DNA of 38,501 nucleotides from Deinococci bacterium (GTDB taxonomy: Bacteria > Deinococcota > Deinococci > Deinococcales > Trueperaceae), in assembly GCA_030149325.1 (NCBI GenBank), contig JASBRS010000028.1, forward strand, positions 1-38,501. Direction: 5' to 3'. Shown here piece after piece: positions 1-38,501 of the stretch. Numbering within the stretch: the first letter of the stretch is position 1; every line of letters starts with the position of its first letter. The notes beneath the pieces are model-generated. The model was not told the DNA's origin. It did no database searches and saw only the letters and a program-made list of their open reading frames with translations. The position numbers and the translations under genes are program-made.

Positions 1-31
1 GCCCGGCGTCCACGAGGTATCGGGGCTGGCG

Positions 32-2413
<2,382 letters not shown>

Positions 2414-2466
2414 GCCCCAGTAAACCCCGTTGGGCGTAGCGCTCTCCGTAAGGTGGCTGACGACGG

Positions 2467-2535
2467 CAGCTGCGCTCGCGCGCAGCTGCTTGACTTCGCT
2501 GCCGCGAAGTTGCTTCGCTTCGCATGCGCGAAGCG
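2467..2535. repeat. Three consecutive perfect hairpins between the RNase gene and lon
   Basis: Hairpin one is 2467-2488 (CAGCTGCGC, loop TCGC, GCGCAGCTG). Hairpin two is 2493-2510 (ACTTCGC, loop TGCC, GCGAAGT). Hairpin three is 2516-2535 (CGCTTCGC, loop ATGC, GCGAAGCG). All have perfect stems and 4-base loops, and the last two share the core CTTCGC/GCGAAG. There is no T tract on either side, so this is not a standard rho-independent terminator. It may be a REP-like palindromic unit or an RNA processing or stabilising structure between the two genes. Confidence 0.8.
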
Positions 2536-2548
2536 GGGCGGGCGCCGA

Positions 2549-3934
2549 CTATCGCTGGTAGGGGCGGTCGAGCTCCGGCGAGGTGACGACGCGCCCGTCG
2601 GCACGCAGCTCCACCGCGAAGGCGTCCATGACCTCGGGCTCGCCGTGGACCAGGAAGACCTCGGCGTCCCCGGTGCCCGCGAGCCAGGTGCGGAGGTCGT
2701 CGTGGTCTGCGTGGGCCGAGAAGCCGCCGATGGTGTGGATGCGCGCCCGGACGCGGATCTCCTCACCGAAGATGTGCACCCGTTGGGCGCCCCCGACCAG
2801 GCTGCGACCGAGCGTGCCCGAGGCCTGGTAGCCCACCACCACGACGCTCGCTTCCTCGCGCCAGAGGTTGTGCTTGAGGTGGTGCAGGATGCGTCCGCCC
2901 GTCATCATCCCGGAGCCGGCCAGGATGATGGCGCCGCCGGTGACGTCGTTGATGGCCTTCGACGCCTCGGTGTCGACGGTGAACTCGAGGCCGGGCGGAG
3001 CGAAGGGGTCGCTGCCGGCGTCGAGCAGCGCCTGCACCTCGGGGCGGAACTCGTTGTCGCCGTTCTCGTAGACGTGGGTCAGGCGCGTCGCCATGGGGGA
3101 GTCGAGGTAGACCGGCACCTGCGGCAACGCTCCCGACGTCATCAGGCGCCGCAGCTCGTAGAGCACGGCCTGGCTGCGCTCCAGCGCGAAGGTGGGGATG
3201 AGGACGTTGCCTCCGCGCGCCAGCGAACTGCGGAGGATCTTCTGGAACTCCTCCTCGGTGGCGGCGCGGCTGCGGTGGTTGCGCTCCGCGTAGGTGGTCT
3301 CGACGAGCACCACGTCGCACTCCCGAGGGAGCTCGGCGGGCGCCTGCAAGGGGCTCTCGCGGTTCCCGAGATCCCCCGAGAAGGTCAGCCGGGTGCCGCC
3401 GCCCTCCAGTTCGACGGTGGCGCTCCCGAGGACGTGGCCCGCGGGGCGCAGCAGGGCGCGGACCCCGGGGGCGACCTGGCTGGCCCGGTCCATGGCCAGG
3501 GGCCGGAACCGGGCCAGCGTGCGAGCGACGTCGTGCTCGTCGTAGAGCGGTTCCTCGACCTCGTCCTCGCGCCCGGCGCGACGGGCGCGGCGCAGGGCCC
3601 GTCGGTAGTCCTCCTGTTGGAGGCCGGCCGCGTCGTGGAGGATGACCTCGGCGATCTTGCGGGTGGCGGCGGTGGCGAAGATCGGACCGTCGTAACCCTG
3701 ACGCACCAGCAACGGCAGGCGGCCGACGTGGTCGAGGTGGCCGTGACTGACGACGACGGCGTCGAGGGCGCCGGGCTCGAAGGGGAAGGGCTGGCGGTTG
3801 CGTCGTTGCAACGCCGAGCCGCCCTGGAAGAGGCCGCAGTCGAGCAGCACGCGGGCCTCGTCGAATCGCACGTGATGAGCGCTACCGGTGACGGTTCGGG
3901 CCGCGCCGGCACTGAGGATCTCCACGGTTGCCAT
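2549..3934 (-). CDS. Beta-CASP metallo-beta-lactamase RNase (CPSF/Ysh1 type)
   Basis: Predicted zinc-dependent ribonuclease of the metallo-beta-lactamase/beta-CASP family, the group that includes Thermus thermophilus TTHA0252 and the archaeal and eukaryotic CPSF-73 nucleases. The 461 residues show motif 2 SHGHLDH (63-69), motif 3 His167 in RPAGHVLGSA, and motif 4 Asp188 in FSGDLG. The beta-CASP motifs are A (VETTY, Glu212), B (FSAHAD, His408) and C (LVHGE, His430). It is too short and lacks the extra C-terminal domain of RNase J. The start is ATG at 3934 (MATVEIL), with GAAGGGG immediately before it. It is divergent from the GNAT gene and upstream of lon, so an RNA-decay or processing role next to a protease is plausible but not proven. 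Confidence 0.93.
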   Translation of the reverse strand: MATVEILSAGAARTVTGSAHHVRFDEARVLLDCGLFQGGSALQRRNRQPFPFEPGALDAVVVSHGHLDHVGRLPLLVRQGYDGPIFATAATRKIAEVILHDAAGLQQEDYRRALRRARRAGREDEVEEPLYDEHDVARTLARFRPLAMDRASQVAPGVRALLRPAGHVLGSATVELEGGGTRLTFSGDLGNRESPLQAPAELPRECDVVLVETTYAERNHRSRAATEEEFQKILRSSLARGGNVLIPTFALERSQAVLYELRRLMTSGALPQVPVYLDSPMATRLTHVYENGDNEFRPEVQALLDAGSDPFAPPGLEFTVDTEASKAINDVTGGAIILAGSGMMTGGRILHHLKHNLWREEASVVVVGYQASGTLGRSLVGGAQRVHIFGEEIRVRARIHTIGGFSAHADHDDLRTWLAGTGDAEVFLVHGEPEVMDAFAVELRADGRVVTSPELDRPYQR

Positions 3935-3968
3935 CCCCCTTCGGGCACCCCGCTCGGCGCCGTGCCTA

Positions 3969-3974
3969 TATACT
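3969..3974 (+). promoter_or_regulatory. Possible -10 box for the GNAT gene
   Basis: TATACT lies 29 bases before the GTG start in the short divergent gap. No convincing -35 hexamer is visible at the right spacing. The same AT-rich patch, read on the minus strand, could also serve the RNase gene. Confidence 0.35.
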
Positions 3975-4003
3975 ACCGGCGACGTTCGACCCTTCGGAGC
4001 CCC

Positions 4004-4537
4004 GTGTTGGCCATCGATGCCGTGCATGCCTACGCCACCGTCAGGATCGCCTCGCCGGCCGACCTGACCGCGGTACGTGACGTCGCATCGATGACCTGGC
4101 ACGCCACCTACGGCGACATCCTCAGCCGACCCACCATCGACGCCTTCCTGCGCCGCGCCTACAGCGATTACCGCATCCTCGCGGCCGTCAACGACGGCGG
4201 CCTGTGGGTCCTGGAGGAGGACGGCCGGGTGGTGGCCTACCAGCGCCTCAGCATGCGGGGCGACGTCGGCTACGTCGGTGCCATCTACGTCCTGCCGGAG
4301 GCGCAGGGCCACGGGCATGGGCGCCGGCTGTTCGACACCGCACGGCCCTGGTTCGCCGCCCGTGGCGCGCGCGAGATCCGCTTGACGGTGGCCGAACGGA
4401 ACGAGGCCGCCCGCGGCTTCTATCGCCACCTGGGCTTCACCGAGATGGAGACGGTCGACTCGCACCTGCTGGGCGAACCCCTCCAGGAGCGTGTGTGTGT
4501 GCTCCCGTTGATGCAGCCCTACCTGTTCGACGACTGA
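4004..4537 (+). CDS. GNAT-family N-acetyltransferase
   Basis: A 177-residue acetyl-CoA-dependent N-acetyltransferase; the substrate is not identifiable. The GNAT core is clear. It opens with RIASPADLTAVRDVASMTW. Motif A is VGAIYVLPEAQGHGHGRRLF, where the Q/RxxGxG/A acetyl-CoA loop reads QGHGHG. The C-terminal motif B is NEAARGFYRHLGF. GGAG at 3996-3999 precedes GTG at 4004 by four bases and TTG at 4007 by seven, so either could be used; GTG 4022 is a further in-frame option. The first ATG in frame (in MTWHAT) would remove conserved sequence. It is the only plus-strand gene in the first 8 kb, and it converges on the next gene with a 7-base gap. Substrate assignment from sequence is not possible. 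Confidence 0.88.
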   Translation: MLAIDAVHAYATVRIASPADLTAVRDVASMTWHATYGDILSRPTIDAFLRRAYSDYRILAAVNDGGLWVLEEDGRVVAYQRLSMRGDVGYVGAIYVLPEAQGHGHGRRLFDTARPWFAARGAREIRLTVAERNEAARGFYRHLGFTEMETVDSHLLGEPLQERVCVLPLMQPYLFDD

Positions 4538-4544
4538 CGCCGAC

Positions 4545-5444
4545 TCAGCAGCGCCACCACCCCAGGCGCCCGCCTTCGAGGCGGGCCTCGACGCGGCCCT
4601 GCTCGCGCAGGTAGCCGAGGTACGCGGCGACCGTGCACAGGTTGAGGTGGTAGCGGGGGAGGTCGCCCACCTCGACGCCGAGCGCGCGACAGGCGGCCAC
4701 CGCCACCTCCTCGCTACTGCCGCCCTGGCACGCCGTGACCACCGCATCGGCCGCCCGCCGTACCGCGGCGGCGTTGGCGTCGGCGGCCGCCGCCAGGTCC
4801 TCGGTGGGATCGCCGTGGCCGGGTAGCGCCAACCGCACGCCGCTCGAGCGCACCACCTCGAAGCCGGCGAGCTGACCCGCGATGTCCTGGCCGAACGGCA
4901 GCGGGTAGCGCTCGAGCACCGCCTCGCCGAAGAACGCGTCGGCGGCCAGCAGCACGTCGTCGACCCGGACGGCGAGCTGACGGTGGGCGTGACCGGAGGT
5001 GTCGAGCAGCTCCAGCTCCACGCCCGCCAGCGCCAGGGCGCCGGGCTCGACCTCGACGTGGACGGGGGAGGCCTCGGCCTGGAGCCACTTGCTCGTGAGC
5101 TCCGGCAGCGGGCGGGCGCCGTGGAACAGGTAGACGGGTTCCAGGTAGGGCGCGCGTACGATGCTCGCCTCGAAGGGCGGCGCGTGCACGGTGAGCTCGG
5201 GGAACTGCCGCAGCAGGTAGGCGTTGCCGCCGAAGTGGTCGGCGTGGGCGTGGGTGTTGAGGATGGCGACGGGGGTGACGCCGAGGTCCTCGCAGGCACG
5301 CCGAAGGTGCCGCCCGTAGTCCTTGTCCTGCCCCGTGTCGACCAGCACGGCCTGCGCGTCCTCGCCGACCACCACGGCGCAGTTGACGCCGCCGGGGAGG
5401 TAGTGCACGCGTTCGGAGAGCTTCACGAGTTCCGGTCTCGCCAC
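4545..5444 (-). CDS. Metallo-beta-lactamase fold hydrolase (glyoxalase II-like)
   Basis: A 299-residue single-domain metallo-beta-lactamase hydrolase. The metal motif is NTHAHADH (63-70), with the next ligands in DTSGHAHRQL (around 150) and LPGHGDPT (around 212), the pattern of glyoxalase II-like and related thioester or lactone hydrolases. The extra C-terminal part, about 70 residues (AAVRRAADAVV... to GRLGWWRC), looks like the helical/winged tail seen in longer members. The start is GTG at 5444, with GGGAGGGA seven bases upstream; no ATG gives a better fit. It has no beta-CASP motifs, so it is distinct from the RNase 600 bases away. Substrate unknown. Confidence 0.88.
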   Translation of the reverse strand: MARPELVKLSERVHYLPGGVNCAVVVGEDAQAVLVDTGQDKDYGRHLRRACEDLGVTPVAILNTHAHADHFGGNAYLLRQFPELTVHAPPFEASIVRAPYLEPVYLFHGARPLPELTSKWLQAEASPVHVEVEPGALALAGVELELLDTSGHAHRQLAVRVDDVLLAADAFFGEAVLERYPLPFGQDIAGQLAGFEVVRSSGVRLALPGHGDPTEDLAAAADANAAAVRRAADAVVTACQGGSSEEVAVAACRALGVEVGDLPRYHLNLCTVAAYLGYLREQGRVEARLEGGRLGWWRC

Positions 5445-5482
5445 CGCTCGGTCCCTCCCATCCCACCCGCCGGCGGCTCACG

Positions 5483-5524
5483 GGCCGGGCCGTCGGGCCC
5501 GGCCATGCTACCGCCGCAGGCGGT
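5483..5524. repeat. Two GC-rich hairpins upstream of the hydrolase gene
   Basis: The first is a perfect 9-bp stem at 5483-5504 (GGCCGGGCC, loop GTCG, GGCCCGGCC). The second is a 6-bp stem at 5510-5524 (ACCGCC, loop GCA, GGCGGT). They sit between the end of rsmB and the next minus-strand gene, where a terminator would be expected, but no T run follows. Confidence 0.65.
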
Positions 5525-5563
5525 GCCGCGCAGCTCGCGACGCTGGCCGGCCTTGGCGGCCGC

Positions 5564-5673
5564 CGTCAGGCGCGACGCAGGCGTGCGTCAGGCGCGACGC
5601 AGGCGTGCGTCAGGCGCGACGCAGGCGTGCGTCAGGCGCGACGCAGGCGTGCGTCAGGCGCGACGCAGGCGTG
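5564..5673. repeat. Five perfect tandem copies of a 22-bp unit at the 3' end of rsmB
   Basis: The copies are 5564-5585, 5586-5607, 5608-5629, 5630-5651 and 5652-5673, and all are identical. Each unit begins CGTCAGGCGCGACGC on the plus strand. Across each junction TGCGTC and GACGCA flank a 6-base loop, so every unit can fold. The copy at 5652-5673 is also the last coding bases and the TGA of rsmB, and the other four lie downstream of the stop in the direction of transcription. Because 22 is not a multiple of three, successive copies place TGA in all frames. Confidence 0.95.
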
Positions 5674-6934
5674 CGACGAAGAAGCCGTCGAGGCCTTCCA
5701 GCGGCAGCAGGTAGGCGCCGTGCGGCGACGCCACGTGGGGGACCGAGGGGGCGAGGACGTCGGCTGTGAACTCGGGGTGGCGATCGACGAAGGCGCTCAC
5801 CTGCGCCTCGCCCTCCGGCTCGAGCAGCGAGCACACCGCGTACACCAGCCGTCCTCCCGGCGCGGTGAGCGCGGCGGCGGTGTCGAGCATGGACGCCTGC
5901 CGGCGCGCGGTCTCGGCGACGTCCGAAGGTCCGAGCCGCAACTTGATCTCGGGGTGGCCCCTCAGGGTGCCGCTGCCGCTGCAGGGAGCGTCCAGCAGCA
6001 CCGCCGGGGCGGCTGCCAGATCGAGGCGCCGCGTCAGGTCGGCGGTGCGGTGCTCGGCCGTCAACCCCAGGCGGCGGAGGTTGGCGGCGCTCGCCCGCGC
6101 CTTGCGCTCGTCGACCTCGACCGCCGTCACCCGAGCGCCGGCGGAGGCCAGTTGCGCCGTCTTGATGCCGTGGCCGGCTGCCAGGTCGAGCACGCGTTCG
6201 CCCTCGCTGGGCGCCAGCAGCTCGGCGGCCAGGCACGACGCGGGGTTCTGGGGCTGGACGGCACCGTCCCGGTACGCCTCCAGCCGGTCGAGCGGCCGCG
6301 GCGCGCGCACCCTGAGGGTGCCCGCCACGGGGCCGGGCGCGACCTCGCACCCGTCGGCCAGCAGACGCTCGGCCGCGTCGGGGGTGTAGGCCCGCAGCCA
6401 CAACGGGCCCGGCTCGAGCATCGCCGCGGCCGCGCGCTCGGCGTCGGCGTCCCCCAACGACACCCGGAAACCCTCGAGGAGCCAGTCGGGCAACGCCAGG
6501 CGTGCGGCGGGCGTGGGCGAGATCGGAGGCTCGACGCGACGCAACACCGCGTTGACCAGCCCCGCCATGCGCGGGTGGTCGGCCTTCACGGCCTCGACCC
6601 AGGCGTGGACCCCGGCATGGGGCGGGGTACCGCGGATCAGGAGATCGTAGCTGCCGAGTCGCAGGGCGCAGAGCACCGGCCCCGGGAGCTGCTCCGGCGC
6701 GCGCAGGCGCGGCGCCAGGGCGGCGTCGAGCCACGCGAGGCGCCGGAGGGTGCCGTAGCTGAGGTCGGTCACGAAGGAGCGGTCGACGGGGGCCAGATCG
6801 GACCGGTCCAGCGCCGAACGGAGCGACGGCGCCAGGAAGGCGCCGTCGAGGACCCGCTCCATCACCTGCATGGCGAGCCGCCGTGCCGATCCCGCCGCGG
6901 CCGCGGAGCGCCGGCCGGGGCCCTCGGCGGTCAC
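5654..6934 (-). CDS. rsmB: 16S rRNA (cytosine-5) methyltransferase RsmB/NOL1-Sun family
   Basis: SAM-dependent RNA m5C methyltransferase, most likely for C967 of 16S rRNA. The 426 residues carry an N-terminal NusB-like helical domain (about 1-140, including RSFVTDLSYGTLRRLAWLD) and a C-terminal Rossmann methyltransferase. The two family cysteines are present, in LLDAPCSGSGTLRGHPE and YAVCSLLEPEGE. The SAM-binding motif reads VLDLAAGHGIKT instead of the usual D-x-CAAPGGKT, a notable divergence. The start is GTG at 6934, overlapping the TGA of the upstream peptidase gene by GTGA. This start keeps the N-terminal helix that the first ATG (in AMQVMERV) would partly lose. The last residues ARLRRA and the stop lie inside the 22-bp repeat array. 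Confidence 0.93.
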   Translation of the reverse strand: MTAEGPGRRSAAAAGSARRLAMQVMERVLDGAFLAPSLRSALDRSDLAPVDRSFVTDLSYGTLRRLAWLDAALAPRLRAPEQLPGPVLCALRLGSYDLLIRGTPPHAGVHAWVEAVKADHPRMAGLVNAVLRRVEPPISPTPAARLALPDWLLEGFRVSLGDADAERAAAAMLEPGPLWLRAYTPDAAERLLADGCEVAPGPVAGTLRVRAPRPLDRLEAYRDGAVQPQNPASCLAAELLAPSEGERVLDLAAGHGIKTAQLASAGARVTAVEVDERKARASAANLRRLGLTAEHRTADLTRRLDLAAAPAVLLDAPCSGSGTLRGHPEIKLRLGPSDVAETARRQASMLDTAAALTAPGGRLVYAVCSLLEPEGEAQVSAFVDRHPEFTADVLAPSVPHVASPHGAYLLPLEGLDGFFVARLRRA

Positions 6935-7620
6935 CGCCGCGAAGCGCCGAGGAAGTACAGCAGGTAGGCGATCGAGGTAGCCGCGGCGGCCACGTAGGTC
7001 ATGGCGGCGGCGGTCAGCACCTTGCGGGCGCCGCCCTGATCGCTGCCGGTGACCAGGCCGAGGCGCTGGAGCTGGACCAGAGCGCGCCGGCTGGCGTCGA
7101 ACTCGACCGGCAGGGTCACCAGATGGAACACCACGGCCGCCGCGAAGAGCGCGATGCCGACGCCCAGCAGGGGTTTGCCGGCGACGCCGAGGAACAGCCC
7201 GAACAGGGCCAGCATGGGCCCGAACTGGCTGCCGATGTTGGCTACCGGCAGGATGGCCGTGCGCCACGCCAGTGGCGCGAAGGCGCGGGCGTGCTGGATG
7301 GCGTGGCCCGTCTCGTGCGCGGCGACCGCCATGCCGGCGACACTGGCGCTCCGATAGTTGTCGGCCGACAGCCGCACCACCCTCTGCGACGGGTCGTAGT
7401 GGTCGCTGAGCTGCCCGGGAACCGCCACCACCTGGACGTCGTTCAGCCCGTTGGCCTCGAGGATGGCGCGGGCCACCTCGGCGCCGGAGAGCCCGGCGGT
7501 GTTGGCTCGCTTCATCCACGTCCCGTAGGTGTTCTTCAACCAGCCCTGGATCGCCAGCGATGCGATGAACGCGACGATCCCGATCACGTAGTAGCCGAAG
7601 TAGCCGAAACCGAAGATCAT
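6931..7620 (-). CDS. YugP-type membrane zinc metallopeptidase
   Basis: A 229-residue integral membrane peptidase of the neutral zinc metallopeptidase family that includes B. subtilis YugP. The zinc motif is AAHETGHAIQH, with His102, Glu103 and His106. Hydrophobic helices lie at about 5-25, 115-140, 145-170 and near the C-terminus (AAAATSIAYLLYFLG). The N-terminal pattern FGYFGYYVIG and the mid-protein DHYDP...VRLS are typical of the family. The start is ATG at 7620 with GAGG five bases upstream. Its TGA overlaps the rsmB start (GTGA), so both are one transcript. Two perfect palindromes lie in the 175 bases between spoVS and this gene. Its substrate is not known. Confidence 0.9.
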   Translation of the reverse strand: MIFGFGYFGYYVIGIVAFIASLAIQGWLKNTYGTWMKRANTAGLSGAEVARAILEANGLNDVQVVAVPGQLSDHYDPSQRVVRLSADNYRSASVAGMAVAAHETGHAIQHARAFAPLAWRTAILPVANIGSQFGPMLALFGLFLGVAGKPLLGVGIALFAAAVVFHLVTLPVEFDASRRALVQLQRLGLVTGSDQGGARKVLTAAAMTYVAAAATSIAYLLYFLGASRR

Positions 7621-7676
7621 GCTGCCTCTCGTCCTCCTCGTCGGAGCCGCGCGACGACCGCGCAGCGGTACGAACG

Positions 7677-7699
7677 GGCGCGCCGAGGCTCGGCGCGCC
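7677..7699. repeat. Perfect GC palindrome upstream of the peptidase gene
   Basis: Arms GGCGCGCCGAG and CTCGGCGCGCC (11 bp each) flank a single central G. It lies between spoVS and the peptidase gene, both minus strand. It may end the spoVS transcript as a hairpin, but there is no following T tract. Confidence 0.75.
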
Positions 7700-7703
7700 G
7701 AGT

Positions 7704-7720
7704 TGAGTAGAGTCTACTCA
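7704..7720. promoter_or_regulatory. Operator-like palindrome TGAGTAGAGTCTACTCA
   Basis: Two 8-base arms are perfectly inverted around one central base, 84 bases upstream of the peptidase start and only four bases from the GC palindrome at 7677-7699. It is one of the few AT-richer spots nearby and resembles a dimeric repressor site. The minus strand reads TAGACT inside it, a possible -10 box, but no good -35 was found. No cognate regulator is identifiable. Confidence 0.5.
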
Positions 7721-7794
7721 GGTTATGTGAGAAACCATGGCATCCCCGCCTACGGTCCACCGCGAGGGGACCCAGGCCGGGGGTGCCCGGAGCT

Positions 7795-8070
7795 TCAGGG
7801 CTTCGCGACCTCGATCGACACCACCGCGAAGCGTACGGCGGTGCGCTCCTCGTTCTGGAGCTCGAGCTTCACGAACGACGGAGCCGTGTGCAGGTCGAGC
7901 CCCTCCGCCTCGATGTAGGAGCGGGCGATGGCGATCGCCTTCACCGCCTGGTTGACGGCATGCGGGCCGATGGCTTGGACCTCGACCTCACCCTCGTTGC
8001 GTAGAAGCGCGGCGATGGCCCCCGCTACGGAGTTGGGTCGCGACGATCCGGAGACGCGTAGGATTTCGAT
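7795..8070 (-). CDS. spoVS: Stage V sporulation protein S (SpoVS) family protein, apparent ATC start
   Basis: Small 91-residue SpoVS-family protein (Alba/SpoVS-like fold, thought to bind nucleic acid). It is widespread in Deinococcota and other non-sporulators, so the name need not mean sporulation. The signature is unmistakable: EILRVSGSSRPNSVAGAIAA, then EVEVQAIGPHAVNQAVKAIA and FVKLELQNEERTAVRF. The first codon at the position where homologues have Met is ATC (8070-8068). A perfect AGGAGGT lies five bases upstream (8082-8076), and an in-frame TGA at 8091-8089 excludes any earlier start. No ATG, GTG or TTG follows in frame until a GTG in NQAVKAIA, roughly halfway through. Either AUC is the real initiator or one base is wrong in the assembly. 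It is divergent from the ilv operon. Confidence 0.93.
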   Translation of the reverse strand: MEILRVSGSSRPNSVAGAIAALLRNEGEVEVQAIGPHAVNQAVKAIAIARSYIEAEGLDLHTAPSFVKLELQNEERTAVRFAVVSIEVAKP

Positions 8071-8075
8071 GGTGG

Positions 8076-8082
8076 ACCTCCT
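8076..8082 (-). promoter_or_regulatory. Shine-Dalgarno that fixes the spoVS start
   Basis: The minus strand reads AGGAGGT, fully complementary to the 16S rRNA tail, five bases before the ATC codon at 8070. This places initiation at a non-canonical codon, because nothing else lies at a usable distance. Confidence 0.85.
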
Positions 8083-8112
8083 GAGGGTTCATCCGTGCGT
8101 AGCCGTCCCGGC

Positions 8113-8128
8113 GCCGGCCGAGGCCGGC
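8113..8128. repeat. Palindrome in the spoVS upstream region
   Basis: GCCGGCC and GGCCGGC flank GA. It lies in the gap (8071-8267) between spoVS and the ilv promoter. I could not identify a spoVS promoter in this gap with confidence. Confidence 0.55.
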
Positions 8129-8267
8129 AGGCGGGCTCCCGAGGGCTCGCCGTTGAACGAGAACCGTGACTCCTCCCCTTCGTTCCCTCCCGAGTTCGTG
8201 TCTCGTGTCGCTCTAGTGTGCGGCATCCGAGGCTCGGCCCGCAAGCGCAAGCGCCACGCGGCGTTCC

Positions 8268-8297
8268 TTGACACTTCCGGGGGCCGGTCCGTATACT
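8268..8297 (+). promoter_or_regulatory. Promoter of the ilv-leu operon
   Basis: The -35 is TTGACA (8268-8273, perfect), then an 18-base spacer and the -10 TATACT (8292-8297). Transcription should begin near 8303-8305, that is one to three bases before the ATG of the leader peptide at 8306, so the transcript would be essentially leaderless. Confidence 0.85.
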
Positions 8298-8305
8298 CCC
8301 CCCCA

Positions 8306-8377
8306 ATGACGAGCGACCCCCACGCATACGGCTGGATCGTAGTCCTAGGGCTAGGTCTCCGGGGTCGTACCGCTTAG
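8306..8377 (+). CDS. ilv leader peptide (attenuator control peptide)
   Basis: A 23-codon reading frame starting ATG at 8306 and ending TAG at 8377. Its centre is the run IVVLGLGL, coded ATC GTA GTC CTA GGG CTA GGT CTC. These are the three amino acids made by the operon behind it, including CTA and GTA codons that are scarce in this GC-rich sequence. There is no Shine-Dalgarno, and the -10 box ends eight bases before ATG, which suggests leaderless translation. The reading frame overlaps segments 1 and 2 of the attenuator, so ribosome stalling on the control codons would free segment 2 to pair with segment 3 and let transcription continue into ilvB. Known ilv/leu leader peptides work the same way; the assignment here is from sequence. 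Confidence 0.88.
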   Translation: MTSDPHAYGWIVVLGLGLRGRTA

Positions 8378-8405
8378 ACGCTTCGGCTGAAAGCCACGGA
8401 CCCCG
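8314..8405 (+). promoter_or_regulatory. Attenuator pairing segments 1, 2 and 3
   Basis: Segment 1 is CGACCCC (8314-8320, inside the leader reading frame). Segment 2 is CGGGGTCG (8360-8367). Segment 3 begins GACCCCG (8399-8405). Segments 1 and 2 can pair over seven bases (CGACCCC with GGGGTCG). Segments 2 and 3 can pair over seven bases (CGGGGTC with GACCCCG) as an antiterminator. Segment 3 is also the left arm of the terminator, so the 2:3 and 3:4 states exclude each other. Confidence 0.8.
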
Positions 8406-8435
8406 CCTCAGGTCGAGAACAAGGCGGGGTCTTTT
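8399..8435 (+). terminator. Rho-independent attenuator terminator upstream of ilvB
   Basis: A perfect 10-bp stem, GACCCCGCCT (8399-8408) with AGGCGGGGTC (8422-8431), loop of 13 bases, followed directly by TTTT. It stands 33 bases upstream of ilvB and 21 bases after the leader peptide stop, the place expected for a transcriptional attenuator. Confidence 0.9.
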
Positions 8436-8468
8436 CGTATCGGAACGGAATCGAGGTAGGAGGAGCCC

Positions 8469-10172
8469 ATGAATGGTGCAGAAGCCCTGTTGAAGGCGCT
8501 CGAGCGACAAGGGGTGGACCTCGTGTTCGGCCACCCGGGGGGCGCGATCCTGCCTGTCTACGACGCGCTCTACGACTCCCCGATCAAGCACGTCCTGGTC
8601 CGCCACGAGCAGGCGGGCGCCCATGCCGCCGACGCCTACTACCGCGCCTCCGGCCGCGTCGGCGTGTGCTTCGCCACCAGCGGCCCCGGCGCCACCAACC
8701 TCGTCACCGGGCTGGCGACCGCCCAGATGGACTCCTCCGCGGTGGTCGCCGTCACCGGCAACGTCGCCAGCTCGCTGATCGGCACCGACGCCTTCCAGGA
8801 GGCCGACGTCTACGGCATCACGGGACCGGTGACCAAGCACAACTACCTCATCAAGAACGTCGAGGACATCCCGCGTGTGGTGGCCGAGGCCTTCCACATC
8901 GCTGCCACGGGCCGGCCCGGGCCGGTCCTCATCGACGTCCCCAAGGACATCCAGCAGGCGGAGTTCCGCGGCAGCTTCGAGGTCGAGATCGACCTGCCGG
9001 GCTACCGCCCCACGGTGGTGGGGCACGCCCGCCAGGTGCGCAAGGCCGCCGAGGCCATCCGCGCCGCGGAGCGCCCGGTGATGATGGTCGGCGGCGGCGG
9101 CCAGGTGGCCTCCGAGGAGGTGCTGGCGTTCGCCCGCAAGACCGGCATCCCGGTGATCACCACGCTGATGGGCATCGGCGCCTTCCCGGCGGGGGAGCGC
9201 CAGGCGCTGGGCATGCCGGGCATGCACGGCACCGTCACCGCCAACCGGGCGATCACGCACTGCGACCTCATCCTCGGGGCCGGGTTGCGCTTCGACGATC
9301 GGGTGACGGGCAAGATCAGCCGCTTCGCGCCCAACGCCACGGTCGTGCACATCGACATCGACCCTGCGGAGATCTCCAAGCTCGTCAAGGCGCACGTGCC
9401 GGTGGTCGGTGACCTGCGCGACGTGCTGCCGCGCTTGGGCGAGGAGCTCGAGCCGCTCGCCATCGACGCCTGGTGGGAGCAGATCGAGGCGTGGAAGGGG
9501 ATGTATCCGGAGCGCTACAAGAAGGACAAGCCGCTGGTGTCGCAGGAGGTCATCCAGCTCCTGCGCGAGGCCAGCGGCGGCGACGTGGTGGTGACCACGG
9601 AGGTCGGCCAGCACCAGATGTTCGCCGCGCGGCTGTTCCCGACGACGCGTCCGCGGAGCTTCATCACCTCCGGCGGCCTGGGCACCATGGGCTTCGGCCT
9701 CCCCGCCGCGGTCGGCGCGGCCTTCGCCCGCCACGACGAGACGGTGGTGTGCGTGGCGGGAGACGGCAGCGTGCAGATGAACATCCAGGAGCTCGCCACC
9801 GTCTACAAGCACCAGCTCCCGATCGTCATCGCCATCCTCAACAACGGCGTGCTGGGCATGGTGCGGCAGTGGCAGGAGATGTTCAGCGCCGAACGCTACT
9901 CAGAGATCTACCTGGCCGATTCCAACCCCGACTTCGCCAAGCTGGCCGAGGCCTACGGCATCGAGAGCTACAACATCTTCGACCGCGAGACGGCCAGGGA
10001 GCTGGTACCCCAGGCGCTCGCCCGGAAGAAGCCGGTGCTGCTCAACTTCTTCGTCTACGAGGCCGAGAAGGTGTTCCCGATGATCCCGGCCGGTGCCGGC
10101 GTCGACGAGATGATGTTGGGCGATCAGGAGCCCGACGAGGTGACGGCGGACGGTCCGGAGGTGACGGCGTGA
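8469..10172 (+). CDS. ilvB: Acetolactate synthase large (catalytic) subunit
   Basis: ThDP-dependent condensation of two pyruvates to 2-acetolactate (valine/leucine), or of pyruvate with 2-oxobutyrate (isoleucine). The 567 residues show the catalytic glutamate in VRHEQAGAH (Glu47), the FAD-associated middle domain (RFDDRVTGKI), and the ThDP/Mg motif from GDGSVQMN to LNNG. The start is ATG at 8469 behind TAGGAGGAG. It is the first structural gene of the operon, directly behind the attenuator. The stop TGA overlaps the ilvN GTG start (GTGA), as expected for two subunits made in fixed ratio. A clear biosynthetic AHAS rather than another ThDP enzyme, because ilvN follows. Confidence 0.98.
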   Translation: MNGAEALLKALERQGVDLVFGHPGGAILPVYDALYDSPIKHVLVRHEQAGAHAADAYYRASGRVGVCFATSGPGATNLVTGLATAQMDSSAVVAVTGNVASSLIGTDAFQEADVYGITGPVTKHNYLIKNVEDIPRVVAEAFHIAATGRPGPVLIDVPKDIQQAEFRGSFEVEIDLPGYRPTVVGHARQVRKAAEAIRAAERPVMMVGGGGQVASEEVLAFARKTGIPVITTLMGIGAFPAGERQALGMPGMHGTVTANRAITHCDLILGAGLRFDDRVTGKISRFAPNATVVHIDIDPAEISKLVKAHVPVVGDLRDVLPRLGEELEPLAIDAWWEQIEAWKGMYPERYKKDKPLVSQEVIQLLREASGGDVVVTTEVGQHQMFAARLFPTTRPRSFITSGGLGTMGFGLPAAVGAAFARHDETVVCVAGDGSVQMNIQELATVYKHQLPIVIAILNNGVLGMVRQWQEMFSAERYSEIYLADSNPDFAKLAEAYGIESYNIFDRETARELVPQALARKKPVLLNFFVYEAEKVFPMIPAGAGVDEMMLGDQEPDEVTADGPEVTA

Positions 10173-10699
10173 GCGCGGTACGGCACGTCATGAGCGTCAC
10201 CGTGCGCGATCGACCGGGGGTCCTGGTACGCATCGCCAGCCTGTTCGCGCGACGCGGCTTCAACATCGAGTCGCTGTCGGTGGCGCAGTCGGAGGAACCC
10301 GGCATCAGCCGCACCACCTTCGTGGTGACGGGGGAGGACGCCACCCTGGAGCAGGTACAGAAGCAGCTCCAGAAGCTGATCGACGTGATCAAGGTCATCG
10401 ACCACAGCCAGGCCAAGTCGATCGATCGCGAGCTGATGCTGATCAAGGTCGCCGTCCAGAGCCCCGAAGCGCGGGTGGAGATCCGCCAGATCGCTCAGGA
10501 CTTCCGCGCCCGCATCGTCGACGTGGCCCGCCACGCCCTGGTGTTCGAGGTCACCGGCGACGAGGGCAAGATGAACGCCTTCATCGAGCAGATGCGCGAC
10601 TTCGGCATCATCGAGCTCATCCGCACCGGACGCGTGGCGCTCCCGCGTGGCGAGTCCGATGCCCAGCGACTACCCTCGGTCCGGAGCCGCGCCGCCTGA
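10169..10699 (+). CDS. ilvN: Acetolactate synthase small (regulatory) subunit
   Basis: A 176-residue regulatory subunit that binds IlvB, raises its activity and confers feedback inhibition by branched-chain amino acids, usually valine. The N-terminal ACT domain is clear, from RHVMSVTVRDRPGVLVRIASL to GFNIESLSV. The C-terminal half (ELMLIKVAV to GIIELIRTGRVALPRG) is the second conserved domain of the long IlvN/IlvH type. The start is GTG at 10169, four bases inside ilvB. A later ATG (in VMSVTV) is possible but would drop the first strand of the ACT domain. Confidence 0.96.
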   Translation: MSAVRHVMSVTVRDRPGVLVRIASLFARRGFNIESLSVAQSEEPGISRTTFVVTGEDATLEQVQKQLQKLIDVIKVIDHSQAKSIDRELMLIKVAVQSPEARVEIRQIAQDFRARIVDVARHALVFEVTGDEGKMNAFIEQMRDFGIIELIRTGRVALPRGESDAQRLPSVRSRAA

Positions 10700-11830
<1,131 letters not shown>

Positions 11831-11856
11831 CCCGCCGCGCTCCGGCGCGGGCGGGA
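11831..11856 (+). repeat. GC-rich hairpin in the ilvC-leuA gap
   Basis: Directly after the ilvC stop, CCCGCC-GCGC pairs with GCGC-GGGCGGG with one unpaired base. There is no T tract. The leuA Shine-Dalgarno GGAGGAG follows. It may protect the upstream message or set the relative output of the two parts of the operon. Confidence 0.5.
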
Positions 11857-11876
11857 GGAGGAGAGGGCTGAGGGCC

Positions 11877-13436
<1,560 letters not shown>

Positions 13437-13472
13437 CGGTCCGGGGAGCGACGCACCGGGAGCCGAGCCTGC

Positions 13473-15137
13473 ATGGCTGAGACCGCCCACCCCGGCCTCG
13501 ATGCGGCCGCGCTGCCGGCCATCGAGATCTACGACACCACGCTGCGGGACGGCACGCAGGGGCAGGGCTTCCACCTGACGGGCGAGGACAAGGTGGCCAT
13601 CGCGCGCCGGCTCGATGCCTTCGGGGTGACCTACGTCGAGGGCGGGTGGCCCGGCTCCAACCCCAAGGACGTGCGCTTCTTCGAGGGGATGAAGGCCTCC
13701 CCGCTGTCGCACGCGCAGCTCACCGCCTTCGGGTCGACGCGACGCAAGGACCTCGACGCCGCGGGGGACCCCAACCTGCAGGCCATGCTGGCGGCCGAGA
13801 CCCCGGTCGTGACCATCTTCGGCAAGTCGTGGACGCTCCACGTCACGGAGGCGTTGGGGGCCAGCTTCGAGCAGAACCTCGAGATGATCCGCGACTCCGT
13901 GGCGCTGGTGAAGGCCCACGGTCGCCGCGTGGTGTACGACGCCGAGCACTTCTTCGACGGCTACCGCACCGACCCGGCCTACGCCCTGGCGACGTTGCAG
14001 GCGGCCCTGGAGGGCGGCGCCGACACGCTGGTGCTGTGCGACACCAACGGCGGGTCGTTGCCCGAGGCGGTCGCCGAGCGCGTGGCCGAGGTGTGCGCCT
14101 TCAGCCCGGTGACGGTCGGCATCCACGCGCACAACGACTGCGAGCTGGCGGTGGCGAACAGCCTGGCAGCGGTACGGGCCGGAGCACGCCACGTCCAGGG
14201 CACCATCAACGGCTACGGGGAGCGCTGCGGCAACGCCAACCTGGTCAGCGTCCTCGCCAACCTGGTGCTCAAGCTCGGCGCTCCGCAACCGCAGCGCATC
14301 GACGGCCTGCGCGAGCTGTCGCGCTTCGTCGACGAGCGCGCCAACCTCCAGCCCTCGGTGCGCGCCGCCTTCGTCGGCGACGCCGCCTTCGCCCACAAGG
14401 GCGGGGTGCACGTCTCGGCCGTCAACAAGCGACCCGAGACCTACGAGCACATCACCCCGGAGGCGGTGGGCAACCGCCGCCGGGTGCTGCTCTCGGAGCT
14501 GTCCGGGCGCGCCAACGTGCTGGCCAAGGCCAGCGGCGAGGAGGGCGCGGCCGAGCTCGCGGGCAGCGCCCGCGAGGTGGTGGAGCGTCTCAAGGAGCTC
14601 GAGGACCGCGGCTACGCCTACGAGGGCGCCGAGGCCTCGTTCCGCCTGCTGGCGGCCAAGGTCCGAGGCACCTACCGGCCCTACTTCACCCTTCACGGCT
14701 TCACGGTGATGATCGACAAGGCCGACCCCGCCTCGTCGGCGAGGTGCGAGGCGAGCATCCGGGTGCAGGTCGGGGGGGTGCTCGAGCACACGGCCGCCGA
14801 CGGCGTGGGGCCCGTGAACGCCCTGGACCGAGCGTTGCTCAAGGCCCTCGGTCGCTTCTACCCGCAGCTCCGCGACCTCGAGCTGATCAACTACAAGGTC
14901 CGCGTGCTGTCGGGCCCCGACAGCGGCACCGCCAGCCTGGCGCGCGTGCAGGTGGAGATGAGCGACGGTCGCGACAGTTGGAGCACGGTGGGGGCGAGCA
15001 AGAACATCATCGAGGCCTCCTACGAGGCGCTGGTCGACGCCTACGAGTACCGCCTGGTGGCGACCGGGGCTCCACCCCAGGAGGGCAGCGAGCCACGGCA
15101 GGTGGCGGAGGTGGGCGACCGCCCCGGAATTGCATAA
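13473..15137 (+). CDS. cimA: (R)-citramalate synthase
   Basis: Condenses acetyl-CoA with pyruvate to (R)-citramalate, giving 2-oxobutyrate for isoleucine without threonine. The 554 residues have the barrel motif DTTLRDGTQGQGF, YVEGGWPGSNPKD, the metal site VGIHAHNDCELAVANS, and a C-terminal regulatory domain (from about 430, EHTAADGVGPVNALDRAL). The GWPGSNPKD and GTQGQGF signatures separate the CimA group from LeuA. A GGGAG lies about ten bases before ATG 13473. It is the last gene of the ilv-leu operon. It explains why no threonine deaminase gene is needed here, though one could exist elsewhere. Confidence 0.93.
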   Translation: MAETAHPGLDAAALPAIEIYDTTLRDGTQGQGFHLTGEDKVAIARRLDAFGVTYVEGGWPGSNPKDVRFFEGMKASPLSHAQLTAFGSTRRKDLDAAGDPNLQAMLAAETPVVTIFGKSWTLHVTEALGASFEQNLEMIRDSVALVKAHGRRVVYDAEHFFDGYRTDPAYALATLQAALEGGADTLVLCDTNGGSLPEAVAERVAEVCAFSPVTVGIHAHNDCELAVANSLAAVRAGARHVQGTINGYGERCGNANLVSVLANLVLKLGAPQPQRIDGLRELSRFVDERANLQPSVRAAFVGDAAFAHKGGVHVSAVNKRPETYEHITPEAVGNRRRVLLSELSGRANVLAKASGEEGAAELAGSAREVVERLKELEDRGYAYEGAEASFRLLAAKVRGTYRPYFTLHGFTVMIDKADPASSARCEASIRVQVGGVLEHTAADGVGPVNALDRALLKALGRFYPQLRDLELINYKVRVLSGPDSGTASLARVQVEMSDGRDSWSTVGASKNIIEASYEALVDAYEYRLVATGAPPQEGSEPRQVAEVGDRPGIA

Positions 15138-15266
15138 CCATGCCTTCGCGCCGAAGGGGGTGGGGGTCCGCCAGCCTCGGGAACCAGGGCCGGAGGGCGT
15201 CGACGCCGTGGTTTCGGAGGCCGCCGACTTGCGTTCATGACGGGTGCGAAGCCGTGTCTGACGACG
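15138..15266. other. Gap between cimA and the gltB promoter
   Basis: No gene seen. It holds a short CTTCG/CGAAG inverted repeat just after cimA and a 12-base perfect palindrome GGCGTCGACGCC at 15196-15207. Neither is followed by a T tract, so no clear terminator for the ilv-leu operon is visible. Confidence 0.5.
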
Positions 15267-15295
15267 TTGACAGGTCCGCTCGTGAACGGTATCCT
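15267..15295 (+). promoter_or_regulatory. Promoter of gltB
   Basis: The -35 is TTGACA (15267-15272, perfect), the spacer is 17 bases, and the -10 is TATCCT (15290-15295). The start of transcription should be near 15302, leaving an unusually long leader of about 230 bases before the gltB ATG. Confidence 0.85.
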
Positions 15296-15301
15296 TTGCT
15301 C

Positions 15302-15532
15302 CAAGGCCGCTCGCGAAGCGGCCGGTCCTGCAAGGAGTTGCCGCATCCTGTAAGGGCTTGAGGGACCGCGGCCAGCGTGAGGGGTCGGTAGGGCAGGCGG
15401 CTCGATCGAGGGCCCGGGGCACCGCGGTAGGACCTGAGCCTCCGCGCGGCCGCACACCGGACGTCTGCCGACACCCCCGACGCCAACCGAAACGACACAG
15501 TCCGGACCCCCTCGTCCTTCCGGGAGGATGCG
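15302..15532 (+). promoter_or_regulatory. Long structured leader of gltB
   Basis: About 230 untranslated bases. It begins with a perfect 7-bp hairpin GGCCGCT-CGCGA-AGCGGCC (15305-15323). It also contains a pair of distant complementary blocks, ACCGCGG (about 15364) and CCGCGGT (about 15422), that would enclose a larger domain. No known riboswitch class was recognised and no leader peptide with informative codons was found. It ends with GGAGG five bases before the gltB start. Confidence 0.45.
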
Positions 15533-18500
15533 ATGCACCAGTACTCCGACGTCTCGACCCTGGCCTGGCCCCGAGAGCGCGATGCCTGCGGTGTGGGTTT
15601 CGTGGCCGACATCGGCGGGCGGCGCAGTCACGACGTCCTGGGGTACGCGCTTCAAGCACTCCACAACCTCGCCCACCGCGGGGCGGTCAGCGCCGACGGC
15701 AAGACCGGCGACGGCGCCGGCGTGCTCACCCAGATCCCCTACCGGCTGTTCCGTCGCGAGCTCGAGGCGCAGGGCATCCACCTCGAACGCGACCGCGACC
15801 TCGCGGTGGGCGTGTTCTTCGTGGCCAACGACGCGCCCTACAAGAAGATCTACGCGCTCGTCCGCGACGAGATCGCGCGCAGCCCGTTGACCACCCTGAT
15901 GTGGCGGGATCCGCCGCACGACGACAGCGCCCTCGGCGCGCAGGCGTTGGCCCGCCGGCCGATCCTGCGCCAGGTGCTGCTGGGGCGGCCCGAATGGCTG
16001 AGCGACGACGGCTTCGAGCGCCTGCTCTACCTCACCCGCAAGCGCATCGAGCACCGCCTCCGCGAGGCCGGGCTCGGCCGCGCCTACGTGCCCTCGTTCT
16101 CGAGCCGCACCATCAGCTACAAGGGCCTGATGGTCGCCGATCAGCTCCCGAAGTTCTATCTCGACCTGGCCGATCCCGACTTCGACACCGCCATCGCGGT
16201 GTTCCATCAGCGCTACAGCACCAACACCATGCCGCGCTGGTCGCTGGCCCAGCCGTTCCGCTTCCTCGCGCACAACGGCGAGATCAACACCCTCCAGGGG
16301 AACGTGAACTTCATGCGGGCGCGCGAGCCCCGCCTCTCCAGCCACCTCTGGGGCCCCGAGGTGCGGGACCTGCAGCCGATCATCGAGCCGGGTGGCAGCG
16401 ACTCCGCGGCGCTGGACAACGCGCTCGAGCTGCTGGCCCTGTCGGGCCGCGACCTCATGCACAGCCTGATGATGCTGGTGCCGGAAGCCTACGACCAGGA
16501 CCCCGACGTCTCCCCGGAGCTCCGGGGGTTCTACGACTACCACGCCACCCTGATGGAACCGTGGGACGGCCCGGCGGCGCTGGCCCTCACCGACGGACGC
16601 TTCGCCGTGGCGGGTCTCGACCGCAACGGGCTCCGACCGCAGCGCTACTGGATCCACCAGGACGGCCTGCTTGTGGTGGGCTCGGAGGCCGGCGTGCTGC
16701 CGATGGACGAGGCCGAGGTCGTGGAGAAGGGGCGCCTGGGCCCGGGCCGTTGGCTCGCCGTCGACACCCTCGAGGGCAAGCTGCTGCGCAACGACGAGAT
16801 CAAGGCGCGGTACGCGCGCAGGCAACCCTACCGCGAGTGGGTAGAGCGCTACGGCCTGCCCGTCCGCGGCATCGAGGAGCCGCTCGACGTCCGGCTCTGG
16901 CCCGAGGAGGAGCTCACCCGCACCCAGAAGGCCTTCGGCTTCTCCAGCGAGGACTACGACCGCATCTTCGAGCCGATGTGCTTCGAGGGCGCCATCCCGG
17001 TGGGCTCGATGGGCGACGACACGCCGCTGGCGGTGCTGTCGGAGCAACCGCAGCAGATCTACCGCTACTTCAAGCAGCGCTTCGCGCAGGTCACCAACCC
17101 GCCCATCGACCCCTTGCGCGAGCGGCTGGTGATGTCGCTCGCCACGGTGGTGGGGCCGCGGGCCAGCGTGCTCGAGCAAGAGCCCGAGGCCACGCGCGTG
17201 ATGCGCTTCGCCAGTCCCATCATCGACGCCCCGACGCTGCGCTACCTCAAGCGCCAGCAGGCCATCGGCACCGCCACGCTCCCGACCCGCTTCCGGGTCG
17301 ATGACGGCCCCGAGGGCCTGGAGCGGGCGCTCGAGGACCTCGCCGACCAGGCGCAGGCCCAGGTGGAAGCGGGCGTCAGCATCCTGGTGCTCTCCGACCG
17401 CGACATCGGTCCGGAGTGGGCGCCGGTACCGATGCTGCTGGCCGTGGGGGCGGTGCACCATCGGCTGTTGCTGGTGGGGCGCCGCACCAAGGCGGCCATC
17501 GTGTGCGAGGCCGGGGAGCCGCGGGAGGACCACCACTACGCCGCCCTCATCGGCTACGGCGCGGCCCTGATCCACCCCTACCTGGCGTTCGCCACGGCCC
17601 GCCACGCCGCCGGCCACGCCCGGCACCGCGACGCCATCGATCCCGAGCAAGCGGTGGCGAACTACGTGCAGGCGGTGGAGAAGGGGCTGCTCAAGATCAT
17701 GTCCAAGATGGGCATCTCCACCATCGCCAGCTACCGAGGCGCCCAGACCTTCGAGGCCGTCGGCGTCCACCACGACGTCATCGAGCGCTACTTCTACGGC
17801 ACCGCCGCGAGGGTGGGCGGCGCCACCCTCGAGACCTTCGGCGCCGACGTGCTGCGCTTCCATGCCGAGGCCTTCGGCGAGAACGCCGGGCTGGTCGACC
17901 GCGGGCTCTACCGCTTCCGCAAGGCCGGCGAGTACCACGCCTTCAACCCGCAGGTCTTCAAGGCCCTGCACAAGGCGGTGCGCGGCCGGGACTTCGACGC
18001 CTTCCGCGAGTACGCCCGCCAGGTCGACGAGCGGCCACCCACCGGCCTGCGCGACCTGCTGGAGTTCCGAGCGGCCGGCGAGCCCCTGCTACTCGACGAG
18101 GTCGAGCCGGTGGCCGCCATCGTCAAGCGCTTCACCACCCAGGCGATGAGCCACGGCTCGGTGTCACGCGAGGCCCACCAGACGCTGGCCATCGCCATGA
18201 ACCGTCTGGAGGGGAAGAGCAACTCCGGCGAGGGTGGCGAGGACCCCGTGCGCTTCAAGCCGTACGAGCGCGCCATGCCCGAGTTGAGCGAAGCCCCCGA
18301 CTGGCACCCCCAGGCGGGCGACTGGGCCAACAGCGCCATCAAGCAGGTGGCCTCGGGGCGGTTCGGCGTCACGCCCGAGTACCTGATCAGCGCCTCCGAG
18401 ATCGAGATCAAGATGGCCCAGGGCTCGAAGCCCGGGGAGGGGGGGCAGATCCCCGGGGCCAAGGTGTCCGACGAGATCGCCCGCATCCGCCACTCGGTCC

Positions 18501-20107
18501 CCGGCGTGACGCTCATCAGCCCACCTCCCCACCACGACATCTACTCCATCGAGGACCTGGCCCAGCTCATCTACGACGTCAAGCGCGTCAACCGTCTGGC
18601 GCGGGTCGGCGTGAAGCTGGTGGCGACCGCGGGGGTCGGCACCATCGCGGCAGGGGTGGCCAAGGGCTACGCCGACAACATCCAGATCAGCGGCTTCGAC
18701 GGCGGCACCGGCGCCAGCCCGTTGTCGAGCGTGAAGCACGCCGGCGTGCCCTGGGAGCTCGGCCTGGCCGAGACCCAGCAGGTCCTGATCGAGAACGACC
18801 TGCGCGGGCGCGTGACGCTGCGCGTCGACGGGGGCCTGAAGACCGGGCGCGACGTGGTGATCGCCGCCATGCTGGGTGCCGAGGAGTTCGGCTTCGGCAC
18901 GGCCGCGCTGGTGGCCGCTGGCTGCGCGATGATCCGCCAGTGCCACCTCAACACCTGCCCCGTCGGGGTGGCCACCCAGGATCCCGAGCTCCGCCGCCGC
19001 TACCAGGGGCACCCCGATCACGTGGTCGACTTCTTCGTCTACGTGGCCCAGCAGGTGCGGATGATCCTGGCGGAGCTGGGCGTCCGCAGCATCGACGAGG
19101 TCGTGGGGCGGACCGAGCTGCTGGCGCCCCGCCAGGTCGAGCTGGCGAAGGGGGTGCGGCTCGATCTGAGCGCCGTCCTCCGCGACGCCGATCCCAGCCG
19201 GCAGCGCGCCCGCCGCAGCCGCCAGCGCCACAACGACCGGCCGGAGCGCGAGGAGCCGCTGGACGAGCGCCTTTGGCAGGACGCCGCCGACGCCATCGAC
19301 CATGCCACGCCACTGCAGCGGAGCTACCCCATCCACAACCGCGAACGCAGCGTGGGAGCGCGCGTCGCCGGCGAGATCGCGCGGCGTCACGGCGGCGAGG
19401 GCCTGCCGGCCGGGACGCTGCGCTTCGACTTCGAGGGGGCGGCGGGGCAGAGCTTCGGAGCCTTCACCAACCACGGCACGGTGATGCGACTGGTGGGGGA
19501 GGCCCAGGACTACGTCGGCAAGGGCATGGCCGGCGGCGAGATCGCGGTGCTGCCGCCCGCGGGGACCACGCGGGCGCCCAACGGCAACGTCATCGTGGGC
19601 AACACCGTGCTCTACGGAGCCACCGGTGGCAGCCTCTACGCTGCGGGGAAGGCGGGGGAGCGGCTGGCGGTGCGCAACTCCGGCGCCCGTGCCGTCGTCG
19701 AGGGCTGCGGCGACCACGGATGCGAGTACATGACGGGCGGGGTCGTGGTAGTGCTGGGGCGGACGGGCCGCAACTTCGGTGCCGGCATGTCCGGAGGCGT
19801 GGCGTACGTCCTCGACGAGGACGGCGGCTTCGCGGAGCGCATCAACCCAGGGATGGTGCGGGTCACGCCGGTGACGATGGACCTCGATGAGGAGCTGCTG
19901 CAGGCGTTGCTCCGGCGCCACGTGGCGCTGACGGGCTCCCCGCTGGCGCAAGCGCTGGTGGAGGGGTGGCCGCAGGAGCGCGCGCGCTTCGTGAAGGTCG
20001 AGCCCCACCCCTCGATGGAGGACCTCACGGCCCACGAGCAACAGCTCACGCAGGTCGCTCTGGAGCACCTGGAACGGGTCCGCGCCGAAGCGACGGCCGC
20101 GGCCTAG
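15533..20107 (+). CDS. gltB: Glutamate synthase large subunit
   Basis: Transfers the amide of glutamine to 2-oxoglutarate, giving two glutamates. The 1524 residues have the standard four-part structure. An 18-residue propeptide precedes the amidotransferase nucleophile in DACGVGF (Cys19), followed by the N-terminal Ntn domain and the central domain. The FMN/synthase domain has the 3Fe-4S cysteines in CAMIRQCHLNTC (Cys1131, 1137, 1142). The C-terminal part is the GxGxG right-handed helix (CGDHGCEYMTGG). The start is ATG at 15533 with GGAGG upstream. No gltD follows, so the electron donor (NADPH via a distant GltD, or ferredoxin) cannot be told. It supplies the amino donor for the amino acid pathways upstream. 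Confidence 0.98.
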   Translation: MHQYSDVSTLAWPRERDACGVGFVADIGGRRSHDVLGYALQALHNLAHRGAVSADGKTGDGAGVLTQIPYRLFRRELEAQGIHLERDRDLAVGVFFVANDAPYKKIYALVRDEIARSPLTTLMWRDPPHDDSALGAQALARRPILRQVLLGRPEWLSDDGFERLLYLTRKRIEHRLREAGLGRAYVPSFSSRTISYKGLMVADQLPKFYLDLADPDFDTAIAVFHQRYSTNTMPRWSLAQPFRFLAHNGEINTLQGNVNFMRAREPRLSSHLWGPEVRDLQPIIEPGGSDSAALDNALELLALSGRDLMHSLMMLVPEAYDQDPDVSPELRGFYDYHATLMEPWDGPAALALTDGRFAVAGLDRNGLRPQRYWIHQDGLLVVGSEAGVLPMDEAEVVEKGRLGPGRWLAVDTLEGKLLRNDEIKARYARRQPYREWVERYGLPVRGIEEPLDVRLWPEEELTRTQKAFGFSSEDYDRIFEPMCFEGAIPVGSMGDDTPLAVLSEQPQQIYRYFKQRFAQVTNPPIDPLRERLVMSLATVVGPRASVLEQEPEATRVMRFASPIIDAPTLRYLKRQQAIGTATLPTRFRVDDGPEGLERALEDLADQAQAQVEAGVSILVLSDRDIGPEWAPVPMLLAVGAVHHRLLLVGRRTKAAIVCEAGEPREDHHYAALIGYGAALIHPYLAFATARHAAGHARHRDAIDPEQAVANYVQAVEKGLLKIMSKMGISTIASYRGAQTFEAVGVHHDVIERYFYGTAARVGGATLETFGADVLRFHAEAFGENAGLVDRGLYRFRKAGEYHAFNPQVFKALHKAVRGRDFDAFREYARQVDERPPTGLRDLLEFRAAGEPLLLDEVEPVAAIVKRFTTQAMSHGSVSREAHQTLAIAMNRLEGKSNSGEGGEDPVRFKPYERAMPELSEAPDWHPQAGDWANSAIKQVASGRFGVTPEYLISASEIEIKMAQGSKPGEGGQIPGAKVSDEIARIRHSVPGVTLISPPPHHDIYSIEDLAQLIYDVKRVNRLARVGVKLVATAGVGTIAAGVAKGYADNIQISGFDGGTGASPLSSVKHAGVPWELGLAETQQVLIENDLRGRVTLRVDGGLKTGRDVVIAAMLGAEEFGFGTAALVAAGCAMIRQCHLNTCPVGVATQDPELRRRYQGHPDHVVDFFVYVAQQVRMILAELGVRSIDEVVGRTELLAPRQVELAKGVRLDLSAVLRDADPSRQRARRSRQRHNDRPEREEPLDERLWQDAADAIDHATPLQRSYPIHNRERSVGARVAGEIARRHGGEGLPAGTLRFDFEGAAGQSFGAFTNHGTVMRLVGEAQDYVGKGMAGGEIAVLPPAGTTRAPNGNVIVGNTVLYGATGGSLYAAGKAGERLAVRNSGARAVVEGCGDHGCEYMTGGVVVVLGRTGRNFGAGMSGGVAYVLDEDGGFAERINPGMVRVTPVTMDLDEELLQALLRRHVALTGSPLAQALVEGWPQERARFVKVEPHPSMEDLTAHEQQLTQVALEHLERVRAEATAAA

Positions 20108-20131
20108 CGCCCTCGGGCCGAGGCCCGCCGA

Positions 20132-21985
20132 TCAGCCGTAGGCGGCCACGGTGCCGTCGAGCGCCGCGACCAGGATGCTGTCGGCGAGCGGCAACGGGCT
20201 GGCCTGGATGGGGCCGCTCGAGACCCGGTCGCGGAACAGCGGCTTGCCGGAGCGGGCGTCGTAGGCCAGCAGCTCGCCGCCCTCGGTCCCCAGGTAGAGC
20301 GTTCCGGCCGCCAGGGCCGGGGTGGCGGTGACGGCGGCGGGGAGGTCCCGCACCCACACGTCGTCCCCCGTGCGCAGCGACAGGCAGTGCAGGCGACGGC
20401 CCCAGGACACCGCGTAGACGTACTGTCCCCAGATCACCGGGGTCGCCCACAGCTCGCCCTCCAGGTCGAAGGTCCAGTCGGTATCGCGGCGGCTGAGGTC
20501 GAAGGCGTGCAGCGCCCCGCCGCGTTCCGGGATGAGGAGCACCCCGCCGGCCGCCGACAGCGTGGCCACCACGGGTCCCACCTCGACCTTGAACGACGGC
20601 GCACCGCTGTCGGCCTTCACCGCATGGAGCCACCCGGCTTCGTCGGTGAACAGCACCAGGCCCGCGTGGACGGTCGGCGGGGTGGCCGCGGGGGCGCCCG
20701 CCGGGTAGCGCCAGCGCTCGGCCCCGTCGAGATCCCAGCAGGCGGCGCCGTCGCGTCGGTCGGTCAGCACCAGCCCCTCGCCGAAGGGGAGGACGCCGAC
20801 GACGTCGGCCTCGTCACGGTGCCATAGCGTCTCGCCCCGTGGCCAGGCGATGGCCTGGAGCGTCCCGTCCCGGCTCACGACCACGACGCGGTCCTCGGCG
20901 AACACCGGGGCCTGACTGACCTCGTCGCGCAGCTCGAACGAGGCGTGCACGCCGCCGTCGGCGGGGCGGAGCACCGCCAGGGCGTCGCTGCGCTGTCCTA
21001 CCAGCACGAACCCTTCGGCCGCTGCGAGCCCGGCGGGCCACTGCGGGCCCTCCTCCAGCTTGCGGACCCAGCGGCGCCGCAGGCCCGCAGCCGAGGCGGG
21101 CCCGTCGGGGTAGACGCCGCGTCGGCCCGGTCCGCCGAGCGCGACATGGGTGACGCGGGCGCGCAGCCCGCTCTGGATCGAGCGCAGGGCATCGGCCACG
21201 GCCAGGCCCGAGAGCGGCCTGCGCTCGGGGTCCTTCTCGAGCAGCGTCCCGATCAGTCGCGCCAGCACGGGCGGCACCTGGGGATTGAGCTCGTGGGCCG
21301 GCGTCGGGGAGCCGTAGACGTGCTGGTAGAGCACAGCCTGGTCGTTGTCGGCGTCGAAGGGCGCCGCGCCCGTGACGGTGCGGTAGAGGACCGCCCCGAA
21401 GGCGTAGAGGTCGGTGGCGGCGCCGGTGGCTTCGCCCGTGGCCTGCTCCGGCGCCATGTACTGCGGGGTCCCGAGCGTGAAGCCGGTGCGGGTGAGCTCC
21501 CGCGAGGTCTCGGTGAGCTGCACCAGACCGAAGTCCATCACCTTGGGGTGGCCCTGCTGCGTCAGCAGGATGTTGCGCGGGGTCAGGTCGCGGTGCACCA
21601 TGCCCAGGCGATGGACGTAACCCAGCGCCTCGGCCACCGTGATGGCGGCCCGGAAGAGACGCTCCAGCGCCTCCGGATCGGCCTCGAGCGGTCCCAGGTC
21701 GGTCACCGGACCGCCCTCGATGAGCTCCATGGCGAAGTAGACGTTGTCGCCGAGGCCGAGATCGTAGATGCTCACGATCCCCGGGTGGTTGAGCCGCGCC
21801 AGGGCTCGGATCTCGCGGCGGAAGCGCTCGGAGTCGGTCTCGGTGAGGTGGGGCCGCAGCACCTTCAGGGCGACGGTGCGTTCGAGATGCCGGTCGCGGG
21901 CACGGAACACCTGCGCCATGCCGCCGGTCCCCAGGACCCCCAGGATGTCGTAGCGGTTGTCGACGACGTCGCCGGCTTGGAACAT
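20132..21985 (-). CDS. Serine/threonine protein kinase with PQQ-type beta-propeller (RqkA-like)
   Basis: A 617-residue fusion. The N-terminal Hanks-type kinase (about 10-275) has the glycine loop LGTGGMAQVF (18-27), Lys41 in VALKVL, the catalytic loop HRDLTPRN (131-138), DFG (Asp151) and GTPQYMAPE. After a basic linker without an obvious membrane helix, residues about 310-617 are repeated beta strands of a PQQ/quinoprotein-like propeller, with blades such as GVLLIPERGGALHAFDLS and GTLYLGTEGGELLAYDARSG. This order matches Deinococcus radiodurans RqkA, the quinoprotein kinase tied to DNA-damage tolerance; that role here is inference. The catalytic loop has Thr135 where most serine/threonine kinases have Lys. 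It lies 18 bases downstream of a small RHH gene in one operon. Confidence 0.92.
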   Translation of the reverse strand: MFQAGDVVDNRYDILGVLGTGGMAQVFRARDRHLERTVALKVLRPHLTETDSERFRREIRALARLNHPGIVSIYDLGLGDNVYFAMELIEGGPVTDLGPLEADPEALERLFRAAITVAEALGYVHRLGMVHRDLTPRNILLTQQGHPKVMDFGLVQLTETSRELTRTGFTLGTPQYMAPEQATGEATGAATDLYAFGAVLYRTVTGAAPFDADNDQAVLYQHVYGSPTPAHELNPQVPPVLARLIGTLLEKDPERRPLSGLAVADALRSIQSGLRARVTHVALGGPGRRGVYPDGPASAAGLRRRWVRKLEEGPQWPAGLAAAEGFVLVGQRSDALAVLRPADGGVHASFELRDEVSQAPVFAEDRVVVVSRDGTLQAIAWPRGETLWHRDEADVVGVLPFGEGLVLTDRRDGAACWDLDGAERWRYPAGAPAATPPTVHAGLVLFTDEAGWLHAVKADSGAPSFKVEVGPVVATLSAAGGVLLIPERGGALHAFDLSRRDTDWTFDLEGELWATPVIWGQYVYAVSWGRRLHCLSLRTGDDVWVRDLPAAVTATPALAAGTLYLGTEGGELLAYDARSGKPLFRDRVSSGPIQASPLPLADSILVAALDGTVAAYG

Positions 21986-22003
21986 CGATCGAGCGCGCCG
22001 CGC

Positions 22004-22213
22004 TCAGTGCTCGTCGAGCGCCTTGAGGAGCTCGGGGTCGAGCCGGCCCTCCTCGACCGCGCGGTTGAGCATCTCGATCCCCAGGCGGACGACCTCCGAC
22101 TTGGAGACCAAGCGTTCGGGGTTGGAGAGCTGGTACGCCGTCTTGGTGAGCAGGGAGTCCTGAGCCTCGGTGATCACCACCTGCAAGCGCTTGCTCTTCT
22201 CCCTCTTGGGCAC
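22004..22213 (-). CDS. Small ribbon-helix-helix-like protein
   Basis: A 69-residue basic protein. It starts at GTG 22213 behind GGGGAGGAG, about 35 bases after a good promoter. A predicted strand (KRLQVVITEAQDSLL) is followed by helices containing the RHH-typical SKSEVVRLGIEMLNRAV, then a short acidic tail. This is the pattern of CopG/Arc-type DNA-binding regulators, but the similarity is weak and no family name is claimed. It is co-transcribed with the kinase gene, 18 bases apart. A dyad in the shared promoter region (22258-22284) is an obvious candidate for autoregulation. It could instead be an antitoxin-like or kinase-partner protein. Confidence 0.8.
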   Translation of the reverse strand: MPKREKSKRLQVVITEAQDSLLTKTAYQLSNPERLVSKSEVVRLGIEMLNRAVEEGRLDPELLKALDEH

Positions 22214-22247
22214 GATACTCCTCCCCGCCTGCGACGTTCGGCAAGCA

Positions 22248-22277
22248 ACTATAGCATCGCACGCATTTTCTTGACAA
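22248..22277 (-). promoter_or_regulatory. Promoter of the RHH-kinase operon
   Basis: Minus strand: the -35 is TTGTCA (22277-22272), the spacer is 18 bases, and the -10 is TATAGT (22253-22248). The -35 lies on the same bases as the murA -35 on the other strand. Confidence 0.8.
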
Positions 22278-22284
22278 TGCTGCG
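22258..22284. promoter_or_regulatory. Dyad between the divergent murA and RHH-kinase promoters
   Basis: CGCA-C-GCATT on the left is inverted to AATGC-TGCG on the right, nine pairs with one extra base. The 8-base centre contains part of the shared -35. It is placed so that a bound protein would block both promoters. Confidence 0.55.
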
Positions 22285-22299
22285 TTGCCAGCCTAGACT
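22271..22299 (+). promoter_or_regulatory. Promoter of murA
   Basis: The -35 is TTGACA (22271-22276, perfect), the spacer is 17 bases, and the -10 is TAGACT (22294-22299). The leader before the murA ATG would be about 70 bases. Confidence 0.82.
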
Positions 22300-22378
22300 A
22301 CGGTGACAAGCGTGTGTAAGTTGCACATGATGTGGAAAATCTCACAGCGGCCTTGGGCACGGCGAGCGAGGGGCACGG

Positions 22379-23698
22379 ATGACCGACCAAAACGACCTCC
22401 TGATCATCCACGGCGGGACGCCCCTGCACGGCACGCTGCGCGTCAACAGCGCCAAGAACTCGGCCCTCTACCTCATGCTGGCCGCCCTGCTGACGGACGA
22501 CCCGGTGGTGCTGGAGGACGTCCCCCGACTCAGCGACGTGCTGGTGATGGAGGAGATCCTGCGGCACGTCGGGGTCGAGACGCGCTGGGAGGACCGCGAC
22601 GTGCACCTCCACGCCCGCACCGTCACCACCTGCCACGCGCCCTACCGTCTGGTCAGCAAGATGCGCGCCAGCTTCGTGGCGATGGGGGCGCTGCTCGCTC
22701 GTTGCGGCGAGGCGCGCATCTCCATGCCCGGGGGCTGCGCCTTCGGGCCGCGCCCGGTCGACCGCCACATCCGCGCCTTCCGGGATCTCGGGGTGGCGGT
22801 GGAGGAGGCCGACGGCGACTTCATGGCGCGGCGCTTCGGTCCGCTGGCCGGGCACGTGAGCTTCGAGGAACCCACCGTAGGCGGGACCCAGAACGTCCTC
22901 CTGGCCGCCGCGCTGTCACCCAACGAGGTCGTCATCGAGAACGCCGCTCAGGAGCCCGAGGTGCCGGACCTGGCCCGCATGCTGACGGCGATGGGCGCCC
23001 AGGTGGAGGGAGCGGGGACGTCGGTCGTCCGGATCCGTGGCGCCGATCGCCTGCACGGCGTTCGCTTCCGGCCCATCCCGGATCGCATCGAAGCCGGCAC
23101 CTACCTGCTCGCCGCGGCCGCCAGTCGGGGCCGCATCGAGCTCGAGAACGTCCTCCCCGAGCATCTGGAGACGACGCTGGAAGCGCTGGAGCGCACCGGG
23201 GTCCGCGTCGAGCGCCGGCCGCGGGCGGTCGCCATCGACGCCGGCGGCACGCTGAAGCCCACCGACGTGGTGGCGCGCCCGTACCCGGGGCTGCCGACCG
23301 ACCTCCAGGCTCCCTTCGGGGCCTATCTCGCCACCATCGCGGGGCGCAGCACGGTGCGGGACGACGTCTATCCCGACCGCTTCACGCATATCGAGGCGTT
23401 GGTGCGGGCGGGGGCTCGCATGCGTCTCGACGACCGCGTGTTGAAGATCGACGGCGGGCCCCTGACCGGGACCTCGCTGCACGCCGCCGACATCCGCGCC
23501 GGTGGTGCGTTGATCGTGGCCGCCCTGGCGGCGCGCGGACGCTCGGAGATCAGCGGGGTGGCGTTCATCGACCGCGGCTACGAGGACGTGGCGGCGCGCC
23601 TGGCCGCGCTGGGCGCAGCGGTGGAACGCAGCGCCGGCACGACGCCGGAGCTCATGGTGACCGGCACCTACGGCGCCCTCCCCGTCATCCGCAACTGA
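22379..23698 (+). CDS. murA: UDP-N-acetylglucosamine 1-carboxyvinyltransferase
   Basis: First committed step of peptidoglycan synthesis: transfer of enolpyruvate from PEP to UDP-GlcNAc in the cytosol. The 439 residues form the usual two-lobed EPT fold. The N-terminal substrate motif is NSAKNSAL (Lys26, Asn27). The active-site cysteine is in MPGGCAFGPRP (Cys120), the residue alkylated by fosfomycin in sensitive enzymes. Later conserved blocks are EEPTVGGTQN, DRIEAGTYLLAAA, and the C-terminal DIRAGGALIVAALAA. The start is ATG at 22379 with GAGGGG seven bases before. It converges on the molybdoenzyme gene with a 9-base gap. Confidence 0.97.
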   Translation: MTDQNDLLIIHGGTPLHGTLRVNSAKNSALYLMLAALLTDDPVVLEDVPRLSDVLVMEEILRHVGVETRWEDRDVHLHARTVTTCHAPYRLVSKMRASFVAMGALLARCGEARISMPGGCAFGPRPVDRHIRAFRDLGVAVEEADGDFMARRFGPLAGHVSFEEPTVGGTQNVLLAAALSPNEVVIENAAQEPEVPDLARMLTAMGAQVEGAGTSVVRIRGADRLHGVRFRPIPDRIEAGTYLLAAAASRGRIELENVLPEHLETTLEALERTGVRVERRPRAVAIDAGGTLKPTDVVARPYPGLPTDLQAPFGAYLATIAGRSTVRDDVYPDRFTHIEALVRAGARMRLDDRVLKIDGGPLTGTSLHAADIRAGGALIVAALAARGRSEISGVAFIDRGYEDVAARLAALGAAVERSAGTTPELMVTGTYGALPVIRN

Positions 23699-23707
23699 GG
23701 TAGGACC

Positions 23708-25255
23708 TCAACTCACGCGCACCCGGACGCGGTGGTAGCCCGTGGCGCCATCTGGCAGGGGCTGGTGCTTCTCGGACGTCTGCAGCGCCCCGGTGCCGTC
23801 GACCGCCCGAACCAGCAGCTCGTAGTTCCCGGGGGCCGCGTCCCACTCGAACCCCCACAGCGTCCAGGACAAGGCGTTGTCCGCCGGCCGCAGCGTGGCC
23901 GGGCGCCAGCTCGCTCCGTCGTCGACCGAGACCTCCACCCGCTGCACGCCGCGGATACCGGCGAAGGCGATCCCGCCCACGGCGGCGCCGCCGTCGAGCA
24001 CCGTGGCGGTAGGGGTGTCGATGCGGCTCATGGTGCGGACCTCGGCGGTGCTGCTCCAGCCGCGTTGCTGCCAGTAGCCGGTGTAGGGCTGATCGATGAC
24101 CTCGACGTCCACCACCCACTTCACGCTCTTCATGCCGTAGATCCCGGGCACCAACACGCGCGCCGGGAAGCCGTGGCCCCGCACCAGCGGCGCTCCGTCC
24201 TGCAGGTAGGCGACGAGGGTGCCGTCGCGCCGGCCGACCTCCAGGGGGATGGAGTCGGAGTAGTTGTCGGCGGCCCGCATCACGATCTCCGTGGCCCCGG
24301 CCTTCACGCCGGCCATGTCGAGCAGGTCGCGCAGCGGAACGCCTGTCCAGTCGCTGTTGCCCACCAGGTGGCCGCCGACCTCGTTGGAGATGCAGATGAG
24401 GGTGCTGGTGCGGGTGGTGGCGGGCAGCGCCATCAGGTCGGAGAGGCTCAACTCGAGCGGATGCTCCACCAGCCCATGGAGCTTGAGCCGCCAGCGCTCC
24501 GCGTCCACCGTGGGGTCCACGAAGTTCTTGGAGACCACGTAGTGGTCCTTGACGGGCGTCACCACCGGCCCAAGCCCGCGGATGCGCGCCAGCAGGCCCT
24601 CGAGCCCGGCGGCCTGCGCCACGGCGCCGAGCACCGTGCGCAGCATCCCGGCCCCGACGGCCAGCACCAAGAGGGCCCGTGCGGTCCGCCCCAGCGCCTC
24701 GCGGCGCCCGCTGTCGTGCTTCCCGGGGTCGAGCCGCGGCGCCGGCTGCGTCGCCAGCACGCCTCCGTACAGGGCGCCGAACAGCGCGGCCCACAGGTGC
24801 GTGGCGAGGGGCGGGTAGAAGTAGTTGGTGGCGCTGAGCCCGAACGCGCCGAGCCCCTCCGAGGGGAGGAGCACGAAGCCCACCAGCGCCGGCGTCGCCA
24901 CCGCGGGCAGCGCCACCCGCCAGCCGCGCGCGAGCCCCAGCAGGGGGAGCGCCAGCAGCGTCCATAGCGCCAGGTAGACCACAGCGAGGGTGCCGAACAG
25001 CGCGTACTTGGCGTAGTGATCGAGGCCGTACGGGAGCGCGTGGATGAGGTTGAAGACGGCGGGAACCCCCAGCACGTGGCCGGTCATGTCGAACAGCAGA
25101 TCGACCGGCGTGCGTGCCGAGACGAAGATGCGTCCCACCACCATGCCCACCCCGGACAGCAGCGCCGCGGCGGCGCCGATGGCGAGGCGCCTGCCCGGGC
25201 GGCGACGGGACGACGTCGGGGTGTCCGTGCGGGTTCGGCTCCGGAGTCGGTCCAT
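23708..25255 (-). CDS. Membrane-anchored molybdopterin oxidoreductase (sulfite oxidase fold), five helices
   Basis: A 515-residue membrane redox enzyme. Five hydrophobic helices lie at about 24-44, 84-106, 113-131, 148-168 and 192-211. They are followed by a sulfite oxidase-type molybdopterin domain with the Mo-ligand cysteine in LICISNEVGG (Cys288), the block PARVLVPGIYGMKSVKWV, and a C-terminal Ig-like dimerisation domain (VEVSVDDGASWRPATL to ELLVRAVDG). SGRREALGR (183-190) directly before the last helix resembles a twin-arginine motif. That is the layout of polytopic molybdoenzymes inserted by Sec for the first helices and by Tat for the last, which puts the cofactor domain outside. The electron partner and substrate are unknown. 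The start is ATG at 25255. Confidence 0.9.
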   Translation of the reverse strand: MDRLRSRTRTDTPTSSRRRPGRRLAIGAAAALLSGVGMVVGRIFVSARTPVDLLFDMTGHVLGVPAVFNLIHALPYGLDHYAKYALFGTLAVVYLALWTLLALPLLGLARGWRVALPAVATPALVGFVLLPSEGLGAFGLSATNYFYPPLATHLWAALFGALYGGVLATQPAPRLDPGKHDSGRREALGRTARALLVLAVGAGMLRTVLGAVAQAAGLEGLLARIRGLGPVVTPVKDHYVVSKNFVDPTVDAERWRLKLHGLVEHPLELSLSDLMALPATTRTSTLICISNEVGGHLVGNSDWTGVPLRDLLDMAGVKAGATEIVMRAADNYSDSIPLEVGRRDGTLVAYLQDGAPLVRGHGFPARVLVPGIYGMKSVKWVVDVEVIDQPYTGYWQQRGWSSTAEVRTMSRIDTPTATVLDGGAAVGGIAFAGIRGVQRVEVSVDDGASWRPATLRPADNALSWTLWGFEWDAAPGNYELLVRAVDGTGALQTSEKHQPLPDGATGYHRVRVRVS

Positions 25256-25313
25256 GCCCCGGTATAGCGCGCGACGACCCGGCAGTCCTCACGCTCCGGT
25301 CACGCCTGCCGAG

Positions 25314-26486
25314 CTAGCTGCGGGGCGGCGGCTCCTCGGTCGTGGCGTCGCCCGCATCCTCGTCGGTCCGCGGAGGCGGGTCGTCGGCGATCGCCGTCAC
25401 GCTCGGGTCGGCGGCCTCGGTCTCCGCGACCGCCGCGTCGGTACCCTCGGAAGGGGTCGCCGATGCCGTGCCGCTGGCGCCTTCGCCATCGGAATCGGCT
25501 TCGCGTGTCGAGGCGGACGCGTCCGCGTCGGCCGCGTCGCTCGCCTCGACGGCGGGGGCGTCGGCATCCACGTCGCTCTCCCCGTCGGCCTCCGTGGCGA
25601 GCTCGCGGTTGTGCTCGGCGGCGGCGCGCTCGACGCTGGGGTCGGCATCGGGCCACAGGCGCGCTTCCTCGACGTCGTCGAGGAAGCGTTCGTAGGCGGG
25701 CGCGCCATCGTCGGCGGCGGCCGGCGGGCGGCCGGACGCGCGGGCGCGGCGCCGCAACACCACGCCGGCGGCCGCCGTCATCAGCCCCAGGACGATCAGG
25801 ATCAGCCAGCCCACACCGCGGGTGGTGGCCCGGTAGGGCAGCAGCACGCCGCTGTCGAGCTCCCGCCGCTGTGCGCCCTGGGTCGCGGCCAGGAGGTCGA
25901 CCACGGGGACGTGCTGCGTGGGGCTCGAGAACGACCACGGGGAGGCGGTGGCGGTGAGCGGGCGCCAGGCGTCCTGGCGGAAGGGATCGTAGACGCCCAC
26001 CACGGCGTAGACCTCGGCGCGGTCCGGGCGGGGCAGGGCCGTACGGAGGATCAGCGCCGTCCCTTGCACCTCGACGGTGACGGGCAGGCGCGGCCAGGTC
26101 CCAGGCGAGCCCTCGGGCTCCGCCTCGACCGCGTACGCCTCGTCTCCGGTGACGCGCAACGCGATGTTCCAGCCGTGCTTGGGGGGCATGGTCATACCGG
26201 ACCCGGGCAGGAGCTCGGAGGCGCCGCCGCTGCCGGTATCGATGTAGACCTCGATGACGGGGGCGGAGAAGCCGTTGCGGAGTCCGCCCGGATTCGAGAG
26301 CGCCCCCATCGTCACCCTCACGGTGAGATCCTTGGCGTCGCTCACCGTCACGCCCTGAAGATCGAAGTCGGCGGTGTTGGCGTAGAGGGGAGCCGTGGGA
26401 GGGACCAGGGTGCCGTCACCGACGGCATCCCCGGCGGGATCCTGCAGGTGCAGCAGGGCGGCAGCGAGGACGAGGAGATGGATCAC
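25314..26486 (-). CDS. Membrane-anchored glucodextranase-C/DOMON-like protein with acidic tail
   Basis: A 390-residue protein. A signal-like N-terminus ([13 protein letters not shown], cleavage plausible near 14) is followed by a domain resembling the C-terminal domain of glucodextranase (about 15-200). Its features are DPAGDAVGDGT, FDLQGVTVSD, VRVTMGALSNPGG, GFSAPVIEVYIDT and GWNIALRV. One transmembrane helix lies at 224-245, followed by RRRAR. The remaining 130 residues form a low-complexity tail very rich in Asp, Glu, Ala, Ser and Thr, expected in the cytoplasm. No catalytic site is seen, so a binding or surface role is likely. The start is GTG at 26486, overlapping the yvcK stop (GTGA). 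It lies 58 bases before the molybdoenzyme gene in the same direction. Confidence 0.82.
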   Translation of the reverse strand: MIHLLVLAAALLHLQDPAGDAVGDGTLVPPTAPLYANTADFDLQGVTVSDAKDLTVRVTMGALSNPGGLRNGFSAPVIEVYIDTGSGGASELLPGSGMTMPPKHGWNIALRVTGDEAYAVEAEPEGSPGTWPRLPVTVEVQGTALILRTALPRPDRAEVYAVVGVYDPFRQDAWRPLTATASPWSFSSPTQHVPVVDLLAATQGAQRRELDSGVLLPYRATTRGVGWLILIVLGLMTAAAGVVLRRRARASGRPPAAADDGAPAYERFLDDVEEARLWPDADPSVERAAAEHNRELATEADGESDVDADAPAVEASDAADADASASTREADSDGEGASGTASATPSEGTDAAVAETEAADPSVTAIADDPPPRTDEDAGDATTEEPPPRS

Positions 26487-27823
26487 GGGAGCAGGCCTGC
26501 CTTCCGGGTCGCCGCACGCCGGCGCGCCAGGTCGACGAGCCAGCCCGCGAGACGCTGGCTGTCGTGCTGGGCCACGGGTCCGGGGCCGAGCAACGGGAGC
26601 TGCAGTACCTCGAGCCCGGCATCGCGGAGCTGGTCCAGCGACGGTTCGACGGCGGTCGCGCCCTCGGTCCGGTAGGCCTCGAGACGGGCATCGTCGACGG
26701 GAGCGCTGTTCAAGACCACGACATCCGGCAGGCGCCCGAGGTGGCGCGCGAGGGCCTCGACGTGGGCGTAGGCGTCGAAGCCGTCGGTCTCCCCGGCCTC
26801 GGTCATGATGTTGCACACGTACACCAGGTCGGCGGGCGTGTCCATGAGGGCCCGCCGGACCTCGGGCACGAGGATCGGCGGCAACGTGCTGGTGAAGAGG
26901 CTACCCGGCCCCAGGACGGCGAGGTCGGCCGCGAGGATGGCGGAGACCACCTCGGGGACCGCCTCCGGCTGCTCCGGTTCGAGCGCGACCGCGCGCGCGG
27001 GCCCCGGGCACTGACGGGTGCGACTCTCACCGCGGATGACCTCGCCCCCGGGCTTGCTGACGAGCAGGGTGACGGGGCGGCCGGTCACGGGGTACACGGC
27101 GCCGGAGAGGTTCAGCAGGCGGTTGAGCACCCGGATGGCCTGTCCGAAGTCGCCCTCGACCTCGGTGAGGGTGGTGATCAGGAGGTTGCCGAAGGTGTGG
27201 CCCTGGAGCTCCTCGCCACGACGGAACCGGTACTGCAGGAGCCGCGTCACCTCGAGCTCGTTGTCGCTCAGCGCCGCGAGGCAGTCGGTCAGGTCGCCCG
27301 GGGAGGGCATGTCGAATGCGGCCCGCAGGCGCCCCGAGGAGCCGCCGTCGTCGCTCACCGTCACGACCGCGGTGAGGTTCGAGGTGTGCTCCCGCAGTCC
27401 GCGCAAGAGGTTGCTGAGGCCGCTACCGCCACCCAACGCCACGACGCGCGGCCCCCGTGCCAGCGACAGGCGCTCGTGCAGGAACACCGCGGCCCGGTCG
27501 GGGCGCGCCACCCAGTGCGACAGCAGCGAGCGGTTGAGGCGCACCACCGCCACGATCGCCACCAACACCCCGACGATGACCAGCGCCAGCGAGGCGTAGC
27601 CTCCGACGGCGCGCCAGCCCTCGCTCACCAGGACCGTCTCGATCGGCGTCGAGACCTCGCGACGGTGACCTCCGAGCAGCCATAGGGCTGCGCCCGCGAC
27701 GCCCAGCACCATCAGCACGGTGCCCGCCAGGGCCAGCCCCACGTGGCGCTTCACCCCCATCCCGGGGGTGAGCCAGAGGCGCCAAGTGAGCACCGCCGAG
27801 GCGCGCTCCCGTAGCCGCCTCAC
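26483..27823 (-). CDS. yvcK: YvcK/GlmR-type gluconeogenesis factor, membrane-anchored
   Basis: CofD-like fold protein that binds UDP-GlcNAc and is needed in Firmicutes for cell-envelope precursor supply on gluconeogenic carbon. The 446 residues differ from the roughly 320-residue B. subtilis protein by an N-terminal extension with two membrane helices (about 27-51 and 75-95). The conserved core starts at [17 protein letters not shown] (128-143), followed by [26 protein letters not shown], the block from [19 protein letters not shown] and [14 protein letters not shown]. The start is GTG at 27823, overlapping the rapZ stop (GTGA). The rapZ-yvcK order is the classic one. The third member in Firmicutes, whiA, is absent here and replaced by the DOMON-like gene. 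Confidence 0.94.
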
Positions 27824-28701
27824 CCGTGCTCCCGCAGCGCTTCCTCGAGGTCGCGGTGGCGCGCCCGGGTACGGAAGCTGTCGGCCAGATCGTGCGTGAG
27901 GCGCTCGGCGACGGCGACCGAGCGGTGCTGTCCGCCGGTACAGCCGATCGCCACGCTGTAGCTGGAGCGCCCCTCGCTGCGGGCCGCGCTCGCCAGGGCA
28001 CGGACGAGGCCGCGCAGGCGGGTGTAGAGCTCCAGCGCGGCCGGCGTGAAGACATACGCCTGGACGGAGGCGTCCGTACCGGGCAGTGGCTTCAGCTCGG
28101 GGTCGTAGTAGGGGTTCGGCAGCCCCCGGACGTCCAGGACGGTATCGACATCACTGGGAACGCCCCGCTTGTAGCCGAACGAGACCACTCGGAGGAGGAA
28201 GTCGCCGTCCTCGCCGAAGCGGTCCCACAGGTCCTGGACGAGCTCCCGGGCGGTGGTGCTGGTGGTGTCGATGACGACGTCGGCGAGCTCGCGCATCCCC
28301 TCGAGGGCGCGCCGCTCCCGGGCCAGGTCGGCCGTGAGGGTGCCCTCGGCCAGCGGGTGCGTCCGCCGCGTGAAGTTGTAGCGGCGCACCAGGGTGGTGT
28401 CGCTGGCGTCGAGGAAGATGACGTTGACGTCGAGGCCCCTGCCGCGCAGCTCGGCCAGGGCGGCCGGTGCGGCGTCGAGGAGGCTCCCGGTGCGGATGTC
28501 GACCCCGATGGCCAGCGGCGCGCCGGTCTGTTCGACGGCGGCGACCAGGCCCCCCCACAACGCGGGGGGAACGTTGTCGACGGCGAAGTAGCCGATGTCC
28601 TCGAGGGCGTGCAGCGCCGTGGTCTTGCCCGAGCCGGAGAGCCCGGTGAGGACGACGATGCGGTGCCCGGCCCGGGTCGCGGCGTCGGTCCGGGGGGTCA
28701 C
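27820..28701 (-). CDS. rapZ: RapZ/YvcJ family nucleotide-binding protein
   Basis: A 293-residue P-loop protein. In E. coli RapZ is an RNA-binding adaptor that senses glucosamine-6-phosphate; in Bacillus YvcJ hydrolyses GTP/ATP. Walker A is [11 protein letters not shown] (18-28). Family motifs follow: [68 protein letters not shown] and [16 protein letters not shown]. The start is GTG at 28701, overlapping the TGA of the SPOR-like gene (GTGA). It is coupled to yvcK by another GTGA, so the two amino-sugar/envelope factors are made together. Confidence 0.96.
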
Positions 28702-29411
28702 GGCGCGCCGTCCCCCGCGAGGCGGGCGGGGAGCGCCGTGAAGTGGCAGGCGACCACCTCGTTCGGACGGTCGACCACCACGGCGTCGCCGACCTGCGCG
28801 ACGAGCGTCCCGGGGCACAGGAGGCGGGCCCCCACCGGAAGTTCCTCCGCGACCCAGGCGGCGCCCCCCGGGCGTGCCTTCACGAAGCTGGCATCCTTGG
28901 CGGCGGGGGTGGGCTCGAACGCGGCCGCCCCGCTCTGGAGCACGTGCCAGCCGAGCCCGTCGAAGACCAGCTCGGCGCTGAGGCCCGCCACCGAGACCCG
29001 GTAGGCCGGCAGCCCGTCGGCCCGCTGCACCGGGTGCCAGGTGCCGGGCTTGAGGAACCCGACGTCCTCCTCGACGCAACGCGCCACCTTGGCATCGGGC
29101 GACATCGGTACCGGCACGGCCTGCTCGGTGATGCGGCCCGCCAGCGCCTGGGCCGCGGCCACGGCGGCGTCCTTGTCGGTGTAGCAGCCGACGCGCACGC
29201 GGACGAACTGGTGTCCGTCGTTCATGGCGAACTCATCGTAGGCGTCGAAGCCCAGGGCGACCAGTTGCCCCACGGCGGCCTGGGCCTGCCGCAGGTCCCT
29301 CAACGCCACCGTCTGCACGGTCCACATCTGCTGCCCCCAGGCCACGCCCGCCGACAGCGCCAGGACCGCGAGCAGCAGCGTCCGGCGGAGAGGAGCCGGG
29401 ACGCGCCGCAC
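28698..29411 (-). CDS. Secreted SPOR-like domain protein
   Basis: A 237-residue exported protein with a clear signal peptide (LLLAVLALSAGVAWG, cleavage near 26). A SPOR-like segment (about 29-100) contains MWTVQTVALRDLRQAQAAVGQL and FVRVRVGCYTDKDAAVAAAQAL, the two half-repeats typical of peptidoglycan-binding SPOR domains. The remaining 130 residues are unrecognised and contain several cysteines (Cys75, one near 116, two near the end) that could form disulfides. The start is GTG at 29411, overlapping the hisH TAG by one base. Placed between hisH and rapZ-yvcK, it fits the envelope theme of the latter more than histidine synthesis. Confidence 0.82.
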   Translation of the reverse strand: MRRVPAPLRRTLLLAVLALSAGVAWGQQMWTVQTVALRDLRQAQAAVGQLVALGFDAYDEFAMNDGHQFVRVRVGCYTDKDAAVAAAQALAGRITEQAVPVPMSPDAKVARCVEEDVGFLKPGTWHPVQRADGLPAYRVSVAGLSAELVFDGLGWHVLQSGAAAFEPTPAAKDASFVKARPGGAAWVAEELPVGARLLCPGTLVAQVGDAVVVDRPNEVVACHFTALPARLAGDGAP

Positions 29412-30040
29412 TAGGCCGCCACCGCTTCCGCGGCGAGGCGCGCGAAGTTCGACAGGATGCGGAGGCCGACGCTCTGGCTCTTCTCCGGATGGAACTGCGT
29501 GGCGTGAAGGGGGCCGCGCGAGATCGCGCTCTTGAAGGCCACCGTGCCGTAGCGGGTGACGGCGCCGGGGACGTCGAGCTCGTCGAAGCCGACGTAGTAC
29601 GAGTGGGCGAAGTAGACGAAGGCGCCGTCGTCGACTCCGGCCAGCAGGGGTGCGGCCTCGAGCGTCTCGAGCTGGTTCCAGCCCATGTGTGGAACGCTCA
29701 ACTCCGAGGCGGGGAAACGGCGGGCCGTGCCGGGGAGCACCCCCAGTCCGGGGACGTCGGGGGCCTCATCGGAGGCCTCGAGCAGGAGCTGGAGGCCCAC
29801 GCAGATCCCCAGGAAGGGCCGGCCCGCGCCCAGGTGGTCCCGCACCACGGGTTCGAAGCCGGAGGAGCGGAAGGCCCCCATGACCTGGCCGAAGTGGCCC
29901 TGGCCCGGCAGCACCATCACCTCGGCGCCGGCGGCGTCGGCCGGGTCGTGGCAGCGTTCGACCGCCAGGCCGCTGCGCTCGAGCGCGCGCTCGACGCTGT
30001 GCAGATTGCTCGCCCCGTAATCGATGAGGACCGTGCGCAC
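29411..30040 (-). CDS. hisH: Imidazole glycerol phosphate synthase, glutaminase subunit
   Basis: Glutamine amidotransferase subunit that feeds ammonia to HisF in histidine synthesis. The 209 residues carry the class I triad: Cys80 in LGICVGLQLL, and His and Glu in TQFHPEKSQ. The oxyanion-region motif reads VLPGQGHFG and the N-terminal motif is VLIDYGASNLHSV. The start is GTG at 30040, two bases after the hisB stop; no ATG is available at the right place. hisF and hisA are not in this window, so the his genes are only partly clustered. Confidence 0.96.
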   Translation of the reverse strand: MRTVLIDYGASNLHSVERALERSGLAVERCHDPADAAGAEVMVLPGQGHFGQVMGAFRSSGFEPVVRDHLGAGRPFLGICVGLQLLLEASDEAPDVPGLGVLPGTARRFPASELSVPHMGWNQLETLEAAPLLAGVDDGAFVYFAHSYYVGFDELDVPGAVTRYGTVAFKSAISRGPLHATQFHPEKSQSVGLRILSNFARLAAEAVAA

Positions 30041-30042
30041 CG

Positions 30043-30624
30043 CTACAGGATCCCCTTCGTGGAGGGGAGGTCGTCGTGGGTCACGCGGGTGGCCGCGTGG
30101 AGCGCACGGGCGAAGGCCTTGGTCACGGCCTCCATGACGTGGTGCGCCTCGTCGCCTGCCAGGACGCGCACGTGCAGCGTCGCCCCGGCGTGGTTGGCGA
30201 AGCCGCGCAGGAACTCGCGCAGGTGGTAGGGCGTCACCCCACCGGCGTCGCCTGCGAACCCGGAGGGGTCGAACACCAGCGTCGGACGCCCCGAGAGGTC
30301 GAGCACGACGTGCGCCAGCGTCTCGTCCATGGGCACGAAGGCGTCGGCGTAGCGCTCGATGCCGGCGCGGTCGCCGAGGGCCTGCGCCAGGGCCTGACCG
30401 AGGGTGATGCCGGTGTCCTCGACCAGGTGGTGGACGTCGACATGCAGGTCGCCCCGGGCCTCCACCTCGAGGCCGAGGCGCCCGTGGCGCACGAGCTGGT
30501 CGAGCATGTGGTCGAGGAACCCCAGCCCGGTCGCCGCCGTCCCCCGCGCTCCGGCGTCGAGATCGAGCGCCACCCGCACGCGGGTCTCGACGGTGGTGCG
30601 CTCGACGGTCGCCGACCTAGCCAC
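30043..30624 (-). CDS. hisB: Imidazoleglycerol-phosphate dehydratase
   Basis: Mn-dependent dehydration of imidazoleglycerol phosphate in histidine synthesis. The 193 residues match the monofunctional enzyme. The metal-binding histidines sit in GFLDHMLDQLVRHG, DVHHLVEDTGI and EAHHVMEAVTKAFARAL. The start is GTG at 30624, with GGAGG six bases upstream (30635-30631). It overlaps the hisC end by eight bases. A longer reading frame to 30651 exists, but it lacks this ribosome site and family support. Dedicated dehydratase only, with no phosphatase domain. Confidence 0.96.
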   Translation of the reverse strand: MARSATVERTTVETRVRVALDLDAGARGTAATGLGFLDHMLDQLVRHGRLGLEVEARGDLHVDVHHLVEDTGITLGQALAQALGDRAGIERYADAFVPMDETLAHVVLDLSGRPTLVFDPSGFAGDAGGVTPYHLREFLRGFANHAGATLHVRVLAGDEAHHVMEAVTKAFARALHAATRVTHDDLPSTKGIL

Positions 30625-31684
30625 CGACGACCTCCGGCTCGAGCACCTCACGCAGCGCCCGCAGGAAGGCGTCGTTCTCGTCCAGGGCGCCGGCGGTGAC
30701 GCGCAGGTAGCCGTCCAGGCCGGGCAGGTGATCCTGCCGGCGGATCGCGACCCCGCGCTCCAACAGGCCGGCGTAGACCTGGTCGGGGCGCTCCACCCGG
30801 AACAGCAGGAAGTTGGTGGCCGACGGCAGCGGGACGACGCCCGGCAGCTCCGTCAGGGCCTGGAACAGGCGGTCGCGCTCGCGTACCGCCAGGGCGACTC
30901 GCCCCTCGACGTACGCGGGGTGGTCCAGCACGGTCAGCGCCACGGCGGCCTGCAACGACGACAGCGAGAACGGCAGCAACGCCTTGCGCACCTCGACCGC
31001 CACCTCCGGGTGGGCCAGCAGGTAGCCGACGCGCACGCCGGCGAGCCCGAAGGCCTTGCTGAAGGTGCGAACCGAGACCAGTTGCGGTTGCCGCGCGACG
31101 AGGTCGAGGTGATCGCTGCGCGCGAAGTCGGCGTAGGCCTCGTCGAGGACGAGCAGCCAGTCGTCGTCGATCGCGGCCAGCAGGGGAGCGAGCTCCTCGC
31201 GGGAGTGGAGGTTGCCGGTGGGGGCGGCAGGGTTGGCGACGAAGGCGACCCCGCGCCGCCCGCGGAGCGCCGCGGCCAGCTCGGCGCCCGGCAGGCGGAA
31301 GCCGGGGCCGAGCGGCACCTCCACCAGGTCGCCCCCGAGCAGCTGCGCCTGCATGGCGTAGACGGGGAAGGTGGGCGTCACCGTGACCACGCTCTGGCCG
31401 ATGCCCGCCGCGATCACCAGCGCCTGCAGCAGCACGTTGGAGCCGTTGGCGACGACGACGCCCTCGGGGTCCCAGTCGTGGCGGCGGGCGATGGCGCGCT
31501 CCAGGGTCTGCGGGTGCAGCTCGGGGTAGCGCTGCCAGGAGCTCGCCGACAGGCGTGTCACGGCCTCGGCCTTGAGCGCCTCGGGTAGGTCGGACGGGCT
31601 CTCGTTCTGATCGAGCTTGACCGTCGAGGCGCGAGGCGTGAAGTGATAGCGCGACAGGGCGCGCACGCTGGCCCGGATGCTCAT
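30617..31684 (-). CDS. hisC: Histidinol-phosphate aminotransferase
   Basis: PLP enzyme of fold type I that converts imidazole acetol phosphate to histidinol phosphate. The 355 residues show KLDQNESP at the N-terminus, NPAAPTGNLHSREEL, DEAYADF (181-187) and the Schiff-base lysine in TFSKAFGLAGVRVGY (Lys210), with the phosphate-binding arginine shortly after. The start is ATG at 31684, 28 bases after the TPR gene. HisC rather than another aminotransferase is supported by hisB and hisH directly behind it. Confidence 0.95.
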   Translation of the reverse strand: MSIRASVRALSRYHFTPRASTVKLDQNESPSDLPEALKAEAVTRLSASSWQRYPELHPQTLERAIARRHDWDPEGVVVANGSNVLLQALVIAAGIGQSVVTVTPTFPVYAMQAQLLGGDLVEVPLGPGFRLPGAELAAALRGRRGVAFVANPAAPTGNLHSREELAPLLAAIDDDWLLVLDEAYADFARSDHLDLVARQPQLVSVRTFSKAFGLAGVRVGYLLAHPEVAVEVRKALLPFSLSSLQAAVALTVLDHPAYVEGRVALAVRERDRLFQALTELPGVVPLPSATNFLLFRVERPDQVYAGLLERGVAIRRQDHLPGLDGYLRVTAGALDENDAFLRALREVLEPEVVGG

Positions 31685-31712
31685 GGCGTCATGCTAGCGC
31701 AAGCAGCGTCGG

Positions 31713-33851
31713 CTACTGGCCGGCCGCCTTCTGCTCGGCCTGCTTGCGAACGCCCGCCACGGTGGTGCTCAGGTTGGGATCGAGCTTGACAGCCGTGTCG
31801 AACTGCGAGATGGCGTCCTGGTAGCGCCCCAGGCCGTAGTAGGTGAGCCCCAGGTTGAGGTGCGCCTGGGCGTTGTCGGGGTTGATCTGGAGGGCCTGCT
31901 CGAGCTGCGGCACGGCCAGGTCGAAGCGCCCGAGCTGCAGGTGGGCGTACCCCAGGTTGTTCAGCACGATGTCGCTCTTGGGGAAGGCCTTGAGCGCCGC
32001 CTGGTAGGCCTCGACGGCGCTGCGCGGGTCGCCGGTGAGCTGGACCGCGTAGCCCTCGAAGAAGGCGCTGAGCCCGTTGTCGTCGAGCTTGCGCGCCTGC
32101 GCGAAGGCCCTGGCGGCCGCCTGGTAGTCCTGCACCTCGAGGGCGTAGATGCCCTGCTGGAAGGCGGCGCCCGCGTCGGCGGTGAAGGTGATCTGCGTGC
32201 CGCCGGTGAGCTGCTGCTGCTGCTTGAGCAGGCCCAGGCCGCGCTGCGCCAGGGCCAGGCTCGGCTGCAGCTTCAGCGCCTTCTCCAGCTCGCTCTTGGC
32301 CTGGTCGAGCTTGCCGATGCGGCCCAGGGCGAGGCCGTAGGTGGCTACGGTGGTGGCGTCCTGCGTGCCCTGCTGCACGATGGGCTCGAGCAGCTTGAGC
32401 GCTGCCTCGGCGCGGCCGGCCGCCAGGTAGATCTGCGCCAGCGCCGCCTGGGCGGCGGTGCCGTTGCCGTTCACGCTCTCGAACGTCTGACGGGCGGCGT
32501 CGAGCTTGCCCTGACGGGCCTGGGCCACCGTCAGCAGGTTGGCGATGCCGTTGTCCTTGGGGTAGGCGGTGTGAAGCGGCGCCAGCACGCCTTCGGCGCC
32601 CACGTAGTCGCCCTTGCGCACCAGCAGCTCGCCCTCCGCTGCCTTCAGCACCCCCGCGTCCGGGTACGCCTTCTGCCCGGCCTTCACGAGCGCCAGGGCG
32701 CCGTCGGTGACGTCGGCGGGGAGCAGGCGCGCCAGCGCGTAGAGCCCCGGGGAGACCGCCATGGGATCCTGGACCGCCTGCTGGAGGTAGGCCAGCGCGC
32801 CCTTGTCGTCCCCGATCTTCAGCACCTGCTGCACGATGGCCTGGTGCAGGCTCAACGACTCGGGCAGCGCTCCCTCGGCGTTGCGAAGGGTCTGCAGCGC
32901 GCGTTGGGGGTCGCTCTGGAGGGCCGCGAGCTTGAGGTGCGCTTCGAGCATGCGGGGGTAGGACCGCACGGCCGCCTGCAGCTCGGCCGTGGCCTTGGTG
33001 GCGTCGCTCTCCAGACCGGCCGCGCCGGTCAATGCGATGGCGTCGTTGGGGTTGATGGCGAGGGCCTTGCGGTAGGCGTCGAGCGCGGCCTGGGACTGCT
33101 TGTCGGCCTGCAGCACGATCCCCAGCACCACCTGCGCCTCGACATCGTCGGGCTGGGCCTGGACGGCCTGTTGCGCGACGCTCACCGCCGTCTTGGTGTC
33201 GCCGTTGAGCGCCAGCAGGCGCGCGTACTCGGCCTTCACCCACGACGACTGCGGATCGAGCTGCGCGGCGCTGGCCAGATCGTCGACCTTGGCTCCGGGC
33301 AGGCGCGAGGCCGCCAGGGCCACCGGGCCGAGGCTCGGCAGCGACGGCGTCTGGGCCGCGGCGGTGTCGATGCGCGTCAGCGCGGCGGCCCCGAGGTCGG
33401 GCTCGAGGGCGGTCGCGACCGCCTTGGCAGCGGCCCTCGCCAGCGTGGCCGGGGTGCCGTCGGGCGCCTGCACGCTCAGCGACTGCTGCTGGCTCCCCAC
33501 GCTCAGCGTGAGGGTGGCCCGCAGCGTCGAGCCGGTGCCGTCGACCGCGCCCTCGACCACGACGTCGGCCTCGAACAGCTGACGCACCGTGGCGACCGGG
33601 TCACGGCCGGCCTGCTGCGCCTTCTGCATCACCAGGGCGACGTCGCCCACCGGGGGCGCGTAGAGGCCGGGGACCTCGTTCAGGGAGCGTTGCAGTGCGG
33701 TCGGCAGGCCGAGCTGGAAGCTGGAGGTGGAGGAGGAGGCGTTGAACGGCAGGACCACCACGCGCTTGGGGGCGGGGGCGGCCGACTGGGCGTAGGCCAG
33801 CGCCGTCGCCACGACAGCGAGCGACAGGAGAGAGCGCAGGGTTCGCATCAT
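31713..33851 (-). CDS. Exported tetratricopeptide repeat protein
   Basis: A 712-residue protein with a signal peptide (RTLRSLLSLAVVATALAYA, cleavage before QSAAPAP). An N-terminal alpha/beta part follows (about 25-190, starting KRVVVLPFNASS, with DVVVEGAVDGTGSTLRATLTL). The rest consists of many TPR units, for example AALDAYRKALAINPNDAIAL, AVEAYQAALKAFPKSDIVLNNLGYAHLQLGRFD (given in part) and HLNLGLTYYGLGRYQDAI. The N-terminal region resembles the curli-biogenesis-like or TolB-N-like domain often fused to TPRs, but this is not certain. Two adjacent ATG codons (33851 and 33848) can start it. A TATCCT box ends eight bases upstream with no Shine-Dalgarno, suggesting a leaderless message. Likely periplasmic scaffold; partner unknown. 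Confidence 0.88.
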   Translation of the reverse strand: MMRTLRSLLSLAVVATALAYAQSAAPAPKRVVVLPFNASSSTSSFQLGLPTALQRSLNEVPGLYAPPVGDVALVMQKAQQAGRDPVATVRQLFEADVVVEGAVDGTGSTLRATLTLSVGSQQQSLSVQAPDGTPATLARAAAKAVATALEPDLGAAALTRIDTAAAQTPSLPSLGPVALAASRLPGAKVDDLASAAQLDPQSSWVKAEYARLLALNGDTKTAVSVAQQAVQAQPDDVEAQVVLGIVLQADKQSQAALDAYRKALAINPNDAIALTGAAGLESDATKATAELQAAVRSYPRMLEAHLKLAALQSDPQRALQTLRNAEGALPESLSLHQAIVQQVLKIGDDKGALAYLQQAVQDPMAVSPGLYALARLLPADVTDGALALVKAGQKAYPDAGVLKAAEGELLVRKGDYVGAEGVLAPLHTAYPKDNGIANLLTVAQARQGKLDAARQTFESVNGNGTAAQAALAQIYLAAGRAEAALKLLEPIVQQGTQDATTVATYGLALGRIGKLDQAKSELEKALKLQPSLALAQRGLGLLKQQQQLTGGTQITFTADAGAAFQQGIYALEVQDYQAAARAFAQARKLDDNGLSAFFEGYAVQLTGDPRSAVEAYQAALKAFPKSDIVLNNLGYAHLQLGRFDLAVPQLEQALQINPDNAQAHLNLGLTYYGLGRYQDAISQFDTAVKLDPNLSTTVAGVRKQAEQKAAGQ

Positions 33852-33859
33852 CAGGGGGG

Positions 33860-33865
33860 AGGATA
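33860..33865 (-). promoter_or_regulatory. Possible -10 box for a leaderless TPR-his transcript
   Basis: The minus strand reads TATCCT followed by a run of six C, then TG and ATG. The spacing would start transcription at or one or two bases before the ATG. A weak TTAGGC lies 18 bases upstream as -35. The layout mirrors the ilv leader promoter (TATACT, C run, ATG). Confidence 0.5.
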
Positions 33866-33885
33866 CCACCGAGGCGGTGAGAAGC

Positions 33886-34296
33886 CTAAGCCCCGCCCTC
33901 CGGGGCATCGAGCCGGAACCCGTCGGGCAGCAACTCGGCCACGGTGCGCACCAGGCAGGTGCCCCGCTCGTTCACCAGGTAGACGGTGGCGTCCGGTGCG
34001 AACTCGTAGAGCACCTGCCGGCAGGCGCCGCACGGGCTCGACGGCGGATCGCTGTGCGTGAACACCACCAGCTCCACGAAGTGGCGCCCGCCGCGGGTGG
34101 CCAGGGCCTGCACGGCCGACTGCTCGGCGCAGCGCGACAACCCGTAGCTGCCGTTCTCGACGTTGCTGCCTTGGATCACGCTGCCGTCGTCGGCGCGCAG
34201 CGCGGCCCCCACGTGGAAGCCCGAGTAGGGGGCGTAGGCGTGGGCGTGCGCCTCGCGGGCCGCGTCCAGCAGGTCCTGGGGCGGGACCGCCTTCAC
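33886..34296 (-). CDS. cdd: Cytidine deaminase
   Basis: Zinc-dependent deamination of cytidine and deoxycytidine in pyrimidine salvage. The 136 residues match the short tetrameric type. Substrate motif NVENGSYGLSRCAEQSA contains Cys56 and the catalytic Glu58, and the other zinc ligands are in PCGACRQ (Cys89 and Cys92). The start is GTG at 34296, overlapping the dgkA stop (GTGA). Its place at the end of a phoH-pgpH-ybeY-dgkA series repeats the well-known Firmicutes order, where era usually comes next; era is not here. Confidence 0.96.
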   Translation of the reverse strand: MKAVPPQDLLDAAREAHAHAYAPYSGFHVGAALRADDGSVIQGSNVENGSYGLSRCAEQSAVQALATRGGRHFVELVVFTHSDPPSSPCGACRQVLYEFAPDATVYLVNERGTCLVRTVAELLPDGFRLDAPEGGA

Positions 34297-34658
34297 TTGA
34301 GCACGCCCAGGCGTACCAGCAGGGGAGGGCCCAGCAACGCCAGGCCGACCACGACGGCGAACGTCGAGGCGATGAGCACGCCGCCCGCGGCCATGTCCTT
34401 GGCGTCGCGTGCCAGCTCGGCGTGCTCCGGCGAGGCCAGGTCCACGGTGGCCTCGAGGGCGCTGTTCAGCAGCTCGGCGGTGAGCACCAGGCCGGCCGCC
34501 AGCAGCACCGGCACCAACGGAGCGCCGAGCCACCAGGCCAGCGCCAGCGCGGCGGCCCCGAGCCCCAGCTCGATGCGCAGGTTCGGCTCACGGCGCAGCG
34601 CCACCCACACGCCGCGTGCGGCGTGCCCGAAGGCGCGAGGGAGCGTGGTGCCGCTCAC
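34293..34658 (-). CDS. dgkA: Diacylglycerol/undecaprenol kinase family protein
   Basis: Small integral-membrane lipid kinase. In Gram-positive relatives it phosphorylates undecaprenol, in E. coli diacylglycerol. The 121 residues have the amphipathic N-terminus (RAFGHAARGVWVALRREPNLRIE) and three membrane helices. The catalytic signature is ELLNSALEATVDL, followed by ARDAKDMAAGGVLI. The start is GTG at 34658, overlapping the ybeY stop (GTGA). A longer reading frame starting at 34730 runs through ybeY coding sequence and is not supported. Undecaprenol kinase is the likelier activity given the ybeY/phoH cluster. Confidence 0.92.
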   Translation of the reverse strand: MSGTTLPRAFGHAARGVWVALRREPNLRIELGLGAAALALAWWLGAPLVPVLLAAGLVLTAELLNSALEATVDLASPEHAELARDAKDMAAGGVLIASTFAVVVGLALLGPPLLVRLGVLK

Positions 34659-35110
34659 GGGCGCCCGCCTTCGCCGGAGAGCCCGGCCAGCTCCAGGATG
34701 CGCCGCTCGGCCGCGTGGAACGGGCGCCACTCCCCCTCGTCTCGATGATCCAGACCGCGTAGGTGGGTCAGTCCGTGGGCGGCGAGCACGAGCACCTCCT
34801 GCTCCAGGTCGTGGCCCCGCTCCTCCGCCTGGCGGGCGGCGGTGTCGAGGCTGATGAAGATGTCGCCCAGGTGGGGCACGGGCGGGAAGCCTTCGTCGTC
34901 GGGTTCGAAGGTCGGGTAGGAGAGCACGTCGGTGGGGCCGTCCACGCCGCGATCGCGGAGGTTGCGCTCGGCCATGGCGGCATCGTCGATCAGCACCACG
35001 GTGACGTCGCGCTCGACCGCCTCGAGCTCGTCCAGAAGGTCCTCCAGGGCGCGCGCCAGGCGCTCAGCCCGCGGGTACCGCTGCGTCTCGTCGAGGATCT
35101 CCACTGCCAC
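34655..35110 (-). CDS. ybeY: Endoribonuclease YbeY
   Basis: Zinc endoribonuclease for 16S rRNA 3' maturation and ribosome quality control. The 151 residues end with the metal motif HGLTHLRGLDH (His112, His116, His122). Upstream are the conserved TDVLSYP and LGDIFISLDTA blocks. The start is GTG at 35110, in a 47-base overlap with the end of the pgpH-type gene; GTG 35104 is a second possibility. Cluster with phoH as in most bacteria. Confidence 0.95.
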   Translation of the reverse strand: MAVEILDETQRYPRAERLARALEDLLDELEAVERDVTVVLIDDAAMAERNLRDRGVDGPTDVLSYPTFEPDDEGFPPVPHLGDIFISLDTAARQAEERGHDLEQEVLVLAAHGLTHLRGLDHRDEGEWRPFHAAERRILELAGLSGEGGRP

Positions 35111-37028
35111 GGCGAAGCGACTTGACCTCCTCCGGGGAAGGATAGCTGATGCGACGGTGGAGGATGGCCGTGAGCATGCGCTCGAAGGTGTTGGCGATGA
35201 CCTCGAGATCGTGGAGGTTCAGCGAGCTCTCGGAGAGCTGCCCGTCCTGCAGGCGCTGCTCGATGAGCCGATCGATCATCGCCCGGATGCTCGACTGACT
35301 CGGCTCCGTGAGCGTCCTGGAGGCCGATTCCACGGTGTCGGCGAGCATCAGCACCGCCGTCTCCTTGCTGTGCGGCTTGGGTCCGGGGTAGCGGAAGTTG
35401 AGCTCGTCGATGTTGGCGGCGTCCTCGAGCGCGCGCTTGTAGAAGTAGCTGAGCACGGTGGTGCCGTGGTGCTCCGCCACGTAGGGGTGGAGCTCGCGCG
35501 GCAGCTTGAAGTCGCGGAGGAGCTCGAGCCCGTCCCGAACGTGGCTGGTGATGATCAGGTAGCTCAGGTGCGGACTGAGCTGGTCGTGCGGGTTCTCCCC
35601 GCTGAACTGGTTCTCGACGAAGAAGTGGGGCCGGCGCATCTTGCCGACGTCGTGGTAGAGGGCACCCACCCGGGCCAGCAGGGCGTTGCCCCCGATGTTG
35701 GTGACCGCCTGCTCGACGAGGTTGCTGATGATGAGGCTGTGCTGGTAGGTCCCCGGCGCCTCGATGAGGAGGCGCTGCAGGAGCGGACTGGTGGGGCTGG
35801 AGAGCTCGAGCAGGCGGTAGTCGGTGAGGAAGCCGAAGCCGCTCTCCGCCAGCGGCAGGAGACCCAGGGCCGTGATGCCGGCGAGCACCCCGCCTCCCAG
35901 CATGAACAGCGCGCCGAGCGCCGCCCCACCGACGGTCATCCCGCCACCCACGAGCACCAGCGCCAGCAGGGTGGCGCCGCCGGCGAGCCCCCCCGCCGTC
36001 CCGGCCAGCAGCAGCGCGAGGCGGCTGCGCACCGTCAGCACCAGCAGGCACGCCACCACCGAGCCGACCAGCGTGCCGCCGAGCGCGAAGGTCGGCGCCA
36101 GCGGGGCCAGCAGGCCCACCACCAGCGCCATCCACACCGCCCACATCAGCCCCGCCGTCTCGGACACCAGCACGGCCACCACCAGCGGGACCAGCAGGCC
36201 GAACAGGAAGTTCGCGGAGGCCAGCAGCGCGAGGCGCTGGACGGCCACCACCGCCAGGGTCAGCACCACCAGGAAGGTGACCTGGGACACACTGAGCGTG
36301 GGGGCCAGGGTGCGCCGGGCGTAGAGCAGGGGAGCGCTCAGCAGCACCGCCAGCAGCAGCGAGCCCACCAGGATCCACAGCGTCCCCTTGAGCTGGGCGG
36401 TACGCGCGCTGTAGAGGCCGAGGGCCTCCAGCACGCGCAGGTTGTCCTCCGTGAGGGTCTGCCCCTCGCGCACGATCACCTGGCCCGCCCTCAGCGACTG
36501 CATCACCGGTTGCACGGCCGAGGCCGCCGCCTGGCGGGCCGCTTCGGTGAGCGCGGCGTTGGGCACCGAGGTGGCGACCAGGTAGCGCTCGAGCAGCTGC
36601 CGCACCTCCCGCGCCCGGTCGCTGGGGCCGCGCTGGACGGCCGCCGCGATGAGGGCGGGGATCTGCGACTGCTTCACGCCGTTGGGGTCGTTGTAGGCGT
36701 TGACGATGTAGTCGACCACGGCCGACGGCAGGCTGGAGGCGGTGACGGCACTCGTCACCAGGTCCTGGAGCTCGGGATCGCTGGTGAAGATGGTGTCGAT
36801 CTGCGAGCGCGCCGCCTGGCGCTCCCGCTCGGTCGCGATGCGATCGATGACCTGGGTGTCGACGGGAGCCACGAAGGTCTGAGGGCTCACCTCGCCCACC
36901 CGCAGGGGCGACGCGCGGCGGTTGCCGTAGACGGTGAACAGGAGCGCCGCCAGGGCCACGACCGCGAGCGTCACCAACAGCCACAGGCGACCGCTGCGCC
37001 AGCGCGGGCGGCTAGCCGTGCTGCTCAT
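35064..37028 (-). CDS. 7TM-HD family phosphodiesterase (PgpH-type, likely c-di-AMP)
   Basis: A 654-residue membrane receptor-hydrolase. An N-terminal anchor helix (13-33) is followed by an extracytoplasmic 7TMR-HDED-like domain (about 40-212), then a bundle of about seven helices (215-400). The cytoplasmic HD domain has YQHSLI (His430), ALYHDVGK (His459, Asp460) and a later EHHGTT motif. PgpH of Listeria, with the same architecture and locus, hydrolyses c-di-AMP. By analogy this is a c-di-AMP phosphodiesterase; the cyclase is not in the window. The start is ATG at 37028, overlapping the phoH end by 17 bases. The last 20 residues or so are variable and overlap ybeY. Confidence 0.93.
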   Translation of the reverse strand: MSSTASRPRWRSGRLWLLVTLAVVALAALLFTVYGNRRASPLRVGEVSPQTFVAPVDTQVIDRIATERERQAARSQIDTIFTSDPELQDLVTSAVTASSLPSAVVDYIVNAYNDPNGVKQSQIPALIAAAVQRGPSDRAREVRQLLERYLVATSVPNAALTEAARQAAASAVQPVMQSLRAGQVIVREGQTLTEDNLRVLEALGLYSARTAQLKGTLWILVGSLLLAVLLSAPLLYARRTLAPTLSVSQVTFLVVLTLAVVAVQRLALLASANFLFGLLVPLVVAVLVSETAGLMWAVWMALVVGLLAPLAPTFALGGTLVGSVVACLLVLTVRSRLALLLAGTAGGLAGGATLLALVLVGGGMTVGGAALGALFMLGGGVLAGITALGLLPLAESGFGFLTDYRLLELSSPTSPLLQRLLIEAPGTYQHSLIISNLVEQAVTNIGGNALLARVGALYHDVGKMRRPHFFVENQFSGENPHDQLSPHLSYLIITSHVRDGLELLRDFKLPRELHPYVAEHHGTTVLSYFYKRALEDAANIDELNFRYPGPKPHSKETAVLMLADTVESASRTLTEPSQSSIRAMIDRLIEQRLQDGQLSESSLNLHDLEVIANTFERMLTAILHRRISYPSPEEVKSLRRGSGDPRRDAAVPAG

Positions 37029-37971
37029 AGGCTCGGATGATCTGCGCGACCAGCGGGTGGCGAACCACGTCGGCCTTGCTGAAGGTGATGAAGGAGATGC
37101 CGTCGATGTCCTGGAGGATCGACGCGGCGGTCGCCAGGCCGCTCCGGACGCCCCCCGGCAGGTCGGTCTGGGTGGTGTCGCCCGTCACGACCACCTTGCT
37201 GTTGAAGCCCATGCGCGTGAGGAACATCTTCATCTGCTCGGCGGTGGTGTTCTGAGCCTCGTCGAGGATGATGAAGGCGTCGTTGAGGGTGCGGCCGCGC
37301 ATGAAGGCCAGCGGCGCGACCTCGATGGTCCCGAGCTCGAGCAGCTTCTCGACGCGATCGGCGGGGAGCATGTCGTACAGGGCGTCGTAGAGGGGACGCA
37401 GGTAGGGGTCGATCTTGGCCTGCAGGTCGCCGGGGAGGAACCCCAGGCGTTCGCCTGCTTCCACCGCCGGCCGGGTCAGGATGATGCGTTTCACGCGGCG
37501 GTGGGTGAGGGCCTCGACGGCCATCGCCACCGCCAGGTAGGTCTTGCCGGTGCCGGCCGGGCCGATGCCGAACACGATGGGGTTGTCGAGGATGGCCCCG
37601 ACGTAGCGCCGCTGTCCGGCCGTCTTCGGCCGGGCGCGCCCTGGCAGACGGTGTTCCTCGGAGGTCGGCTCCTGGTCCTCGCGGGCGAGGTGCTCGAGGT
37701 CGGCATGTTCGAGCTCGGTGGCCGACAGCCTGCCGCCACTCCGGATGGTGTCGATCAACGACCGGAAGGTACGGGCGGCCTCCTCCACCTCGGCCTCGTC
37801 GCCGCTGAGGCGGACCTCGTCGCCACGTGCCACCACCTTGGCACGCAGCCTCGAGCGAAGGAGTCGCAGGTTCTCGTCGTTCTGCCCGAACAGGGAAAGG
37901 GCCTCCGCAGGGCTGCGGAGCTTCAGCGTGACCGAAGTCGCGATGATCGCCTCCCACGCCGGCGCAGCCAC
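37012..37971 (-). CDS. phoH: PhoH-like P-loop ATPase
   Basis: A 319-residue cytosolic ATPase with RNA-helicase-like features, commonly linked to YbeY. A KH-like N-terminal region (about 13-80) precedes the P-loop domain with Walker A GIGPAGTGKT (135-144) and Walker B FIILDEAQN (Asp237, Glu238). Other conserved blocks are LTRPAVEAGERLGFLPGD and VVTGDTTQTDLP. The start is probably GTG at 37971, which overlaps the upstream gene by 49 bases. No strong Shine-Dalgarno is visible before it, so a slightly later start cannot be excluded. Confidence 0.94.
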   Translation of the reverse strand: MAAPAWEAIIATSVTLKLRSPAEALSLFGQNDENLRLLRSRLRAKVVARGDEVRLSGDEAEVEEAARTFRSLIDTIRSGGRLSATELEHADLEHLAREDQEPTSEEHRLPGRARPKTAGQRRYVGAILDNPIVFGIGPAGTGKTYLAVAMAVEALTHRRVKRIILTRPAVEAGERLGFLPGDLQAKIDPYLRPLYDALYDMLPADRVEKLLELGTIEVAPLAFMRGRTLNDAFIILDEAQNTTAEQMKMFLTRMGFNSKVVVTGDTTQTDLPGGVRSGLATAASILQDIDGISFITFSKADVVRHPLVAQIIRAYEQHG

Positions 37972-38501
37972 GCCGGCTGATCCAGGATCTCGTGCCAGAT
38001 CAAGCCGTGCACGATCGACTCGCGCTCGAACCGGAGCTGACCCACGGGGCCCAGTCTAGCCCCGCCGGGCTCGTCGCGTCGTCGTGCGCGGCCGCGCACC
38101 ACGACCGCCGGCTCCATGTCCGACTCGAGCACGTCCTCGATCTCGCGTAGGGCACCGAGCTCGAGCGCCAGCGCGCGGCGCTGGGGCATGCCGCGGCGCG
38201 GTGTCGGTGGCGGTCCCTCGCGACCCAGCGGGCTGGCGGGCGAGCCGTCGTCGCGCCGGCCCACCAGGCCCCGCTCGAAGGGGTCCTCGGGGACCAGCCC
38301 GCCCTGGCGGGCGGGAGGGGCCAGCGGGGACGGCGCCGGCGTCATGGGAGCGCCCGCGTCCTCCGGCACCAGCGTCCGGCGAGGATCGACGACCACCGGG
38401 CGCCCGAAGGGGTCCTCGGGGACCATCGTCGAGCCGCCCTCGCCCCGCGGAGGCGCGCCCGTGGCGGACCTCGCCTGCGCCTCCCGCACGCGCCGCTGCG
38501 C
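37923..38501 (-). CDS. Hypothetical protein with repeated VPED motif, cut by window edge
   Basis: An open frame of about 190 codons that runs off the right edge, so its true start is not visible; an internal GTG at 38489 is not needed. I do not recognise the family. The N-terminal visible half is Pro/Gly/Arg-rich and disordered-looking, with three related motifs: MVPEDPFGRP, TLVPEDAGAP and GLVPEDPFERG. The C-terminal half is ordered (ALELGALREIEDVLE, then LRFERESIVHGLIWHEILDQP) and ends in a very basic tail. At DNA level two copies share GGGGTCCTCGGGGACCA (plus strand). It overlaps phoH by 49 bases and keeps the same direction, so it is probably the upstream member of the phoH operon. A short-motif-repeat adaptor is possible. 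Confidence 0.65.
   Translation of the reverse strand, partial: AQRRVREAQARSATGAPPRGEGGSTMVPEDPFGRPVVVDPRRTLVPEDAGAPMTPAPSPLAPPARQGGLVPEDPFERGLVGRRDDGSPASPLGREGPPPTPRRGMPQRRALALELGALREIEDVLESDMEPAVVVRGRARRRDEPGGARLGPVGQLRFERESIVHGLIWHEILDQPAWLRRRGRRSSRLRSR

Follow-up and report, generated by a model that had tools for sequence, protein, structure and literature searches.

A five-copy tandem repeat of the rsmB 3' end in a Trueperaceae bacterium and comparable arrays at other gene ends

The rsmB locus and its array

The window analyzed in this work, a stretch of 38,501 nucleotides, carries on its minus strand the 16S rRNA methyltransferase gene rsmB, and this name is correct because Pfam finds both the NusB and the RsmB/F domains in its product (Table 1). 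The gene located upstream of rsmB encodes a Zn_peptidase_2 protein according to Pfam, while the next gene downstream, on the same strand, encodes a protein with a metallo-beta-lactamase fold. Window positions 5564-5673 consist of five perfect head-to-tail 22-mers with the unit CGTCAGGCGCGACGCAGGCGTG, which start at positions 5564, 5586, 5608, 5630 and 5652. Among all arrays reported by TRF within the window, this one has the highest score. The rsmB protein terminates with ...GFFVARLRRA*, and the first unit to be transcribed supplies its last residues ARLRRA together with the TGA stop codon, as stated in the initial annotation. That annotation also described the repeat as an amplified rsmB 3' end with four identical copies past the stop, and TRF, a unit search and the position of the ORF end confirm both points. 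The four post-stop units lie downstream in the direction of transcription and hence at lower plus-strand coordinates. A dinucleotide CG that follows the five units at the opposite side is the sole microhomology remaining at the array edges.

Table 1. Features of the rsmB locus in window coordinates
Feature	Coordinates	Strand	Basis or remark
rsmB, 16S rRNA m5C methyltransferase	5654..6904, start approximate	-	PF01189 E=9.6e-35 (RsmB/F), PF01029 E=4.2e-18 (NusB)
rsmB stop codon TGA	5654-5656	-
TRF array	5564-5675		Period 22, 5.1 copies, 100% match, score 224
Founder unit	5652..5673	-	Last rsmB codons (ARLRRA) plus TGA; end of minus-strand ORF 5654..7519
Four additional identical 22-bp copies past stop codon	5564..5651	-	TRF and unit search
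Partial repeat CG	5674..5675	-	TRF array extends 2 bases past five units
Inverted repeat GGGCCGGGCCGTCGGGCCCGGCC	5479-5515		Between TAGCAT and proposed start of metallo-beta-lactamase-fold gene
Metallo-beta-lactamase-fold gene, next downstream, same strand as rsmB	4545..5444, proposed start GTG at 5444	-	PF00753 E=1.2e-17

Between the array and the metallo-beta-lactamase-fold gene we noted a -10-like element, TAGCAT, and the array stops ~50 bp before it. An inverted repeat is located between this element and the proposed gene start. In many relatives, a TAxxxT element occurs only ~7-10 nt ahead of the ATG, as in leaderless transcripts.

The TGA triplets of the array are found at +0, +22, +44 and +66 and cover all three reading frames, just as the initial annotation reported. 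Its further suggestion was that the array acts as a backstop catching stop-codon readthrough and frameshifts. In favor of this, TGA occurs in every frame within 44 nt, compared to a one-copy version of the locus in which the two remaining frames would lack a stop for 58 and 143 nt. However, stops in all frames do not point to design because 22 mod 3 = 1, and any TGA-bearing unit with a length that is not a multiple of three gives all-frame stops automatically. Moreover, the rsmB array of relative G014 and several other arrays have no stop codon at all, and the +1 and +2 frame stops would be relevant only to rare slips near the gene end. A backstop role is thus unsupported and very unlikely.

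The arms TGCGTC and GACGCA, which had been proposed to fold within each unit, are present, but the stem formed by them crosses the unit boundary. A string of such RNA hairpins could in principle stabilize or terminate the rsmB mRNA, given that a 6-bp stem is possible at each unit boundary and that the region folds better than its dinucleotide shuffles (z = -3.05). This value is inflated because dinucleotide shuffling destroys the repeat, whereas repetition itself boosts folding. When compared to shuffled units repeated equally often, the array yields z = -0.65, and 8% of the shuffled units reach a 6-bp arm. Twenty other stop-anchored arrays likewise show no folding advantage over shuffles (mean z = +0.56), with an array of relative G013 being nearly unfolded. 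The rsmB array is followed by no terminator-like U-tract, no intrinsic terminator (GC-rich stem plus U-tract) was found in window positions 4400-8600, and the Rfam search returned no family at gathering score and a single chance-level match outside the array. The claimed hairpin string is therefore unsupported, and we consider a hairpin element, which was rejected by the unit-shuffle controls, to be improbable.

Uniqueness of the unit and rsmB ends in relatives

Even with up to 3 mismatches allowed, no other copy of the 22-mer was detected in the genome of 3.04 Mb, and a 25-base pattern taken from the array had zero exact matches in a genome contig database. A dispersed repeat family was rejected on these grounds. 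The unit is also absent from all of the ~35 family relatives with a readable rsmB 3' end; the genomes searched included no second genome of the genus, which makes this a comparison of family-level relatives. The identity of the five copies and the absence of the unit from these relatives together indicate a recent expansion of the array, which the initial annotation had proposed, next to strong homogenization, from perfect identity alone. An assembly artefact is highly improbable, even though perfect short repeats weaken short-read assemblies and the genome comprises 102 contigs. The 112-bp array is shorter than a common short read and should hence be spannable, a collapse would reduce rather than raise the copy count, and similar arrays occur in the single-contig relatives G007 and G013.

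The end of the RsmB protein is conserved in kind across the relatives, as DGF(F/Y)xARLRR or a similar sequence, so the unit that encodes it is the original and the other four are its copies. Different tandem arrays at or near their own rsmB stop were found in four relatives, and most of the relatives have none. These are a 17-mer in 4.6 copies whose unit lacks a stop codon (G014), a 21-mer in 2.3 copies (G013), a 36-mer in 2.1 copies (G007) and an 18-mer in 2.2 copies (G011). They have a common position and tandem layout but no common sequence.

Arrays at other gene ends and their reading frames

The recurrence of such copies was assessed in sampled stretches that cover 363 kb of the own genome, including the window, and parts of the genomes of relatives. 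A gene end was counted when the gene's last 16 bases recurred downstream with at most 3 mismatches, and the null expectation was obtained by swapping spacers among genes; genes were called with an improved caller that finds the window rsmB. In the own-genome sample, the terminal 16-mer recurs downstream at 5 of 330 gene ends, against a null mean of 0.8. Besides rsmB, with an offset of 22 bp, these are the ends of a CAP-domain protein gene (20 bp), a short ORF without a Pfam match (25 bp), a carbon-nitrogen hydrolase gene (71 bp) and a HycI-type hydrogenase maturation protease gene with several copies (93 bp), the copies at all four including the stop codon. The four units are related neither to each other nor to the rsmB unit. 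Since like arrays follow other genes, the array feature is not tied to rsmB.

Two of these gene ends have additional features. The HycI-type protease gene adjoins a NiFe-hydrogenase gene, and at its end (L076, 15830-16207) the last ~31 codons plus the stop are repeated in frame with a period of 93 bp, about 4.1 copies and 95% match, each copy finishing with ...GVAAGF(G/W)GTRG*. The 71-bp end of the carbon-nitrogen hydrolase gene, stop included, is tandemly duplicated at L064, 13240-13393. An out-of-frame ORF at this site (12891-13370) passes back into the second copy and reads it in the native frame.

Across seven family samples, terminal 16-mer copies were found at 18 of 1470 3' ends, where the null gives 2.6. 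The 5' ends yielded 3 of 1405, with a null of 2.3, and the two rates differ by Fisher's test (p = 0.0015); the 5' figure is the weaker one as the underlying gene calls are approximate, starts most of all. The 3'-end rate is driven mainly by G000 and G007, and the same test gave zero in the samples of G014, G016, G005+G019 and G015. Two genomes of another family gave 4 of 381 (null about 0.3), mostly distant imperfect copies.

Arrays at other genes were also surveyed with a simple gene caller, which misses the window rsmB and underlies the array, period and spacer-density counts given below. By random placement, 7.0 intergenic arrays would be expected to touch a called stop; 21 do so, or 18 when the rsmB arrays of relatives are left out. 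Stop-anchored arrays occur at rsmB in 4 of 34 relatives (the window excluded) and at 20 of 461 other gene ends, the latter from genomes that were not randomly chosen (p = 0.07); an rsmB-specific hotspot is hinted at by these numbers, which are not significant, and remains unconvincing.

Array periods are divisible by three in 60 of the 69 coding arrays compared to 20 of the 57 noncoding and edge arrays (p = 1e-9), and the latter share equals the chance expectation. This frame filter agrees with prior knowledge (PMC4679880; PMC6749651), including the preference of in-gene repeats for unit lengths divisible by three (cited in PMC4679880). A stop-spanning duplication of any period is silent for the protein because translation ends in the first unit, so that gene 3' ends can store arrays irrespective of their period. 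In gene bodies, the periods are mainly divisible by three, and no excess of copies is seen at 5' ends. A duplication over the start codon would create a second start in competition with the first; the asymmetry between 3' and 5' ends can therefore be explained without function.

Array density declines from 0.70 per kb in convergent spacers to 0.36 between same-strand genes and 0.18 between divergent ones. This gradient fits the tolerance view, and promoter constraint in divergent spacers may contribute to it. Upstream regulatory DNA of the metallo-beta-lactamase-fold gene, with the units serving as repeated binding sites, would account for the position of the rsmB array upstream of this gene, on the same strand and with TAGCAT in between. 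This is nevertheless most unlikely, as the unit is found once in the genome, the relatives show either an unrelated unit or no array in the equivalent place, and like arrays occur in convergent spacers, where no gene starts.

Proposed origin and comparison with known repeats

With a probability of roughly 0.8, we consider the rsmB array to be a recent, protein-silent minisatellite that arose by slippage or tandem duplication as one of several independent events and is probably neutral. Replication slippage or tandem duplication would have copied the 22 bp that comprise the last six rsmB codons and the stop, and further copy-number slippage would then have enlarged the array. It probably persists because the protein is unaltered regardless of unit length or copy number, and its distance from the -10-like element ahead of the next gene may also have helped. 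The same process has probably acted independently at further gene ends of this genome and of some relatives. It is doubtful, though conceivable, that tandem copying of gene 3' ends across the stop is unusually frequent in this family (~1.5% of gene ends in the own-genome sample) and more concentrated at 3' ends than protein-level tolerance would predict, e.g. with slippage favored at sites where transcription stops or runs into replication. These results call for caution, as a genome-wide baseline is needed before a function such as a backstop or a hairpin string is assigned to one perfect repeat.

Our literature search for tandem copying of gene 3' ends, largely without subscription papers, returned only general papers on tandem repeats. 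Taken alone, the rsmB array is a minisatellite of the ordinary sort and a candidate marker for strain typing. It resembles the bacterial minisatellites or VNTRs of the MLVA type, which originate by slippage and are built from perfect head-to-tail units, 10-100 bp in length, at one site of the genome: its units are 22 bp long, occur five times with 100% identity, and are confined to a single locus of the own genome at up to 3 mismatches. In contrast to these, its founder is a coding gene end with a stop codon, and it is known here from one genome. MIRU elements are tandem units in same-strand intergenic spacers that can overlap a stop codon and belong to one dispersed sequence family. The rsmB array shares with them the location of tandem units between same-strand genes, but its 22-mer does not occur at many loci.

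Unique and unrelated satellites, many of them noncoding, are scattered in some prokaryote species ('Satellites in the prokaryote world', PMC6749651). In Beggiatoaceae, one intergenic heptamer, TAACTGA, forms 169 dispersed sets that mostly precede start codons (PMC4679880). Several intergenic arrays of related CTACTGA/GACTACT heptamers in relative G013, including one after its rsmB, resemble these dispersed repeats (L120, 8908-8955; L127, 2531-2591, 4686-4758 and 16795-16845). The rsmB array is likewise similar to the TAACTGA sets in that repeats lie beside or over stop codons and provide three-frame stops in one orientation; however, its unit is unique and derived from the gene that precedes the array.
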